Shown piece by piece: positions 1 to 64,000 of a DNA stretch of 64,000 bases (the first letter of the stretch is position 1; every line of letters starts with the position of its first letter). Location: the NCBI RefSeq assembly GCF_001375495.1, contig NZ_LN831058.1, positions 1,198,768 to 1,262,767 of the forward strand, in the 5' to 3' direction. This DNA is from Flaviflexus massiliensis (GTDB lineage: Bacteria; Actinomycetota; Actinomycetes; Actinomycetales; Actinomycetaceae). A program made the position numbers and the translations under genes. The notes beneath the pieces are model-generated. The model did no database searches. It was given only the letters and a program-made list of their open reading frames with translations, and was not told the DNA's origin.

Positions 1-621
1 CTGGACTGGCTGGTCCCCGGCATTCGAGCCCGGGGCATGGACGTGATCGTCAAGGTCCTGGGACCCGAGCGTGGCCCCATCCAGCAGGCCCTCGACTTTG
101 GTGCGAATGCGGTTGCTATTCCCCACATCGAGTCAGTCGAGCACGCACGAACGGTTTGTGGTTACGCAAAGTTCCCGCCGCTCGGCGACCGTAGCTTCGC
201 CGGTGGTCGCACCTCGAACTACCGGGGATTCACTGACGAATGGGTGACGGCTCAGGATACCGAAACCAAGTGCTACGCCATGATTGAGGATGCTTCTGCC
301 TTTGAGCAGGTTGACGGAATCCTCGAGCTTGACGTCGTTGACGGAATCTTTGTTGGCCCCTCCGACCTGAGCCTCCGCGTTGATCGCGGCGCCTACAGCG
401 TGACCGAAGCGGATCTCGCAGATATCCGTCATCTCGCACATGCCGCAAAGAAGGCAAACAAGCCTTGGATCTTGCCGGCATGGAGCGAAGCAGAACAGAA
501 ACTCGCCTACGTAGAAGGCGCATCCACCATTGTTCTCGCCATGCAGTACGGCGCGATTCTCAATGGATTTACCCAGACACTGAACAATTTCCACACCATG
601 ACGAAACGGAAGAACTCATGA
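1..621 (+). CDS. HpcH/HpaI family aldolase, 5' end outside window
   Basis: Class II pyruvate-type aldolase of the HpcH/HpaI (2,4-dihydroxyhept-2-ene-1,7-dioate / citrate lyase beta) TIM-barrel family, which cleaves 4-hydroxy-2-oxo acids to pyruvate plus an aldehyde. The frame is open from base 1, so the gene begins upstream; an internal ATG at 37 is not the true start. Family signatures seen: IPHIESVEHAR, the metal-binding Glu in MIEDASAF and the metal-binding Asp in FVGPSDLS. The position matching HpaI Arg70 (VRP), which stabilises the pyruvate enolate, reads V-K-V, so Arg is replaced by Lys (visible residue 18). The stop overlaps the next ATG (ATGA), so it is translationally coupled to the amidase. 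The operon context suggests degradation of an imported organic acid; the substrate is unknown. Confidence 0.85.
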   Translation: MDWLVPGIRARGMDVIVKVLGPERGPIQQALDFGANAVAIPHIESVEHARTVCGYAKFPPLGDRSFAGGRTSNYRGFTDEWVTAQDTETKCYAMIEDASAFEQVDGILELDVVDGIFVGPSDLSLRVDRGAYSVTEADLADIRHLAHAAKKANKPWILPAWSEAEQKLAYVEGASTIVLAMQYGAILNGFTQTLNNFHTMTKRKNS

Positions 622-1418
622 CTTTGAAAGCCGCTGTACTCCAATACAGCCCCTCCGACGATAAGGCCGCGAACCTCGAGCTCATTGAAAAGCTCGTGCG
701 TGAAGCAGCGGGCGATGGCGTTCGACTTGCAGTCCTGCCCGAATACGCAATCTTCACCGTGGCAACCATGGATATGCGATTCGTCGAAAGTGCAGAAACG
801 CTTGATGGTCCCGCGGTCTCGCTTCTGAAGAGCCTGTCCGCTGAACTTGGCATCGCCCTTGTCGCTGGCATTAACGAGGTTGCGAACGAGACCCACGTGT
901 ACAACACCCTCGTCGGAATCGATGAAGGCGAAGTGAAGGCAACCTACCGTAAGGTCCACCTGTACGACGCATTTGGATATAAGGAATCAGACCGCGTGCT
1001 CGCTGCCGATCCCGGTAACGGTGACGTATTCAAGGTCGATGGATTCACGGTTGGAATGCAGACCTGCTACGACCTGCGCTTCCCCGAGACTTCGCGCGCA
1101 CTGATTGATACTGGTGCTGACGTCCTTGCACTGCCCGCCGAATGGGTGCCTGGACCGCTGAAGGAATACCACTGGAATACCCTCATCCGGGCCCGCGCAA
1201 TCGAAAACACGGTCTACGTGCTCGCAGCCGACCAGTGCGCCCCGCACGGTGCAGGTCAGTCTGCGATCCTCGACCCCATGGGTATTGCACTCGCCCAGGT
1301 TGGTGAGATCCAGGGAATCGGTTCTGCCACGCTCACACAGGAGCGCCTCGCAGCGGTTCGGAAGACCAACCCCGCTCTCAGCCTGCGCCGTTACAAAGTT
1401 GAGGTCGTTGATGGCTAG
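618..1418 (+). CDS. Carbon-nitrogen hydrolase (nitrilase superfamily amidase)
   Basis: 266-residue cytosolic amidase of the nitrilase superfamily, Nit/omega-amidase-like branch. The Glu-Lys-Cys triad is complete: Glu42 (LPEYA), Lys112 (YRKVHLYDAF) and Cys150 (MQTCYDLRFPE). These enzymes hydrolyse small amides to an acid and ammonia; the substrate cannot be told from sequence. The ATG at 618 lies inside the aldolase stop (ATGA), and an upstream in-frame start at 465 lies inside the aldolase gene and is rejected. Its 3' end overlaps the TRAP binding-protein start by 8 nt. It sits between an aldolase and a transporter, so a plausible role is deamidating an imported keto-acid amide before aldol cleavage; that is inference. 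Confidence 0.88.
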   Translation: MTLKAAVLQYSPSDDKAANLELIEKLVREAAGDGVRLAVLPEYAIFTVATMDMRFVESAETLDGPAVSLLKSLSAELGIALVAGINEVANETHVYNTLVGIDEGEVKATYRKVHLYDAFGYKESDRVLAADPGNGDVFKVDGFTVGMQTCYDLRFPETSRALIDTGADVLALPAEWVPGPLKEYHWNTLIRARAIENTVYVLAADQCAPHGAGQSAILDPMGIALAQVGEIQGIGSATLTQERLAAVRKTNPALSLRRYKVEVVDG

Positions 1419-2487
1419 GCGCAAGGGAATGGCGGCGACGTTGATCGCCGGCCTTGCGCTGGCTACCACCGCCGCCTGCAGCGAATCCGATGCCGAGTAC
1501 GTGCTGCACTACACGACATATTCGAGCTCCTCATCCGACCAGTCACGGTCGGCACAGCGATGGGCTGAAGAGGTTGAGAAGCTGACGGACGGCGAAGTCC
1601 AGGTGGTCTTCCACTATTCGCAAAGCCTTGTTGGTGCTGATGAAACCGTGCAGGCGACTCTTGATGGGCGTGCAGATGTTGCGCAGGTCGGATCGATCTA
1701 TGCGGCATCCGACCTGTCGATGTACACGGTGATCGAGCTGCCGTTCGAAACCCAGAACCCCGAGGCCCATATGAGGACCATTTTTCGCCTGTACGAGGAG
1801 AGCCCCGGCTATCGGGACGACTTCGACAGGCAGGGCGTGCGACTCCTCTTCCCGCTACCTTTGGGAATCATGGCGATGGGCCTCAACGAGCCCGCATATT
1901 CCCCGGATGATCTTTCCGGTCGGTCAATCCGATCGGGCGGTCTCGCTTCCGAAGTGCTGCTCGACTCCGGCGTCAATCCGGTGGCAATGACAGCCACGGA
2001 TATTTACGAATCCATGGAGCGTGGAATTGTTGACGGTTACACGGCACTCGCTCTTGCAAACCTGTCAACCTTTGGCCTGACCAAGGTCAGTCCGTACATC
2101 GTTGATCCGGGGATCGGTGCCTATTCAAGCTCGATCGTTGTTATCAACGAGGAGCTGTATCAGTCCATGCCCAAGGAATACCAGGACGCTATCGACCAGG
2201 CATCTGCCATGGGTATCGACTTTGGTTTGGAAGAAATGGATGTGGCAGCAAAAATTGCTTGCGATGAATTGGATGCAGCCGGTTCAGAGTTCATTTCTTT
2301 CAGCGATGCAGATGTCGAGGCGTGGGCGGAAGAATCCAAGATCGCCGACGAGTGGGTCGCGCGCTACGATGAGCGCGGCTACGACGCGCAATCGGTTCTC
2401 GACGACTACCGCGAAATTCTGGCAGACGAGGAAACAAAGTCTGACTACGACGATCCGCTCGTGGCTTGCATGGGAGGCACACTGTGA
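1411..2487 (+). CDS. dctP: TRAP transporter periplasmic-type substrate-binding lipoprotein (DctP family)
   Basis: 358-residue extracytoplasmic solute receptor of a tripartite ATP-independent (TRAP) transporter. The N-terminus is a lipoprotein signal: basic MARRK, hydrophobic LIAGLALATT, then lipobox TAAC, giving a membrane-anchored receptor as expected in a Gram-positive. DctP-family features follow: SLVGADETVQATLDGRADVAQVGS near the front and ESMERGIVDGYTALALANL in the middle. The start is ATG 1411, which overlaps the amidase stop; ATG 1429 (MAATLIAG), preceded by AAGGGA, is the alternative. Binding proteins of this family take carboxylic acids through a conserved Arg, consistent with an organic-acid substrate. 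It is co-directional with dctQ and dctM. Confidence 0.9.
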   Translation: MARRKGMAATLIAGLALATTAACSESDAEYVLHYTTYSSSSSDQSRSAQRWAEEVEKLTDGEVQVVFHYSQSLVGADETVQATLDGRADVAQVGSIYAASDLSMYTVIELPFETQNPEAHMRTIFRLYEESPGYRDDFDRQGVRLLFPLPLGIMAMGLNEPAYSPDDLSGRSIRSGGLASEVLLDSGVNPVAMTATDIYESMERGIVDGYTALALANLSTFGLTKVSPYIVDPGIGAYSSSIVVINEELYQSMPKEYQDAIDQASAMGIDFGLEEMDVAAKIACDELDAAGSEFISFSDADVEAWAEESKIADEWVARYDERGYDAQSVLDDYREILADEETKSDYDDPLVACMGGTL

Positions 2488-3086
2488 GAACCATTCCTAA
2501 GCCCCTGCAGATCATCTCCCAGGCACTTGTTGTGATCTCGGGAATTTTGCTCCTGTTCCTTATTTTCCTCACCGTTGGTGACGTCCTCGGGCGTACCACT
2601 GCCAACAAGTCCATCGTTGGCGCCGTCGATATTTCCACCCTCGCACTCGTCGCGATTGCATTCCTGGGGCTTGCCGCGGCAGAAATCGATGGTAGGCATG
2701 TCTCGGTTGACCTGGTGGAAATGAACCTGCCAGCAAAACTCCGCATCGCTCTTGCCGCGCTACGGACCGTCCTCCTCGCCCTCCTCGGGCTCGTCCTTAG
2801 CTGGGGACTGTGGGACAGCATGGTTTCCGCTTTCGATCGCATGGAAACGACGAACGGCATTTTGAGGCTTGCGACGTGGCCTGCGAAGGGAGCTCTCGTT
2901 GCATCCTTCGTCCTGTTCTTCATCGTTGCGATCTGGAAATCGATTAATGAGTTCCTGGATATGAGGGACGGTATTGGCCTCGACGGCGACTCAGTCATTG
3001 TTCAGCAGGCCCAGTTTGAAGCCGAAGAGTTCACAGGCACGGTGAACAAGGGCTACACGGCTACGAATGAAAGGGAGGAATCATGA
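2484..3086 (+). CDS. dctQ: TRAP transporter small permease (DctQ family)
   Basis: 200-residue small membrane subunit of the TRAP transporter, with about four hydrophobic segments (around residues 12-35, 47-67, 88-108 and 135-155) as expected for DctQ. Start is GTG 2484, because GGGAGG lies 6-7 nt upstream and the GTG overlaps the dctP stop (GTGA). A TTG at 2466 would add six residues but has no ribosome-binding site. The C-terminus, about 35 residues, is cytoplasmic and acidic. It ends by overlapping dctM (ATGA). Confidence 0.88.
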   Translation: MRTIPKPLQIISQALVVISGILLLFLIFLTVGDVLGRTTANKSIVGAVDISTLALVAIAFLGLAAAEIDGRHVSVDLVEMNLPAKLRIALAALRTVLLALLGLVLSWGLWDSMVSAFDRMETTNGILRLATWPAKGALVASFVLFFIVAIWKSINEFLDMRDGIGLDGDSVIVQQAQFEAEEFTGTVNKGYTATNEREES

Positions 3087-4432
3087 GCGGAGCAGCCGTA
3101 ACGGCACTCATTACCGTCATTGTCACGTTCCTCGTATTGCTCGCGATTCGCTTCCATGTGGGCCTGTCGCTCATGCTTGCCGGAATGGTTGGCGTTGTCA
3201 TGCTTCGTTCCACGAATGCGGCAATCTCAACCGGAGCAAACTCTCCCTTCTCCTCAGCGGCAGACTTCTCTCTTGTCATTATCCCGCTGTTTATCCTCAT
3301 GGGTATCTTCGCGGTGAAATCGGGTCTTGCCCAGGCAGGCTTCGATATCGCCTCCCGGCTTTTGCGGAAGCTTCCGGGTGGTGCTGCTCTCGCATCGCTC
3401 GCAGGCTCTGGCCTGTTTGCGGCAGTGACGGGCTCTTCTGTTGCCACTGTTGCGACCCTTGCTCGCGTATCAACCGATGCGATCGTTAAGGCCGGCCACA
3501 GTGTCAAGCTCGCTGCGGGTGTTGTGAGTGCGGGTGGTACTCTCGGAGTTCTCATCCCACCCTCGATTGTCCTCGTGCTTTACGGGGTTGTGACGGAAGA
3601 GTCGATCGGTCAGCTGCTTCTGGCAGGTATCGGACCCGGGCTTGTTACCATCCTCGCCTATGGCGTGACGATCATTCTTCTTGTTCTGCGTGAGCGGAAG
3701 AAGACCGCGAACACGGATGATCCTCCCATCAAGCGTGAGGAAGCTGCCGCGAAGGAAGCCAGCAAGATCAAGGCTGACTGGATGGGCGGCGCATACCTGG
3801 TCGTAATCTTCGGAGTCTCGATCGGGACGATTTACGCCGGAGTCGCAACACCGACCGAAGCTGCCTCCTTCGGTGCGCTCGCGGCACTGATCATTCTCAT
3901 TCTTCGCACCCGTTTTTCGAAGCTACTCGGTGCACTCAAGGAATCGCTCATCGAATCGATCGGTTTGACGTCCATGACATTCCTGCTGCTGGCAGGCGCG
4001 GGAGTCTTCACTTACTTCCTGGCGCTGTCGGGTGCGTCATCCGCTCTCGTGAATGCAGTTATTTCGGCAGATCTTGGGCCCTACGTTGTGCTCGCGCTCT
4101 GCCTCGCCATCCTCATTCCCATGGGGATGTTCCTGGACGGCATTTCGATGATCCTCATCGCCGCCCCGCTCCTGCACCCCATCCTCACCAGCTATGGATT
4201 CGACGCGATCTGGCTGGGCGTGCTCATCGTCAAGGTGGCGGAAATGGCGCTCATTACACCGCCGGTCGGTATGAATGCCTTCGTCTATTCGGGAACGGTC
4301 AAGGAAGTCGGTCTTGGCACCACCTTCCGCGGCATTGTCCCCTTCATCCTCGCCGACCTCATAGTTGTCGCGATCCTCATCATCTTCCCCGACATCGTCA
4401 CGTTCATCCCGAACCTGTCGGGTGCTAACTAA
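3083..4432 (+). CDS. dctM: TRAP transporter large permease (DctM family)
   Basis: 449-residue, roughly 12-helix ion-coupled permease; it moves the DctP-bound substrate using a sodium or proton gradient. Typical DctM motifs: LFILMGIFAVKSGL near residue 75, GTLGVLIPPSIVLVLYG around residue 150, and GMFLDGISMILIAAPLLHP near the C-terminus. AAAGGGAGG lies 5 nt upstream of the ATG. One cytoplasmic loop (about residues 205-235) is unusually charged (RERKKTANTDD...KREEAAAKEASKIK). It is the fifth gene of the aldolase-amidase-TRAP operon, 8 nt before the RraA-like gene. Confidence 0.92.
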   Translation: MSGAAVTALITVIVTFLVLLAIRFHVGLSLMLAGMVGVVMLRSTNAAISTGANSPFSSAADFSLVIIPLFILMGIFAVKSGLAQAGFDIASRLLRKLPGGAALASLAGSGLFAAVTGSSVATVATLARVSTDAIVKAGHSVKLAAGVVSAGGTLGVLIPPSIVLVLYGVVTEESIGQLLLAGIGPGLVTILAYGVTIILLVLRERKKTANTDDPPIKREEAAAKEASKIKADWMGGAYLVVIFGVSIGTIYAGVATPTEAASFGALAALIILILRTRFSKLLGALKESLIESIGLTSMTFLLLAGAGVFTYFLALSGASSALVNAVISADLGPYVVLALCLAILIPMGMFLDGISMILIAAPLLHPILTSYGFDAIWLGVLIVKVAEMALITPPVGMNAFVYSGTVKEVGLGTTFRGIVPFILADLIVVAILIIFPDIVTFIPNLSGAN

Positions 4433-4440
4433 GGAGAACA

Positions 4441-5103
4441 GTGTTCATTCAAAATCCTATGCCGGAACAGATCGACCCCTCGATTGTTGAGGAACTGTCA
4501 GGTACCTGCGTGTCGACCCTCGGCCACCTGCGTGACGACGGGTTTGCAAAGGGGCTCGTCCCAAACCGGCGCCCGGTTAAGTTCGTTGGTACAGCCGTCA
4601 CGGTTCGTATCCCTCACATGGACTCGACAGCGGTACACGTTGCTGCCGACCTGATCCGCCCCGGTGACGTCCTCGTCCTCGACCAGAGTGGTGACACGGA
4701 GCGTTCCGCCTTCGGCGGACTCGTCTCCTACACCGCGAAGGCCAGGGGAGCGGTCGGTGCCGTCATCGATGGTGCAATCAACGACTACGATGAGACACTC
4801 GCGTACGATTTCCCGATCTTCTCACGCGGCTTTAGCCCCATCACCACCCGTATCCTCGGAATCGAAGGAGCGATCAACGTTCCGGTTTCTGTGTGCGGTG
4901 TTGTCGTTCGCCCTGGTGACGTGGTGTTTGCAGACTCCGACGGCGTTGCATTCCTGCAGCCCCACGAGGCGGTTGGTCTCGGTGCAATTCTTGCAGGCAA
5001 GGAAGCTGCAGAGATTCCGGCACAGAAGGATATCTCAGCCGGCGGCTCCATCGCGGAATTCTCGGGTGCAAAAGCACTGTTTGACGCAAAACTCCAGAAG
5101 TAA
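4441..5103 (+). CDS. RraA-like / HMG-CHA aldolase-fold protein with altered active site
   Basis: 220-residue protein of the RraA / 4-hydroxy-4-methyl-2-oxoglutarate aldolase family. GTG start with GGAGAACA just upstream. The fold signatures are clear (GRASF-like KFVGTAVTVR, LIRPGDVLVLD, VGAVIDGAIND, VRPGDVVFADSDGV). Two catalytic regions deviate from the aldolase consensus: the usual DGGGD-R-R reads DQSGDTER, and the usual DGxxRD reads DGAIND, so the substrate-binding Arg is Asn114. The neighbouring Asp115 is kept. It could be an aldolase or decarboxylase with a different substrate, or a non-catalytic member. Last gene of the TRAP operon; a strong hairpin follows at 5187-5223. Confidence 0.8.
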   Translation: MFIQNPMPEQIDPSIVEELSGTCVSTLGHLRDDGFAKGLVPNRRPVKFVGTAVTVRIPHMDSTAVHVAADLIRPGDVLVLDQSGDTERSAFGGLVSYTAKARGAVGAVIDGAINDYDETLAYDFPIFSRGFSPITTRILGIEGAINVPVSVCGVVVRPGDVVFADSDGVAFLQPHEAVGLGAILAGKEAAEIPAQKDISAGGSIAEFSGAKALFDAKLQK

Positions 5104-5186
5104 AACTCAGGTAACCAGACCTTTTGATCAAGAGATTTCCGTATTGGGTATAGATTTCTGATCTCGTGGTTATTGGGAACGGCGAG

Positions 5187-5223
5187 GGGGTGTGAGACAA
5201 GCTCAGGCTTGTTTCACACTCCC
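5187..5223. terminator. Hairpin terminator between convergent rraA-like and nucleoside hydrolase genes
   Basis: A stem of about 16 bp (GGGTGTGAGACAAGC pairing with GCTTGTTTCACACTCC, with two G-T pairs) and a TCAG loop, sited between two convergent genes. No long T run follows on either side, so activity is inferred. Confidence 0.6.
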
Positions 5224-5317
5224 ATTGCTATGTCGAAACGACGAAGAATGCGAGTAACGGTTATTCACACGCTCACCGCTGCCGAACCTTCTCAGCCCTG
5301 ACCAGTTTCAACCAGTA

Positions 5318-6247
5318 TCACAGGTTCCCGATCGCGTTGATGACGTGATCCCAGAACCTGTCCACATCAATTCCCGTGGCAACGTGGGTGTTCTTGTCGG
5401 GGTTGATCCAGGGCCTGCGGTCTACGAGGGTCATGCCAGTCGTATACTTACCTGCCGTTTCAACGAAGATGGGCCGGTGTTCCGTGGCGAGAATACCCGG
5501 GTCGATAACGTGGGCGACTGCCACGGGATCGTGAACCGGGGGAGCGGCGAACTGTTGCTCACGTTGGTTTGACCTAATAAAGAAAGCCATCAGATCATCA
5601 ACAAAGGAACTGATCGGCGTGTTGAGTGCCCGGATTTGGTCCAGTACGTCGGGTGTTGCCTGGGCTTCATGGGTGACATCCAAGCCCACCATGGTGACCT
5701 TCCACGGCGCTGAAAAGACAATGTCCGCAGCCTCGGGATCGACAAGAATGTTGAATTCGGCAGCGGCCGTGGCGTTACCAACGCTGGCGCCCCCACCCAT
5801 AAGACTCACCTCGGCAACCCGGGAGGCGATCTCGGGCTGTTTCTGCAGTGCGGATGCAATGTTTGTTAGTGGCCCGGTTGGTACCAGGGTGATGGTTCCC
5901 GGATCTGATTCCATGATGGCGTCGATGATGAGGTCAACTCCGTGACGCGGATCGAGATCCATTGCTGGATCTGGCAGTGTCACACCGTCGAGCCCCGATT
6001 CGCCGTGAATCTCGGGAGAGGTGACGAGGTTACGGTTGAGCGGCCCATCGTGTCCCGCAGAGATTGGGGCAGTGATTCCAGCGAGCGTTGCCAGGCCGAG
6101 TGCGTTCCGGGTGACCTTCTCCAGGGTTTGATTGCCGCCCACGGTTGTGATTGCACGCAAATTGATGTCGTGGTGACCTGCTGCCAGCAGGATTGCAATC
6201 GCATCATCATGCCCTGGATCGCAGTCCAGGATTATGTCTTTTACCAT
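5318..6247 (-). CDS. Inosine-uridine preferring nucleoside hydrolase
   Basis: 309-residue nucleoside N-ribohydrolase, splitting ribonucleosides into base and ribose for salvage. The calcium-binding N-terminal motif DCDPGHDDAIAI is intact, AEFNILVDPEAADIV supplies the ribose-binding Asn/Glu, and PPVHDPVAVAHVI carries the active-site His. Length is normal for IunH/RihA-C. ATG 6247 has an AAGTAGG-like site 5 nt upstream. Base specificity cannot be assigned, so no rih symbol is given. It stands alone, convergent with the TRAP operon. Confidence 0.93.
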   Translation of the reverse strand: MVKDIILDCDPGHDDAIAILLAAGHHDINLRAITTVGGNQTLEKVTRNALGLATLAGITAPISAGHDGPLNRNLVTSPEIHGESGLDGVTLPDPAMDLDPRHGVDLIIDAIMESDPGTITLVPTGPLTNIASALQKQPEIASRVAEVSLMGGGASVGNATAAAEFNILVDPEAADIVFSAPWKVTMVGLDVTHEAQATPDVLDQIRALNTPISSFVDDLMAFFIRSNQREQQFAAPPVHDPVAVAHVIDPGILATEHRPIFVETAGKYTTGMTLVDRRPWINPDKNTHVATGIDVDRFWDHVINAIGNL

Positions 6248-6415
6248 TTGCGCCTACTTTCTGTCTGGCAAGCACCATGTCCACCGGTGTACATCGCCTT
6301 GTGTTTACTTCTTCATGACCAACCCAGCCTAGCCGTGGGGGAACTGATGCTCGGATGTGCTGTGATGGGTGATGTTGTTGTGCAGGCGGGTAGTGGCGTT
6401 ATTGTCCTGCGATGA

Positions 6416-7441
6416 TTATTCCGTGACCGTGAGGAATGGGAATGATTCGATCTCGGCTCGCTGATCCACGGTCATGAACTCGAAGATCGTCGCAACAATT
6501 TGGGAGTTCTGATCCATAGTGGAGGCGGGGATGTAGGAGAACAGTTCGTGCATGACCAGGTCGTAGGCTTCCTCTTCTAGGCGCAGAGCAGTCTCGGATC
6601 CCGGGTCTGCCAAGAACCAGTCGGGGAGTGTAGCGAATGCTTCCCTGTTATCGACTGTGCCGGAGTCAAGGATCTGGCTGGTGTAGGCGTTGAGGAGCGC
6701 AATGCGGTTGGTGATCCGCTCGGGCGAATCCAGATGAGGAGCAGCGGTCTCCAGCCACTGGCGGGCTCGATCAAATTCGATTAGTGACGACTCCGATGAC
6801 AGCTCGGCGATTTCTGCTGGGGTGAGGGGAGTGGCTGAAAGCCCGCTCCCTGACTCTGCCTCGTCACCGGCACCACTTGCAGTCTCGTCCGTTGATTCAC
6901 CTTCGTCCCCGGGTGCGTCACTGCTGTCGTCACCGCTGTCGTTACCGCCCTCACTTTCCACCGCGGTTGTATCGGCGGGGAGGGAGTCGTAGGCGACCTG
7001 TTGGCGAATGAGGATGGAGGCGTAGAGGGGAGCGTCCGCAGGGTCTCCCTCTTCGAGTGCCAGCTGGGTGTGGGAGATGGAGGTGGCGAGGAGCTCGCGA
7101 ACATCGGATGAAGCCGGTTCGGGTGCGGGCGGGTTTGTGGCGCCCTCGGGTACCTCGTCCGGCCAGGGAACCCAGACATCACCGATCGTATCCAGGTGAT
7201 CGGAGGCCATCGTTGCAACCGTGGAGTAATTCTCTCCACCCGCTGTGGCTGCTTCGTAAAGGTCACGGTAGGCGTATGCCGCGTCTTGGCGAGCAACCTC
7301 GTCGGCGCTCGCGGGTGGCGGATCGTTCGGTCCTGTATCGAGCCGGGTGCCGAAGATGACCATGGCGAGAATGAAGATGGCGATACCAATGGCAACCGAT
7401 AGCGCGAATGCTGGTGTGCTGAGCCCCTTGCGATTGGTCAT
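6416..7441 (-). CDS. Membrane-anchored protein of unknown function next to rimP
   Basis: 341 residues. One N-terminal transmembrane segment (about residues 13-31, ALSVAIGIAIFILAMVIFG) is followed by an extracytoplasmic domain, mostly helical and acidic. A low-complexity Ser/Gly/Asp/Glu insert lies around residues 165-205. Many actinobacteria carry a DUF4439-type ferritin-like protein at this position, divergent from rimP, and the helical segments would fit, but I see no clear metal-binding EXXH pairs and leave it unassigned. The start is the ATG at 7441, next to the basic MTNRKGLS leader. Confidence 0.75.
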   Translation of the reverse strand: MTNRKGLSTPAFALSVAIGIAIFILAMVIFGTRLDTGPNDPPPASADEVARQDAAYAYRDLYEAATAGGENYSTVATMASDHLDTIGDVWVPWPDEVPEGATNPPAPEPASSDVRELLATSISHTQLALEEGDPADAPLYASILIRQQVAYDSLPADTTAVESEGGNDSGDDSSDAPGDEGESTDETASGAGDEAESGSGLSATPLTPAEIAELSSESSLIEFDRARQWLETAAPHLDSPERITNRIALLNAYTSQILDSGTVDNREAFATLPDWFLADPGSETALRLEEEAYDLVMHELFSYIPASTMDQNSQIVATIFEFMTVDQRAEIESFPFLTVTE

Positions 7442-7522
7442 GGCTCAATAGTGCCACAGGCGTACGGATTGGCAGGTGACGAATCTGGGAGTGCCAGGGT
7501 GTGCTCGCGGTGGCGTGCCAGG

Positions 7523-7528
7523 TAACCT
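7523..7528 (+). promoter_or_regulatory. Candidate -10 (TAACCT) for leaderless rimP
   Basis: TAACCT ends 7 nt before the rimP ATG at 7536, the TANNNT spacing typical of leaderless actinobacterial transcripts. There is no clear ribosome-binding site in this gap. Confidence 0.4.
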
Positions 7529-7535
7529 AGACATC

Positions 7536-7985
7536 ATGAATGACGTCAAGAACCTCCACGAGATCCTCGCTCCCGTCGTGGAGCAAACTGGTCTGTACCT
7601 GGAAGAAGTTGAGCTGAAGCCCGCGGGCAAGCGCACTCTCATGCGCGTCACCGTGGACCTTGGTGATGGCCCGGGGGGAGTGGATTCCGATCTGCTCGGT
7701 GATGTCACCCGAGCTGTCTCTGCGGCGCTCGACAAGTCGCCGGCCGCCCCGAAGGGACAGTACGTTCTTGAAGTCACCACCCCGGGAGCAACCAGGAAGC
7801 TGACAACACCTCGCCACTACCGTCGTGCGGAGGGCAGAATCGTTATTGTTACCACGGACTCGGGCCAGCTTCGGGGACGCGTTGAATCAGTCGGAGACGA
7901 TACACTGACCATCAGCACAGACGGGCAGTCGGAGGAAATCGCTTTCTCCGATATTGTTAGTGCCCGCATGGACGTCGAACTCTAG
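7536..7985 (+). CDS. rimP: Ribosome maturation factor RimP
   Basis: 149-residue 30S assembly factor needed for late 16S rRNA/S-protein maturation. Two-domain RimP pattern: an N-terminal alpha/beta domain with VTVDLGDGPGGVDSDLLGDVTRAVS and YVLEVTTPGATRKL, then a C-terminal SH3-like barrel. ATG 7536 is chosen because it begins at the conserved N-terminus and follows a TAACCT -10-like element; a GTG at 7476 would add 20 unrelated residues. First gene of the rimP-nusA-ylxR-infB-rbfA-truB operon; nusA begins 8 nt downstream. Confidence 0.93.
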   Translation: MNDVKNLHEILAPVVEQTGLYLEEVELKPAGKRTLMRVTVDLGDGPGGVDSDLLGDVTRAVSAALDKSPAAPKGQYVLEVTTPGATRKLTTPRHYRRAEGRIVIVTTDSGQLRGRVESVGDDTLTISTDGQSEEIAFSDIVSARMDVEL

Positions 7986-7993
7986 GAGTACCC

Positions 7994-9097
7994 GTGGATA
8001 TTCAGATGAGCGAGCTGCGAATCGTCGAAGCAGAGCTCGGAATCAGTGTTGACGTTCTCGTCGGTGCTATCGAAGACGCACTTTTGCACGCCTACCACCG
8101 CGTACCCGGAGCAATCGATCAGGCCCGTGTAGAGCTGGACCGCGTGTCCGGCAAAGCCACCGTGTGGGCCGTCGAATTCGATGACGACGGTAATCCCGCC
8201 GGGGAGTTTGACGATACCCCGAACGATTTCGGTCGTATCGCCACCTCAACCGCCCGTTCGATCATTGCTCAGCGACTGCGTGATGCTGAAGCTGACCGGG
8301 TTCTTGGCTCCTTCAAAGGCAAGCAGGGCTCCGTAGTCTCCGGTGTTGTCCAAGCCGCCCCGCCCCGCTCCAATCCCGACGACCTCTTTGTCAACGTTGG
8401 TGAGCACGAAGCGATCCTGCGGAAGGACGAGCAGGTCCACTCCGAACGCTTCCGTCACGGGGATCGCTTGCGCGCCTACGTTGTGGATGTGTCCGTTGGT
8501 CACCGCGGTGCCACCGTGCGCCTGTCCCGCTCCCACCCGGAACTCGTGCGCCGCCTCTTTGAGGCCGAAGTGCCCGAAATCGAGGGTGGCGACGTTGAGA
8601 TCGTTGCGCTTGCACGCGAGGCAGGGCACCGCACCAAGCTTGCCGTGTGGAGTGCCGATGAGTCCCTCAATGCGAAGGGCGCCTGCATCGGCCACAACGG
8701 CCAGCGCGTGCGGGCTGTCATGGAGGAACTGAATGGCGAGAAGATCGACATCGTTGACTACGATGACGACCCGGCCCGCTTCATCGCCGCCTCCCTGTCG
8801 CCTGCCAAGGTCAGCCACGTCGACATTCTTAGCCTTGACAACCGTCAGGCCCGCGCCATCGTCCCCGACGATCAGGCTTCCCTCGCTATCGGCAAGGAAG
8901 CGCAGAACGTGCGCCTCGCAGCGAAGCTGACCGGATGGTCGATCGATATCCGGAAGGAATCCGAGATTCTTGCCGCCCGTGCAGAGGCTGAGGAACGACG
9001 TGCCGCACTTGCTGCTGCGGCAGAGGCCGCGGAAGCTGATCTGGACGAGGCAGATAGTTCGGACTTTGATGAAGAAAATCCCGTATCTGAGAACTGA
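7994..9097 (+). CDS. nusA: Transcription termination/antitermination factor NusA
   Basis: 367-residue RNA-polymerase-bound factor controlling pausing, termination and antitermination. Domains in order: N-terminal RNAP-binding domain (about 1-130), S1 domain (about 135-200, VSGVVQAAPP...DLFVNVGEHEAIL), then two KH domains with AKGACIGHNGQRVRAV and DDQASLAIGKEAQNVRLAAKLT. It lacks the C-terminal acidic repeats of enteric NusA, as usual in actinobacteria, ending in a short Ala/Glu/Asp-rich tail. GTG start with AGGAG 5 nt upstream. Confidence 0.96.
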   Translation: MDIQMSELRIVEAELGISVDVLVGAIEDALLHAYHRVPGAIDQARVELDRVSGKATVWAVEFDDDGNPAGEFDDTPNDFGRIATSTARSIIAQRLRDAEADRVLGSFKGKQGSVVSGVVQAAPPRSNPDDLFVNVGEHEAILRKDEQVHSERFRHGDRLRAYVVDVSVGHRGATVRLSRSHPELVRRLFEAEVPEIEGGDVEIVALAREAGHRTKLAVWSADESLNAKGACIGHNGQRVRAVMEELNGEKIDIVDYDDDPARFIAASLSPAKVSHVDILSLDNRQARAIVPDDQASLAIGKEAQNVRLAAKLTGWSIDIRKESEILAARAEAEERRAALAAAAEAAEADLDEADSSDFDEENPVSEN

Positions 9098-9102
9098 GAC
9101 AT

Positions 9103-9137
9103 CTCACACCTTGTAAACAAGGTAGTTGGAATGTGAG
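9103..9137 (+). other. Hairpin between nusA and ylxR
   Basis: CTCACA (9103) pairs with TGTGAG (9132), enclosing a perfect ACCTTGT/ACAAGGT stem. A GC-poor intergenic RNA hairpin inside an operon, possibly a processing or attenuation site. Confidence 0.4.
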
Positions 9138-9175
9138 CCGGAATTGATAGACTGGCTGATGGTTTACGTCGCTGG

Positions 9176-9502
9176 ATGGATGGACAGGTGTTGACTCACA
9201 TACCTCAACGCATGTGCATCGCATGCCGACAACGCGAACCCCGATCCGTCCTGATCCGGCTCGTGGCACGGCAAGACAAGCTTGTTGTAGACCCCGAGGC
9301 GATGCTTCCAGGGCGAGGTGCGTGGCTACATCGTCGCCGCGACTGCCTGGACAAGATGCTGAAATCCCGGTCCTATGGGCGCCTGTCTCCACAGGCGACC
9401 GACACGACCGAGGTAAGCGCCTGGTTCGATCACGGCTCAACCGGAGCCATGACCCAAGAAGCGACGAAGAAAGCGGGTAGAGAGCCGATGGGCGCCCGAT
9501 GA
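9176..9502 (+). CDS. ylxR: YlxR family RNA-binding protein (DUF448)
   Basis: Small (up to 108 residues) YlxR/DUF448 protein, always found between nusA and infB. Signature seen: RMCIACRQREPRSVLIRLVA, then LPGRGAWLHRRRDCLDK with the second conserved Cys. YlxR is a basic nucleic-acid-binding protein whose role is still debated (links to RNase P and to transcription). Start uncertain: ATG 9176 is used; GTG 9188 or TTG 9191 would drop four or five residues. None has a convincing ribosome-binding site. Confidence 0.85.
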   Translation: MDGQVLTHIPQRMCIACRQREPRSVLIRLVARQDKLVVDPEAMLPGRGAWLHRRRDCLDKMLKSRSYGRLSPQATDTTEVSAWFDHGSTGAMTQEATKKAGREPMGAR

Positions 9503-9572
9503 GTACCCAGCGATGAGCTGCCAGCAATAACGGGTCTGTCGCACCTGCGCGGACCCCACACGAAGGAGAAAT

Positions 9573-11924
9573 GTGGCAAAAGTCCGCGTCCACCAACTCG
9601 CCAAAGAGCTTGGTATCCAGAGCAAGGAACTGCTCGCATACCTAGCCGATGCAGGCGAGTTTATTAAATCTGCGTCATCGACGCTCGAGCCTCCCGTTGA
9701 GATGAAGGCTCGTGAACACTACAAGGCAACCGCGAAGCAGGAAGCTCCGAAGGCTGCCCCGAAGACAACCTCGGCTCCCAAGCCGGGACCCAAGCAGGCG
9801 GCCACGCCTGCCGCGAAGCCTGCCGACAAGGAGGCAGCTCCCGCGACCGAGACGGCCAAACCGGCCGCTCCCAAGCCCGGCCCGAAGACGGCACCAAAGC
9901 CCGCCGGTAACCGTCCCGGTCAGGCCGGCGGTCCTGCTCAGGGTGCTCCCGGTGCAGGCGGTCCGAATAGGGGCCGTCCGCAGCGCGGTGGTACCGCTGG
10001 TGCGTTCGGTCGTGGCGGCGGCCGTCCCGGTAAGGGACGGAAGTCGAAGCGGGCGAAGCGTCAAGAGTACGAGCAGCAGCATGCACCGATGGTGGGTGGC
10101 GTTCGCGTCCCCCGCGGTGACGGTTCCACCGTTATCCGTATCCGCTCCGGTGCTTCGCTTGCCGACTTCGCTGAAAAGATTCAGGTCGATCCCGCAGCAC
10201 TCGTGACGGTCATGATCACCCTCGGTGAAATGGTGACCGCCAACCAGTCCCTGGACGAAGACACGTTCAAGGTGCTAGGTGCCGAGCTCGGGTACGACAT
10301 TCAGATCCTGTCCGCCGATGATGAGGACCGTGAGATTCTCGAATCCTTCAACATCGACCTCGAAGCAGAAGATGCTGAAGAGGACGATGAGGATCTGCTC
10401 CCGCGTCCCCCGGTCGTCACCGTCATGGGTCACGTCGACCACGGTAAGACCAGGTTGCTTGACGCCATTCGTTCCGAAGAGGTTGCGGCCGGCGAAGCCG
10501 GCGGCATCACCCAGCGCATTGGTGCCTACCAGGTATCGGTTCAGCACGATGGCGAAGAGCGCGCCATCACCTTCATCGACACACCCGGTCACGAGGCGTT
10601 TACGCAGATGCGTGCCCGTGGTGCCGAGGTCACGGACATCGCGATCCTCGTTGTCGCAGCGAACGATGGTGTCATGCCCCAGACCGTTGAGGCATTGAAC
10701 CACGCTCAGGCTGCCGGTGTGCCGATCGTTGTTGCGGTCAACAAGATTGACGTTGAGGGGGCTTCCCCGGACAAGGTCCGCGGTCAGCTCACCGAATATG
10801 GTCTCGTTGCCGAAGACTACGGTGGCGACACTATGTTCGTGGACGTGTCCGCGAAGCAGGGTCTCCACATCGACGAGCTTCTCGAAGCTGTTCTGCTGAC
10901 CGCAGATGCTGCTCTCGAGCTCAAGGCGAACCCGAACAAGCCGGCACGTGGCGTCGCGATCGAATCGAAGCTCGACACGGGCCGCGGTTCCGTCATCACC
11001 GCTCTCGTCGAGTCCGGTACGCTCCGTGTCGGCGACCCGATCGTGGCTGGTTCCGCACACGGTACGGTCCGCGCCATGTTCGACGACAAGGGCAACTCGG
11101 TTGAAGAGGCGGGTCCGTCAGATCCGGTTCAAGTTCTTGGCCTGGCATCCGTGCCGAGCGCCGGTGACGGTTTCCTCGTCGCCGAAGACTCGCGTCAGGC
11201 ACGACAGATCGCCGACAAGCGTGAGGCAGCCAAGCGTGCGGCAACGCTCGCGAAGCGCCGCAAACGCATCTCCCTCGAAGACTTCAACGAGGCACTCAAG
11301 GCCGGTCAGGTTGAAACCCTCAACCTCATCATCAAGGGTGACTCCTCGGGTACGGTCGAGGCTCTCGAGTCCTCGCTTCTCGAACTGGAAGTTTCCGACG
11401 AAGTGGCGCTCAACATCATTCACCGCGGTGTTGGTGCGATCACCCAGAACGACGTCAACCTGGCAACGGTCGACTCGGCTGTCATCATCGGCTTCAACGT
11501 CCGCCCCGCGGAACGTGTCGCCGACTACGCGGATGCCGAGGGTGTGGAAATGAAGTTCTACACCGTCATCTACGACGCCATCGACGACGTGGAAGCAGCC
11601 CTGAAGGGTATGCTCAAGCCCATCTACGAAGAGGTCCAGCTCGGTACCGCGGAGATCCGTCAGATCTTCCGTTCCGGCAAGTTCGGCAACATTGCCGGCT
11701 CGATGGTCACCTCTGGCACGATCAAGCGCGGCAGCAGCGCCCGCCTCGTACGAGACGGCGTTGTCATCACCCCGAATCTCGAGATTGTCTCTCTCCGCCG
11801 TGAGAAGGATGATGTCACCGAGGTCCGTGAAGGCTTCGAGTGCGGTATCACGCTCGGCCACAAGGACATCGCCGAAGGCGACATCATCGAGACGTTTGAG
11901 ATGCGGGAGAAGCCCCGCGACTAA
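9573..11924 (+). CDS. infB: Translation initiation factor IF-2
   Basis: 783-residue GTPase that delivers initiator tRNA to the 30S subunit. N-terminal IF2-N motif [20 protein letters not shown], then an Ala/Pro/Lys/Gly-rich linker (about 45-170), a second IF2-N-like domain, and the G domain with GHVDHGKT (G1), DTPGHEAF (G3) and NKID (G4). The C-terminal domains C1 and C2 end in a normal tail. The low-complexity linker is shorter than in many actinobacteria, whose IF-2 often exceeds 900 residues. GTG start with GAAGGAG 6 nt upstream. Confidence 0.97.
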
Positions 11925-11933
11925 CGACAGGCA

Positions 11934-11956
11934 GGTGGGCCCCGGCGGGGCCCACC
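11934..11956 (+). other. Perfect GC hairpin between infB and rbfA
   Basis: GGTGGGCCCC and GGGGCCCACC form a 10-bp stem with a 3-nt loop, ending about 10 nt before the rbfA ribosome-binding site. No T run; a partial terminator or mRNA-processing site inside the operon is likely. Confidence 0.5.
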
Positions 11957-11976
11957 CCTGGGAATGAGGAAATTCC

Positions 11977-12408
11977 ATGGCTGAGAACCCTCGCGCACGC
12001 AAGGTCGCCGACCGCATCCACGAGATCGTGGCCGTCATGATCGATCGCAAGCTCAAGGACCCGCGCCTGGGCATGGTGACCGTCACCGACGTGCGCGTCA
12101 CCGGTGACCTGCAGAACGCCACCATCTTCTACACCGTTCTCGGTGACGAAGCGGACCTGCGTTCCTCCGGTGCTGCGCTCGAATCCGCGCGCGGCATGAT
12201 CCGTTCCGAGGTGGGTAAGCAGCTGAGCCTGCGACTCACCCCGACAATCGATTTCGTTGCCGACGCACTCCCCGTCACAGCCCAGAGCATCGAGGATGCT
12301 CTGGTGGCTGCACGAGCACGTGACGCAGAGCTTGCTCGGCAGCGTGAAAATGCTGCCCCCGCGGGTGACGCCGATCCGTACAAGAAGCCGGCTGACGAAA
12401 CCGAATGA
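11977..12408 (+). CDS. rbfA: Ribosome-binding factor A
   Basis: 143-residue KH-fold 30S maturation factor. Typical RbfA sequence [26 protein letters not shown], then [21 protein letters not shown], with a hydrophilic tail. GAGGAA precedes the ATG by 6 nt. Its stop overlaps truB (ATGA), coupling the two genes. Confidence 0.94.
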
Positions 12409-13313
12409 TCACAGTTCCTCGAGGAACCGCCCCAGCAGGGTCCGGGATCCTCGTTGTTGACAAGCCCGCCGCTGCCACATCCCACGATGTGGTGGCGGCG
12501 GTCCGCCGTCTCGCAGCCACCCGCAAGGTCGGTCACGCCGGCACTCTCGACCCGGCCGCAACAGGCGTTCTTGTCCTCGGCATTGGTGCGGGCACGAAAC
12601 TTCTCACCTACCTGTCCGGAGCCGATAAGGACTACGAGTCCAGGTTCCGCTTGGGTCAGGAAACAGATACTGAGGATGCTGATGGCCAGATCCTCTCCAC
12701 GCCCGGTATTGCCGCGACCGATGAAGAAATCGATGAGGCACTCCGTGCTCTCAACGGCCCAATCGACCAGGTGCCGTCCGCGTACTCCGCCAAGAAAATT
12801 GACGGGAAGCGCGCCTACGACCTCGCTCGGGCCGGAGAAAAGGTTGAGCTCAAGGCCGTCCCCGTCACCATCGACCGGCTCGAGCGGACGGGCCCGGTTG
12901 ACCGACACGATAACCTCGCAGACTTCGATATCGAAGTTACGTGCTCGACCGGCACTTACGTGCGTGCTCTCGCACGGCAAACTGGCCAGCTACTCGGCAG
13001 TGAAGGCCACATCAGACAACTTCGTCGTACGAGAGTTGGTGGCTTCACCCGCCACGAAGCATCCGCGATCGAAGAACTCAGTGCTCAAGCCGAACAGGGC
13101 GCGATTGAGGTGGTGGGGATGGCGGAGGCCGCGAAACGCTCCATGCCCCACGTCGAAATCTCCGCGAAACAGGAGCAAGCGGTGAGATACGGGCAGTTCA
13201 TCACGGTCGAAGCCGACTCGTTCCCGCTTGCGCTGATCCGCGATGACCGTCTCATTGCCATCGGAACCCGGCGCGGCAACCAGGTCGGCCCCGCAACCGT
13301 TTTCCAAGACTGA
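12405..13313 (+). CDS. truB: tRNA pseudouridine(55) synthase
   Basis: 302-residue enzyme making pseudouridine 55 in the T-loop of tRNAs. The catalytic Asp lies in [18 protein letters not shown], and the family motifs [13 protein letters not shown] and [11 protein letters not shown] are present, followed by a C-terminal PUA-like domain (about 225-300). The ATG at 12405 overlaps the rbfA stop. Last gene of the nusA-infB operon; ribF is not adjacent here but lies 5 kb on. Confidence 0.95.
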
Positions 13314-13417
13314 ACCGAACCGAACCCATGTCCATCTGAGCTTGAGCGTGACTGGAGAAACTTGATGCAGTGTCCCGTTCTTGACGGAAAGTTGCGCCCA
13401 GTCGCGAATCCACTGCA

Positions 13418-14644
13418 CTAGGCCAGTGGCTGTGGCTCGCCGGTGGAATCCTGAGTCAGGTGAAGGGCGAGCCACAGAATCGATGCATCGGAGGTCCGGC
13501 GCGGATCAAGCCCCGTCAGCTCGGTTAACTTATTGAGCCTGCCAGTGAGCGTGTTCTTGTGAATGAACAGGAGCTGTGCCGCTTGAGAGAGAGCGCCGTT
13601 CGTATCGAAATAGGCTCGCAAGGAACGGAGAGTTTCGTCGCGCGACTCCGCCGGGATTCCGCCAAAAACACGGGAAATAAAAGACAGGCGTTCGCGTTCT
13701 GGGATTGATGCAAGGAGAAGTTCGAGGGTGAGCTGATCGAACCGATGCACATCGACAGCGGACCTTGTGCCGTAACTCAATGCTCGCTCGGCCTGGGACA
13801 TGGCCTCGGGGGCCGGAATGCCACCGCCCGAAATACCGACAACAAGCCTCATCGGTGAAGTGTTTCGCACATGCTCCGCCGTGTTCTCGAGACCCTCAAC
13901 GATCGATGTGAGGAACCGGTCGGATTCAGAACTTTTGTCGGTGCCGTGCACGTGCGGTGAGCCGGATTGTTGATTCGTACTACCTCCCGTGCAGGGGAAG
14001 AGCATGACGATGCGGGAATCGAGGAGGGCGGTGGTGGCACCAAGGCGGTGTGCCCTCTCCATGGCAAGTTCGCTGATCCGATCAACCTCCGCCTGCCGAG
14101 AGACGATCATTGTGTGGGCACCCATGGGGGAGCGGTGGAGCACCTGAGCGGTGGCAACGATGTAGTGAGATCGGACGTCAATATCGAAATCACTGCCCTC
14201 GGTGATCAGCTCCTTTGTCACCTCCCGTGCGTCTCGGAGCCAGGCTTGGAGGAACCGCGTGTAGGAACGGCCGTGACGCTGCGCCCTTTCTCTCGACTGC
14301 GTCTCGCGAAGAAGAATCTCCGTCATCTTCTGCAACACGTGGGCGGGGGTCGTGAATGTTGCTGGGCTTCCCGTAATTCCGAGCACTCCCGCGATTCTTC
14401 CCTCCACCCAGATCGGCAGGTTCAGTCCCGGACGCACGCCTGGGATCTTGTCAGTGGGCCGGATAATGAGCCGGTCGAGCTCCTCGACAACGATGCGCTC
14501 CGCGCCCAGGTGATGATTGCCAACGCGATTGGGGTCGGTGCTCGCAATGATGATTGCGGACTGATCCATGAGGTTGACGTCCTCACCCAGCACGTCGCTG
14601 ATCTCGGTGACGATCCGCTGCGCGTTCTCCAATGAAATCTGCAT
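13418..14644 (-). CDS. cdaR: CdaR-family sugar-diacid regulator
   Basis: 408-residue transcription activator of the CdaR (sugar diacid recognition) family. The N-terminal diacid-recognition domain (about 1-130, ISLENAQRIVTEISDVLGED and PGLNLPIWVEGRIAGVLGITG) is followed by a middle domain and a C-terminal PucR-type helix-turn-helix (AAQLLFIHKNTLTGRLNKLTEL). In E. coli CdaR activates glucarate/galactarate/glycerate genes. Here it is divergent from a GntP permease and glycerate kinase, which fits control of glycerate or aldarate use. ATG 14644 is preferred over an upstream GTG/ATG at 14704 because homology starts here. Confidence 0.88.
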   Translation of the reverse strand: MQISLENAQRIVTEISDVLGEDVNLMDQSAIIIASTDPNRVGNHHLGAERIVVEELDRLIIRPTDKIPGVRPGLNLPIWVEGRIAGVLGITGSPATFTTPAHVLQKMTEILLRETQSRERAQRHGRSYTRFLQAWLRDAREVTKELITEGSDFDIDVRSHYIVATAQVLHRSPMGAHTMIVSRQAEVDRISELAMERAHRLGATTALLDSRIVMLFPCTGGSTNQQSGSPHVHGTDKSSESDRFLTSIVEGLENTAEHVRNTSPMRLVVGISGGGIPAPEAMSQAERALSYGTRSAVDVHRFDQLTLELLLASIPERERLSFISRVFGGIPAESRDETLRSLRAYFDTNGALSQAAQLLFIHKNTLTGRLNKLTELTGLDPRRTSDASILWLALHLTQDSTGEPQPLA

Positions 14645-14700
14645 GATGTCCCATCCCCAGTAGCGCCCCGCTACGACTACTCGGCCCTGCACAACCCGTT

Positions 14701-14766
14701 CCACGCCACGTTGTGGAAGAGACTTAAGCCTACTGACCAGTAACCATAGCCGCTTATGGTCTGGAG
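14701..14766. promoter_or_regulatory. Inverted repeats in the cdaR-gntP intergenic region, candidate CdaR operators
   Basis: Two perfect inverted repeats lie side by side in the divergent promoter region: TTCCAC-N8-GTGGAA (14701-14720) and ACCATA-N6-TATGGT (about 14745-14762). They sit 75-135 nt upstream of a candidate gntP -10 (TATATT, 14839-14844) that lacks a good -35, as expected of an activator-dependent promoter. That CdaR binds here is inference. Confidence 0.35.
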
Positions 14767-14873
14767 CACATAGAAATTAAGAAATTCAGGTCTGGGGAAC
14801 GTCGACAATGCGAGTGGGGCGCTCCTAAGGTTTGTCTGTATATTCCCTGAAGGTCTCAAGCAAAGGAGCTGAC

Positions 14874-16274
14874 ATGACCGGAATACCTTTGATCCTCGTT
14901 CTTGTTGCGGCGATCATCGTCATGATCGCCATGATTTCGATCTGGAAGGTTCACCCCTTCATTTCCATCATGCTCGTCGCCCTCACATTCGGGCTCATCG
15001 GCGGCATTCCCCTCGTTGACCGGAAGGTCGATGGGGAAGTGGTGGAGCAGGGCATCGCCACCGTTATCGGTGCCGGATTCTCCGGTACGTTCACCTCGAT
15101 CGGTATCGTTATCATCCTCGGTGCCCTGATCGGCCTCATTCTGGAGAAGACCGGTGCCGCCTTCCAGATTGCTGACGCGATCGTGCGCGTGATCGGAAAG
15201 AAACGCCCAGTCCTTGCCACGCAGCTCATGGGCTGGGTCGTCTCCATTCCCGTCTTCTGTGACTCCGGCTTCGTGATCCTCAACCCGATCAGGCGGGCAC
15301 TCGCACGCCGGACCGCGACCTCGTCGGTGGCCATGACCGTGGCACTCTCGGCGGGTCTGTACACGGCCCACGTGTTTATTCCTCCCACCCCGGGCCCGAT
15401 CGCTGCCGCGAACACCCTGGGCGTTGGTAACAACCTGCTGTTGGTCATGTGTATCGGCCTTCTTGTCTCGATCCCGGCTCTCATCGTGTCGTACTTCTTC
15501 GCCCTCTACATCGGTAAGCGCGTGAAGTCGACGGAAGACGAGATCATCGAGGACGAGGCCGTTCTCGAGGGCGCCTACGAGGAGCTCCGTGCCTCCTACG
15601 GCAAACTCCCCTCAATCGGTGCATCCTTTGCTCCGATCGTTGTCCCGATTCTTCTCCTCGCACTCGGCTCGATCGGCTCGGTTCTCAAGTGGACCGGATT
15701 CCTTGGCGACATTGTCGGATTCTTCGGCACCCCCGTCATCGCACTCGCGGTCGGCGTGCTCTTCGCTGCAATCACGATCGCGACCGTCGGCAAGGGCAAG
15801 CAGATGTACGACATCACGGATGAGACGCTTCGCACGGTCGGCCCGATTCTCTTCATCACCGCCGCGGGTGGTGTGCTCGGCAAGGTCATTTCCTCCACTG
15901 ACGTCGTTGTTTACATCCAGGACAATGCGACGAGCTTTGCCTCGGTTGGCCTCTTCTTCCCGTTCCTTATTTCCGCGATCCTCAAGACCGCGCAGGGTTC
16001 CTCCACGGTTGCACTCGTGACCACCGCGGGTATTGTTGCTCCGCTCCTGCCCACCTTGGGACTGGAAACTCCACTGCAAATCACGCTTGCGGTTATGGCG
16101 ATCGCGGCGGGTGCCATGACGGTGTCGCACGCGAACGACTCCTACTTCTGGGTTGTCACCCAGTTCGGTGGTATGACGCCCCAGCAGGGCTACCGCACCC
16201 AGACCGTGGTGACGGGTCTCATGGGCGTGACGTCGATGATCTTCATCTGGCTGCTCGGCCTCGTCATCGTATAG
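14874..16274 (+). CDS. gntP: GntP family gluconate/glycerate-type permease
   Basis: 466-residue inner-membrane proton symporter of the GntP family, about 12-14 hydrophobic segments. Family features: VLVAAIIVMIAMISIWKVHPF at the start, VVSIPVFCDSGFVILNPI, and MTVSHANDSYFWVVTQFGGM near the C-terminus. AAAGGAG lies 5 nt before ATG 14874; an in-frame GTG-like start at 14832 is rejected. The neighbouring regulator and glycerate kinase make glycerate, gluconate or a sugar diacid the likely substrate. Confidence 0.92.
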   Translation: MTGIPLILVLVAAIIVMIAMISIWKVHPFISIMLVALTFGLIGGIPLVDRKVDGEVVEQGIATVIGAGFSGTFTSIGIVIILGALIGLILEKTGAAFQIADAIVRVIGKKRPVLATQLMGWVVSIPVFCDSGFVILNPIRRALARRTATSSVAMTVALSAGLYTAHVFIPPTPGPIAAANTLGVGNNLLLVMCIGLLVSIPALIVSYFFALYIGKRVKSTEDEIIEDEAVLEGAYEELRASYGKLPSIGASFAPIVVPILLLALGSIGSVLKWTGFLGDIVGFFGTPVIALAVGVLFAAITIATVGKGKQMYDITDETLRTVGPILFITAAGGVLGKVISSTDVVVYIQDNATSFASVGLFFPFLISAILKTAQGSSTVALVTTAGIVAPLLPTLGLETPLQITLAVMAIAAGAMTVSHANDSYFWVVTQFGGMTPQQGYRTQTVVTGLMGVTSMIFIWLLGLVIV

Positions 16275-16409
16275 CACACCAAATACTAAGATCACCGGAA
16301 CTGGCCGCCGATAGGCATGAACGGTCCGGCCGGCCCGAATCGATCGACCGGACCTCCCTCCGCGGCGCCACTACGATTGTTTGTGTCGCCCAGGTAGAAA
16401 GATCTCTCC

Positions 16410-17549
16410 ATGCGTAAGATTATTGTCATTCCCGACTCCTTCAAGGGCGCCCTCACTGCCACCGAGGTATGCTCTGCCATCACCGCCGGCATCCAGTACG
16501 TCAGCGATGCTGAGGTGGTGCAGGTACCGGTTGCTGACGGAGGGGAGGGTACGGTCGAGGCGATGTTGGCAGCGGCCGGCGGGGAGCTAGCCAGCGCCGA
16601 GGTGTGCGGCGTGTTCCCGGGAGAAACCGTTACCGCTCACTACGGGTTGCTCAGCGACACGGATGCGGTGGTGGAGATGGCGGAATGCGCCGGCCTACCA
16701 CTGGCGGAGGGCCGGAAGGATGCGCCAGCGACCACGACCTATGGTGTAGGGGAGCTCATCCGCCATGCGATCGGTTCGGGCCGCTCCCATATCATCGTCG
16801 GTGCAGGTGGCAGCGCCACAACGGATTTGGGATGTGGGGCGGCTGCCGCTCTCGGCGTCCGGTTCTATAACGGGTCGGATGAGGAGTTCGTTCCCGTCGG
16901 CGCCACGCTCACAGACGTGGCCCGTATCGATGCCACCGGCGCGGAAGAGATTCTCTCCGGTATCTCCGTCACCGTCATGTGCGACATCGACAATCCTCTT
17001 GCCGGCCCCAACGGTGCCGCCTATGTCTTCGGTCCTCAAAAGGGAGCCGATCCCGACACGGTGAAAGAGCTGGATTCCGGTCTTATCCACGTGGCCGACA
17101 TCATCAAACGCGATCTCGATATCGATATCGCTCAGGTCCCCGGAGCGGGGGCAGCCGGGGGACTTGGTGGAGGCCTTCTTGCTTTCACCGGCGCCGAGCT
17201 CCGGCCCGGAATTGATACCCTCCTCGACGCCGTATGCTTTACCGACATCATCAAGGACGCGGACCTCATCATCACGGGCGAAGGTCAGATCGACGGCCAG
17301 TCCCTGTCGGGGAAGGTGCCGGTAGGAGTATCCCGCTGGGCAGCCAAGCATCGGGGGCCCAACCTCCCCGTCGTGGTCCTTGCAGGATCCATTGGCGAGG
17401 GGATCGATGACGTCTACGCCGAGGGTGTTACCGCTGTGTTCCCCATAGCTCGGCGCCCCGGTTCCCTTTCGGAAGCGATAGAGCACACTGCCGAAAACCT
17501 CACCGCCACCGCGAAGGACGTTGCCCGGCTCACGGCTTTCCTCACGTAG
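16410..17549 (+). CDS. Glycerate 2-kinase
   Basis: 379-residue glycerate kinase (GarK/GlxK family), phosphorylating D-glycerate for entry into lower glycolysis. Opens with the family signature IIVIPDSFKGALTATEVCSAI, followed by VPVADGGEGTVEAML, GAGGSATTDLGCGAAAALG and GEGQIDGQSLSGKVP. It follows gntP by 135 nt, so a separate or partly shared transcript is possible; a TACGAT -10-like element lies at 16372. GlxK or GarK assignment cannot be made by eye. Confidence 0.93.
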   Translation: MRKIIVIPDSFKGALTATEVCSAITAGIQYVSDAEVVQVPVADGGEGTVEAMLAAAGGELASAEVCGVFPGETVTAHYGLLSDTDAVVEMAECAGLPLAEGRKDAPATTTYGVGELIRHAIGSGRSHIIVGAGGSATTDLGCGAAAALGVRFYNGSDEEFVPVGATLTDVARIDATGAEEILSGISVTVMCDIDNPLAGPNGAAYVFGPQKGADPDTVKELDSGLIHVADIIKRDLDIDIAQVPGAGAAGGLGGGLLAFTGAELRPGIDTLLDAVCFTDIIKDADLIITGEGQIDGQSLSGKVPVGVSRWAAKHRGPNLPVVVLAGSIGEGIDDVYAEGVTAVFPIARRPGSLSEAIEHTAENLTATAKDVARLTAFLT

Positions 17550-17645
17550 GATCGGTTATTTTCGGCGACAAATGAGTTTTTGGTGGAGCGGTTATTCCGG
17601 CGAAGTATTTGGTCGTGACCTCTAGCGCCCAACTAATGTTTGTCA

Positions 17646-18227
17646 CTAGATGGCGTCAGCTTCTTCGGTCCAGCGGATCAGGCCGCGCGGGATCTTCTCC
17701 TTGCCGATCACGTCGTCGACAAGACCGTGATCGATGAGCCGGTCCGAGGTCAAGATTGAGATTGCGCCGGTCGGTTCGAGGATGATCGCCGAGATCTGAT
17801 CGTTGGATTGGATACCCGCCAGGCGAAGCTTTGACTGGAGTTCGTCACGACTGATTCGGGTCCTCCGAAGCGCATCCTCGAGGGGCTTCGATCCTGCATA
17901 CAGCAAAATCGGCTGGTTGTTTACCCAGTACTCGCCACGCTTCGTGTGGGCGATCTGTCCGATCGTTCCCTGTAGAGCAACAAGTGTCAGGAAAGCGATG
18001 ATGCCGGTTGTGAGGGTGGGGCCCGGACCCAGGGTGGCACGGCCGATAATGGCACCGAAGATGATTCCCGCCAGCATGTCGAAACTCGTTAAACCCGTGA
18101 GCACTCGAGCACCAAGTATTCGTGACACGAGAATGACAAGAAGGTACATGACGGTCGTGGCGATAATTGTCGCCAGCGCACCTTCCGGGGTAATAAACAG
18201 CCATTCCAACAGAATCTTGGTATCCAT
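17646..18227 (-). CDS. DUF421 (YetF-like) membrane protein
   Basis: 193-residue protein of the DUF421/YetF family: three N-terminal hydrophobic segments (about 15-35, 48-66, 72-90) and a C-terminal cytosolic alpha/beta domain (about 95-190; GEYWVNNQPILLYAGSKPLEDALRRTRI, then LEPTGAISIL). Function unknown; Bacillus relatives affect spore-coat or stress properties. It is convergent with glycerate kinase and divergent from ribF. No clear ribosome-binding site precedes ATG 18227. Confidence 0.85.
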   Translation of the reverse strand: MDTKILLEWLFITPEGALATIIATTVMYLLVILVSRILGARVLTGLTSFDMLAGIIFGAIIGRATLGPGPTLTTGIIAFLTLVALQGTIGQIAHTKRGEYWVNNQPILLYAGSKPLEDALRRTRISRDELQSKLRLAGIQSNDQISAIILEPTGAISILTSDRLIDHGLVDDVIGKEKIPRGLIRWTEEADAI

Positions 18228-18553
18228 AGAACAAGCTTGCCAAAGCCCAAGCTGATCAACCGAGAAAAGGAGAAAACAGACACCGGGCAGGTGTTTTCGT
18301 TGGATATCGTATAGGGAGAGATGGCGGTCGTTGGAAGAATCAAAACACGTGCCCGCAAGTCATGCGGAAGCACGGACCGGATGACGTACGAGGGACCGGT
18401 TTACCGGATGGCCAGTCGAACGGTCAGTGGAATGCTAGTCCTGCAGACCAATGCTGGAAGTGTTGCAGAATTTTGTCGAGCATCACCTACGTCCCTGTTT
18501 CTCCAAGTGCATACGGTTCCGCCTCGGTGGGTGGATCGACGTAGACTGTGCCC
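18228..18553. other. Intergenic region between DUF421 and the Cys/His-rich gene
   Basis: A 326-nt divergent spacer. It holds the DUF421 promoter region and, at 18542-18547, a TAGACT -10-like element for the next gene. An ATG ORF at 18321-18557 with a GGGAG upstream ends in ATGA overlap with the Cys/His-rich gene, but its codon pattern is not convincing. Confidence 0.4.
18542..18547 (+). promoter_or_regulatory. Candidate -10 (TAGACT) for the Cys/His-rich gene
   Basis: TAGACT lies exactly 6 nt before ATG 18554, predicting a leaderless transcript carrying the miniprotein and ribF. Confidence 0.4.
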
Positions 18554-18766
18554 ATGAGTCAAACCTGTGCATGTGGAAAGCGCGAAGTATCGGCAGCATC
18601 CAGCGGATGTGGCTGTGGAGGTCACGGTCACGCCCACGGTGGCGGCCACGGTCATTCCCACCAGGGTGGCGGTTGCGGATGCGGCGGTCACGGACGAACC
18701 GTTGACCCGAACATTGTGGACCGGTCCGAGGGCCGCCAGCAGCTTGGCCTGCGGTCTGGCCGATAA
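18554..18766 (+). CDS. Cys/His-rich miniprotein coupled to ribF
   Basis: 70 residues with six Cys in three C-x-C pairs (CAC near the N-terminus, then two GCGCGG blocks) and seven His in a GHGHAHGGGHGHSH-type run. The layout, two CGCGG blocks around a His/Gly stretch, looks like a metal-binding segment (Ni, Zn, Cu or Fe). The last 24 residues are charged and contain no Cys. I do not recognise the family. The stop codon shares one base with the ribF ATG (TAATG), so ribF translation is coupled to it. A GTG at 18548 would add two residues. It could be a metallochaperone, a metal store or a regulator of ribF translation; all are inference. Confidence 0.65.
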   Translation: MSQTCACGKREVSAASSGCGCGGHGHAHGGGHGHSHQGGGCGCGGHGRTVDPNIVDRSEGRQQLGLRSGR

Positions 18767-19782
18767 TGCAGATTTGGCGACAGCCCAGCGATATTCCCGC
18801 TGACCTTGCGGGCTCCGTTGTCACGATCGGCGTGTTTGATGGAGTCCACAAGGGACATCGTGCCGTCATCACCGAAGCGGTCCGGCAAGCCCGCGAGAGG
18901 GACCTGCCCTGCATAGTTCTCACCTTCAATCCCCACCCTGCCACCGTTCACAATCCGGGTTTGACGGTCCCGCTTGTTATTTCTGTTGAAGACAGGATGA
19001 GAAGGCTTGAGGCCCTCAACGTGGATGCCACCTACCTTCAGCACTACACCCTGGACTACTCCACCGCGACGGCACGGGAGTTTGTGGTCGACCAGATCCT
19101 TGGGCAATTGAAGGCTCGCGCGGTGGTTGTGGGGGAGGATGCTCGGTTCGGTTCGGGTAACGAGGGCGATGTCGAAACACTCTCCGATCTGGCTGACGAA
19201 CTGGGCTTCGAGGCGACCGTGGTACGGGATCTGAGGGATGATTCGGGACGCCGCTGGTCATCAACCTGGCTCAGGGAAATTCTCGACCGCGGAGACGTCA
19301 AGGCCGCATCGAAGGTTTTGGGGCGCCTGCACCGATTGCGCGGGGAAGTGGTGCACGGACACAAGCGCGGCCGCGAACTCGGCTTCCCAACAGCCAACCT
19401 CCAAGCATCCTCCGCCGGTGTTGTGCCGAAGGATGGGGTGTATGCCGGGTGGCTGGTACGGACCGTCCCGGGAATGAAGGCGGTCGAGAACCTGCCCGCC
19501 GCGATCTCGATTGGCACGAATCCGCAGTTCAACGGCGAGGGTCGTACCGTGGAAGCACACGTCCTCGGGAGGGCGGATCTGGACCTTTACGGGGAGAAGG
19601 TCGCGATCGATCTCGTCTCGTACCTGCGCCCCATGGTCACGTTTAATTCCGTTGAGGAACTGCTGGAACGCATGGACGAAGACCTGCGGCAAACCGCCCT
19701 CGCACTCGGTGTCCCGGTCAGCGGTAGGGTCGACCCCGAGCAGGTGACCGCGGGAACCGACGTTCGTCGGCAAACCCCGTAG
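18766..19782 (+). CDS. ribF: Bifunctional riboflavin kinase / FAD synthetase
   Basis: 338-residue enzyme converting riboflavin to FMN and then FAD. The N-terminal FAD-synthetase (nucleotidyltransferase) domain has [18 protein letters not shown] and [10 protein letters not shown]; the C-terminal riboflavin-kinase domain has [16 protein letters not shown] and [22 protein letters not shown]. Length is normal. ATG 18766 overlaps the stop of the Cys/His-rich gene. Usually ribF follows truB; here about 5.4 kb of CdaR/GntP/glycerate-kinase and DUF421 DNA separates them. Confidence 0.95.
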
Positions 19783-19808
19783 CGCACAGACTAAACCCCG
19801 TAATGACC

Positions 19809-19839
19809 GCTCCGGGCCCCGTCAGGATGAGCCCGGAGC
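19809..19839 (+). terminator. Hairpin downstream of ribF
   Basis: GCTCCGGGC and GCCCGGAGC form a perfect 9-bp stem with a 13-nt loop, 26 nt after the ribF stop. No T run. Confidence 0.45.
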
Positions 19840-20003
19840 TCTCCCGATTTGAATGTCCTTCGTTGTCAAGGTCACCGAAAGTCGACATGTGGGTGGGCGG
19901 ACATCGTGTTACGATTGCTAGGCCGTCAGATCGGCCACGGATGCGTCATGCCCGGGAGAACAGGCCCCGGAGCTCTGTGCAACGGAAAGAAAATGGAGAA
20001 TCA

Positions 20004-20273
20004 ATGGCTCTCTCAGCTGAAAAGAAGCAGCAGATCATTAAAGAATATGCCACCCATGAGGGTGACACTGGTTCGCCCGAAGTGCAGGTAGCGCTCCTGT
20101 CCGAGCGTATCACCAACCTGACGGAGCACTTCCGTTCACACAAGCACGACCACCACTCGCGTCGCGGACTGATGCTTCTCATCGGTCAGCGCAAGCGACT
20201 GCTCAAGTACCTCGCAGACGAAGACATTGAACGCTACCGTGCGCTCATTGCACGTCTCGGTTTGCGACGCTAA
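20004..20273 (+). CDS. rpsO: 30S ribosomal protein S15
   Basis: 89-residue S15, binding 16S rRNA helices 20-22. Canonical throughout ([32 protein letters not shown]). GGAG lies 5 nt before ATG 20004; the 67-residue extension to 19803 is not coding. Followed by a perfect hairpin and pnp, as in enterobacteria. Confidence 0.98.
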
Positions 20274-20280
20274 ACTCACC

Positions 20281-20304
20281 GGCCCGGACCATCTGGTCCG
20301 GGCC
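20281..20304 (+). promoter_or_regulatory. rpsO-pnp intergenic hairpin
   Basis: GGCCCGGACCA and TGGTCCGGGCC form a perfect inverted repeat (10-bp stem, ATCT loop) 7 nt after the rpsO stop. No T run. In E. coli the rpsO-pnp spacer holds a terminator and an RNase III site used in pnp autocontrol; a similar role is possible here. Confidence 0.55.
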
Positions 20305-20447
20305 AACCGCTGTCTAGACACAGCACATTCACTGAAGAAAAGACGAAGGGGTGTGCGGCGACTGGTCTTCGGTTGCATGTTACGGAACGAAGGGGTCCGT
20401 GGCTGGCAATCGATGACCGTTACCGGCCCCGTAATGAAAGGGGAACC

Positions 20448-22763
20448 ATGGAAGGTCCCGATGTGAAATTCTCTGAAGCAATTATTGATAACGGTGCGTT
20501 CGGTACTCGCACGATCCGTTTCGAAACCGGGCTTCTTGCCCGCCAGGCCGCCGGCAGCGCCATGGCCTACCTCGATGGTGAGACCGCGATCCTGTCCGCC
20601 ACCGCTGTCTCCAGCGCACCGAAGGATCACTTTGATTTCTTCCCGCTGACCGTTGACGTCGAGGAACGCTCATACGCGGCCGGTCGTATCCCGGGCTCGT
20701 TCTTCCGCCGTGAAGGCCGCCCCGGCACGGACGCCATCCTCGCCTGCCGTCTCATTGACCGCCCGCTCCGCCCCGCCTTCGTCAAGGGCCTGCGTAATGA
20801 GGTTCAGGTTGTTGCGACGGTCATGGCCGTGCACCCGGATGACGCCTACGACGTTCTGGCGATTAACGCCGCCTCAATGTCCACCACCCTGTCGGGACTG
20901 CCGTTCTCCGGCCCCATCGGCGGTGTCCGCATTGCCCTCATCGACAACCAGTGGGTGGCTTTCCCGCGCTTCTCCGACCTGCCCCGCGCATCCTTCACCA
21001 TGGTCGTTGCCGGCCGTGTCGTCGGTGACGACGTTGCCGTCATGATGGTTGAGGCCGAGGCCGGCGAATACGCCTGGGACCTCATCCAGGACGGTGCGCA
21101 GGCACCGACCGAGGAGACCCTGGCCGAGGGCCTCGAAGCCGCCAAGTCCTTCATCCGCGTCCTCTGCGATGCTCAGCAGGAGCTCGTCGACCAGGCCGGT
21201 AAAGAAACCCAGGACTACCCGCTTTTCCTGCCCTACACGGACGAACAGTTCGAGCGTGTTGAGAAGCAGATCGGCGATCGCCTGAACCCCATCCTCCAGC
21301 TCGTCGGCAAGGCAGAGCGCGATGATGCCCTGAACGAACTCACGACCCACGTCGTGGCCGAGCTGTCGAAGGACTACCCGGAAGGTGAAGGCGAGCTCGC
21401 TGCCGCCGTTAACTCCGTCTTCAAGAAGCAGATGCGTCACCGCGTCCTCACGGACGGGGTTCGCATGGACGGACGTCAGCCCGCCGAGATCCGCTCGATC
21501 ACGGCCGAAACAAACGTCCTGCCCCGCGTGCACGGCTCCGCCCTCTTCCAGCGCGGCGAAACCCAGATCATGGGTGTTACCACGCTCAACATGCTGAAGA
21601 TGGAGCAGCAGCTCGACAACCTCTCCCCGCAGAAGTCGAAGCGCTACATGCACCACTACAACTTCCCGCCCTACTCCACCGGTGAAACCGGCCGTGTTGG
21701 CTCCCCGAAGCGCCGCGAAATCGGTCACGGCATGCTCGCAGAGCGTGCCCTCGTGCCCGTCCTGCCCTCGCGTGAAGACTTCCCGTACGCGATCCGTCAG
21801 GTCTCCGAAGCTCTCGGGTCCAACGGCTCCACCTCGATGGGTTCCGTCTGTGCATCGACCCTGTCGCTCCTCAACGCCGGTGTGCCCCTGCGCGCCTCCG
21901 TAGCCGGTATCGCCATGGGCCTCATGTCTGAAGAGATCGACGGTCAGCAGCGCTACGTTGCCCTCACCGACATCCTCGGTGCAGAAGACGCACTGGGCGA
22001 CATGGACTTCAAGGTTGCCGGTACTCGTGAATTCGTGACCGCCATCCAGCTCGACACGAAGCTCGACGGCATCCCCGCACAGGTTCTTGCCGCAGCTCTT
22101 GGTCAGGCACGCGATGCTCGTCTCGCGATCCTCGACATTCTGGATGACGCGATCTCGGTTCCGGACGACATGAACGAAACCGCACCCCGCATCATCACCA
22201 TCAAGATTCCCGTGGACAAGATCGGTGAGGTCATTGGCCCCAAGGGCAAGATGATCAACCAGATCCAGGAAGACACCGGTGCCGAGATCACGATCGAAGA
22301 CGACGGTTCGGTCTTCGTTGGTGCCACCACCGGCTCCGCCGCCGAGGCAGCCCGTCAGGCCATCAACTCGATCGCGAACCCGACTATGCCCGAGGTGGGC
22401 GAACGCTTCGTTGGAACGGTCGTCAAGACCACCTCCTTCGGTGCCTTCGTTTCCCTCACCCCGGGCAAGGACGGCCTCCTCCACATCACCCAGATCCGTC
22501 GCATTGTTGGCGGCAAGCGCGTTGAGAACGTCGAAGATGTTCTCAACGTGGGTGACAATGTGCAGGTTGAGCTCGCCGAGATCGATCAACGCGGCAAGCT
22601 CTCCCTGCACGCCGTCGTCGAAGGTGAAGAAAACCAGGACGACGACGTTGAGACCGACGCACAGGACAACGGTGGTAACGGCGAGAACGGCCAGGACGAG
22701 CAGGCGGAGCGTAAGCCCCGTAACCGTCAGCGTCGCCGCACCCGCAAGTCCGACGAAGACTAA
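20448..22763 (+). CDS. pnp: Polyribonucleotide nucleotidyltransferase (PNPase)
   Basis: 771-residue phosphorolytic 3'-5' exoribonuclease. Two RNase PH domains (second with [19 protein letters not shown] holding the catalytic Asps), then a KH domain ([20 protein letters not shown]) and an S1 domain ([21 protein letters not shown]), ending in an acidic and then basic tail ([17 protein letters not shown]). ATG 20448 is chosen for AAGGGGAA 4-5 nt upstream; an in-frame ATG-like start at 20373 is rejected. Confidence 0.97.
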
Positions 22764-22789
22764 TCCCTTCCCCGAGTTACTTACTCACA

Positions 22790-22830
22790 ACTGAAGGAGT
22801 TCAGTGGGCCGGCCAACATGGCCGGCCCAC
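22790..22830 (+). promoter_or_regulatory. Two overlapping hairpins at the pepR translation start region
   Basis: Stem 1: ACTGAA/TTCAGT (22790-22805) presents GGAG of the ribosome-binding site in its 4-nt loop. Stem 2: GTGGGCCGGCC/GGCCGGCCCAC (22804-22830), perfect 11 bp with an AACAT loop. They share bases 22804-22805, so they compete. May also act as the pnp terminator. Confidence 0.5.
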
Positions 22831-22842
22831 TGCCGCATATGA
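22804..22842 (+). CDS. Possible 12-codon leader peptide upstream of pepR
   Basis: GTG 22804 follows AAGGAG by 4 nt and opens a 12-codon frame (MGRPTWPAHCRI) ending in TGA at 22840-22842, which overlaps the pepR ATG 22839 (ATGA). The codons include Trp, His and Cys. It would let ribosomes load at a good site and pass to pepR, which has no ribosome-binding site of its own. Too short for coding statistics, so the call rests on geometry. Confidence 0.35.
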   Translation: MGRPTWPAHCRI

Positions 22843-24131
22843 CATACACAGAAATTTCCCTCCACGACCAAGAGATTGACGTTGAGGATTCGGGAGCGCA
22901 CCTGCGCCGCACCATCCGACACGGCATCCGCTTCATCACCGAACACATCCCAAGCCAGCGTTCTGTCGCGCTCGGTATGTGGATCGGAGCGGGATCGCGG
23001 GACGAGATGCCGGGACACGAGGGATCCACGCACTTCCTGGAACATCTCCTGTTCAAGGGCACCCGCACCCGGTCAGCCACAATGATTGCCGAAGAGCAGG
23101 ACTATCTCGGTGGTGACTTCAATGCCATGACCGCGAAGCAGTTCACCGCCTACCACGGCCGCGTGTTTGACGAGGACCTAGCTCCCGCCGTGGATCTGCT
23201 CGCTGACATGGTGACCTCCGCGAGGCTGGATGAACAGGATATGCTTGTCGAGCGGGGCGTGATCCTTGACGAGCTTGCGATGTACGCCGATGATCCGAGC
23301 GACGTTGCCCACGAGGCGCTACCGGGAGCGATCTTCGGGGACCACCCGCTCGCACGGCCGGTGGGTGGCACGAGGGAGTCGGTCACGAACTTGGCCCACT
23401 CAGCCCTTCTCGAGCACTACCGGGACCACTACCATGCTGGCGAACTCGTCGTCACGGCCGCAGGATCCGTCGACCACGAGACGTTCGTGGAGACAGTTCT
23501 TGCTGGGCTGCGTAAGTACGGGTGGGAACTTACGGGGGAGGAGTTTGTTCCCCGTAGAGTTGAGACTCCACTTAGCTACAGTCTTTCCAATAAGACTATC
23601 CAGCAGACCTCCGAGCAGGCGGTCGTGCTGGTTGGCATGCCCGGCGTGACGCATCTGGATCAAAGACGCCCCGCCCTTCTTGCGGCCCTCACCATCCTCG
23701 GTACCGGATCGTCCTCGCGGCTCTTCCAAGAGATCAGGGAAAAGCGCGGCCTTGCTTATTCCGCCTACTCTTTTGCTTCCTCTTACGAAACCGGTGGCTT
23801 CGTTGCTCTCGGGGCACCCACGTCACCCAAAAACGTTCAGATCGTTGCGGAGCTCATGAACGAGACACTGGACGGCATTGTGGGCTCGGTGAAGGAATCC
23901 GAAGTGGAATCCGCGTACCGCAGGCTGCGGGCTGGAGCGGTGTTTGATGCGGAGGCGGTCCAGCAGCGCATGCTCCGCCTCGGGCTTGCCGAACTCTCCA
24001 CCGGACGCCTCATCTCCCTCGACGAAGCGCTCCGCCGCCAAAAAGCTGTCACCCGCGACGACATCGAAGAGGTGCTTGCCATGCTGACCGTGAACGAGCG
24101 AGCCTGCGTCACCGTCGGGCCGATAGGATAG
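22839..24131 (+). CDS. M16 family zinc peptidase (pitrilysin / processing-peptidase-like)
   Basis: 430-residue insulinase-family metalloprotease. The inverted zinc motif HFLEHLLFKG (H-x-x-E-H) is intact, with the distal Glu in ERGVILDELAMYADDP, and the C-terminal M16 domain has REKRGLAYSAYSFASSYETGG. Probably a cytosolic oligopeptidase; this gene follows pnp in most actinobacteria. Two starts are possible: ATG 22818, inside a hairpin loop and 18 nt from AAGGAG, or ATG 22839, overlapping the leader-peptide stop; the latter is used. dapB starts 5 nt later. Confidence 0.9.
   Translation: MTYTEISLHDQEIDVEDSGAHLRRTIRHGIRFITEHIPSQRSVALGMWIGAGSRDEMPGHEGSTHFLEHLLFKGTRTRSATMIAEEQDYLGGDFNAMTAKQFTAYHGRVFDEDLAPAVDLLADMVTSARLDEQDMLVERGVILDELAMYADDPSDVAHEALPGAIFGDHPLARPVGGTRESVTNLAHSALLEHYRDHYHAGELVVTAAGSVDHETFVETVLAGLRKYGWELTGEEFVPRRVETPLSYSLSNKTIQQTSEQAVVLVGMPGVTHLDQRRPALLAALTILGTGSSSRLFQEIREKRGLAYSAYSFASSYETGGFVALGAPTSPKNVQIVAELMNETLDGIVGSVKESEVESAYRRLRAGAVFDAEAVQQRMLRLGLAELSTGRLISLDEALRRQKAVTRDDIEEVLAMLTVNERACVTVGPIG
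24124..24129 (+). promoter_or_regulatory. Candidate -10 (TAGGAT) for dapB
   Basis: TAGGAT overlaps the pepR stop region and ends 7 nt before the dapB ATG, suggesting a second, leaderless promoter for dapB. Confidence 0.35.
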
Positions 24132-24136
24132 CGACC

Positions 24137-24877
24137 ATGAAGGTAGCAATCATTGGAGCTAAGGGCCGCATGGGACATGCTATGGCGGCAGGGGTCTCAG
24201 AAACTGACGGACTCGAACTCGTCGCACAGCTCGATGCTGGTGACCCGATCACGACCAAGACTCTGGGCGGGGCAGAAGTCGCAATCGAGTTCACGAGGCC
24301 CGATGCGACTCTCGACAACGTCCTTGCCCTGATTGAGGCCGGCGTACACCCTGTTGTCGGAACGACGGGATGGACCGACGAGGCGCTAGCCAAGGTTGAA
24401 GAGAAGCTGGCCACCAAGCCCGGCCTCGGAGCGGTCATTTCCCCGAACTACGCACTATCAGCAGTCCTCTCCATGGCATTTGCTGCGAAGGCTGCTCGCT
24501 ACTTCGAATCAGCCGAAGTCATTGAGCTTCATCACCCGAACAAGGTCGATGCGCCCTCCGGCACCGCCATCACCACCGCCAAGCACATCGCCGAAGCGAG
24601 GCGCGAAGCGGGCTTGGGGCAGATGCCGGACGCGACCGAAACGGATCCGGATGGTGCTCGCGGTGCCAACATTGATGGAGTGCGCGTTCACGCCGTACGG
24701 CTGCGCGGACTGACCGCACACGAGGAAATTGTATTCGGTAACCCCGGTGAGCAGCTCACCATCCGCACCGACTCTTTCGATCGTGGCTCGTTCTGGCCCG
24801 GCGTGCTCCTCGCCATCCGCGAGGTGACCAAGCGTCCCGGACTCACGTTCGGACTCGACAAGCTCATGGACATCTAA
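24137..24877 (+). CDS. dapB: 4-hydroxy-tetrahydrodipicolinate reductase
   Basis: 246-residue NAD(P)H-dependent reductase, second step of the lysine/diaminopimelate branch. GAKGRMG is the nucleotide-binding glycine loop, ELHHPNKVDAPSGTA the catalytic and substrate-binding segment, SPNYALSAVL the conserved core. Complete, with normal length. Product flows to tetrahydrodipicolinate; see the DapF-fold protein at 42417 for a problem further down the pathway. Confidence 0.96.
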   Translation: MKVAIIGAKGRMGHAMAAGVSETDGLELVAQLDAGDPITTKTLGGAEVAIEFTRPDATLDNVLALIEAGVHPVVGTTGWTDEALAKVEEKLATKPGLGAVISPNYALSAVLSMAFAAKAARYFESAEVIELHHPNKVDAPSGTAITTAKHIAEARREAGLGQMPDATETDPDGARGANIDGVRVHAVRLRGLTAHEEIVFGNPGEQLTIRTDSFDRGSFWPGVLLAIREVTKRPGLTFGLDKLMDI

Positions 24878-24893
24878 GCCCAGGCATCAACGA

Positions 24894-24949
24894 GTAAGGT
24901 CCCGGTTCTGACCAGAACATTTTGGTTCTGGTCAGAACCGGGACCTTAC
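24894..24949. terminator. Perfect 25-bp hairpin between convergent dapB and GNAT genes
   Basis: Left arm 24894-24918, loop ATTTTG, right arm 24925-24949; all 25 pairs match. Each arm itself contains a palindrome (GTTCTG-AC-CAGAAC and GTTCTG-GT-CAGAAC). TTTCTAG follows on the plus strand. Serves both genes. Confidence 0.75.
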
Positions 24950-24974
24950 TTTCTAGAAGTTAATTGAATGGAGC

Positions 24975-25565
24975 CTAGTGATGGTGTCCAGTGTGATCCT
25001 CGGGCTCCAGGACCGTGTACCAGCACTGTTCGGTGACGAGGTCGGTGCCAAGCTCGAGGGAACGCTGGATGCCGCGGGGAGCAAAACCAGCCCCCTGGAA
25101 GAAGCGGGTCTTGGCTTCATCGCCGACCATGATCCACACCTGCATCTCACCCGCATGGTCCTGCTCCGCGAACTCTGCGATGGCGGCGAGGAGCCTGGAG
25201 CCGTGGCCCTTGCGGCCGTGCTTTGCGGGGACTTCAAGGGCAAGAATCTCGATGGTGCCGGGATTGTTCTCGGGAGCACCGATGAGAGCCTGGTCGGCGG
25301 GAGCAGCGGCGGCGAAGCCGACGATCGCAGCACCTTCAACCGCAGTCAGTGTCCGGTAGGTGGGTGCCGGCGGGGCAGAGACGGATAGAGACCAGTTCTT
25401 CGAGAGGTTTTCTGCAGACAATTGCTCAGCAACCTCATTGGGAAGATCGTGCCCGAGGGCCGCCTCGAGGGTGGCTTTCATCGTTGCCGAATGAATATCA
25501 CCCACGAAGGGGATGTCGGAGATGATGGTGGGGCGAACGAATGAATCGGGAAGAGCTGCAGTCAC
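24975..25565 (-). CDS. GNAT family N-acetyltransferase
   Basis: 196-residue acetyl-CoA-dependent acetyltransferase. The C-terminal half carries the acetyl-CoA signature (EILALEVPAKHGRKGHGSRLLAAIAEFA) and FFQGAGFAPRG; the N-terminal half (about 1-75) is specific. It ends in EDHTGHHH, a His-rich tail. GTG 25565 is chosen because TACTCT lies exactly 6 nt upstream (leaderless pattern); GTG 25616 would add 17 unsupported residues. It lies between dapB and dapA on the opposite strand; substrate unknown. Confidence 0.82.
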   Translation of the reverse strand: MTAALPDSFVRPTIISDIPFVGDIHSATMKATLEAALGHDLPNEVAEQLSAENLSKNWSLSVSAPPAPTYRTLTAVEGAAIVGFAAAAPADQALIGAPENNPGTIEILALEVPAKHGRKGHGSRLLAAIAEFAEQDHAGEMQVWIMVGDEAKTRFFQGAGFAPRGIQRSLELGTDLVTEQCWYTVLEPEDHTGHHH

Positions 25566-25571
25566 CCACCT

Positions 25572-25577
25572 AGAGTA
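25572..25577 (-). promoter_or_regulatory. Candidate -10 (TACTCT) for the GNAT gene
   Basis: On the minus strand TACTCT is followed by AGGTGG and the GTG start at 25565, giving the 6-nt leaderless spacing. Confidence 0.4.
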
Positions 25578-25784
25578 TCGACCAACCCCACATCGGTCCA
25601 CAATCGCTACCCTCACGGCGTATCGGACACCCTCCGACCCGTCGGCTAAGGATGGTGATTTCGTCTGTCGATGGATAAGTTTCTTGGTCGATGACAGTAC
25701 GAATTAACGGGTGACATGGTGGCAGAACGTGTCCACATGTTCGACATTCCGCCAAAGGGAGGCCTCGGTCAGCGGGGAAGACGC

Positions 25785-25790
25785 TAGGGT
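25785..25790 (+). promoter_or_regulatory. Candidate -10 (TAGGGT) for dapA
   Basis: TAGGGT is followed by TGGGAC and ATG 25797; no purine-rich ribosome-binding site at normal spacing. Confidence 0.4.
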
Positions 25791-25796
25791 TGGGAC

Positions 25797-26696
25797 ATGG
25801 GTAGTACACCGTCTCGAACTTTTGGCTCTGTCGGAGTGGCAATGGCAACGCCATTTTCCCCCGACGGTTCACTCGATATTGAGTCCGCACGCCAGCTCGC
25901 ATCGCACCTTGTCGATCAGGGTGCCGATTGCATCCTCCTGTCCGGCACGACCGGAGAATCACCGACCACGCACCAGCCTGAGAAGGACCTGCTTGTCAGC
26001 GAGGTCGTGGCCGAGGTGAATGGCCGGGCCTTGGTGATTGCAGGTGCGGGTTCCAATGACACCGCGCACGGTGTGCGCATCGCCGTCGGTGCAGAGAAGT
26101 CGGGTGCCCAGGGGCTCCTTGTTGTCTCTCCGTACTATTCCCGCCCCTCCCAGGAGGGCATCTTCCAGCACATCAGCGCGATTGCTGATGCGACGGGTTT
26201 ACCCGTCATGGTCTACGACATCCCCGGACGCACCGGAGTGAAGATCGCCGACGAGACGTTCGATCGCCTTGCCGAGAACCCGAAGATCAAGGCGGTGAAG
26301 GACGCTGCCGGCGATCTTCCCACCGGCATTGCCGTTTCCCGCCGTACGGGACTCGAATACTACTCGGGCGATGATGCTCTCAACCTGCCATGGTTGACCA
26401 TTGGAGCCTCCGGCATTGTCTCCGTCGTGGGACACGTGGCGGCAGCTCGCTACCGGGCGATGATCGACGCGGTGGACGCTGGGAACTATGAGGAAGCACG
26501 CACGATCGATGGCGGCCTGCACTCCCTCGTTGACGTCATCATGGGTGGCGGACAGGGAGCTGTCATGGCCAAGGAAGCCCTCGCCATGATTGGTACGATC
26601 CCGAACGCGACTGTTCGCCTGCCGCTCGTTGGTGCGGGTCAGGGAGAACTCGACGAACTGCGGAAGGTTCTGCGGGTCCAGGGCTACCTGTCCTAA
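25797..26696 (+). CDS. dapA: 4-hydroxy-tetrahydrodipicolinate synthase
   Basis: 299-residue Schiff-base aldolase condensing pyruvate with aspartate semialdehyde, the first lysine/DAP-specific step. LLSGTTGESPTT, the proton-relay Tyr in MVYDIPGRTG and the Schiff-base Lys in IKAVKDAAGD are all present. Normal length. Single gene with its own terminator, upstream of rnj as in most actinobacteria. Confidence 0.96.
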   Translation: MGSTPSRTFGSVGVAMATPFSPDGSLDIESARQLASHLVDQGADCILLSGTTGESPTTHQPEKDLLVSEVVAEVNGRALVIAGAGSNDTAHGVRIAVGAEKSGAQGLLVVSPYYSRPSQEGIFQHISAIADATGLPVMVYDIPGRTGVKIADETFDRLAENPKIKAVKDAAGDLPTGIAVSRRTGLEYYSGDDALNLPWLTIGASGIVSVVGHVAAARYRAMIDAVDAGNYEEARTIDGGLHSLVDVIMGGGQGAVMAKEALAMIGTIPNATVRLPLVGAGQGELDELRKVLRVQGYLS

Positions 26697-26716
26697 GACT
26701 GCTCCGTCCTACCTTG

Positions 26717-26761
26717 AATAGCTGACTGCCCGAGGCTTCCCGCCTCGGGCAGTCAGCTATT
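26717..26761 (+). terminator. dapA terminator, perfect 20-bp stem
   Basis: Arms 26717-26736 and 26742-26761 pair fully around a TTCCC loop; the core is CTGACTGCCCGAGGC. Followed by TTTCATC. Confidence 0.75.
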
Positions 26762-26942
26762 TCATCGAGGTGATTCGGGCCACTTCGAAGTCCGATTGAC
26801 CACGCTGTGATTAAGGCCGTGACTTATTTTCTTTCCGGAAGGTGTGGCGGGGATAAGAGCCGGAATGGGCTGGAATGGGGATGGGAAAGTTACCCGTGCG
26901 GGTTGGGTGCAGAAAACTCTCACTTCATGGGAGAATGTGGAC

Positions 26943-28628
26943 GTGAATTACGCTCGACCAGATCTCCTCAAGCCCGGCCCCCTCAAGAAGAACACCCTGA
27001 GGATTGTCCCTCTCGGTGGTCTGGGTGAGGTTGGGCGAAACATGACCGTCTTTGAAATCAACGGACGCCTCCTCATTGTTGACTGTGGAGTGCTCTTCCC
27101 CGAAGAAGCACAGCCCGGTGTTGACCTGATTCTGCCCGACTTCGAATACATCGAGGACCGCCTCGACGATATCGAGGCCATTATTCTCACCCACGGGCAC
27201 GAGGACCACATCGGTGCCGTCCCCTACCTCCTTCGACTGAAGAACGACATCCCTGTCGTTGGTTCCCAACTCACCCTCGCCTTCATTGAAGCGAAACTTC
27301 ACGAGCACCGGATCACCCCTTACACGCTCCAGGTATCGGAAGACGACGTCGAACAGTTCGGTCCCTTCGAAGTCGAATTTGTGGCAGTCAACCACTCCAT
27401 CCCCGATGCTCTCGCCGCCATGATTCGAACCGCCGCCGGCAACGTGCTCATTACCGGTGATTTTAAGATGGACCAGCTACCCCTCGACCGCCGCATCACC
27501 GACCTGCGTGCCTTCGCACGCCTCGGTGAAGAGGGCGTCGACCTGTTCATGACGGACTCCACCAACGCCGAGGTCCCCGGCTTCACGACTGCCGAAGTCG
27601 AGATTGGACCCGTCCTCAACCAGGTCTTCTCCGCAGCGACAGGTCAGATCGTTGTCGCTTCCTTTGCTTCCCACGTCCACCGTGTCCAGCAGGTGCTCGA
27701 CGCGGCAGCCGCCAACAACCGTGTCGTCACCTTCGTGGGGCGCTCCATGGTTCGCAATATGGGAATTGCGGCTGACCTCGGCTACCTCGATGTCCCGGAC
27801 GGCGTGCTTGTTGATCTGAAGAAGATCAATGACTACCCCGAATCGAAGCGCGTCTACATGTCGACCGGTTCCCAGGGGGAGCCCATGGCGGTGCTGTCCC
27901 GCATTGCAAACGAGAACCACCCCAAGATCTCAGTGGGCCCCGGCGACACCGTTGTTTTTGCTTCCTCTCTCATTCCCGGCAACGAGAACTCCGTTTTCCG
28001 CCTCATCAACGGGCTCATGAGGCTCGGCACCAAGGTTGTGCACCAGGCCAATGCTCGCGTCCACGTATCCGGACACGCATCAGCCGGTGAGCTCCTCTAC
28101 TGCTACAACATCGTCCAGCCCACGGCTGTCATGCCCATCCACGGCGAAATCCGCCACCTTGTCGCCAACGGTGCGCTCGCGGTAAAGACCGGTGTCCCGG
28201 CAGAGAACATCATGCTCGCCGAGGACGGTGTCGTGGTGGATATGGTTGATGGGCAATCGAGTATTGTCGGCGCCGTTCCCTGCGGCTATGTCTACGTGGA
28301 CGGTTCCTCGGTTGGTGATCTGACCGAGGCGGAGCTCAAGGATCGTAGGATCCTCTCCGAAGAAGGCTTCGTCGCTCTCTTCGCCGTCGTTGACCCAACC
28401 AAGAAGGAGATCGTCTCCGGCCCGCACATTCAGTCGAGGGCAATGGCGGAAGACGACGAGGTGTTCGACAAGGTCCTACCCGATGTCACGCAGGCACTGC
28501 AGGATGCATTGGACGAAGGGGCGGACACGTACCAGATGCAGCAGGCGATGCGCCGTGCCATTGGGCGCTGGGTCTCCCGCAGGCTGCGCCGCAAGCCCAT
28601 GATCGTTCCCACGGTCATCGAAGTATAG
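26943..28628 (+). CDS. rnj: Ribonuclease J
   Basis: 561-residue metallo-beta-lactamase/beta-CASP ribonuclease with 5'-3' exo- and endonuclease activity, acting in rRNA maturation and mRNA decay. LTHGHEDHIGAVP is the zinc motif HxHxDH, LITGDFKMDQ and FMTDSTNAEVPG follow, and the beta-CASP and C-terminal domains are complete (VSGHASAGELLYC). GTG 26943 is preferred since GGGAG ends 9 nt upstream; GTG 26937 is closer, and the ATG frame back to 26844 lies in non-conserved sequence. Confidence 0.94.
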   Translation: MNYARPDLLKPGPLKKNTLRIVPLGGLGEVGRNMTVFEINGRLLIVDCGVLFPEEAQPGVDLILPDFEYIEDRLDDIEAIILTHGHEDHIGAVPYLLRLKNDIPVVGSQLTLAFIEAKLHEHRITPYTLQVSEDDVEQFGPFEVEFVAVNHSIPDALAAMIRTAAGNVLITGDFKMDQLPLDRRITDLRAFARLGEEGVDLFMTDSTNAEVPGFTTAEVEIGPVLNQVFSAATGQIVVASFASHVHRVQQVLDAAAANNRVVTFVGRSMVRNMGIAADLGYLDVPDGVLVDLKKINDYPESKRVYMSTGSQGEPMAVLSRIANENHPKISVGPGDTVVFASSLIPGNENSVFRLINGLMRLGTKVVHQANARVHVSGHASAGELLYCYNIVQPTAVMPIHGEIRHLVANGALAVKTGVPAENIMLAEDGVVVDMVDGQSSIVGAVPCGYVYVDGSSVGDLTEAELKDRRILSEEGFVALFAVVDPTKKEIVSGPHIQSRAMAEDDEVFDKVLPDVTQALQDALDEGADTYQMQQAMRRAIGRWVSRRLRRKPMIVPTVIEV

Positions 28629-28668
28629 AAAACATCGAAGTACAGAAATCACAGACGAGAAACAGAGA

Positions 28669-28698
28669 AGTGAAGGCCACCCCCGGGTGGCCTTCACT
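28669..28698 (+). terminator. rnj terminator hairpin
   Basis: AGTGAAGGCCACCC and GGGTGGCCTTCACT pair perfectly, 41 nt after the rnj stop. Confidence 0.6.
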
Positions 28699-28876
28699 CG
28701 TTCCGTACCATCGACCTACTCGTCAGAGATCTAAGTTCCGAGGAATCTGGGGAGAATCTGAGCTCTAGCAAATATTCAAGAGCGTCTTATACTTTGGGAC
28801 TTCCACTCTGTGAGCTGTGCCTCTACGATGAAAAGATGGCACTTTGTGAACGATGACGTTCAGTATGGAGGATTCA

Positions 28877-29905
28877 ATGACGCAATTTGTGGGCGTGCGC
28901 AACATGGTTCGCTGGATTCAGCACGATGGGGTCGAAGCGATCATTCGAGAGATGATGGGGGAGCTCGATCGCGACTTTGGCAGGTGGCAGTCGTTCGAAA
29001 AAATTCCCCGACTCGCCTCGCACTCACCTATCGGGGTCATCGAACTCATGCCGACGAGCGACGGTGAGCAGTACTCGTTCAAATACGTGAACGGCCACCC
29101 CTCCAACCCCGCCCGCGGCTTCCAAACAGTCACGGCCTTCGGTGCGCTCGCAGACGTCGATAACGGGTACCCCGTATTTGTTGCTGAAATGACCCTCCTG
29201 ACAGCATTGCGGACGGCTGCGATCTCGGCTCTTGTTGCGAAGTACCTGGGACGCCCGGATTCCAGGTCGATGGCGATGATCGGGTCGGGGAGCCAAGCGG
29301 AGTTCCAGGCATTGGGCATGAGGGCGGCGCTGGGGATCGAGAACCTGACGATCTACGATGTTGATCCGAATGCGATGGAGAAGTTCCGGAGGAACATGGA
29401 GCCGCTCGGATTCACGATCACGATCTGTGGGAGTGCGGACGAGGCGATCCTCGGTGCGGATGTGGTGACCACATGCACGGCAGACAAGCAGCTCGCTACC
29501 GTCCTTCACGACCACCAGGTCGCTCCCGGTGTTCATATCAATGCGATCGGCGGCGATTGCCCGGGTAAGACCGAACTCGATTCCGCGATCCTTGACCGTG
29601 CCAGCGTGTTCGTCGAATTCGAGGAACAGACACGCATTGAGGGAGAGATTCAGCAGGTTGCAGCGGACTTCCCGGTTACCGAGTTCTGGGAAGTCGTGGC
29701 GGGGAAGCACCCGGGACGTACCTCGGCTGAAGAGATTACAGTCTTTGACTCAGTAGGTTTCGCGATCTCCGACTTCGCCGCACTCAAGGTGTGTAGAAGA
29801 ATGACTGACGATAGTGATTTGCAGGACGCGATCGACCTCATCGCCAACCCGGATGATCCGAAAGACCTGTTTGCGATGACACTGGTGAGCTCACCGGTTC
29901 ATTGA
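28877..29905 (+). CDS. ocd: Ornithine cyclodeaminase
   Basis: 342-residue NAD-dependent enzyme turning L-ornithine into proline and ammonia. It matches true OCDs, not just the mu-crystallin superfamily: FKYVNGHPSNPARGFQTVTAFG, MIGSGSQAEFQALGMRAALG (NAD loop), INAIGGDCPGKTELD with the catalytic Asp, and RIEGEIQQ. TGGAGG lies 5 nt before ATG 28877, so the ATG at 28853 is not used. It sits alone between rnj and ftsK with its own terminator; proline supply or ornithine catabolism is likely. Confidence 0.92.
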   Translation: MTQFVGVRNMVRWIQHDGVEAIIREMMGELDRDFGRWQSFEKIPRLASHSPIGVIELMPTSDGEQYSFKYVNGHPSNPARGFQTVTAFGALADVDNGYPVFVAEMTLLTALRTAAISALVAKYLGRPDSRSMAMIGSGSQAEFQALGMRAALGIENLTIYDVDPNAMEKFRRNMEPLGFTITICGSADEAILGADVVTTCTADKQLATVLHDHQVAPGVHINAIGGDCPGKTELDSAILDRASVFVEFEEQTRIEGEIQQVAADFPVTEFWEVVAGKHPGRTSAEEITVFDSVGFAISDFAALKVCRRMTDDSDLQDAIDLIANPDDPKDLFAMTLVSSPVH

Positions 29906-29964
29906 TTTACCCCGGCCTGTCATTCACCATTGGCTCAGTCGAGGTTACGGAAAATCAAAGTAGG

Positions 29965-29995
29965 AAGGATCCTCGACAACTGTCGGGGATCCTTT
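29965..29995 (+). terminator. ocd terminator hairpin
   Basis: AAGGATCCTCGAC and GTCGGGGATCCTT form a 13-bp stem with one G-T pair and an AACT loop, then TTCG. Confidence 0.65.
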
Positions 29996-30102
29996 CGTTG
30001 AGGCAGATTTTTGGTGAATACTGAGGCTGTTACGGGTGCGTGAGAAAAACCGCTTAGCTCTATGTTTCGGCGCGTGGGTAGGAAAGTGACTGGTAGGGGA
30101 AC

Positions 30103-30108
30103 TATTCT
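30103..30108 (+). promoter_or_regulatory. Candidate -10 (TATTCT) for ftsK
   Basis: TATTCT ends 7 nt before GTG 30116. This decides the start, because no candidate start codon here has a ribosome-binding site. Confidence 0.4.
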
Positions 30109-30115
30109 CGAGGGT

Positions 30116-32653
30116 GTGAGTAAGTCTGAACCGAGTAAACCTGGACGGAAGGCATCGCAGGCGACCACCGGTCGTGTGCGATCCGGTGGTCGTGCGCGCA
30201 CGCAGCAGACAGCGAAGACCCAGATCCAGCCCAAACCGGTCGTGGAGGACACCTCCCCGGCGCGGCGTGACGGTCTTGCCCTGACACTGATCGGTCTCGC
30301 AATCATCATTGCGTTGCGGGAATGGTTCCAGTTGTCCGGGGCGCTCGGCTCCTTTATTCACCACATCACGGCCGGCCCCATCGGTCTGCTCGGGATCTTT
30401 ATTCCGATCGTTCTCGTCTTCTTCGCGATCCGGCTGTTCCGGGCATCAACGAGGAACGCAAATAAGAACCTCGTGATCGGAACCGTCCTCCTCATCATCT
30501 CCGTGACCGGCATCCTCCACATTCTTCGGGGTGTAGGGAATCCGATGGATGACATTGCGGGAGTGGAGAATGCGGGCGGCATCATCGGCTGGCTAGCGGG
30601 TGGGGGGCTGTCCTACCTGCTGTCGCCCTACGGCGCTGTCCCGATCCTCATCCTGCTTGCCATCTACTCGATTCTCTACGGCACCTCGACTTCGATCCGC
30701 GATGTTATCGACATGATGCGGGAGCGTAAGCCGGAGAAGGAAGAAAGCGAAGCGAAGGAGTCGCTCGCGGACAGGATCAAGCGGAAGCGGGATGCTGCCT
30801 TCAGTGACGAGGCGGAGCCGTACGACGAGAGCTGGGAGATGGAGAAGGCTCCCGATCTGCCCCAGGTCGATATGACGAAGCGGAAGCCCAAAAAGACGGC
30901 CGTAGCCCCCGCAATCCCCGATCCGACGGAGGTCGTGAGCCCGAAGGCATCGGTGGACTTGCCGGCACCGGAACCCTCACCCGAGGAAGCGGAAGACGAA
31001 CAAACCTTCTTTGAACAGCCCGAACTGTCGGCAAGCCTCGCGTACGAGCTGCCGGACATGGGAATGCTGACGGCAGGTTCCCCGCACCTGGAACGCTCCG
31101 AAGTTAACGATTCGGTCGTTGCCTCGCTCACTCGGGTCTTTGAAGAATTCTCCGTGGACGCGACCGTCACCGGCTTCTCTCGCGGACCGACAGTCACCCA
31201 GTACGAGGTTGAGCTCGGCCCCGGCGTCAAGGTCGAACGCATTACCCAGCTGTCCCGAAACATTGCTTATGCTGTCGCATCGGCCGATGTTCGCATCCTC
31301 TCACCCATCCCCGGCAAGCAGGCCGTGGGCATCGAGATCCCGAACGCCGACCGTGAGACCGTGGTCCTCGGCGATGTTCTCCGGTCTTCGGTTGCCCAGA
31401 AGCAGGCGCACCCGCTCGTTGTTGGCTTGGGCAAGTCCGTCCAGGGCAATTACGTGGTCGCGAACTTGGCGAAGATGCCGCACTTGCTCGTGGCAGGTGC
31501 AACCGGTTCGGGTAAGTCCTCCTTCGTCAACTCGATGATCACATCGATCCTCATGAGGGCCACACCCGACCAGGTGCGACTCATCCTTGTTGACCCCAAG
31601 CGCGTTGAACTGACGGTCTATGCCGGGATCCCGCACCTCATCACCCCCATCATCACCAATCCTAAGAAGGCCGCTGAGGCTCTCGAATGGGTGGTGGAGG
31701 AGATGGACCGCAGGTACGACGATCTTGCTTCGTTCGGTTACCGCCACGTCGACCAGTTCAACGAGGCGGTTCATGCCGGGCACGTGAAGCCGCTTCCCGG
31801 ATCCGAACGCGAAATCAAGCCCTACCCCTATCTCGTCGTCGTGGTCGACGAGCTCGCCGACCTCATGCTGATCGCACCGAAGGACGTTGAGGCGTCCATT
31901 CAGCGCATCACCCAGCTCGCCCGTGCCGCCGGCATCCACCTCGTGCTTGCCACCCAGCGTCCCTCCGTGGATGTTGTTACCGGCCTGATTAAGTCGAACG
32001 TGCCCTCGCGCCTTGCTTTTTCCACGTCGTCGCTTGCTGACTCCCGCGTGATCCTTGACCAGCCGGGTGCCGAGAAGCTCATTGGTCAGGGCGATGCACT
32101 GTTCATGCCGTCCGGTGCCACCAAGCCCATCCGCGTCCAGGGCGCATGGGTTGGTGAGTCCGAGATCGAGAAGGTCGTGGACTACGTCAAGGGGAAGATG
32201 GAGCCCGAGTACCGGGAGGACGTGACCGCGAAGCCGGATGCGAAGAAGAAGATTGACGACGACATCGGTGACGATCTTGACGTGCTCTTGCAGGCAGCTG
32301 AACTCGTTGTCTCCACCGACTTTGGATCCACCTCCATGCTCCAGCGCAAGCTCCGAATCGGCTTCGCCAAGGCGGGGCGGATGATGGACCTGCTTGAGTC
32401 CCGTGACATTGTCGGCCCCTCGGAAGGCTCCAAGGCCCGCGAAGTCCTCGTTATGCCCGAGCAGCTCCCTGAAGTTCTCGCCATGCTCAAGGGCGAAGAA
32501 CCACCCGAGGGTGCCTACGAGACTCCCGTTGAGGAGGAGCCGGTCGACGGCACCCAGATCCTTCCCGCCTCCCAAGTTCCCTCGGCAGAGGACTACTGGG
32601 ACGAGGACGATGATGATTCTGAAGATGCCTGGCAACTGACAGGCAGAGGATAA
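30116..32653 (+). CDS. ftsK: DNA translocase FtsK
   Basis: 845-residue septal DNA pump that clears the chromosome terminus at division. About 60 basic residues lead, followed by four hydrophobic segments (about 60-200), an acidic linker (about 210-330), then the RecA-like motor with Walker A GATGSGKSS and VVVVDELADLML, and the gamma winged-helix (STSMLQRKLRIGFAKAGRMMD) that reads KOPS sites. The linker is short compared with E. coli FtsK (1329 residues). Starts at 30062 (ATG) or 30086 (GTG) are also open. Confidence 0.95.
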   Translation: MSKSEPSKPGRKASQATTGRVRSGGRARTQQTAKTQIQPKPVVEDTSPARRDGLALTLIGLAIIIALREWFQLSGALGSFIHHITAGPIGLLGIFIPIVLVFFAIRLFRASTRNANKNLVIGTVLLIISVTGILHILRGVGNPMDDIAGVENAGGIIGWLAGGGLSYLLSPYGAVPILILLAIYSILYGTSTSIRDVIDMMRERKPEKEESEAKESLADRIKRKRDAAFSDEAEPYDESWEMEKAPDLPQVDMTKRKPKKTAVAPAIPDPTEVVSPKASVDLPAPEPSPEEAEDEQTFFEQPELSASLAYELPDMGMLTAGSPHLERSEVNDSVVASLTRVFEEFSVDATVTGFSRGPTVTQYEVELGPGVKVERITQLSRNIAYAVASADVRILSPIPGKQAVGIEIPNADRETVVLGDVLRSSVAQKQAHPLVVGLGKSVQGNYVVANLAKMPHLLVAGATGSGKSSFVNSMITSILMRATPDQVRLILVDPKRVELTVYAGIPHLITPIITNPKKAAEALEWVVEEMDRRYDDLASFGYRHVDQFNEAVHAGHVKPLPGSEREIKPYPYLVVVVDELADLMLIAPKDVEASIQRITQLARAAGIHLVLATQRPSVDVVTGLIKSNVPSRLAFSTSSLADSRVILDQPGAEKLIGQGDALFMPSGATKPIRVQGAWVGESEIEKVVDYVKGKMEPEYREDVTAKPDAKKKIDDDIGDDLDVLLQAAELVVSTDFGSTSMLQRKLRIGFAKAGRMMDLLESRDIVGPSEGSKAREVLVMPEQLPEVLAMLKGEEPPEGAYETPVEEEPVDGTQILPASQVPSAEDYWDEDDDDSEDAWQLTGRG

Positions 32654-32663
32654 CCACTATTGT

Positions 32664-32708
32664 GAGGTGAGGGCTTGAGTGCACATGATGTACTCAAGCC
32701 CTCACCTC
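32664..32708 (+). terminator. ftsK terminator, perfect 17-bp stem
   Basis: GAGGTGAGGGCTTGAGT pairs with ACTCAAGCCCTCACCTC around an 11-nt loop, followed by TTTCC; 10 nt after the ftsK stop. Confidence 0.75.
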
Positions 32709-33010
32709 TTTCCACTCTTTGCGGGATATCGCCTTGGGTGCGGGAGAGGCGCTGCGAGTCGGAGCCCAGAAAGTTCAGTTCTCTTGTTATCGGCGTAGCT
32801 AGGCCATATGCCGCTAGTAGCGTTGCCAAGCATGGTCTTGTTTTTTCGGAAGCCGGGTATTGTTTTTCAGAATAGGCGGAATTCTTTTGTTCTTTCCGCC
32901 CCGACCTGAAGAACCGGGTCCAGCCATCCCGATGTTGCACAGGTGCAATATCTCTCTACCCCTCGTCTCGAGGGCAACAGTCAATGACATGTTGTTTAGC
33001 GGATTCGCAT

Positions 33011-33045
33011 CCGGTATTCGTACCGGTTCACGAAGCTTCGTGAAC
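33011..33045 (+). repeat. Two tandem palindromes in the leader of the secreted-protein gene
   Basis: CCGGTA-TTCG-TACCGG (33011-33026), a UUCG-type tetraloop hairpin, followed directly by the perfect 20-nt palindrome GTTCACGAAGCTTCGTGAAC (33026-33045). They end 13 nt before the AGGAGG ribosome-binding site. Operator or leader RNA structure. Confidence 0.55.
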
Positions 33046-33072
33046 AAGACCGCCTAGCAGGAGGTGAGCAAC

Positions 33073-33663
33073 ATGGTGAAGAGAGGGCTTCTTGTCGCTG
33101 GCGCGGTCGCTGTATCGTCTGTGGCACTCGTCAGTGGTATCAAGGCCTGGCAGGGCACAGAGAATCGTGACGAGCAGGTCGTTGAACTGGCTCCGGTGAC
33201 ATACCCGTCGTTTGAATCTGCTCAGGCAGCCAATGACGCCACCATGCTGGTTACCATTGTCTCTTCGGACGGGCGCTATGTGGACTTCGGCCTGGATGGG
33301 AAGCCCAACTTTGGTGGGGATCCAGGCGCCGGAATCGAATACTTCACCGCGCACGTGGACGACGTCATTTCGGGGGATGAGTCCCTCGTGGAACAGAGCA
33401 TTGTTGTGACGCAGCTCGAGAGCGGCACCGTGAGTGAGGTTGAGGTCGGTGACCAATTCGAGCCAGGACAGAGCTACGTGATCATCGCGTCGTCATATGA
33501 ACCAAATCCGGGCACGATCGATAGTGAGGTTTGGTCGACGACTCTTGCAGAGCAAGGGGTTTTTCCCGTCATTGAGGGAGAGGTATTCCCAACTAGCCCC
33601 GATCTGTTTCCGGAAGTCTTTGATGGAAATTCGGTTTCCCTCGAAGTTCTTGAAAACGAATAG
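33073..33663 (+). CDS. Exported protein of unknown function
   Basis: 196 residues. A short basic start (MVKR) and hydrophobic segment (LLVAGAVAVSSVALVSGI, about 4-22) form a signal peptide or membrane anchor; no lipobox Cys. The rest is acidic and beta-rich with two turns (GLDGKPNFGGDPGAG; YEPNPGTIDSEVW). No Cys at all. Not recognised. ATG 33073 is fixed by a near-perfect AGGAGGTGA ending 5 nt upstream, the strongest ribosome-binding site in the window. (The first in-frame codons before it, GTG 33064, fall inside that site.) It converges on capA with a 14-nt gap. Confidence 0.75.
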   Translation: MVKRGLLVAGAVAVSSVALVSGIKAWQGTENRDEQVVELAPVTYPSFESAQAANDATMLVTIVSSDGRYVDFGLDGKPNFGGDPGAGIEYFTAHVDDVISGDESLVEQSIVVTQLESGTVSEVEVGDQFEPGQSYVIIASSYEPNPGTIDSEVWSTTLAEQGVFPVIEGEVFPTSPDLFPEVFDGNSVSLEVLENE

Positions 33664-33677
33664 CTCGCAGAAAACTG

Positions 33678-35021
33678 TTACCTGCGGGGCTCAACGGAGG
33701 TAGAGACCTGGGTCGGAACCTCGAGGCGTTCGCTACTGCCGTTCGCTTCCATGACCGGATACGTGACGGCGGCTCGCTCCTGGAGCTCAGCATCGCTCAG
33801 CGTCAGGGTGGCCGGGCGCCCGCCCCTCAGCTCCTCATTGAGGAAGTACAGTCGGTTATTGCCCGGAGCATCCTGGGTCACGACGGTCCAATCGAGGCGG
33901 TCGACCGTGGCTGGGCCCTCTGCTGGTACATCAATTGTTGCGGTGCCAAGATAACCCGTTGTTACTCGGTATCCGTGGTTGGCGATGGTCTGTCCCGAAA
34001 TGAGGTTCCCCATCGACCAGGCGACCCACATGCCCTCACCCCGCGGACCACCCTCGAGTTCTGTTACAGGCTCGGGAACGTGGGAGTGATTTCCGTAGAC
34101 GAGATCGACCTGGCCGGAATCGGCAAGCTGCTGCGCAATAATCTGCTGCTCCTCGATCGGCTTCGACACGTACTCGGTTCCCCAGTGCATGGAGACAACA
34201 ACAAGGTCGGCACCCTCCTCGCGTGCCGACTCCGCCATATCGATGACGTCCGATGTTTCGTAGGGGCCGAGCTCACCGATCACGAACCAGGACCACGGCT
34301 GTTCCGTCCTGATCGGAACCCCATTGGTCAATGCTGTGGCGGAAATGTGGGCGACCGTCACCGTGCGGCCCTCCACTTCAATGTCATAAAACTGCACATC
34401 TTTGGATTCTTCCTCGGTGCGTGCGCCACCATGGAAGCCCATGCCGTTCTCTTCCAACACGGTATTCGTGCGTTCTACGCCTGCGAAGCCCCGATCCATC
34501 GTGTGGTTCGTCGCCGTGTTGCATCCGTCCCATCCGACTTCCTTGAGCGAGGAAATAAGGTCTGCGGGTGCACCGAAGCTTGGATATCCCGAATATTCCG
34601 TGCCCTCGGGAGCGATCGGAACCTCGAGTGAGCAAAGTGCCAGATCAGCTCCGCTGATCCACGGCTCAATACCCTCGTACTGGTAGGTGAAATCAAAAGA
34701 GTCGGGACCCGTGCGTGCGGTTTCGTAGATCGAGGGGTGGAGAAGAATATCGCCGCCGGACACGATCGTCAGCTGAGCCATGGGCTCACCGGGATCGGCC
34801 GCTTCTATCTCGTCATCGGTGGGCTTTTCAGTTTCGTCTGTGCCCTGCGTGGATTCCTCATCACCGGCTGGTTCAGAAGAAGGCGGAGTGGTCTCGGGGG
34901 AGGTCGATTCGCTGGCATCGGGAGTCTCCGACTCGCTGTCACCCTGGCTTGTTATGGAGCTACAGGAAGCCAAAAAGAAGGCAGATGCGAGGGCGACAGT
35001 GCTCAACCGGCGAAAGGACAT
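33678..35021 (-). CDS. capA: CapA family lipoprotein (poly-gamma-glutamate synthesis type metallophosphatase)
   Basis: 447-residue lipoprotein. Signal MSFRRLSTVALASAFFLASC with lipobox LASC, then a Ser/Thr/Glu/Pro linker (about 22-85), then the CapA/PgsA calcineurin-like domain (SGGDILLHPSI; VVVSMHWGTEYVSKP; VYGNHSHVPEPV). CapA proteins serve capsule or poly-glutamate export, but many actinobacterial members lie alone and their role is unclear; no capB/capC neighbours here. ATG 35021 follows TATGCT by 6 nt; the ATG-like start at 35054 is rejected. Confidence 0.87.
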   Translation of the reverse strand: MSFRRLSTVALASAFFLASCSSITSQGDSESETPDASESTSPETTPPSSEPAGDEESTQGTDETEKPTDDEIEAADPGEPMAQLTIVSGGDILLHPSIYETARTGPDSFDFTYQYEGIEPWISGADLALCSLEVPIAPEGTEYSGYPSFGAPADLISSLKEVGWDGCNTATNHTMDRGFAGVERTNTVLEENGMGFHGGARTEEESKDVQFYDIEVEGRTVTVAHISATALTNGVPIRTEQPWSWFVIGELGPYETSDVIDMAESAREEGADLVVVSMHWGTEYVSKPIEEQQIIAQQLADSGQVDLVYGNHSHVPEPVTELEGGPRGEGMWVAWSMGNLISGQTIANHGYRVTTGYLGTATIDVPAEGPATVDRLDWTVVTQDAPGNNRLYFLNEELRGGRPATLTLSDAELQERAAVTYPVMEANGSSERLEVPTQVSTSVEPRR

Positions 35022-35027
35022 GGTACA

Positions 35028-35062
35028 AGCATAGGGGATGACAGCGAACAACAACCTATGCT
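35028..35062. promoter_or_regulatory. Face-to-face capA/pgsA leaderless promoters
   Basis: Minus-strand TATGCT (35028-35033) is 6 nt from the capA ATG; plus-strand TATGCT (35057-35062) is 6 nt from the pgsA GTG. The two identical -10 hexamers are 23 nt apart, so polymerase binding at one should exclude the other. Confidence 0.5.
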
Positions 35063-35068
35063 TAAGGG

Positions 35069-35785
35069 GTGACCAATCAAGATTCCGTACCGGTTCTCAA
35101 CATCGCCAATGTCGTCACCGTCATTCGGCTCCTGCTCATCCCTGCCTTCATTTGGGCCTTCTGGGATGCTGACACCACCTCCCGGTGGATCGCGACCGGG
35201 ATCTTTTTCGTTGCCGCCATGACCGACAAACTTGACGGCTATCTGGCGCGCTCCCGCAACCTCATCACTGACTTCGGGAAGCTGGCGGACTCGATCGCCG
35301 ACAAGGCCCTCATCGGAGCCGCTCTTATCATGCTCTCCTGGCACGACATGCTGCCCTGGTGGATCACGATCGTCATGCTCGCCCGTGAACTCGGCATCAC
35401 CATCATGCGCATGTACATGAAGAGGAAGGCAGTCATGGCCGCCGGTAAGGGCGGCAAGCTCAAGATGATGCTCCAGTCCCTCTTTATCGGCGGACTGCTC
35501 CTCCCGTGGCGCTCAATCTTCCCCGACTGGTTCGCCACCGCCATGGAATGGTTGACCTGGGCACTGGTGGTTGGCGCGCTTATCACCTCCATCTGGTCCG
35601 CCATCCAATACGTCCAAGACGCCATCCAGATCTCACGCGACTACGACAAGGAAATGACCCATCCCTCGGGTGGCTCCGAGAATTCAACGGCTGCAGCACT
35701 GCAAGGCGATACATTGGAACCGGAACCGGGATCGACACCGAAAACTGATTGGCCAGAAAACGGCGAGAACGGCGACAACGATTAG
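35069..35785 (+). CDS. pgsA: CDP-diacylglycerol--glycerol-3-phosphate 3-phosphatidyltransferase
   Basis: 238-residue membrane enzyme making phosphatidylglycerol phosphate. CDP-alcohol phosphotransferase motif D-K-L-D-G-Y-L-A-R...G-K-L-A-D-S-I-A-D intact around residue 55; about five hydrophobic segments; hydrophilic C-terminal tail of about 35 residues. GTG 35069 sits 6 nt after TATGCT. The pgsA-pncC-clgR-recA order is standard in actinobacteria. Confidence 0.92.
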   Translation: MTNQDSVPVLNIANVVTVIRLLLIPAFIWAFWDADTTSRWIATGIFFVAAMTDKLDGYLARSRNLITDFGKLADSIADKALIGAALIMLSWHDMLPWWITIVMLARELGITIMRMYMKRKAVMAAGKGGKLKMMLQSLFIGGLLLPWRSIFPDWFATAMEWLTWALVVGALITSIWSAIQYVQDAIQISRDYDKEMTHPSGGSENSTAAALQGDTLEPEPGSTPKTDWPENGENGDND

Positions 35786-35848
35786 GCTTTCTAGAGTAGC
35801 TGGCGCGCTCAAGTGTCAACGAATAGTGTCAGTGCAGAAGGGGAACCT

Positions 35849-36367
35849 GTGACTGCAGAGGACTTAGCGGAACTGGACGCGGTCGCTGCCCGAACGATTC
35901 TGGACCGGGGAGAAACCGTTGCCGTTGCAGAATCCCTAACTGGTGGACTCGTTAGCGCGCTCCTCGTTGAACAACCTGGAATCTCCACCGTCTTCCTGGG
36001 GTCGATCGTGTCCTACACGAATGATGTGAAAGCCCGCGTGCTGGGAGTGGATCAAGGACTGCTCGAAACGGTCGGCCCGGTCGATGGGCAGGTGGCGGTG
36101 CAGATGGCCGGGGGAGTGGCAACCCTGACTGGAGCCAGTCGAGCCGTTTCAACGACGGGCGTGGCAGGACCGGGAGGGTCGGATGGGTACGAGGCCGGGA
36201 CGGTCTGGATCGGTCGCGAAAATGGTTTCGCCTATTCCTTCTTATTCCCGGGAACTCGTACCAATATCCGAAACTATTCCGCAACAGTGGCATTGTCGAT
36301 CCTCGCCGGCATAGAGTTGCCGCAAGAACTCGCGCAATACCAACGTTTAACCAAATCCTGGAAATAA
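35849..36367 (+). CDS. pncC: CinA-family nicotinamide-nucleotide amidohydrolase
   Basis: 172-residue stand-alone CinA C-terminal domain, which deamidates NMN in NAD recycling. AVAESLTGGLVSALLVEQPG and GSIVSYTNDVKARVLGV carry the active-site Ser and Lys; TTGVAGPGGSDGYEAGTVWIG is the third motif. GTG 35849 has AAGGGGAA 5-6 nt upstream, so the GTG at 35813 is not used. Confidence 0.9.
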   Translation: MTAEDLAELDAVAARTILDRGETVAVAESLTGGLVSALLVEQPGISTVFLGSIVSYTNDVKARVLGVDQGLLETVGPVDGQVAVQMAGGVATLTGASRAVSTTGVAGPGGSDGYEAGTVWIGRENGFAYSFLFPGTRTNIRNYSATVALSILAGIELPQELAQYQRLTKSWK

Positions 36368-36435
36368 ACTGATAGCCCCCGGCCCGAATGGGAACTTCGG
36401 GAACAAAAGCAGATGATCGCTCGTTGTAGCTAGTG

Positions 36436-36831
36436 ATGGCAATGGAAACACGAACCGGCGTCAACCGGAAAAAGAACGTAGATATTATTCGCCCCCGCGA
36501 CCTGGGCGCATCCAAGTCGTCCGAACCTGCACTGCTCCGCCGCGAACTGGGAGATGTCCTCCGCGCATACCGTCAGCGACAGGGCCGCACCCTGCGCGAG
36601 GTATCCTCGGATGCACGAGTCTCCCTCGGCTACCTGTCCGAGGTCGAACGTGGACAGAAGGAAGCCTCCTCGGAGCTGCTCCTGTCGATCTGCCAGGCGC
36701 TCAATGTCCCCCTCGGCCACGTGCTTCGCCTTGTCGCCGACCGAATCGACCTCTCGGAAGGCCGGGTACCCCCGAGCTTCCGTGTCCCGGACACCGTCCA
36801 GGAAGCTCTCGCTGAAGCAGGCGTGAACTAA
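36436..36831 (+). CDS. clgR: XRE-type regulator ClgR
   Basis: 131-residue helix-turn-helix protein; domain about 35-95 ([42 protein letters not shown]). The sequence and place between pncC and recA match ClgR, the activator of clp protease and stress genes in Streptomyces, corynebacteria and mycobacteria. ClgR is itself a Clp substrate through its C-terminal residues; the end here is AEAGVN. Start uncertain among GTG 36433, ATG 36436 and ATG 36442; none has a good ribosome-binding site. Confidence 0.85.
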
Positions 36832-36845
36832 AACTGCGCGTTGCA

Positions 36846-36871
36846 GAAGCCGCGGCTACGGCCGCGGCTTC
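36846..36871 (+). terminator. Hairpin between clgR and the DUF3046 gene
   Basis: GAAGCCGCGGC and GCCGCGGCTTC form a perfect 11-bp stem with TACG loop, 14 nt after the clgR stop and ending 9 nt before the next ribosome-binding site. No T run; partial terminator. Confidence 0.55.
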
Positions 36872-36888
36872 GCGCGTCCTTGGAGATC

Positions 36889-37113
36889 ATGAATCATTCT
36901 GAATTTTGGGTTGTCGTGAGCGACACCTTTGGAAGCGCGTACGGGCAGGCGATTGTCCGAACCCTTGCACTGCCCCAACTGGGGCACAGGACGGCAACAG
37001 AACTGCTTGATAGTGGGGAGAAGCCGCAGAAGGTTTGGTCGGCGATCTGTCACGAAATGGATCTCGATGACGAGACCGAGTTCCGGCACCGACAGAACCG
37101 GAAACACAAATAG
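36889..37113 (+). CDS. DUF3046 protein
   Basis: 74-residue DUF3046 protein, the usual small gene between clgR and recA in actinobacteria. Signature HSEFWVVVSDTFGSAYGQAI and a C-terminal VWSAICHEMDL; basic tail. Function unknown. TGGAG lies 3-4 nt before ATG 36889; the 16-residue extension to 36841 runs through the hairpin and is rejected. Confidence 0.85.
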   Translation: MNHSEFWVVVSDTFGSAYGQAIVRTLALPQLGHRTATELLDSGEKPQKVWSAICHEMDLDDETEFRHRQNRKHK

Positions 37114-37132
37114 GGCGGCGTGGTTCCTCCAT

Positions 37133-37148
37133 TCGAACGAATGTTCAG
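37133..37148. promoter_or_regulatory. LexA (SOS) box upstream of recA
   Basis: TCGAACGAATGTTCAG, matching the Gram-positive LexA site (TCGAAC-N4-GTTCGA) at 10 of 12 defined positions. A TATGAT -10-like element follows at 37150. recA starts 165 nt downstream. Confidence 0.75.
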
Positions 37149-37312
37149 TTATGATGTTCCTCGGAACAGCGCCTTCGCGGATGTCCACAGTAAGGATTTC
37201 TGACGAATATTGTGTCTAAGGCGTGGCCTAGCGTTGTTCTTAGGTTGCCGCTCGGCGAGGGCGGGTTCCCTACCGTTCGCCTGTTCTACCCGCCCTATTC
37301 AAGGAGATAATG

Positions 37313-38371
37313 ATGGCTGTGAAAGCTGAAGACCGCCAAAAGGCACTCGATACGGCTCTAGCGCAGATTGACCGCCAGTTCGGTAAAGGGTCGATCATGC
37401 GACTGGGCGACCAGACCGCTCAGAGTGTCAAAGTCATCCCCACGGGATCCGTGGCCCTTGACGTGGCGCTGGGAATTGGCGGACTGCCCCGTGGCAGGGT
37501 CGTTGAAATCTACGGACCAGAATCCTCCGGTAAGACCACTGTTGCGCTCCACGCCGTAGCAAACGCTCAGCGTGCCGGCGGCATCGCCGGGTTCATTGAT
37601 GCCGAGCACGCACTTGACCCCGCCTACGCTCGTAAGCTCGGCGTCGACACGGACGCTCTCATTGTGTCTCAGCCCGATACGGGCGAACAGGCTCTCGAGA
37701 TCATGGACATGCTCATTCGGTCCGGAGCTCTCGATATCGTCGTTATCGACTCCGTGGCAGCACTCGTTCCCAAGGCGGAAATTGAGGGCGAGATGGGTGA
37801 CTCGCACGTCGGCCTCCAGGCCCGCCTCATGTCCCAGGCCCTGCGTAAGATCACGGGCGCCCTTTCCGCATCCGGCACCACCGCGATCTTCATTAACCAG
37901 CTGCGTGAAAAGATCGGTGTCTTCTTCGGTTCCCCCGAGACCACGACCGGTGGTAAGGCCCTGAAGTTCTACTCCTCCGTGCGCCTCGACGTGCGCCGCA
38001 TCGAAACCTTGAAGGAAGCCGGTCAGCCGATCGGTAACCGCACCCGCATTAAGGTCGTCAAGAACAAGATGGCCCCGCCGTTCAAGCAGGCGGAGTTCGA
38101 CATCCTCTACGGTCAGGGCATCTCCAAGGAGGGTGGCCTCATCGACATGGGTGTGGACAACGGAATTGTGCGCAAGTCCGGAGCCTGGTTCACCTACGAG
38201 GGTGAACAGCTCGGTCAGGGTAAGGAAAAGGCGCGCACCTACCTCATTGAGAACAAGGACACGGCCGAGGAGATCGAGCAGAAGATCCTCCAGAAGCTCG
38301 GCATTGGTGAATACGCAGTAACCCCGGACGCTGATCCGGTTGGTGGGGAAGAGATTCCCGACGAGTTCTAA
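37313..38371 (+). CDS. recA: Recombinase RecA
   Basis: 352-residue RecA: strand exchange and LexA co-protease. Walker [28 protein letters not shown]-binding loops L1 and L2 ([39 protein letters not shown]). No intein. AAGGAG is 6 nt before ATG 37313 and 3 nt before ATG 37310, so 37313 is used. A LexA box lies upstream; recX overlaps the stop (TAATG). Confidence 0.98.
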
Positions 38372-38877
38372 TGAAACTCACCGGTGACGAAACTCCCGAG
38401 GAATTCCGCAAGGAAGCCCGGGCGATCATCATGCGGCAGTTGGCGATGATGGATAGGTCTCGCCAGCAGCTCATGACCGCCCAGGTTTGCCGCGGAGTCC
38501 CGGAGGATATCGCGGCGGAAACAGTCGACAAGTTTGAGAATGCTGGACTTGTTGATGATGAAAAGTTTGCGGACATGCTCGTCCGTAGCCGCATGGCAGA
38601 AAAGCCCGTGTCAAAACGTGGCCTTGCCCGTGAGCTCGAGAAAAAGGGCATTGACCGCGAAACGGCCGAGGCCGCTCTCGAGCAAGTGAGTGGGGACGAT
38701 GAACGCCAAGCAGCAATCGATCTGGCATTGAAGAAGGCCAGGGCAACTGAGGGGCTCGACTACCAGGTTCGTAAACGCAGAATCTTTGGTGCGCTTGCCC
38801 GCAGGGGCTTCAGTCCGGACCAGGCCATGGCCGCCATCCGCATCGCACTAGATGACAACGATGACTCAAGCTACTAG
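38371..38877 (+). CDS. recX: Regulatory protein RecX
   Basis: 168-residue modulator of RecA filaments. Three-helix repeats with the typical LVDDEKFADMLVRSRM, KRGLARELEKKGID and the terminal KRRIFGALARRGFSPDQAMAAI. Coupled to recA by a one-base overlap. Confidence 0.92.
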   Translation: MKLTGDETPEEFRKEARAIIMRQLAMMDRSRQQLMTAQVCRGVPEDIAAETVDKFENAGLVDDEKFADMLVRSRMAEKPVSKRGLARELEKKGIDRETAEAALEQVSGDDERQAAIDLALKKARATEGLDYQVRKRRIFGALARRGFSPDQAMAAIRIALDDNDDSSY

Positions 38878-38916
38878 TCTTGAAAATAAGTATTCAAGTC
38901 TATTGGCTGGGTTTCC

Positions 38917-39501
38917 ATGTTTGTGTTAACGATCGACCAGGTTGGCTCCCGCGGCGGAACCGACGGTGTCCCCGCGCTCCTCGAAGCGCTTTCGGACAGT
39001 GAGCTGGCAATGGTGCGGGACTTTGAGCGCACCGCGGGTGACGAGATCCAGGGCGTAACAGCCGAACCCACCAGTGTTCGCAAGGTTGCGCTTCACCTGC
39101 TCCGCGATGGTGGATGGCACGTGGGGATTGGCGTTGGTGAGGCCGAGCTCGGCGCAACAGCGCGGGCGGGAACCGGCCCCGCCTATGTTCATGCACGGAC
39201 CGCGGTTGATCGAGCAAAATCGCTTAATCGCTTCTCCCCCTCCATTGCAGTCAGCGGTGATGACTCCGAGGCGGCAGAAGCTGCCGAATCGGTACTGAGA
39301 GCAACCGGTTTCCTTCTTGGGCAACGAACCGAAGCGCAATGGGAGGCGATCGATCTGCAGCGCTTGGGTTTCAGCGCCTCCGATATTGCCAAGGTTCTCG
39401 GTATCAGTGTCGAAGCCGTCTCCCAGCGGCGGGGCTACGGGGGACAGGTGATTGAAGAATCCCTCTGGCCCACCATCGACTTTCTCTTGGGGAGGATCTG
39501 A
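38917..39501 (+). CDS. SatD-like protein with C-terminal helix-turn-helix
   Basis: 194 residues. N-terminal domain (about 1-110; MFVLTIDQVGSRGG, FERTAGDEIQGV, GIGVGEAELGATARAGTGPAYVHARTAV) resembles the SatD family; a DNA-binding-like helix-turn-helix follows at about 150-175 (LGFSASDIAKVLGISVEAVSQRR). Actinobacteria often have this protein near recA-recX; its function is not known. The next gene overlaps its stop (TGATG). Confidence 0.7.
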   Translation: MFVLTIDQVGSRGGTDGVPALLEALSDSELAMVRDFERTAGDEIQGVTAEPTSVRKVALHLLRDGGWHVGIGVGEAELGATARAGTGPAYVHARTAVDRAKSLNRFSPSIAVSGDDSEAAEAAESVLRATGFLLGQRTEAQWEAIDLQRLGFSASDIAKVLGISVEAVSQRRGYGGQVIEESLWPTIDFLLGRI

Positions 39502-39887
39502 TGGATATCGTTATCGCCATCGTGGCTCTCCTGTTCTCGGCTGTTGTGGGATGGCCGGTTGTTGAGGGAGTGTTTGCCCTCGTGCGGGTTGTGCCTGAGG
39601 AAGGCCGGAAGGACAACGATCTTGTCATCGAGCTGCCACCACCGGCACGAAAGTACGTCCTGCTTGGCGGTTCGGTCATCGGAATTCTCGAACGATTGTC
39701 GACCACGGGCCTAGTACTTGTCGGTCAGCCGGGGCTCATCGCTGTCGTTGTCGCAATTAAATCCCTGGGGAGATGGGCGGAGCTGCAGGAGGATCCCGCG
39801 ATAAACGAACGCTTTATCATCGGTTCGCTCGCCAGCTATCTGTGGGCCGGCCTGTGCGGATTCGTTGCGTTACAGATCATGAACTAG
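39501..39887 (+). CDS. Small integral membrane protein
   Basis: 128 residues, three hydrophobic segments (about 4-27, 52-78, 108-126) and a conserved-looking amphipathic middle ([20 protein letters not shown]). No catalytic motif seen; family not recognised. ATG 39501 overlaps the previous stop and GGAGG lies 6 nt upstream, so the two genes are coupled and probably work together. Confidence 0.7.
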
Positions 39888-39916
39888 AGATTTCCGCTGG
39901 CCCCGGCTCATGGCCC

Positions 39917-39922
39917 TAGAAT
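39917..39922 (+). promoter_or_regulatory. Candidate -10 (TAGAAT) for miaB
   Basis: TAGAAT ends 8 nt before ATG 39931; slightly longer than the 6-nt spacing seen elsewhere in this window. Confidence 0.35.
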
Positions 39923-39930
39923 GGACTGCG

Positions 39931-41493
39931 ATGACTGAGACAACTTTGCCCCGCACCTACGCCATCCGCACCCTCGGGTGCCAGATGAACGTCCACGACT
40001 CCGAACGGCTTGCCGGCTTACTCGAGACGGCAGGCTATCAGCACGTTGACAACGTGCCCGAGGCGGCCACGCGCGCCACGGATGCTGGTGATGCAGGGGC
40101 AGACATTATTGTCCTCAACACGTGTTCGGTCCGTGAAAATGCGGCCAATAAGCTCTTCGGTAACCTCGGTCAGCTCGCCGCGGTCAAGCGTGAGCGTCCG
40201 GGCATGCAGATTGCCGTCGGCGGCTGTCTGGCCCAGCAGATGGGTGATGGGATCGTTGAGAAGGCCCCGTGGGTCGATGTCGTCCTCGGCACCCACAATC
40301 TCGATGTGCTCCCAACTCTTCTTGAGCGTGCTCGCCACAATAGTGAGGCCGCGGTCGAGATCGAAGAATCCCTCAAGGTCTTCCCCTCCACTCTGCCCAC
40401 CAGGCGCGAGTCAGCATATGCCGCCTGGGTGTCGATCTCGGTCGGTTGCAACAACACCTGTACTTTCTGCATTGTCCCTCAGCTCCGCGGCAAAGAACGC
40501 GACCGCAGGCCCGGCGAGATCCTGCAAGAAATTGAAGCCGTGGTTGCCGAGGGTGCCATCGAAGTCACCCTGTTGGGGCAGAACGTGAACTCCTACGGTG
40601 TTGGCTTTGGTCAGCGCGGTGCCTTCGCTGATTTACTGCGTGCCTGCGGCAATATTGAAGGTCTTGAGCGCGTTCGCTTTACATCGCCTCACCCTGCCGC
40701 GTTCACGCAGGATGTGATTGATGCGATGGCGGAGACCCCGAACGTCATGCCCTCGTTGCACATGCCGCTCCAGTCCGGATCGGACAGAATCCTGCGTGCC
40801 ATGCGACGCTCCTACCGGTCGAAGAAGTTCCTTGGCATCCTCGACTCCGTGCGGGAAAAGATTCCGAACGCCGCGATCACGACCGACATTATCGTTGGCT
40901 TCCCCGGTGAGACGGAAGAAGACTTCCAGGCGACTCTCGACGTGGTCGAGCAGTCCCGCTTCTCCTCTGCCTTCACCTTCCTGTATTCACCCCGCCCGGG
41001 AACGCCTGCGGCTGATATGGAGGACCAGGTTCCGGCCGAGGTTGCGAGCGAACGCTACAACCGGCTCATTGCCCTCCAGAAGCGCATCTCCACCGAAGAA
41101 AACGAAGCCCAGGTGGGTCGCACGGTCGACATTCTGATCGCCGCGGGCGAGGGACGCAAGGATGCAGACACCGAACGCCTGACCGGACGGGCCGAGGACA
41201 ACAGGCTCGTCCACGTTGCCCTTCCCGACCACCTGCGATCACTGGCCGGCACCTTCTCCGGCCCGAATCACGATGCCGAACTGCCCCGACCTGGTGACAT
41301 GGTGCGGGCCACGGTCACCCACGGTGCACCTCACCACCTGCTCGCGGACTCCGCGCTGAACGGTGGCACGTTCGAAATCATTCGGACTCGTGCCGGTGAG
41401 GCGTGGGCGAAGGGAAAGGCACGCGTGGCAGAGCTTGAGGCTGAGGCCCGCGGACCGGTTTCGCTCGGACTGCCCACGATTCGCACGCGATGA
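39931..41493 (+). CDS. miaB: tRNA-2-methylthio-N6-dimethylallyladenosine synthase
   Basis: 520-residue radical-SAM methylthiotransferase modifying A37 of tRNAs. N-terminal cluster cysteines in [21 protein letters not shown] and VGGCLAQQ; radical-SAM C-x3-C-x2-C in [20 protein letters not shown]-terminal TRAM domain. ATG 39931 is chosen because TAGAAT precedes it; ATG 39910 would place the -10 inside the gene. miaA overlaps the stop (ATGA). Confidence 0.96.
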
Positions 41494-42407
41494 TAATCGC
41501 CATCGTTGGCCCAACCGCCGTCGGCAAGTCAGCCGCGGCGATTGAGTTGGCGGAGCGACTCGGCGGCCCAGAAGCGGTCGAGATCATTGGTGCCGATTCC
41601 ATGCAACTGTATCGGGGCATGGATATTGGTACCGCGAAGGTGACGGAAGTCGAGCAGCGCGGGATCGCCCACCACCAGATCGATGTTCTCGATATCTCGC
41701 AGGAAGCCTCAGTTTCCGCATACCAAAAGCATGCGCGCCGTGACATCGATGGAATTGTTGACCTAGGCAAGGTCCCGATCCTCGTTGGTGGTTCGGGACT
41801 CTACGTGGCCGCGGCGCTCGACAAGATTGACTTCCCCGGAACGATTCCCGAGGTGAGGGAACGCTACGAGAAGCGGCTTACCGAGATTGGGGACATTGCC
41901 CTCCACGCTGAGCTTTCCGCCATCGACCCCGAGTCCGCCAGGGTCATTGACCCGCGCAACACCAGGCGCGTGGTCCGTGCCCTTGAGGTGAACGAGGTGA
42001 CGGGCAGATCCTTCCAGCCAGTCTTCCCGCGCCACACGTCGCAGTACGTCGACACGATTGTCGTGGGGTTGGAGATGGAGATGGGGGAGTTGGAGGAACG
42101 GATCCGGCTCCGCACGGACCTCATGTTTGATCAGGGACTCCTTCTCGAGACGGCAGCCTTGCGGGAGCAGGGCCTGGATCAGGCCCCCACGGCACGCACC
42201 GCTACCGGATATCGCGAGGCTCTCGCGGTTCTCGATGGGGAACTGACCGAAGAGGAAGCTCGCGAGCTGGTGTCGGCCGCAACCCGGAAGCTGGTGAAGA
42301 AGCAGTTGACGTGGTTCCGGCGGGACCCGCGGGTCAGATGGCTTTCTGCTCGCGATGTCTCGGAACTTCCCACGATCGTCCGGGAAGCCACCCACAATCG
42401 TCGATAG
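41490..42407 (+). CDS. miaA: tRNA dimethylallyltransferase
   Basis: 305-residue enzyme adding the dimethylallyl group to A37, the substrate of MiaB. P-loop [29 protein letters not shown], and [13 protein letters not shown] near the C-terminus. Coupled to miaB. Confidence 0.95.
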
Positions 42408-42410
42408 AAT
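42405..42410 (+). promoter_or_regulatory. Candidate -10 (TAGAAT) for the DapF-fold gene
   Basis: TAGAAT overlaps the miaA stop codon and is followed by six bases and ATG 42417. Confidence 0.4.
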
Positions 42411-42416
42411 AGTTGC

Positions 42417-43313
42417 ATGATTATTCCCGTCCTCGAAGGACTCACCCTCAGTAAGGGCCACGCGGGAGGGCGCGACGCCATTATCTTCCCCGATCTCACA
42501 GCCTCGCGGGAGGTGACGGCAAAGGACGCGACAACGATCCTGGATCGCACAACGGGCATTGGTGGCGAGGTACTCATGCGAGTCGTCCGCGCCAACCCCG
42601 ACGGTACTCTCTGGCGAGTCGATACGTGGTCGGTGGATGAGTTGCGAGATATTGGACCGTTCCTCAGGCTGGCAGCCCACTACCTGCGCGTTTCTGGGCT
42701 TGTCGACCTGGGTGACGGTGAAGCGCTAGCCTTTGAAACTCCCGATGGGCCGGTCTACGTGACCCGGACCGGAAACAGGTACCTCACCCAGATTTCGCCA
42801 TCAACACCCGTCAGCAAGGAAGCCGTGGAGCGAGGCTACGATGTTGCTGTCACGCTCGATGGGGTGACCGGTGCACGGGGTGGCATGAGGGGCGGCCTCA
42901 CGGTGATGTCGAATGACCCCAGCATTGTCGTCGCCCTCGAACACTCCGAAGAACTCAACGCCGCGACAGGCAGCGGGAAGGTTGATCCTGAAAAGCCGGG
43001 TGCCGGCCTCGTCCTGGTCGTGCCGCTCGGGGATGCCCCGATCCTCGACTTCGACGGTATTGAGCGGGCCGCTACGCGTTTCCAGGCGCGTGGCTTCCAG
43101 GATGGTCGTGAGCAACTAACGGAGTTGGGAATCCGAGATGCTGCCATCGCACTACATGCGTGGGCGGGGGAGGCCGCGACCGGGATCTACCTCGCCCACG
43201 CTGGCGGCCACGAGATTGAAATTAGGTTCTCTGGCGGATCCATTGAAGTCACCGGCCCCGCCGAGATCGTTGCCGAGTTTAATCTTGCTGGGATCGTGGG
43301 CGAGGGTTCCTGA
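42417..43313 (+). CDS. dapF: DapF-fold protein lacking both catalytic cysteines (candidate pseudoenzyme)
   Basis: 298 residues at the usual dapF locus (after miaA, before hflX). The DapF framework is clear: LSKGHAGGRDAIIFPDL (canonical FxKGHGTxNDF), TTGIGGEVLMRVVRA (canonical RRxGIGADGVL), GPFLRLAAHYL (canonical CGNGxRxFARYL) and a closing IEIRFSGGSIEVTGPAEIV. The protein contains no cysteine. The first catalytic Cys aligns with Ile79 and its Asn with Pro81; the second (CGTG) aligns with Leu237. The NPH loop reads NDPS and the YRNADGS loop reads DTWSVDE. It cannot racemise diaminopimelate by the known two-thiol mechanism. The frame is intact, so it is probably used. The 3' end overlaps the convergent methyltransferase by 35 nt. 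Confidence 0.75.
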   Translation: MIIPVLEGLTLSKGHAGGRDAIIFPDLTASREVTAKDATTILDRTTGIGGEVLMRVVRANPDGTLWRVDTWSVDELRDIGPFLRLAAHYLRVSGLVDLGDGEALAFETPDGPVYVTRTGNRYLTQISPSTPVSKEAVERGYDVAVTLDGVTGARGGMRGGLTVMSNDPSIVVALEHSEELNAATGSGKVDPEKPGAGLVLVVPLGDAPILDFDGIERAATRFQARGFQDGREQLTELGIRDAAIALHAWAGEAATGIYLAHAGGHEIEIRFSGGSIEVTGPAEIVAEFNLAGIVGEGS

Positions 43314-43899
43314 CATCCATGACCCGGAAGCCACCGGTCGACCCTAATCTTTCCACCTCGTAGCCCTCACCTTGAAGCCAGGTGCCGAGCGAGTCCGCAC
43401 CGAGGTTCTTCGAAACGACGATGCTGGCCGTGCCTTGCAGGTGCTGGAACCAGTCGAGCAGTAGCGCGTGGAGAGGCCCCTTGCCGACCCGGACCGGGGG
43501 ATTCGACCAGATTGCCTCAATGCCGCGATTGCGGGCGATCTCCAGCCCTTCCTCGGGCGTCACGACCTGAATATTCGTGAGGCCGGCGCGTTCCGCATTC
43601 TCCTGCGTAAGAGCGCGGGCCCGCTCGTTAACGTCCACGGCAAGCACGTGAGCATTCGGTGAGGCCGAGGCAAGAGCGAGGGAAATCGGCCCCCAGCCGC
43701 ATCCCACATCAACCAACAAACCTTCGTGTGGTGGGTCCACAACGTACTTGAGAAGCGCCTGGGTTCCCTTGTCGAGGCGATCGTGTGAAAAGACGCCGCT
43801 CGAGGAGGTGATATCGAAGCGGGTACCGCGGATCGTGAAGCTGTAGTCAGCTCGCTTATCGGCAGAGCCAGGGTCGGTGGAGAAGTAGTGTTCAGGCAC
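43279..43899 (-). CDS. Class I SAM methyltransferase, RsmC/RlmG-like
   Basis: 206-residue MTS-domain methyltransferase: LLVDVGCGWGPISLALA is the SAM loop, AVDVNERA the acidic end of strand 2, and WSNPPVRVGK the NPP motif used by enzymes acting on exocyclic amines of rRNA bases. Equivalent to the C-terminal half of E. coli RsmC, so probably 16S rRNA (G1207) or a related target. GTG 43899 is preceded by TAGTTT at 6 nt. Confidence 0.85.
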   Translation of the reverse strand: MPEHYFSTDPGSADKRADYSFTIRGTRFDITSSSGVFSHDRLDKGTQALLKYVVDPPHEGLLVDVGCGWGPISLALASASPNAHVLAVDVNERARALTQENAERAGLTNIQVVTPEEGLEIARNRGIEAIWSNPPVRVGKGPLHALLLDWFQHLQGTASIVVSKNLGADSLGTWLQGEGYEVERLGSTGGFRVMDVRNPRPRSQQD

Positions 43900-43905
43900 A
43901 GAACT

Positions 43906-43911
43906 AAACTA
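43906..43911 (-). promoter_or_regulatory. Candidate -10 (TAGTTT) for the RsmC-like gene
   Basis: Minus-strand TAGTTT, then AGTTCT, then GTG 43899: leaderless spacing. Confidence 0.4.
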
Positions 43912-43961
43912 CCGTAGGAGTGCCCTCCATGAGATAATGGGACCGCAATAAGGAGACTCTA

Positions 43962-45404
43962 ATTACCGAACGAGACATTTTTTCCCGTCAGGGTACGGCC
44001 CTGCAAGCAGATGCAGACTACCGACCCGAGTTTGCTGGTGACGATCTAGAACGAGAACAGCGGTCCGCACTTCGACGTGTTCCGGGCCTGTCGACAGAGC
44101 TCCAAGACATCACCGAAGTCGAGTACCGCCAGCTTCGCCTCGAGAACGTGATCCTGGTGGGGATATGGACCTCCGGTACCGCCGCCGAAGCCGAAGTGTC
44201 CCTGCGTGAACTCGCAGCACTGGCCGAGACAGCCGGGTCTGCCGTTCTCGACGGGGTCCTGCAGCGCCGTGACAAGCCCGATAACGCAACCTATCTCGGT
44301 TCCGGCAAGGCTCGCGAGGTCGCTGATCTCGTAGCCGAGACCGGGGCGGACACGATTATTGTTGACACGGAGCTGTCTCCCAATCAGCGACGTAACCTCG
44401 AGGACGTTGCCAAGGTCAAGGTCATCGACCGCACCACCCTCATTCTCGACATCTTTGCTCAGCACGCGAAGTCAAGAGAGGGCAAGGCCCGGGTTGAGCT
44501 CGCTCAACTCGAATACCTCCTCCCGAGACTCCGTGGCTGGGGTGAATCCATGTCCCGTCAGGCCGGTGGCCGTGTCGGTGCCGGTGATGGTATCGGATCG
44601 CGCGGTCCCGGTGAGACCCAGATCGAACTCGATCGCCGCCGCATTCGTCAGCGCATGGCAAAGCTGAAGAAAGATATTGCGAACATGGAGCCAGCGCGGC
44701 GCACGCAGCGCTCCAATAGGCGACGCAACCACCTCCCGTCGGTCGTGGTCGTGGGCTACACCAACGCCGGTAAATCCTCCCTCATGAACCGCCTCACGGA
44801 CGCGGGAGTGCTCGTTGAGAACGCACTCTTCGCAACACTTGACCCGACCGTGCGACGGAGTGAAACGACGGATGGTCGTGCCTACACGATCTCTGACACG
44901 GTTGGATTTGTTCGCTCCCTCCCCACCCAGCTCGTGGAAGCGTTCCGCTCCACCCTGGAAGAGGTGGCCGAAGGTGATCTCATGCTCCACGTGGTCGACA
45001 GCTCGCACCCGAACCCGGTCGGCCAAGTTGAGGCCGTCCACGCGGTGTTGCGGGACGTCGAGGGTGCGGAAGACGTCCCAGAAGTCATCGTCCTGTCGAA
45101 GGCCGATCTTGCCGATCCGGTCGACCTCGCTGCACTCCGTTCCCGGTTCCCGGGATCTGTCGTTGTCTCCGCCAAGACCGGTGAGGGCATCGAACAGTTG
45201 GAAGAATTGATTGCCCAGCGTCTGCCGCGGCCCGCCGTCTCGGTCGATGTCGTTGTGCCGTTCGATCGGGGCGACCTGATCTCCCGTGTCCACACCGAGG
45301 GTGAAATCCTGTCTGAACGCTACAGCGAGAACGGGACGGTTCTGAACGCGCTGGTCGACGAGGATCTAGCTTCCGAGCTCCTGGAGTGCAGTGTCGGTCA
45401 CTGA
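43962..45404 (+). CDS. hflX: GTPase HflX, apparent ATT start
   Basis: 480-residue ribosome-associated GTPase that splits stalled 70S ribosomes. Domain order: actinobacterial N-terminal extension (about 1-62, ending LQDITEVEYRQLRLENV), HflX nucleotide-binding domain, the GDGIGSRGPGETQ linker and coiled coil, then the G domain with GYTNAGKSSLMN, DTVGFVRSLP and SKADL. The frame is open back to a stop at 43935, and the only ATG/GTG/TTG before the core is GTG 44148, which would delete the conserved extension. AAGGAG (43950-43955) is ideally placed 6 nt before ATT 43962. CTG 44001 is the other option. A GATAAT -10-like element lies at 43933. Confidence 0.85.
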   Translation: MTERDIFSRQGTALQADADYRPEFAGDDLEREQRSALRRVPGLSTELQDITEVEYRQLRLENVILVGIWTSGTAAEAEVSLRELAALAETAGSAVLDGVLQRRDKPDNATYLGSGKAREVADLVAETGADTIIVDTELSPNQRRNLEDVAKVKVIDRTTLILDIFAQHAKSREGKARVELAQLEYLLPRLRGWGESMSRQAGGRVGAGDGIGSRGPGETQIELDRRRIRQRMAKLKKDIANMEPARRTQRSNRRRNHLPSVVVVGYTNAGKSSLMNRLTDAGVLVENALFATLDPTVRRSETTDGRAYTISDTVGFVRSLPTQLVEAFRSTLEEVAEGDLMLHVVDSSHPNPVGQVEAVHAVLRDVEGAEDVPEVIVLSKADLADPVDLAALRSRFPGSVVVSAKTGEGIEQLEELIAQRLPRPAVSVDVVVPFDRGDLISRVHTEGEILSERYSENGTVLNALVDEDLASELLECSVGH

Positions 45405-47229
45405 CGTTCTTGAGAAGGTTGTAGCCGGGATTGGTGGCAAGCGTCGGGATGGGCAGGTTGAGATGGCGGAGGCCGTCTACACCGCGCTCGAAGACGGCGG
45501 TCATCTCCTCGTCCAGGCAGGCACAGGCACCGGAAAGTCGATGGGATACCTCGTCCCGGTTGCGCTCTGGGTCGCAAAAACACAGCGGCGTGCGATTGTC
45601 TCCACCGCAACTCTCGCCCTGCAACGCCAAATAACCCAGGAGGATGCGCCCCGGGTCGTTGAAGCGGTCGCGAAGGAAACGGGAGTGCGAGTCAAGACCG
45701 CACTGCTCAAGGGCTGGCAAAACTATGCGTGCCTCAAACGAGTGAATCAGGATGCTGGACAGGATGCGCTATTCGGTGAGGACGAAGCGACCGATACTGG
45801 GAAGCAGGTCCTGCGAGCACGAGAATGGGCACTGAACTCGGAAACGGGTGACCGAGATAGTCTCGTTCCCGGTGTGCCGGACCAGGTGTGGCGCCAAATA
45901 TCTGTGACCAAGCAGGAGTGCGACGGTAAAGACTGCCCACTCATCAACGAATGCTTCCCCGAGAAGGCACGCCTCGAAGCTCAAGAGGCAGACATTGTGA
46001 TCACGAACCACGCGATGCTCGGGGTGCAATCCTCCAAGGTTGAGGTCCTCCCACCCTCGGGTGCCGTCATCATCGACGAGGCACACGACCTTGTGGGGCG
46101 GGTAACCAGCCAGCTCACGATCCGGATCGGAGCCGCCGACATCAACCGCATTGCTCGGATGATGCGCTCCTCGGGCAAGCTCGACACCGAATTCCTTCGC
46201 CACGGAGATAGCCTCCTCGAGGCGCTCACGGAGATTGAGGGCAGAATCCGGATGATCCCGGATCCGGTGCGAGAATCGCTCGGTGCCATGGCCCGCACGC
46301 TCAAGGAATCGTGCGAATCAGAACAGTTCGCCAAGGCCTTCATCAAAGACGTCGACGATCTGTTCTCCGAGGAAGGCACACACGTGGTGTGGGCCAGTGA
46401 TGACGGGCTCTACGGCGCTCCGCTCGATGTTGCTGGACCCATCGCCAACGAAATCTTCTCGGACCGAGCCGCGGTCCTCACCTCCGCCACCCTCGAAGTG
46501 GGCGGTTCCTTTGATCCGATGGCCTACCAGGTGGGTCTCGCTTTCCCAGATCAGGGGCCGTGGACGGGGATGGATGTGGGATCCCCATTCGACTATGCCA
46601 AGCAGGGAATCATGTACATCGGTGCGGACTTGCCGGCACCTGGGCGCGATGGCCAATCCGAGGAAGCCCTCCAACGCATGGTTGAACTCATCCGAGCCTC
46701 CGACGGAGGGGCGCTCGGACTCTTCTCCTCACGCAGGGGAGCTGAAGCAGCGGCCGAATACTTTCGCAAGCACCTCGACGTCCCAATCTTCTGCCAAGGC
46801 GAAGACCAACTCTCTACCCTCGTTGACGCATTCAAATCAGATGATCGGGCCTGCCTCGTCGGCACACTGTCACTGTGGCAGGGTATTGACGTCCCGGGAC
46901 GAGCCTGCCGGCTCGTTATCATCGACCGCATACCCTTCCCGCGGCCGGATGACCCGGTCTCTCAAGCTCGCACCGAACAGGTTGGTAGACGGGGTGGGAA
47001 TGGGTTCATGCAGGTCTCAGCCACCCATGCGGCAGTGCTCATGGCCCAGGCCTCCGGCAGGCTCCTCCGCTCCACGAACGACAAGGGCGTCGTTGCCGTG
47101 TTTGATTCACGGCTCCTCACAAAGGCGTATGGAGGCTACCTCCGCGCCGGCATGCCACCCATGTGGCCAACCAAAGACCTGGAGCTTACCAAGAAGTCGC
47201 TAGCTCGGCTTGCACGCGAAGCAGACTGA
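45391..47229 (+). CDS. dinG: DinG-family ATP-dependent DNA helicase
   Basis: 612-residue XPD/DinG superfamily-2 helicase. Walker A QAGTGTGKSMGYLVP, DEAH box VIIDEAHDL, and four iron-sulfur Cys (YACLKR, then CDGKDCPLINEC). C-terminal motif V-VI: GTLSLWQGIDVPG and QASGRLLRS. No N-terminal exonuclease domain. GTG 45391 overlaps the hflX end by 14 nt with CTGGAG upstream. No LexA box was seen, unlike E. coli dinG. Confidence 0.9.
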   Translation: MSVTDVLEKVVAGIGGKRRDGQVEMAEAVYTALEDGGHLLVQAGTGTGKSMGYLVPVALWVAKTQRRAIVSTATLALQRQITQEDAPRVVEAVAKETGVRVKTALLKGWQNYACLKRVNQDAGQDALFGEDEATDTGKQVLRAREWALNSETGDRDSLVPGVPDQVWRQISVTKQECDGKDCPLINECFPEKARLEAQEADIVITNHAMLGVQSSKVEVLPPSGAVIIDEAHDLVGRVTSQLTIRIGAADINRIARMMRSSGKLDTEFLRHGDSLLEALTEIEGRIRMIPDPVRESLGAMARTLKESCESEQFAKAFIKDVDDLFSEEGTHVVWASDDGLYGAPLDVAGPIANEIFSDRAAVLTSATLEVGGSFDPMAYQVGLAFPDQGPWTGMDVGSPFDYAKQGIMYIGADLPAPGRDGQSEEALQRMVELIRASDGGALGLFSSRRGAEAAAEYFRKHLDVPIFCQGEDQLSTLVDAFKSDDRACLVGTLSLWQGIDVPGRACRLVIIDRIPFPRPDDPVSQARTEQVGRRGGNGFMQVSATHAAVLMAQASGRLLRSTNDKGVVAVFDSRLLTKAYGGYLRAGMPPMWPTKDLELTKKSLARLAREAD

Positions 47230-47367
47230 AGGATCTCTTACAGTCGAGCACACAGCCTAGTTTCCTGCTCTCTCCAAACAGGATGGCGGTTTCACCGGTG
47301 TTGCCATTGATGACCCGGCGTTGCCGTTGGTGACAAGGGGGCGGGCGGAATCTCCAAGGGGAACAAA

Positions 47368-47411
47368 CAAGCACTGCCGCTCCATGAGTGACCGATGAGA
47401 GGCAGTGCTTG
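47368..47411. terminator. Hairpin between convergent dinG and lexA
   Basis: CAAGCACTGCC and GGCAGTGCTTG pair (11 bp) around a 22-nt loop. Confidence 0.5.
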
Positions 47412-47428
47412 AATGATCCTATTTTCGA

Positions 47429-48079
47429 CTACAGTGCGCGCACTACGGTGACGACGCGCCCAAGAACTGTTGCAGTATCTCCGGGAATGGGTGCGTATGC
47501 ATCGTTGTGGGGGAGGAGCCAGACGTGCCCGTCCCTCTTATCGAAAGTCTTGACGGTGGCTTCATCATCGATCAAGGCAGCAACGATGTCGCCGTTGCGA
47601 GCATCCTGCTGCTGACGAACAACAACCCAGTCGCCATCGAGGATGCCGGCGTCAATCATGGAGTCACCGGATACCTCAAGCATGAACATGTCACCATTGC
47701 CGGTCATCTGACGGGGGATGGAGAACACGTCCTCCACCATCTGATCCGCCAGGATTGGGGAACCTGCGGCAATTCGGCCGACGAGGGGAACGGCGACCGA
47801 TTCTGCAACCTGAACACTGTCGGGATTCTCGGCCGGTGAGTCATCGCCCAGGACGGAGCGTGCTCGATCGGTCAGCATGAGTGTGCGTGGGCGGCGCGGA
47901 TCTCGCTCGATCAGCCCCAGTTTTTCCAGAGTGTCGAGGTGGTGCTTGACCGATGAGGGGCTCGCGAGCCCGATGCCTGCACCGGTTTCGCGGACGGATG
48001 GGGCATAGCCGTTCTTCATCATGAACTGCTGGAGGAACGCCAGGACCTCAACTTGCCTATCCGTGATGTTCTCGGTCAT
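47429..48079 (-). CDS. lexA: SOS repressor LexA
   Basis: 216-residue repressor. N-terminal winged helix (DRQVEVLAFLQQFM, YAPSVRETGAGIGLASPSSV), Ala-Gly cleavage site in VGRIAAGSPI, catalytic Ser in VSGDSMIDAGI and Lys in DDEATVKTF (S24 peptidase). ATG 48079 has GGGAG about 7 nt upstream; the 100-residue frame extension to 48379 is a shadow. Expected to repress itself, the divergent gene, and recA through the boxes at 48171, 48223 and 37133. Confidence 0.96.
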   Translation of the reverse strand: MTENITDRQVEVLAFLQQFMMKNGYAPSVRETGAGIGLASPSSVKHHLDTLEKLGLIERDPRRPRTLMLTDRARSVLGDDSPAENPDSVQVAESVAVPLVGRIAAGSPILADQMVEDVFSIPRQMTGNGDMFMLEVSGDSMIDAGILDGDWVVVRQQQDARNGDIVAALIDDEATVKTFDKRDGHVWLLPHNDAYAPIPGDTATVLGRVVTVVRAL

Positions 48080-48170
48080 TGCCGCTCCCGCCCTGGTGGA
48101 TTTAAGGAAAAAATTCTGTCCGAACCGCTTCGTAACCTGGTTACAGGATATGCGGCCGTGAGGTGAACAA

Positions 48171-48186
48171 TCAAACACTTGTTCTA
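48171..48186. promoter_or_regulatory. LexA box 1 in the lexA / small-membrane-protein intergenic region
   Basis: TCAAACACTTGTTCTA matches TCGAAC-N4-GTTCGA at 10 of 12 defined positions. It lies 92 nt from the lexA start and overlaps a possible -35 (TTGTTC, 48179) that is 16 nt from TATAGA (48201) on the plus strand. Confidence 0.7.
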
Positions 48187-48222
48187 ATCGGCGGGTCGTG
48201 TATAGAATGCAAACAGTTGTTC

Positions 48223-48238
48223 GAGAACAAACGTTCGA
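48223..48238. promoter_or_regulatory. LexA box 2 ahead of the small membrane-protein gene
   Basis: GAGAACAAACGTTCGA: right half-site GTTCGA is perfect, left half has GAAC. It is 21 nt before ATG 48259, downstream of the TATAGA -10-like element. Confidence 0.65.
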
Positions 48239-48258
48239 GGAAAGTGAAGGAGATAGCC

Positions 48259-48543
48259 ATGAGTGCTCTTCTCGTATCCCAGCCCCAGCACACCGGTCTG
48301 CGCCCCGTTGACCTCCCGAGGCTCCGCGCAGTATCCAACCGTGCGCCGATCGATGTTCCCCAGCTCCCAAAGCCCGCACCGATCCCGGTCGTTGAACTCT
48401 CTGCTGTGGCAGACGCTTCCGAACATGAGGTAAGCAGAGTTAACGAGGGACTTGAGCGTCTCGTTGGTGCCCTCAAGATTGGCGTCACGATTGCCGCAAG
48501 CGTGGCCTTCGCTTTCGGTCTTCAACTCTGGCTCACAATCTAG
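48259..48543 (+). CDS. SOS-controlled small tail-anchored membrane protein, positional analogue of DivS/ChiZ
   Basis: 94 residues: a Pro-rich cytosolic N-terminus (PIDVPQLPKPAPIPVVEL), an acidic amphipathic stretch (about 53-70) and a single C-terminal hydrophobic helix (about 73-93, IGVTIAASVAFAFGLQLWL) ending in WLTI. No signal peptide, no Cys and no LysM domain. GAAGGAG lies 6 nt before ATG 48259. In mycobacteria (Rv2719c/ChiZ) and corynebacteria (DivS) the gene opposite lexA and next to nrdR is an SOS-induced division inhibitor; this protein has that position and two LexA boxes but no recognisable homology. Role in division arrest is inference. Confidence 0.7.
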   Translation: MSALLVSQPQHTGLRPVDLPRLRAVSNRAPIDVPQLPKPAPIPVVELSAVADASEHEVSRVNEGLERLVGALKIGVTIAASVAFAFGLQLWLTI

Positions 48544-48553
48544 ACGCCGAGTG

Positions 48554-48559
48554 TAAAAT
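48554..48559 (+). promoter_or_regulatory. Candidate -10 (TAAAAT) for nrdR
   Basis: TAAAAT lies 6 nt before ATG 48566, so nrdR can be transcribed apart from the SOS gene. Confidence 0.45.
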
Positions 48560-48565
48560 GACAGA

Positions 48566-49036
48566 ATGCATTGCCCTTTCTGTCACAATACCGACTCCCG
48601 AGTTATCGACTCTCGCTCGCTTGATGAGGGACAAGCGATTCGCCGGCGTCGCGAATGCCCGGCATGCAAACGCAGGTTCACCACTACCGAAACAGCTTCG
48701 CTCGTTGTTGTGAAGCGTTCCGGTATCACCGAACCGTTCTCGCGTGAAAAGATTATCGATGGTGTGCTGAAGGCGTGCCAGGGTCGACCGGTCGGCCGCG
48801 ATGATCTGGCAGTACTAGCCAGCCAGGTGGAGGAAATTGTCCGGGCCACAGGGGCTGCACACATCAACTCCGACGATATTGGACGTGCCATCCTCGGCCC
48901 GCTACGTGAACTCGACCAAATCGCCTACCTTCGTTTCGCATCTGTCTACCTCAATTTCGAGAATCTCGATGACTTTGACGCGGCGATCAACGAGCTTCGT
49001 CAAAGCAATGAAGAGGCACTTCAGGGAGCTGAGTAA
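48566..49036 (+). CDS. nrdR: Ribonucleotide reductase repressor NrdR
   Basis: 156-residue ATP/dATP-responsive repressor. Zinc ribbon at the N-terminus ([15 protein letters not shown]...CPACKRRF) and ATP-cone ([21 protein letters not shown]). Normal length. No ribosome-binding site; leaderless start predicted. Confidence 0.96.
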
Positions 49037-49073
49037 TCGGACTGACTCCGCGAGTTCAGACAAATCTGAAACA

Positions 49074-49115
49074 GATATGGGTGTGGGGCGGCAATTGCCG
49101 CCCCACACCCATATC
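49074..49115. terminator. Perfect 42-nt palindrome between convergent nrdR and fadD
   Basis: Two 21-nt arms (49074-49094, 49095-49115) are exact reverse complements meeting at GCAATTGC; the core is GGGTGTGGGGCGGC. Functional bidirectional terminator expected. Confidence 0.7.
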
Positions 49116-49123
49116 AGCACTCG

Positions 49124-50989
49124 CTACTTTTCTTCTGTCTGGTCGTTAGAAGTATGTGTGGACTCAGCGGACTCAGGGAAGTTGGGAGCTCCTTGGCTTG
49201 CTTCCGTGTCTGTGACTTTCTCATCCTTCGTCTTGGCTGAAGTGGCTTCCAGCTTGCTTCGGAGCTCTGTCGCCCTGTCCATGAGGTCCTCTCCGGTTTC
49301 AGAAAGCTTCTTTCGCCACTGGCCAGCGGTCAGCTCAAGTTCATTGAGCTGTTCCTTGACTGAGCGTCGCATGACCTTGCCGAGCTGAGAGCGGGGGAGT
49401 TCGTCGAAGATGGCGATGGACTTCGGCATGGAGTAGTGCGAGAGCTTGTCCTGCGTCCACTTACGGACGTTCTCGAGATCGATGGAAGCACCGGGTTCGA
49501 GAACTAATGCGGCGACCACCTGCTCGCCACGGGAACCATCGGGTACTCCAACGACGGCGACGTCACGCACTCCGGGCATCGATCGCACAACATCTTCCAC
49601 CTGGGAGGGGTAGACGTTGAATCCGGAGCGGATGATCATTTCCTTGCGGCGGTCAGCCATGACAAGGAAGCCATCATCCCAGCGAGCGAGGTCGCCCGTG
49701 CGGAGCCACTCGCCATCAATGAGAGTCGCTGCCGTTTCTTCGGGCTGGTTGAGATAACCGACGAAGATGTTGGGGCCGCGGACAATGAGCTCGCCCACCT
49801 CGCCCTCCGGCATTTCCACCTCAATGTTGTCCGGGTTAACGATCTTGGCGTCGATTGAGGGGAAGGGCAGGCCGAGCGTGGAGGGGCGACGGTCCGCTGA
49901 GATGGGCGAGCCTGAAATCACGGGGGAGGACTCGGTCATGCCATAGCCCTCGATCACGAGAGAGTCGGTTGCCTTTTCCCACTGGGCTGCGAGTTTTGGA
50001 AGGAGAGGCATGGCTCCAGACACCGAATAGTTGAGCTTGGTGAACGGATTCGGGTCGTCACCCATGGCCTCAAGCAGCTTCTCGTACATGGGAGGAACTC
50101 CCGCAAAAAAGGTGATGGGGTGACGCTTGTTGGAAGCGATGAGCATCTTTGGGTCGAACGTGGGGAGAACGTTTTGGGTACCCGCGAGTCCGATTGCGAG
50201 GACGAGGGACAGCATCATGCCGAATGCGTGGAAAAACGGAAGGATCGAGGCAATCGTTTCCCCGCCGCGTTTGAATTCATGCAGCCAGGCGACCACCTGG
50301 CTGTAGTTTGACATAAGATTGAAGTGAGTAAGGCACACTGCCTTTGGAGTGCCCGTGGTACCACCGGTGTGGAGGTAGACAGCAACATCGTCCATGTCCG
50401 GGCCTTCGGCCACGTATTCGGCAGGTGCCGAGGCAACCATTTTTTCAAACGAGAAGACGTGGCTAGGAACCTTGCCCCTCATCTTCTCCTTTTGGGCCCG
50501 TGCCGCCTTGATAGGGAGCTTGAGGAGAAGCTGGGAGCGCTTTGGAAGAGCGGCCGTCAGGTTGACCGCGAGGATGGTGCGGCCGGGGAGCTTGTTCGCG
50601 AGTTTCTCCAGCGTCTGTTCCCAGCCGATGACAACCTGAGCACCGTGGTTATCGATCTGTGCGACGAGCTCGGAGGTAGCAGCAAGGGGATTGTGTTCTG
50701 CAAGTGTGGCGCCGATTGCCCAGGTGGCGTATGCGATGGCAACATGCTGCGTGCAGTTGGGAAGGATGACAGCCACGACATCACCCTTTTTCACGCCCGC
50801 CAAAGTCAGCATTGAAGCGGTCTTCTTCACCATTTCCCCAAGCTCGGCGTAGGTGGTTTTCTGGCCAATGAAGTCGATCGCGTGACGGTTGGGGAAGTCT
50901 GCGACCGCGCGGTCAAGCAGGGTTGACAGTGGGTTAGTGGGTAGCTCAATTTCGTCCGGCACACCAGCAGGGTAATGGGCACGCGCCAT
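49124..50989 (-). CDS. fadD: Long-chain fatty-acid-CoA ligase (AMP-binding)
   Basis: 621-residue acyl-adenylate-forming ligase. A3 motif YLHTGGTTGTPKAVCLTH, A5 EGYGMTESSPV, A7-A8 LRTGDLARWDDGFL and SGFNVYPSQVEDV, and the A10 Lys region LPRSQLGKVMRR. A hydrophilic, Glu/Lys-rich tail of about 75 residues beyond the normal end is unusual and could be a coiled coil. ATG 50989 follows AAGGAG by 6 nt; the ATG at 51004 overlaps that site. Substrate chain length not determinable. Confidence 0.9.
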   Translation of the reverse strand: MARAHYPAGVPDEIELPTNPLSTLLDRAVADFPNRHAIDFIGQKTTYAELGEMVKKTASMLTLAGVKKGDVVAVILPNCTQHVAIAYATWAIGATLAEHNPLAATSELVAQIDNHGAQVVIGWEQTLEKLANKLPGRTILAVNLTAALPKRSQLLLKLPIKAARAQKEKMRGKVPSHVFSFEKMVASAPAEYVAEGPDMDDVAVYLHTGGTTGTPKAVCLTHFNLMSNYSQVVAWLHEFKRGGETIASILPFFHAFGMMLSLVLAIGLAGTQNVLPTFDPKMLIASNKRHPITFFAGVPPMYEKLLEAMGDDPNPFTKLNYSVSGAMPLLPKLAAQWEKATDSLVIEGYGMTESSPVISGSPISADRRPSTLGLPFPSIDAKIVNPDNIEVEMPEGEVGELIVRGPNIFVGYLNQPEETAATLIDGEWLRTGDLARWDDGFLVMADRRKEMIIRSGFNVYPSQVEDVVRSMPGVRDVAVVGVPDGSRGEQVVAALVLEPGASIDLENVRKWTQDKLSHYSMPKSIAIFDELPRSQLGKVMRRSVKEQLNELELTAGQWRKKLSETGEDLMDRATELRSKLEATSAKTKDEKVTDTEASQGAPNFPESAESTHTSNDQTEEK

Positions 50990-51097
50990 AGCGTTCTCCT
51001 TCATACTTAAAACGACTCACTGTCCATTTTGGCATGCGTACCTGTGGAGAGACGAAGAACCCGTCAAATGGTTTTGAGAAGAAGACGGGGGAAATGA

Positions 51098-51127
51098 CTG
51101 TGTGGGACCCGTTTGGGCCCCACACAG
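51098..51127 (-). terminator. serA terminator hairpin
   Basis: CTGTGTGGG/CCCACACAG (9 bp), an A-C mismatch, then CCC/GGG around GTTT. It lies 50 nt after the serA stop and 108 nt before fadD. Confidence 0.6.
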
Positions 51128-51177
51128 CTGGTCTGAGTATTTAGTTGTTGGCTTGCGCCAATCGCGAAACCGGTGTC

Positions 51178-52386
51178 CTAGTCCCGGGACAGGACACGGA
51201 GGCGGATCGTTTCGGGTGAATCCGCGAGGGCCTTGACTGCGTCCTGGGGGATGTTGGAGGAAATGTCGGTCACCATGTAGCCAATCTGGCCCTGGGTGGC
51301 GAGCTGCTGTGCCTCGATGTTGGCACCGGATTCCGCGAAGACCTGGTTGACCTTGGCGAGAGCGCCGGGCATGTTCGTGTGTACCCAGGCGATGCGGTAG
51401 CGCGACGATTGTGCGGGCGATCCGTTGATCTGGGGCATGTTGACGGACATGTCCGTGTCACCCTTGCGGTAGTAGCTGACAAGCTTCTCGGACACAAAGA
51501 GTCCGATTGCGCGCTGCGCTTCTTCCGTGGATCCTCCCACGTGGGGGGTGAGAATGACGTTGTCGAGTCCGGTCAAAACCGACTCGAACGTGTCGCCGTT
51601 CTTCCGGGGCTCACTTGGGAACACGTCGACGCCTGCGCCAGCGATGTGGCCCTGCTTGATCCGCTCGGCAAGAGCGTCAACGTCGACCACGAAACCGCGG
51701 GAGAGGTTGAGGAAGATGGCGCCGGGCTTCATCATCGCGAACTGCTTTTCGCCGAAGAAGCTCTTGTTTTCGGCCCGACCATCAACGTGAATGGTGACGA
51801 TATCGGCTACTTCGAGGAGTTCCTCGAGGCTGTTCATGCGGCGCGCGTTACCGATGACGAGCTTCTCGGCAGTGTCGTAGAAGACGACCCTCATGCCCAG
51901 CGCCTCTGCCACGACGGACAGCTGCATACCGATATTGCCGAAACCGATAATGCCGAGGGTGCGGCCACGGACCTCGTGGGAGCCGATTGCGGACTTTTCC
52001 CAGATCCCCTGGTGGAGGGCTTTATCCTGGACGGGGAGGCGACGGGAGAGTGAAATGATCTCACCGATCGCGAGCTCGACAACAGAACGAGTGTTGGAGT
52101 ACGGGGCGTTGAATACGCCCACTCCCTGGCTCGTGGCGGCCTCCAAGTCGATCTGGTTGGTGCCGATCGAGAAGGTTCCGATCGAGAGTAGGTTGGGGCG
52201 AGCTTCGAGGACCTTGCGGGTGACTTCGGTCTTGGACCGGATGCCGAGGATGTCGATTCCATCGAGCGCGTCGATAAGATCGGCCTCGTCGAGGGCGCCG
52301 CGATGGCGCACGACCTCGATACCGGCACGAGCAAAGGCGGCGTCAGCGTTAGAATGTGGATTCTCAAGTAGCAGAGCGCGAGTCAT
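51178..52386 (-). CDS. serA: D-3-phosphoglycerate dehydrogenase
   Basis: 402-residue first enzyme of serine synthesis, short (E. coli-like) form with one C-terminal ACT domain (about 330-402). NAD loop LGIIGFGNIGMQLS, catalytic Arg region LNLSRGFVVD, and LTPHVGGSTEEAQ with the His. ATG 52386 is used because homology starts at MTRALLLE; the frame extends to 52422 without support. Confidence 0.93.
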   Translation of the reverse strand: MTRALLLENPHSNADAAFARAGIEVVRHRGALDEADLIDALDGIDILGIRSKTEVTRKVLEARPNLLSIGTFSIGTNQIDLEAATSQGVGVFNAPYSNTRSVVELAIGEIISLSRRLPVQDKALHQGIWEKSAIGSHEVRGRTLGIIGFGNIGMQLSVVAEALGMRVVFYDTAEKLVIGNARRMNSLEELLEVADIVTIHVDGRAENKSFFGEKQFAMMKPGAIFLNLSRGFVVDVDALAERIKQGHIAGAGVDVFPSEPRKNGDTFESVLTGLDNVILTPHVGGSTEEAQRAIGLFVSEKLVSYYRKGDTDMSVNMPQINGSPAQSSRYRIAWVHTNMPGALAKVNQVFAESGANIEAQQLATQGQIGYMVTDISSNIPQDAVKALADSPETIRLRVLSRD

Positions 52387-52443
52387 AGTGCCATCATCCT
52401 CGCCTGTCCACCTTTCGGGCAAATCTGTGCCAAGTGTTGAGAA

Positions 52444-52845
52444 CTACGCCTCGAAGTGTGAGCGGGCTTCAGGATCGCAGTTGTCGAGGAATTCGGCAAT
52501 GCGAGTGGTTTCCGAGGTTTCCCCAATGGCCTGCGTGGCCCTGCCCAGGTAGAAGAGGGCAGCGAGGAAGCCCCGGTTGGGCTCGTGCGAGTAGGGGACC
52601 GGTCCCTGGCCGCGCCAACCATTCTTGCGGAGCAGGTCGAGTCCGCGGTGATAGCCGACCCTGGCGTATGCGTACGATTCGAGTTCGTCACCGTCCTCCC
52701 AAGCCTCCTGGGCGAGATTGGCCCAGGCGAGGGGAGAGTCGGGGCGGCGACGCGCAACGTCCTCCGGGGCGCTGGCGGCGAGGAGGGCATCGACTTCGAG
52801 ATCTTCCGGAAGGTAGGTGGGTTCCGGTCCAATTGTGATCTGCAT
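52444..52845 (-). CDS. DUF3151 protein
   Basis: 133-residue actinobacterial DUF3151 protein (PDSPLAWANLAQEAWEDGDELESYAYARVGYHRGLD, a TPR-like helical pair, then RGFLAALFYLGRATQAIGE). Function unknown. GGAGATCTG precedes ATG 52845, which shares one base with the helD stop (TGATG), so the two are coupled. Confidence 0.85.
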   Translation of the reverse strand: MQITIGPEPTYLPEDLEVDALLAASAPEDVARRRPDSPLAWANLAQEAWEDGDELESYAYARVGYHRGLDLLRKNGWRGQGPVPYSHEPNRGFLAALFYLGRATQAIGETSETTRIAEFLDNCDPEARSHFEA

Positions 52846-54929
52846 CAGATCTCCGTTCCTGGTGTCAGAATGAGGTGCTGAGTAGGTCGTGTCATGGCGA
52901 CGTAAAGGTCACCGGGCTCTTTGATCGTCCCATCAATAATGACACAGTCAAATTCGAGTCCCTTGGATTCGCGCGGGGTCATGGTCTGGATCTGGGGATG
53001 GTCAATGGTGGGCGGGTTCTCGGAAATGATCGCGATGAGCCCCTGACCGGGACCGAAGCTCTCGTTCAGGAAGGCGAGCTCGTTCTCGATCGCTGTATTC
53101 AGCTCTTCCACCCGCATCGCATTCTCCACCTCGCGTACCGCGTTGACGGGATGGTGGAGGGTGATGTTGCGCCGGTTCATGGCCCGCTCTGCTTCGTGCA
53201 GGATCGAGGCGGGCGTGCGATAAGAAATGGTTAAGACCTCTTCCCTCAGGTGGGATGACAGGTTGCCAAGCAGTTCCTCCCAGCCACCGGCGGGAGCACC
53301 CGCTGCCCGCTGATCCAGGTCGCCAACGATCGTGAGGGAACGGGAGGGAACCCTGCGCGCCACCATGCGCCACGCGAGCGGGGACAGTTCCTGCGCCTCA
53401 TCGACCACGACGTGGCCGTACGCCCAGGTTCGGTCCGCCGCGGCTCGGTCAGCGAGCGGCAGGTGCGTGGATTCGGCGGCGCGCTGCCGCTCGGCAAGCA
53501 TCTTCGCCGACACGATCCCGCCACCGAGATTCATGCCCGACAGTGTTGCTTCCGTGTATGCCTCCAGGCTGTCCTCACGCACGGTGTCGACTGGGATGTC
53601 GCCAAGAAGCTCGGCGAGTTCATCGAGGATGGGGATGTCGGCGGAGGTGAAGCCCAAGCCCCGAGGCCGGTACAGGTGGGCCCGTTCCGCATCGCTCAGT
53701 TCCGGTGCGAGGTTCGCGAGCAGTGAGGGGTGGGCGTACAGGTGCTCGAGGAGCCACGTGTGGGTAGCGGGCAGCCAGCGCAGGTTCACTTCCCGGCGCA
53801 CGTCCTCATTTGAGGCGATGTCGGCAAGCAGCCAGTCCTGGTTCTCCGTGTCGGACACGATGAGGTATTCCTTGACGAGCGCATCGACGACCGTTCGTGC
53901 GTAGGCCTGGCGTGCCTCATTATGAGGCCCGCCGTGGCGGCGGGCGCGGGACTGGCCGTGGGACACGAACTCGGGCTTGAGCTCAATCGTGTGCGAATTG
54001 ATGCGCAGTCGGATCGGTTTCTTCAGTGGCCGGCGCAAGTATTCGACCGCGCGTGAGGCAATGGTCTGCCAGATTGTCCGGCCCTTGATCTCAGCGGCTT
54101 CGGGAGAATCAACCGCTGTTGGTGTGATGCCCGGGAGGAGATGGTCGACGGTGCTGGAGACAACATCGGATTCGCCGAGTGAGGGGAGGACGCGGGAAAT
54201 GTAGGACAGGAATCCGGTGCTGGGACCAAGGATAAGAACACCGGAGCGCGAGAATCGGGTCCTGTGGGCGTACAGCAGGTAGGCGGCACGGTGGAGTGCG
54301 ACCGCGGTCTTGCCTGTACCGGGGCCGCCCTGGACAACGAGGACTCCCGTGGAGTCGGCTCTGATGATCTGATCCTGTTCAACCTGGATGGTGGCGACAA
54401 TGTCGGACATGTGGCCCTGGCGGGCAGAACCGAGTGAGGCCATGAGCGCGCCCTCACCGGTCAGATTCAAGTTCGCAGCTGCTTCGGTGTCCGAGGTCAG
54501 CAGCTCATCTTCGACGGAGGTGACCTTGCGCAGCCGGGACTGAATGTGGCGGCGGCGCACCATGCCGAGAGGATTGAGGGCGGTGGCGCGATAGAACGGT
54601 TCGGCCTGGGGTGCGCGCCAATCAAGAAGAATCACACTGCGATCCTCGTCACGGAGCCCGATGCGTCCAACGTGGGTGATGTCACCGTTTTCTGAGTCGA
54701 GACGGCCGAGCACAAGCTGGTGTTCAACGTGGGCGAGTCGCGACAGATGATCCTCGTAGTCGGCCGCAAACGAGTCCCGTTGGAAGAGTTCTTCCGGGTT
54801 CAGCTCGTCGGGGTTTCCCCGCCCCTCGATGCGAATATCGGCCAGTTTTTGCGCGTAATCGGCCGTCAAGGAATCGAGGCGTGCATAGGCTGTGTCGAGG
54901 TAGCCCTGCTCCTCAGAAATCGAGTCCAT
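52845..54929 (-). CDS. helD: HelD-like superfamily 1 ATPase associated with RNA polymerase
   Basis: 694-residue UvrD/Rep-like helicase of the HelD family, which binds RNA polymerase and frees stalled enzyme; actinobacterial members (HelD/HelR) can displace rifamycins. N-terminal coiled-coil arm (about 1-60), then VVQGGPGTGKTAVALHRAAYLLY (Walker A), VVVDEAQELSPLAWRMV, and C-terminal YRTPASILHEAER, MTPRESKGLEFDCVII and YVAMTRPTQHL. ATG 54929 is preferred because TGGAG lies 6 nt upstream; ATG 54947 adds six residues. Coupled to DUF3151. Confidence 0.88.
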   Translation of the reverse strand: MDSISEEQGYLDTAYARLDSLTADYAQKLADIRIEGRGNPDELNPEELFQRDSFAADYEDHLSRLAHVEHQLVLGRLDSENGDITHVGRIGLRDEDRSVILLDWRAPQAEPFYRATALNPLGMVRRRHIQSRLRKVTSVEDELLTSDTEAAANLNLTGEGALMASLGSARQGHMSDIVATIQVEQDQIIRADSTGVLVVQGGPGTGKTAVALHRAAYLLYAHRTRFSRSGVLILGPSTGFLSYISRVLPSLGESDVVSSTVDHLLPGITPTAVDSPEAAEIKGRTIWQTIASRAVEYLRRPLKKPIRLRINSHTIELKPEFVSHGQSRARRHGGPHNEARQAYARTVVDALVKEYLIVSDTENQDWLLADIASNEDVRREVNLRWLPATHTWLLEHLYAHPSLLANLAPELSDAERAHLYRPRGLGFTSADIPILDELAELLGDIPVDTVREDSLEAYTEATLSGMNLGGGIVSAKMLAERQRAAESTHLPLADRAAADRTWAYGHVVVDEAQELSPLAWRMVARRVPSRSLTIVGDLDQRAAGAPAGGWEELLGNLSSHLREEVLTISYRTPASILHEAERAMNRRNITLHHPVNAVREVENAMRVEELNTAIENELAFLNESFGPGQGLIAIISENPPTIDHPQIQTMTPRESKGLEFDCVIIDGTIKEPGDLYVAMTRPTQHLILTPGTEI

Positions 54930-55006
54930 TGTTTCTCCATCGCTCATGAGACATACAATTATCCAAGACGGATAGGCATCTTGTCATTCTTGAGCGGAGG
55001 TGGACC

Positions 55007-55930
55007 ATGACGGACCTGCTGGAATTCACGTCAGATCCCGACGAAACCCCACAGCAGATCTCGACCCTAATCTGCGTGGTCGGAGGTGGGCCGTTTGATG
55101 CGGGAGGAATCTCGGGCGCTGTCGGCCAGGCGCTCGGCGAGGGTGAACTCATCGCTTCATTCGATCCCGACCTGATTTTCGACTTCCGTTCCGAACGTCC
55201 CATGATCACGTTCGAGAATGGCGCCATGACCCGTATGACCGACCCGCGTCTCGACGTGTACCTGGTTGAAGACGTTGAGGGCGAGAAATACATCATGCTG
55301 CGCGGCAACGAACCGGACTTGCGTTGGCACTCCCTCTCCGAGGGAGTTCTTCAGCTCGCCACCCAGTTCGGTGTCGAACGGTTCTATGCGCTCGGTGGTC
55401 TCCCGTCCGGGATCCCGCACACCCGCCCCGTTGATCTGCTGATCCGCGGCTACCGCAGGTCCCAGCCCGACCAGGAATCCACCTACATTCAGTCCGTGAA
55501 CTTCTCCGAGTTCCTCGTCTACACGCTCGGAACATCAGGGATTGAAACGACGTCAGTTCTATCCCGGGTACCCTTCTATCTCGTCAACTCAATGTATGCG
55601 GCAGCGGCCGGAGCCGTCGTCACGTACGTATCGGACGATACTGGGCTAGCCCTCCCGCTCGGAGATATCGAGCGGGCCGCGCAGAGCGAATCCGAACAGA
55701 TCGAAGCAGCCTACGGGGAGCAGGAAGACTTCCAGACCCTCGTTGCCTCCCTCGAACAGGAATACGACACGGAGGGACCCAATTCTGGGTTCATCATCCC
55801 CTCGGACGTGAGCAAGACGGAGATCCCGAGCGCGGACGAGCTCGGTGAGGCTGCTGAGCAGTTCCTTGCCAGGCGCAACCAGCGCCCCGGACGCAGGCGC
55901 GGAAGGCACGCTAAACGCAAAGACGAATGA
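55007..55930 (+). CDS. PAC2 family protein
   Basis: 307-residue PAC2 (proteasome assembly chaperone 2-like) protein, common in actinobacteria with or without a proteasome. The core (about 15-230) has LEDVEGEKYIMLRGNEPDLRW-like sequence, YALGGLPSGIPHTRPV and VPFYLVNSMYAAAAGAVV; the end is strongly basic (RPGRRRGRHAKRKDE). GGAGG lies 6-7 nt upstream of ATG 55007. Its stop overlaps the MFS gene start. No proteasome genes lie nearby. Confidence 0.88.
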   Translation: MTDLLEFTSDPDETPQQISTLICVVGGGPFDAGGISGAVGQALGEGELIASFDPDLIFDFRSERPMITFENGAMTRMTDPRLDVYLVEDVEGEKYIMLRGNEPDLRWHSLSEGVLQLATQFGVERFYALGGLPSGIPHTRPVDLLIRGYRRSQPDQESTYIQSVNFSEFLVYTLGTSGIETTSVLSRVPFYLVNSMYAAAAGAVVTYVSDDTGLALPLGDIERAAQSESEQIEAAYGEQEDFQTLVASLEQEYDTEGPNSGFIIPSDVSKTEIPSADELGEAAEQFLARRNQRPGRRRGRHAKRKDE

Positions 55931-56154
55931 CGATGCGAATCTGGCTAGCCGGGCTAGCCGTCTACATCATGGCGGTGGCCGCCCGAACTAGTTTCGGTGT
56001 GGCCTCACTTGATGCACTCTCCCGATTCGACATCTCCGCAGCCGAACTCTCCCTCTTCACAGTCGTTCAGCTAGCCGTCTATGCCGGATGTCAGATCCCG
56101 CTCGGCATCCTCCTCGACAAGTACGGATCCCGCCCCATCATCATCGGCGGGGCC
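55927..56154 (+). pseudogene. 5' fragment of a split MFS transporter gene
   Basis: ATG 55927 overlaps the PAC2 stop (ATGA) and encodes the first 76 residues of a major facilitator permease: helix 1 (LAGLAVYIMAVAARTSFGVAS), helix 2 (LFTVVQLAVYAGCQIPLGIL) and the loop motif DKYGSRPIIIGGA. After the last repeat base at 56154 the frame reads 160 residues of non-membrane sequence to a stop at 56658. The correct continuation (IILAGGQVW...) resumes at 56348, 193 bp later and in another frame. See the repeat and finding. Confidence 0.75.
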
Positions 56155-56347
56155 CTCACTCTTTGCGGCGGGCCGGGGTTGGCCGCGGGTTCCGGGACCG
56201 ACCCCCGTGGTGCCCGCGGCCGCCCCCCCCTCCTTCCCCTTTATCCCTTTCGCGAGGGGATAGGGACAGGGGCCGGCGGGGGCCATCAAGATGTTAAAAA
56301 GAAACAGCAACAAGTCCGGACCCCGCCCCATCATCATCGGCGGGGCC
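56118..56347 (+). repeat. 193-bp noisy tandem duplication inside the MFS gene
   Basis: A 37-nt block occurs at 56118-56154 and 56311-56347 with two mismatches, offset 193 bp. DNA after copy 1 resembles DNA after copy 2, with errors rising with distance (C and G runs, including an 8-9 C run near 56226). DNA before copy 2 resembles DNA before copy 1 less and less. An imperfect inverted repeat spans about 56222-56287. Confidence 0.75.
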
Positions 56348-57823
56348 ATCATTCTTGCGGGCGGCCAGGTCTGGCTCGCGTTTGCAGGTACGTACCCGAG
56401 TGCGCTCGCGGCCCGCATCCTCATCGGCATGGGAGACGCAACCGCCTACACCTCGGTGCTCCGACTGATCCCGCAGTGGTTCCCACCGGGCAGGGTACCC
56501 CTCTACACCCAGCTGACCTCGTTCCTGGGGCAGGCGGGGCAGGTCATCTCCTCCATCCCTTTCGCCATGATGCTCGCCCACTTCGGGTGGGAAAAGGCGT
56601 TCCTCGCAATGGGAATCGTTGGCGGCATCGTCGGTCTTTTCGCCGCTGTATTCATTAGAGAAAAAGAACAATTCGTTCCCAATACCGAAAAGACGGCGAC
56701 CAAGTCCCTCTCCCACCCGGGAGTCTGGCAGGGATTCTGGGCCCACTTCACCCTCGGTTTCCCAGGAAACGTTTTCCTGCTCCTGTGGGGCGTGCCCTTC
56801 ATGGCAGCCAACGGTATTGACCAGTCCGTTGCCTCCGCACTCCTCATCGTGTGCTCGGTCGCCGGCATCGTCACCGGACCGCTTGTTGCACGCATGGTAT
56901 CCCGCCACCCCCTTCGGCGAGGCTGGCCCGTCATCACCATCGCCCTCATCCTCACCTTCTCTTGGGCCTGGGTGCTGACGCGCTCGCGGCCGGTCGAGGA
57001 ATGGGAGTTCGCAATCCTTCTCGTTGTCCTAGCTCTCGGAGCCTCCGGCTCCGCGATAGGCTTCGACTTCGCTCGCACCTCCGTCCCCATCCGCGGTCTC
57101 GGCGTCGCTAACGGGCTTGTCAATCAGGGCGCGTTCTTTGCCGCCCTCATCTCCTCCTACATCATCGGTCTCGTCCTCGACCACCGGGCACCCGATGGGA
57201 ACTACGAGCTCACGGACTTCAAGGCGGCCCTGTCCACCCAATTCATTCTCATCGGGATCGGGGTGGCCGGATTCCTGATCGTCGGCCGCAGTGCCACCAA
57301 ACGATTCGAACAGGACCGAGGAACCACGATCCAACCAGCACGGATTGCGATCGAGAGGATCCTCCGCGAATTCCGTGCCGACCGCGTAGCGAGAGCAGAC
57401 GAAAAGGAAGGACTGCATGAGCAGGCTGGTGAAAGAACCGGTAGGCGGTGGCCGTTCCCGCTCCTCGACAACAGAACCGGTGCTCGCACCCCTGCCTCCG
57501 CCCACTCCTCGTCAAAACCGGTCGACCAGATTGATCATGCTGAGTTGAACACGACGCCGAACGAGGTCGATACGAAACGATACGACGAGTCGAATCCCGA
57601 CATTCAATCTGTTTCCCCGAACGCCGCAGGTGTGTCGGTAGAAGAGTTGGATGCTGGCAACGACGTGGGTGGAGCCGACGAGGCTGAGACCGAGACTGAT
57701 ATTGCCAGCGATCAAACGTGGACGGTAGAGCTAGCTCCAGATCCAGCACGACGTGCGGGAATCGCGGACTGGAGCGCATCGCCTGCCTCCTCGGCGATCA
57801 CTCCCGATGAGGTCGACAAATAG
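56291..57823 (+). CDS. 3' part of the MFS transporter (longest intact frame)
   Basis: Open frame of 510 residues. True MFS sequence starts at about residue 12 (RPIIIGGAIILAGGQVW) and carries helices 3 to 12 of a 12-helix permease (PGRVPLYTQLTSFLGQAGQV; KAFLAMGIVGGIVGLFAAVF; GLGVANGLVNQGAFFAALISSYIIG). The first about 11 residues come from the noisy insert. After helix 12 (about 345) there is a hydrophilic tail of about 165 residues, rich in Asp/Glu/Ser, unusual for MFS. Joined to the 55927 fragment it gives one normal transporter; substrate unknown. Confidence 0.7.
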   Translation: MLKRNSNKSGPRPIIIGGAIILAGGQVWLAFAGTYPSALAARILIGMGDATAYTSVLRLIPQWFPPGRVPLYTQLTSFLGQAGQVISSIPFAMMLAHFGWEKAFLAMGIVGGIVGLFAAVFIREKEQFVPNTEKTATKSLSHPGVWQGFWAHFTLGFPGNVFLLLWGVPFMAANGIDQSVASALLIVCSVAGIVTGPLVARMVSRHPLRRGWPVITIALILTFSWAWVLTRSRPVEEWEFAILLVVLALGASGSAIGFDFARTSVPIRGLGVANGLVNQGAFFAALISSYIIGLVLDHRAPDGNYELTDFKAALSTQFILIGIGVAGFLIVGRSATKRFEQDRGTTIQPARIAIERILREFRADRVARADEKEGLHEQAGERTGRRWPFPLLDNRTGARTPASAHSSSKPVDQIDHAELNTTPNEVDTKRYDESNPDIQSVSPNAAGVSVEELDAGNDVGGADEAETETDIASDQTWTVELAPDPARRAGIADWSASPASSAITPDEVDK

Positions 57824-57906
57824 ACGGGACTCCTTGCTCAAGTAAGACAGGTGAGCATGCCTGCCGTTGACGCCGCCCAAGCTCACCTGGGTTGAATCAC
57901 CAGGGA

Positions 57907-58680
57907 TCAGTCGTTGGAGAGTCCTAGGTTGACTTCGGGAAGGTCCAGGTAGGGCGATGCTGACGGTTTGAGATCTGAATAAATTCTTGCTGGCATGGGC
58001 AGACGATAGACCTCCCGAGTCATGTTGGGCCAGGGTTGCTGGCTCGCACCGAGAACGATATTCCCGTAGCGTCGGCCCGACCAGATCGCCGGATCCGTGA
58101 TGGCAATGACGTGATCAAACACGGAAAGTACGGTAGCGATCTCGGCCTTGTAGTGGCGAGAGAGATTAAGAAGATAGATCCCGTTGGGAGCCAGCGCGTT
58201 CCGAGCATCGATCGCCGCCTCCTGGGTCATGAGATGGTAGGGAACGGTTCCTTCCGCGAATGCGTCCCGCACGATCACGTCCCAACCCTTCCCGGCCTGG
58301 GAATGAAGAACCTGTCGTCCCTCGGCATTCCGGATGCGCAGGCGCGGGGAGCGGGGGAGCGGGAACCATTCGCGCACCTTCGTCGCGAGAATCTCATCGA
58401 CCTCGATCGCGAGCTGGCGGGAGTTCGGGTGCGAAGCGTCGAGAGCGCGAGGGAGAGCACAGCCGGCTCCACCGATGTGGAGGGCCCGGATGCCGGTCCC
58501 TCGTGGAAACCGTCCCTCGGTGAGAAGCCGCATGTGCTGCATGTATTCGAACTCCAGATATTCCGGATCGGTCAAATCGAGGGCGGAAGACGGCAGACCA
58601 TCCAGATAGAGTGTGAGGAGGGAAGGTCGATCAGGGTCAACCGTGATACTTGCGATGCTCATCGACGTCATTTCTTCCAT
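57907..58680 (-). CDS. Spermidine-synthase-like (SpeE-fold) protein
   Basis: 257-residue Rossmann-fold protein similar to spermidine synthases: LHIGGAGCALPRALDASHPN (SAM loop), AIEVDEIL, WDVIVRDAFAEGTVPYHLMT. The catalytic Asp segment differs from true SpeE, and the N-terminal beta-domain is short. Many actinobacteria have such fused or stand-alone SpeE-like proteins of unknown substrate. ATG 58680 sits 6 nt after TACTGT on the minus strand. Divergent from dinB with only 23 nt between starts. Confidence 0.75.
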   Translation of the reverse strand: MEEMTSMSIASITVDPDRPSLLTLYLDGLPSSALDLTDPEYLEFEYMQHMRLLTEGRFPRGTGIRALHIGGAGCALPRALDASHPNSRQLAIEVDEILATKVREWFPLPRSPRLRIRNAEGRQVLHSQAGKGWDVIVRDAFAEGTVPYHLMTQEAAIDARNALAPNGIYLLNLSRHYKAEIATVLSVFDHVIAITDPAIWSGRRYGNIVLGASQQPWPNMTREVYRLPMPARIYSDLKPSASPYLDLPEVNLGLSND

Positions 58681-58686
58681 GGTTCA

Positions 58687-58692
58687 ACAGTA
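58687..58692 (-). promoter_or_regulatory. Candidate -10 (TACTGT) for the SpeE-like gene
   Basis: Minus-strand TACTGT, TGAACC, ATG 58680. It overlaps the 5' leader of dinB. Confidence 0.4.
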
Positions 58693-58703
58693 CGGGAGGT
58701 GCC

Positions 58704-59909
58704 ATGTCACGGGCTCCGCGGTCCCAGGCGGGTCGCCGCATGCGAGGCGGTGATGATTCCCGCACGCCCATCCTCCACGTGGACATGGATGCGTTCTTTG
58801 TTGAAGTGGAACTCCTGGAACGCCCCCACCTGAGAGGCAAACCCGTGGCCGTTGGCGGCCAAGAACGAGGGGTGATCGCCTCAGCCTCCTACGAGGCCCG
58901 TGCCTACGGCGTGAACTCGGCCATGCCCGTGGTGCAAGCAAAACGCCTGTGCCCCGACCTCATCATGATTCCGGTGCGGCACGGCATCTACTCGACCGTG
59001 TCTCGACGGATCATGGAAATCCTCGGATCCTTCACCCCGACCGTCGAACAGGTCTCGGTCGACGAGGCGTTCCTCGATGTTTCCGGAGACCGCAAACGCA
59101 GGCCCGTCCAGATCGCACAACACATCAGGGCCGCGATCAGAGAACAGGAGGGGGTACCGGCGTCGGTTGGCATTGCCGCCACCAAGCACGTTGCGAAGAT
59201 CGCCTCGGCTCATGCCAAGCCCGACGGATTCCTCCTCGTCCCGGAAAACGAGACCCTCGCCTTCCTCGGAGACCTCCCCATCGGTGCCCTGTGGGGAGTG
59301 GGAGAGGCAACGCAAAAGAAGCTCGCCAGCCGCGGCATCACCTCCGTCACCGACATCCGTGAACTGTCCCAAGCTGACCTTGAGCGAATGCTAGGGAAAA
59401 TGGGTGGCAAACTGTGGGAACTTGCCAACGGCATTGACCGGCGCGACGTTGTGACGACCAGGGTGGAAAAGTCGATCGGGAAAGAAGAAACCTACTTCGA
59501 TCTCCTCACAGTGAGGAGTGAGGTCGAAGCCCGCATGCTCCACCAGGCCCACGAATGCGCGAGACGGCTCCGCGAGAGGGGGCTCGTTGCCTGGCGGATC
59601 AGCATCAAAGTTCGAGACGCCTCCTTCTCAACGATCACCCGCTCCCACACCCTCATGTCACCAACAAACCTGGCATCCGAAATCTACCGGGTCGCCATCT
59701 CGATGCTGGACATGCCGCCCGGGGGAGTGCGGCTCGTCGGGGTCCGCGTAGAAAGCATTGAACCGGGTGAATCCACCCAGACGATACTGGGTGACGATGG
59801 CCGGACTGAGCAGGCTGAACGTACCCTGGACACCATCAGGAAGAAGTTTGGCTCCGGGGTAGTGGGACCCGGCACTCTGCTATCCCCTCGGGGTGAGGAC
59901 GGGCTATGA
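58704..59909 (+). CDS. dinB: DNA polymerase IV
   Basis: 401-residue Y-family translesion polymerase. Catalytic residues in ILHVDMDAFFVEVEL and VEQVSVDEAFLDVSG; helix-hairpin-helix LASRGITSVTDIREL; little-finger domain after about 245. It lacks a clear C-terminal beta-clamp motif (QxxLF). GGGAGG is 4-5 nt before ATG 58704; the start at 58650 lies within the divergent gene. No LexA box in the 23-nt gap. Confidence 0.95.
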   Translation: MSRAPRSQAGRRMRGGDDSRTPILHVDMDAFFVEVELLERPHLRGKPVAVGGQERGVIASASYEARAYGVNSAMPVVQAKRLCPDLIMIPVRHGIYSTVSRRIMEILGSFTPTVEQVSVDEAFLDVSGDRKRRPVQIAQHIRAAIREQEGVPASVGIAATKHVAKIASAHAKPDGFLLVPENETLAFLGDLPIGALWGVGEATQKKLASRGITSVTDIRELSQADLERMLGKMGGKLWELANGIDRRDVVTTRVEKSIGKEETYFDLLTVRSEVEARMLHQAHECARRLRERGLVAWRISIKVRDASFSTITRSHTLMSPTNLASEIYRVAISMLDMPPGGVRLVGVRVESIEPGESTQTILGDDGRTEQAERTLDTIRKKFGSGVVGPGTLLSPRGEDGL

Positions 59910-59938
59910 TGAGCAGTAACGATGACTAGGAGGTCTCC

Positions 59939-60310
59939 ATGGCGCTGTCAGAATACGAGCAGGAAATGCTCGCGCAACTCGAGGAACAGCTACGGGATGA
60001 AGATCCGAAGCTGGCTCAATCTTTCCAGCCCGCGCGCCAGGTTTCCCTCAAGAGGCTCGTGATTGGACTCTTCATCGTTGTTGCCGGCCTTGGCATCCTT
60101 GTCGCAGCCGTCGCCTTCTCCATGAGCTGGCTCGGCATTATCGCCTTCGTCGTCATGCTCGGCGGGGCCCTCTACATCTTCTCCGGTCCGCGTGGCTTGA
60201 GCAGCGCTCCACCGGCCCCCACCGATAGCAGGCGCGGCCCGTCACGAGAATCCTTCATGGCCCGCCAGCAGGACATGTGGGAACGCAGGCGGGAACAGGA
60301 CGGGAGCTAA
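59939..60310 (+). CDS. DUF3040 membrane protein
   Basis: 123-residue DUF3040 protein: conserved MALSEYEQEMLAQLEEQLRDEDPKLA, then two hydrophobic helices (about 43-62 and 66-84) and a basic tail (RQQDMWERRREQ). Found upstream of mraZ throughout actinobacteria; function unknown, possibly linked to envelope growth. TAGGAGG lies 6 nt before the ATG. Confidence 0.9.
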   Translation: MALSEYEQEMLAQLEEQLRDEDPKLAQSFQPARQVSLKRLVIGLFIVVAGLGILVAAVAFSMSWLGIIAFVVMLGGALYIFSGPRGLSSAPPAPTDSRRGPSRESFMARQQDMWERRREQDGS

Positions 60311-60348
60311 GCCCCCACTCCTCCCAACCACTTCCCACCACGGAACTG

Positions 60349-60372
60349 AAACCCGGCCTCGGCCGGGTTTTT
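60349..60372 (+). terminator. Rho-independent terminator after the DUF3040 gene
   Basis: AAACCCGGCC-TC-GGCCGGGTTTTT: strong stem followed by five T. The most classical terminator in the window; it isolates dinB-DUF3040 from the dcw cluster. Confidence 0.85.
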
Positions 60373-60474
60373 CCTTGCCTGACAACAAGCTGAACTTCAT
60401 ATTCTTCCTCCACCGTATTTTTCGTTGAAAATTGGCGAAAACTACCCTCCTGACGCGGTGATTTGCGGTTGCAT

Positions 60475-60500
60475 GTGGAGGGAAGTGGGGTAAAGTGGTG
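60475..60500 (+). promoter_or_regulatory. MraZ operator: three GTGG repeats with 10-nt period
   Basis: GTGGAG (60475), GTGGGG (60485), GTGGTG (60495), spaced exactly one helical turn, 30-55 nt before the mraZ start. Known MraZ sites are three or four direct TGGG-type repeats in the mraZ promoter, so this is the expected autoregulatory box of the dcw operon. Confidence 0.75.
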
Positions 60501-60529
60501 CCAACTGATGGCAGGGGGAGGTGAGTCGG

Positions 60530-60961
60530 ATGTTCCTTGGGACGTACGAGCCGAAGCTTGACGAAAAGGGACGCCTGATTTTGCCTGCCAAGTACCGCGA
60601 CCAGCTCGCGGACGGACTTGTCATCACCCGCGGTCAAGAACGTTGCCTCTACGTGTTCAAGGTGGAGGACTTCATGGAGATGCAGGAGCAGGCCCGCCAA
60701 GCCCCGCTCTCGAACAAAGAAGCACGCAACTACCTGCGTGTCTTGATGTCCGGAGCGGTGGACCAGGAGCCCGATCGTCAGGGACGGATTTCCATCCCCG
60801 CGAACCTGCGGACCTATGCGGGTCTCGAAAGAGACCTGGCAGTGATCGGCACAGGCAACCGTGTTGAGATCTGGAACGCCGACGCTTGGAGCTCGTTCCT
60901 GGAAGAGCAGGAAGCAGCGTTCTCCGACCGAGATGAAGAGATCATTCCGGGGCTTCTCTAG
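60530..60961 (+). CDS. mraZ: Transcriptional regulator MraZ
   Basis: 143-residue AbrB-like regulator, first gene of the division and cell-wall (dcw) cluster. Two SpoVT/AbrB repeats: [24 protein letters not shown]... and [21 protein letters not shown] 60530 matches the conserved MraZ start; GGGGAGGTGA lies upstream, and GTG 60521 falls inside it. Confidence 0.96.
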
Positions 60962-60977
60962 TCCCGGGCGGTGGCCT

Positions 60978-61025
60978 TCTCCCGTGGTTCTGGCAACAAT
61001 TCCCCATTGTCAGAAATACGGGAGA
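60978..61025 (+). other. Long leader hairpin between mraZ and rsmH
   Basis: TCTCCCGT (60978) pairs with ACGGGAGA (61018); inside, TTCTGGCAACAAT pairs with ATTGTCAGAA with one bulge. It begins 17 nt after the mraZ stop. Attenuator, terminator or processing site. Confidence 0.5.
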
Positions 61026-61056
61026 GGACCACTGTTGAGAAAAACGAGGAGGTGCC

Positions 61057-61998
61057 ATGAGCGCGGCTGACCTGCATGTACCCGTCCTGCTGGACACGTG
61101 CATGGAGCTTCTCGCACCCGCGCTCACCGAACCCTCACTCCTCATTGACGCGACCCTCGGTATGGGAGGGCACACGGAAGCCGCACTCACGCGGTTCCCG
61201 AACCTCCGGGTCGTTGGAATCGACCGCGATCCGGAAGCCATCAGGCTCGCATCCGAACGCCTTGCTCCCTTTGGGGACAGGTTTGTGGCCGAGCACGCCG
61301 AGTACGACCAGATCGGGCGGATCGCAGAGAAGCACGGGAGGCCCCAGGGGATTCTCATGGATCTCGGAGTCTCCTCCCTTCAGCTGGACGACGCCTCACG
61401 GGGCTTTGCCTACGCGCAGGATGCTCCTCTGGATATGCGGATGGATACCTCGCAGGGGCCGACCGCGCAGGATCTGATCTCCTCCTCAACCCACGGTGAA
61501 CTCGCACGCATCATCTCCACCTACGGGGAGGAGCGATTTGCCGGCAAGATCGCATCCAAGATCATGAACCACCCGGACCGCGACCACCTCACGACCTCCC
61601 AGTTGGCTGACCTCGTGAAGGAAGCTATTCCCGCTGCGGCCCGCCGCACGGGAGGCAACCCGGCCAAGAGAACCTTTCAGGCCCTGCGCATCGCGGTCAA
61701 CGACGAGATGGCGATCCTGGAGCGAGCACTACCCGCCGCCATGGAGTGCCTGGATGTTGGCGGTCGCCTCGTCGTCGAGTCCTACCACTCGCTCGAGGAC
61801 CGAATCGTCAAGCGCGCCATGACCGAGGGGGCGACCTCCTCAACACCGATCGGGGTTCCGGTCGACCTCGACACACCTCCCTTCACACTCATCACCAAGA
61901 AAGCAATTCAGGCCGACGCGGCCGAGATTGCAAGAAACCCACGATCAGCTTCGGTGCGGGTACGTGCCTGCGAGAAAACCAGTAAAGGACGACAATGA
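61057..61998 (+). CDS. rsmH: 16S rRNA (cytosine(1402)-N4)-methyltransferase
   Basis: 313-residue SAM enzyme (MraW). HVPVLLDTCMELL, LIDATLGMGGHTEAAL (SAM loop), GILMDLGVSSLQLDDASRGFAY, and VVESYHSLEDRIVKRAM near the end. GAGGTGCC precedes ATG 61057. Its stop overlaps ftsL (ATGA). Confidence 0.97.
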   Translation: MSAADLHVPVLLDTCMELLAPALTEPSLLIDATLGMGGHTEAALTRFPNLRVVGIDRDPEAIRLASERLAPFGDRFVAEHAEYDQIGRIAEKHGRPQGILMDLGVSSLQLDDASRGFAYAQDAPLDMRMDTSQGPTAQDLISSSTHGELARIISTYGEERFAGKIASKIMNHPDRDHLTTSQLADLVKEAIPAAARRTGGNPAKRTFQALRIAVNDEMAILERALPAAMECLDVGGRLVVESYHSLEDRIVKRAMTEGATSSTPIGVPVDLDTPPFTLITKKAIQADAAEIARNPRSASVRVRACEKTSKGRQ

Positions 61999-62399
61999 GC
62001 GCAACAGCTTCCGCCACCGCACCAGTAGCTCACCCGGCGCGCCGGCCCGTCGTAACCGGGCTGCCGGCCATTCAAGTCGTCCCCACTCCCGCACCCATGA
62101 AGGGCTTCGTGCTAGCCACGATTGCCTGCATCGTCCTGTTCTGTGGGGCTCTTGCAACAGTTTTTATGCTCAACACCGCCATGGTCGAGGGTGCCTACAA
62201 GATTCAGGAACAGCAGGTGCTGCTCAATGATCTTGCCGACACGCGCAACACGCTTGTCGACGAGATTTCGGAAGCCTCAACCGCGGGTGCACTGCGCGAA
62301 CGGGCCGAATCGATGGGTCTGGTTCCCGCGACCGAGATTCGTCACGTTGACCTCGGTCCCGGTGTCGTTACCGGTGGTAGCGTCGACAGCGGGCAATAA
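61995..62399 (+). CDS. ftsL: Cell division protein FtsL-like
   Basis: 134-residue bitopic protein: about 35 cytosolic residues, one membrane helix (about 36-58, GFVLATIACIVLFCGALATVFML), then a leucine-zipper-like coiled coil (about 65-110). Weakly conserved; assigned from topology and position between rsmH and ftsI. Coupled to both neighbours (ATGA and TAATG). Confidence 0.85.
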   Translation: MSATASATAPVAHPARRPVVTGLPAIQVVPTPAPMKGFVLATIACIVLFCGALATVFMLNTAMVEGAYKIQEQQVLLNDLADTRNTLVDEISEASTAGALRERAESMGLVPATEIRHVDLGPGVVTGGSVDSGQ

Positions 62400-64000
62400 T
62401 GGCTGACGTGAGTACCACGTCCCTCAAAGCCCGATTGCAGAAGTTTCGCAAACGGGTCACTTTCGACAACAGCTTCGTTTCCAGGCTGAAGGCCATCATC
62501 GTGGTTTTCGTTGTTGGGCTCGCACTCCTGTCCGTGCGGCTGATCGACCTTCAGGTGGTCCGCGCAGACACGCTCGCCGATACCGCAGTTCAGCACCGGT
62601 CCCGTACCTATACTATCCCGGCGGAACGAGGCCAGATTGTGGACTCGAACGGTAACGTGCTTGCCGTGTCTCGTGAACGCTACAACGTGGCGGTCAACCA
62701 GAATCTCATCGGTGACTACGTGCGCAGGGACGAGGACGGCACCATCATTGGCAGGGGCGCACCCGCTGCCGCGGAAGCACTCGCCCCGATCCTCGGTATT
62801 GATGAGGCGCGCCTTGCCGGCATGCTCTACGGCGGGGACACGAAATCAACCTGGACCTATATTGCCCGCGACGTGTCACCCGAAGTGTGGCGGCAGATCA
62901 ACTCCTACGGGATCCCCGGGATCGAGCCGGAACAGTTCATGCGCAGGGAATACCCGAACGGCAAGGTCGGGGCATCCGTTCTTGGCTTCCTCGGTGAGGA
63001 TGACTCGGGAAATATTGGTGGCCAGGCCGGTATTGAACGGACCATGGATGAGGAACTGACTGGCGTCGATGGTTCGCTCACCGTCGAGATTTCTCGCTCG
63101 GGTGCCGTTATTCCCACCGGCAGAACAATTGAGGAAGCTGCCCAGCACGGCAGCACCGTGACTCTCACAACCGACGTGGATCTGCAGTATGCCTTGGACG
63201 AGGCACTGAACACCTCGGTTGAGGCCCAGGGTGCGGAATGGGGTGCCGCGATCGCGATCGAGGTCGATACCGGACGCGTTCTTGCCCTGTCCGATACCGG
63301 AACCTACGACCCGCAGAACCCGGGCGAAGGCGGCTCGGTTGGCTCTCGCGTTGTTCAGACCCCCGTTGAACCCGGTTCTTCCGGCAAGCTCATGACGTTC
63401 TCGGCCGCCCTCGACCAGGGAACGGTCACGCCTCTCACCATGTTCCCGGTCTCGTCCACGATCACGATGCCGAACGGGGAGACGATCAAGGACAACGATG
63501 CGCACGCGTCGGAGAACATGACCGTTGCCGGCATTCTTGCCAAGTCCTATAACACCGGGCTCATCCAGATCGGTGACACGATCGACGACGATACCCGGTA
63601 CGAATACATGCGGCTGTTTGGTTTGGGGGAGCGGACCGGTCTCGAACTGCCCGCCGAATCGGCTGGCATCATCTCCGGTCCCGACACGTGGGGTAACCGC
63701 ACGCGGTACACAACCATGTTCGGTCAGTCCTACGCCCTCACAACCGCCCAGCTAGGGCAGATGGTGGCAACGATCGCGAACGGGGGAGTGCGCACCGACC
63801 TTCACATCATCGACTCGATCACCCGCCCCGACGGCACGGTCGAGCCCACAATTGTGTCCGACCCGGTACGAGTCATTGAAGAGGAAACAGCCGGCCAGAT
63901 GCTGAGTATCATGCAGGCTGTGACTGAAAGTGGTTCAACGGGTTACTACGCGCGGATCCCCGGCTACAACGTGGCCGGCAAGACCGGTACGGCACAGATG
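62399..64000 (+). CDS. ftsI: Peptidoglycan transpeptidase FtsI (PBP), 3' end outside window
   Basis: Class B penicillin-binding protein for septal cross-linking. ATG 62399 overlaps the ftsL stop; 534 codons remain open to the last base. N-terminal cytosolic 35 residues, membrane helix (about 36-55, IIVVFVVGLALLSVRLIDL), pedestal domain (AERGQIVDSNGNVLA), and the transpeptidase with SxxK in VEPGSSGKLM, SxN in KSYNTG and KTG in VAGKTGTAQM at the window end. The SxxK box reads SSGK where most FtsI have STFK. The C-terminal residues are not visible. Confidence 0.95.
   Translation, partial: MADVSTTSLKARLQKFRKRVTFDNSFVSRLKAIIVVFVVGLALLSVRLIDLQVVRADTLADTAVQHRSRTYTIPAERGQIVDSNGNVLAVSRERYNVAVNQNLIGDYVRRDEDGTIIGRGAPAAAEALAPILGIDEARLAGMLYGGDTKSTWTYIARDVSPEVWRQINSYGIPGIEPEQFMRREYPNGKVGASVLGFLGEDDSGNIGGQAGIERTMDEELTGVDGSLTVEISRSGAVIPTGRTIEEAAQHGSTVTLTTDVDLQYALDEALNTSVEAQGAEWGAAIAIEVDTGRVLALSDTGTYDPQNPGEGGSVGSRVVQTPVEPGSSGKLMTFSAALDQGTVTPLTMFPVSSTITMPNGETIKDNDAHASENMTVAGILAKSYNTGLIQIGDTIDDDTRYEYMRLFGLGERTGLELPAESAGIISGPDTWGNRTRYTTMFGQSYALTTAQLGQMVATIANGGVRTDLHIIDSITRPDGTVEPTIVSDPVRVIEEETAGQMLSIMQAVTESGSTGYYARIPGYNVAGKTGTAQM

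Follow-up and report, generated by a model that had tools for sequence, protein, structure and literature searches.

Why does Flaviflexus massiliensis keep a gene in the place of dapF when the encoded protein has no cysteine with which to catalyse the reaction? Diaminopimelate (DAP) epimerase, DapF, is familiar from textbooks and counts as a candidate drug target. The window analysed here is a stretch of 64,000 nucleotides of F. massiliensis DNA, and the gene in question, at 42417-43313 on the forward strand, is a complete open reading frame of 298 codons whose start lies 9 nt past the miaA stop codon. A first-pass annotation, made from the letters alone, had described its product as a DapF-fold protein without any cysteine, and the translated frame does contain none.

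By sequence comparison, the protein is a DapF homologue beyond chance. A phmmer search gave E 4.3e-9 against the DapF of Corynebacterium glutamicum (5h2g) and 4.8e-5 against that of Mycobacterium tuberculosis, the matches lying chiefly in residues 10-98, and a profile built from six Flaviflexus orthologues matched DapF at E 1.5e-20. An AlphaFold model made from three input sequences is of medium quality (pLDDT 69.7, pTM 0.52). Its best 26 Foldseek rows are all DapF or the DapF-like O-ureidoserine racemase, with E values from 1e-11 to 2e-8, and the E. coli DapF-RppH-related structures 6d13 and 6vck are among the matches. TM scores against DapF are low, at about 0.33-0.41 (0.33-0.38 by query length in the best 26 rows), and VIA-align against one DapF gave Z 13.7 with an rmsd of 12.8 over 223 residues. 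Single lobes of the model fit superfamily members at 2.6-3.4 A, and the low TM apparently arises because the two lobes are mis-oriented in the model. On the model, then, the DapF fold is present. In sequence and fold the protein thus resembles actinobacterial DapF (C. glutamicum 5h2g/5h2y/5m47; M. tuberculosis 3fve). It found no match in scans of Pfam (DAP_epimerase, PF01678) or NCBIfam, staying below the curated cut-off, so that annotation by those libraries would miss the gene.

The surroundings point the same way. Upstream is miaA, encoding tRNA dimethylallyltransferase (41490..42407, forward strand; PF01715, 4.5e-76). Downstream, a convergent gene for a methyltransferase with an MTS domain (43279..43899, reverse strand; PF05175, 3e-27) shares 35 nt with the 3' end of the dapF-like gene, and is followed by the gene of a GTPase that we take, by eye, to be hflX-like (44148..45404, forward strand). 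The order miaB-miaA-dapF-(methyltransferase, opposite strand)-hflX recurs in all five other Flaviflexus genomes and in relatives with an active DapF, G075, G092, G066 and G007 among them; 31 loci were compared, some of which are short or rearranged and miss a part. By position, therefore, the gene is the native dapF, at the locus where the first-pass annotation had placed it.

The active site is a different matter. In the alignment, Ile79 stands at the first catalytic cysteine and Pro81 at the asparagine of the CGNG motif, and the NPH and YRNADG loops are gone, all as first described. The second cysteine had been assigned to Leu237; here it aligns with Thr235, in a CGTG loop too diverged to fix the residue. 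Across the six Flaviflexus orthologues the first position reads I/A/P/P/P/E and the second T/V/H/R/G/gap, so both vary freely and neither holds an acid or base conserved among the six. On this sequence evidence, catalysis by a cysteine pair is excluded for the window protein. The loss was then set against 39 of the 47 active DapF sequences, using 14 catalytic and ligand positions, of which N11, N64, N157, N190, E208 and R209 (H. influenzae numbering) bind substrate. In Flaviflexus one of the 14 active-site columns is majority-retained, compared with 39 among the 74 conserved columns elsewhere (p 0.002); in the inactivated DapFs of a second genus, g4, the figures are 9/14 and 68/74 (p 0.013). 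The active site therefore erodes first and the scaffold remains. The Asn and Arg/Glu substrate contacts are lost in Flaviflexus, and it is in lacking both cysteines and nearly all of these contacts that the window protein differs from actinobacterial DapF.

Could other residues have taken over, making the protein an active isomerase or dehydratase? The superfamily that also holds PhzF, PrpF, LigU and hydroxyproline epimerase has the same two-lobe fold in the Foldseek and VIA rows, and some of its members, PhzF and LigU among them, carry out chemistry that needs no cysteine pair. Several charged residues (including D20, R44, D213, R217, R225 and E268) are moreover invariant in the six orthologues. 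Against this, both cysteine-bearing loops are gone and variable, and no conserved replacement base was found in the six. The column matching DapF Gln44, which is that of the PhzF catalytic Glu, reads V, C, A, A, A, G, with no PhzF-type Glu. A new catalytic activity is thus unlikely.

All six Flaviflexus genomes have an orthologue, and in all six both catalytic cysteines are replaced. The other five proteins are 38-61% identical to the window protein, and among the six, at identities of 38-76%, every frame is open. Because the five other genomes share the loss, errors of sequencing or assembly were rejected as its cause. As to how DAP is made, the window holds dapB, for 4-hydroxy-tetrahydrodipicolinate reductase (24137..24877, forward strand; TIGR00036, 184.1 bits), and dapA, for 4-hydroxy-tetrahydrodipicolinate synthase (25797..26696, forward strand; TIGR00674, 248.9 bits), both of them intact as first reported, and the genome also carries ddh and lysA. 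DAP dehydrogenase, the product of ddh, converts tetrahydrodipicolinate directly to meso-DAP. It scores well over cut-off in all six genomes (TIGR01921, 458.7 bits in F. massiliensis), and dapE reaches cut-off in none of the six. Lysine is therefore expected to be made via dapA-dapB-ddh-lysA, with no L,L-DAP. A PF01678 profile search found no second epimerase in the F. massiliensis genome, and its best match to the dapL model has 239 bits, compared with 560-581 in nine relatives described below. Judged by these searches no L,L-DAP-producing route is found in this genome, a further difference from actinobacterial DapF. The first-pass annotation had offered DAP dehydrogenase, a second epimerase or import; the dehydrogenase is the one found here, the second epimerase occurring in two of the six Flaviflexus species.

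The survey was extended to 151 genomes of the family. A DapF-like gene was found in 70 of them and none in 81. Seven of the 70 have only a cassette type (see below) and one (G049) is frame-broken, which leaves 62 genes: 47 with both cysteines and 15 lacking at least one. The latter comprise six from Flaviflexus, seven from genus g4, and those of G023 and G063. Over its cut-off, dapE is present with 45 of the 47 intact genes and with one of the 15 inactivated ones, that of G063 (Fisher 6e-11, kinship ignored and with G049 and the cassette-type genes left out of the table). With kinship controlled, three independent pairs on supported branches are available, of which two agree and one shows no difference, which is not significant. 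The two intact exceptions, G045 and G072, have neither dapE nor ddh over cut-off, perhaps through assembly gaps. As for ddh, it passes its cut-off in all 15 inactivated genomes and also in many intact ones, so that ddh alone does not predict loss.

Inactivation is recurrent in the family, with at least four changes by parsimony on a tree of 65 of the 72 sequences. In g4, G130 has lost C73 and kept C217, and G101 and G137 show the reverse, so at least two inactivations were counted there; the AU test is compatible with a single loss in g4 (p 0.37). The genus offers a graded series in which every frame is open (loci L076, L077, L078, L082, L083, L084 and L100): C217 alone is lost in G101 and G137, C73 alone in G130, and both in G008, G065, G112 and G148.

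Outright loss of the gene looks different. No remnant of dapF was found after miaA in 20 sampled genomes of the 81 without DapF (tblastn, six DapFs, E 0.01), which suggests that lost genes were removed by deletion, although the sampled genomes are kin and their deletions are not independent events. The methyltransferase gene lies within about 205 nt of miaA in 14 of the 20; the gap is longer, 333 nt to 2 kb, in G006, G009, G010 and G033, and in G011 and G016 the gene lies outside the fetched stretch. One weak tblastn match, in G010, falls inside hflX.

The first-pass annotation had also noted a -10-like TAGAAT in front of the gene. It is present at 42405..42410 on the forward strand, 6 nt before the ATG, and its first three bases double as the miaA stop codon. 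In M. tuberculosis, 73% of primary start sites are reported to have TANNNT as their -10 motif (PMC3898074). Transcription is predicted to begin with the A of the ATG, giving a leaderless mRNA, and because the next gene on the same strand lies beyond the opposite-strand methyltransferase gene, dapF seems to be the only gene that this promoter serves. A TANNNT separated from the start by 6 or 7 nt was found at all 15 inactivated native dapF genes, where shuffled upstream DNA would give it in about 1% per gene. Intact dapF genes have it in 30 of 47 cases at the chosen start and in 38 of 47 if other in-frame starts are allowed, and cassette-type genes in none of nine. The place after miaA and the leaderless-type box are features that the window gene shares with active DapF genes of the family. 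The 17 of 47 active genes that lack it at the chosen start (9/47 with alternative starts) count against the promoter argument, and six of the genes without it have ordinary starts (G038, G047, G053, G064, G093 and G138). Outside the family the box was found at 18 of 19 DapF loci, any in-frame start being allowed, and both cysteines at 19 of 19; these are the best 19 by score, 305 of the 396 genomes of the order having matched. We also considered whether the miaA stop codon alone could account for the box. This was rejected, since the stop is elsewhere in several genomes: downstream, overlapping the dapF start codon, in G001, G002, G005 and G063, and 29-106 nt upstream in G130, G148 and G023. 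The leaderless-type box is common to families of the order, and lies inside miaA where miaA overlaps dapF.

Selection was measured as omega with the IQ-TREE codon model GY+F3X4. Over the whole Flaviflexus tree omega is 0.055 for DapF, 0.044 for miaA, 0.057 for the methyltransferase and 0.008 for hflX; active DapF gives 0.058, 0.040 and 0.026 in groups g22, g10 and g4, and inactivated g4 DapF 0.104. Because most Flaviflexus pairs have reached saturation in dS, so that their estimates, as low as 0.002-0.009, are unusable, we rely on the whole-tree value and on the closest pair, G003-G004 (dS about 3). For this pair omega is 0.047 for trimmed DapF, compared with 0.041 for miaA, and 0.033 for DapF at full length; 2dlnL versus omega=1 is 195 for the trimmed and 238 for the full-length gene. 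Constraint is seen in both halves of the gene, also when the last 20 codons are omitted. The usable values of 0.03-0.06 indicate that the Flaviflexus protein is under strong purifying selection. In g4, three pairs among the inactivated G101, G112 and G137, which have the second-cysteine loss in common, give omega 0.09-0.13 at dS 0.44-0.47 (2dlnL 78-90). For comparison, omega is 0.135 in G055-G078, two active DapFs that are close (dS 0.10). The median ratio of DapF to miaA distances is 1.72 in Flaviflexus, 0.58-1.27 in the active groups and 1.11 in inactivated g4. Together with the long Flaviflexus stem branch (1.01), this ratio implies that constraint is weaker than it was before. A long stem would also fit specialisation after the loss.

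These values bear directly on whether the gene is redundant, on its way out, and open only by chance. The gene would be redundant once ddh is present, it evolves faster relative to miaA, and there are cases in other lineages: the related inactivated G023 is cut to 175 aa and looks like true decay, which speaks against the selection reading as well, the branch of G063 is very long (1.76) and G049 is frame-broken. Yet omega lies as low as that of miaA and far from neutral, all six Flaviflexus frames are open, compared with 0.2% of such frames in a simulation of neutral drift by 1 substitution per site, the box is kept in 15 of 15, and the 20 sampled relatives hold no remnants. Frame-broken orthologues with neutral rates, which would have told for decay, were not seen in the genus. 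Slow decay is accordingly quite improbable and already disfavoured, as the first-pass annotation had judged of simple decay. More improbable still is that a DAP- or lysine-binding cleft has been kept without its chemistry, to report amino-acid supply. The fold is kept, and g4 retains 51 of 98 active-site cells, but Flaviflexus has 13 of 84 and has lost the contacts named above. That the DNA itself is conserved, for the overlapping methyltransferase, an antisense frame or a regulatory element, is hardly credible: the 35-nt convergent overlap would allow it, but both halves show codon-type constraint, which persists without the last 20 codons.

We therefore turn to the reading that we consider likely, namely that the native Flaviflexus dapF has lost catalysis and is kept as a pseudoenzyme for a non-catalytic binding role. 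Purifying selection and the kept promoter box together indicate that some role exists. The catalytic residues are lost while the fold and, by the sequence measures, purifying selection are kept, as is usual for the term pseudoenzyme; the non-catalytic nature of the role is inferred. In this scheme ddh would have taken over meso-DAP synthesis, and with dapE below cut-off no L,L-DAP is expected. The epimerase active site has been dismantled: both cysteines are gone, and of the 14 catalytic and ligand columns 13 have ceased to be majority-retained. Fold homology, locus and leaderless-type box are maintained in all six species. The retained task would most likely be protein-protein binding, scaffolding or allosteric. 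It was probably older, present already in the active ancestor, and would have become the sole job once ddh handled the chemistry. The first-pass annotation had proposed a DapF pseudoenzyme with a new role. A DapF without its active site under selection agrees with this, but newness is another matter: an inactivated DapF is under selection in g4 too, which makes it no less likely that the non-catalytic role is old.

Second functions of DapF are not without parallel. The DapF of Chlamydia trachomatis is reportedly a bifunctional glutamate racemase and DAP epimerase, similar in having a second function and different in that this function is catalytic. HisR of Fusobacterium nucleatum is described as a DapF homologue that is an active histidine racemase (PMC11602996); its host likewise keeps a DapF homologue without the DAP pathway, but HisR has two catalytic cysteines and the window protein none. 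The model for our proposal is E. coli, where the doubly substituted DapF(C73&217A) is an inactive epimerase but is reported to retain both tight binding to RppH and its stimulation, the effects being seen in cells too (PMC4227774). The likeness is non-catalytic binding by a cysteine-less DapF, which for the window protein is proposed only; RppH is cited as a precedent and not as the partner. The difference is that the E. coli wild type is also an active epimerase whose cysteines were removed by engineering (PMC4227774), whereas the Flaviflexus loss is natural and fixed.

A broader and more tentative reading, possible but which we would not yet favour, is that DapF of the Actinomycetales has an ancient catalysis-free second function that becomes visible where ddh made the epimerase redundant, Flaviflexus being the end state. 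If so, the active site erodes repeatedly in ddh lineages, with selection still acting on the protein and on its leaderless promoter, and the Flaviflexus protein is a dedicated DapF-derived binding protein. Against the role being important, the 81 of 151 relatives in which no DapF-like gene was found imply that many of them can do without whatever non-catalytic role there is. DapF, pseudoenzymes and moonlighting DapF are already known; in the open-licence PMC literature we found no report of a natural, fixed, cysteine-less DapF under selection. The natural series from active, through one cysteine lost, to dismantled, with selection in two genera, parts the chemistry from a possible second role, which becomes testable without losing DAP. 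It would also outline a recurrent path of pathway replacement, in which ddh comes in, L,L-DAP goes out and the epimerase turns into a pseudoenzyme.

Several further observations were made in the genomes surveyed. Near ddh in the F. massiliensis genome, a 390-codon frame (L065:44-1213, reverse strand) resembles a zinc-ribbon transposase by eye, with no Pfam match at 1e-5. In the dapE-positive genomes G009 and G040 (79% complete) no DapF was found. G009 (L120) and G063 (L081), the latter with an inactivated DapF, have both dapE and ddh, and are perhaps intermediates in which the epimerase went before dapE. The dapF of G049 (L080), which is dapE-positive, is split into two overlapping frames by a frameshift that is either real or due to sequencing. 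Longer DAP-dehydrogenase-like frames of 437-511 aa, which differ from standard ddh and whose best pieces score 166-191 bits, occur in G054, G077 and G094, in G077 alongside a standard ddh.

Finally, two of the six Flaviflexus genomes, G002 and G004, hold an additional full DapF (TIGR00652, 255 and 260 bits), adjoining a gene for LL-DAP aminotransferase (NF006756, 580 and 578 bits). These pairs lie at L074:5080-7174 and L075:4723-7114, beside genes that look guaB-like by eye. The dapL model TIGR03540 gives 560-581 bits in nine of the 151 family genomes, the same nine that have the cassette-type DapF; none passes that model's own cut-off of 593 bits, and the name dapL rests on NF006756, run for two of the nine. 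The cassette-type DapFs form a single clade with support 100/100. In the seven further genomes the same DapF type and dapL occur together, about 5 kb apart in G025, which suggests that dapF-dapL is a mobile pathway cassette restoring an L,L-DAP route.
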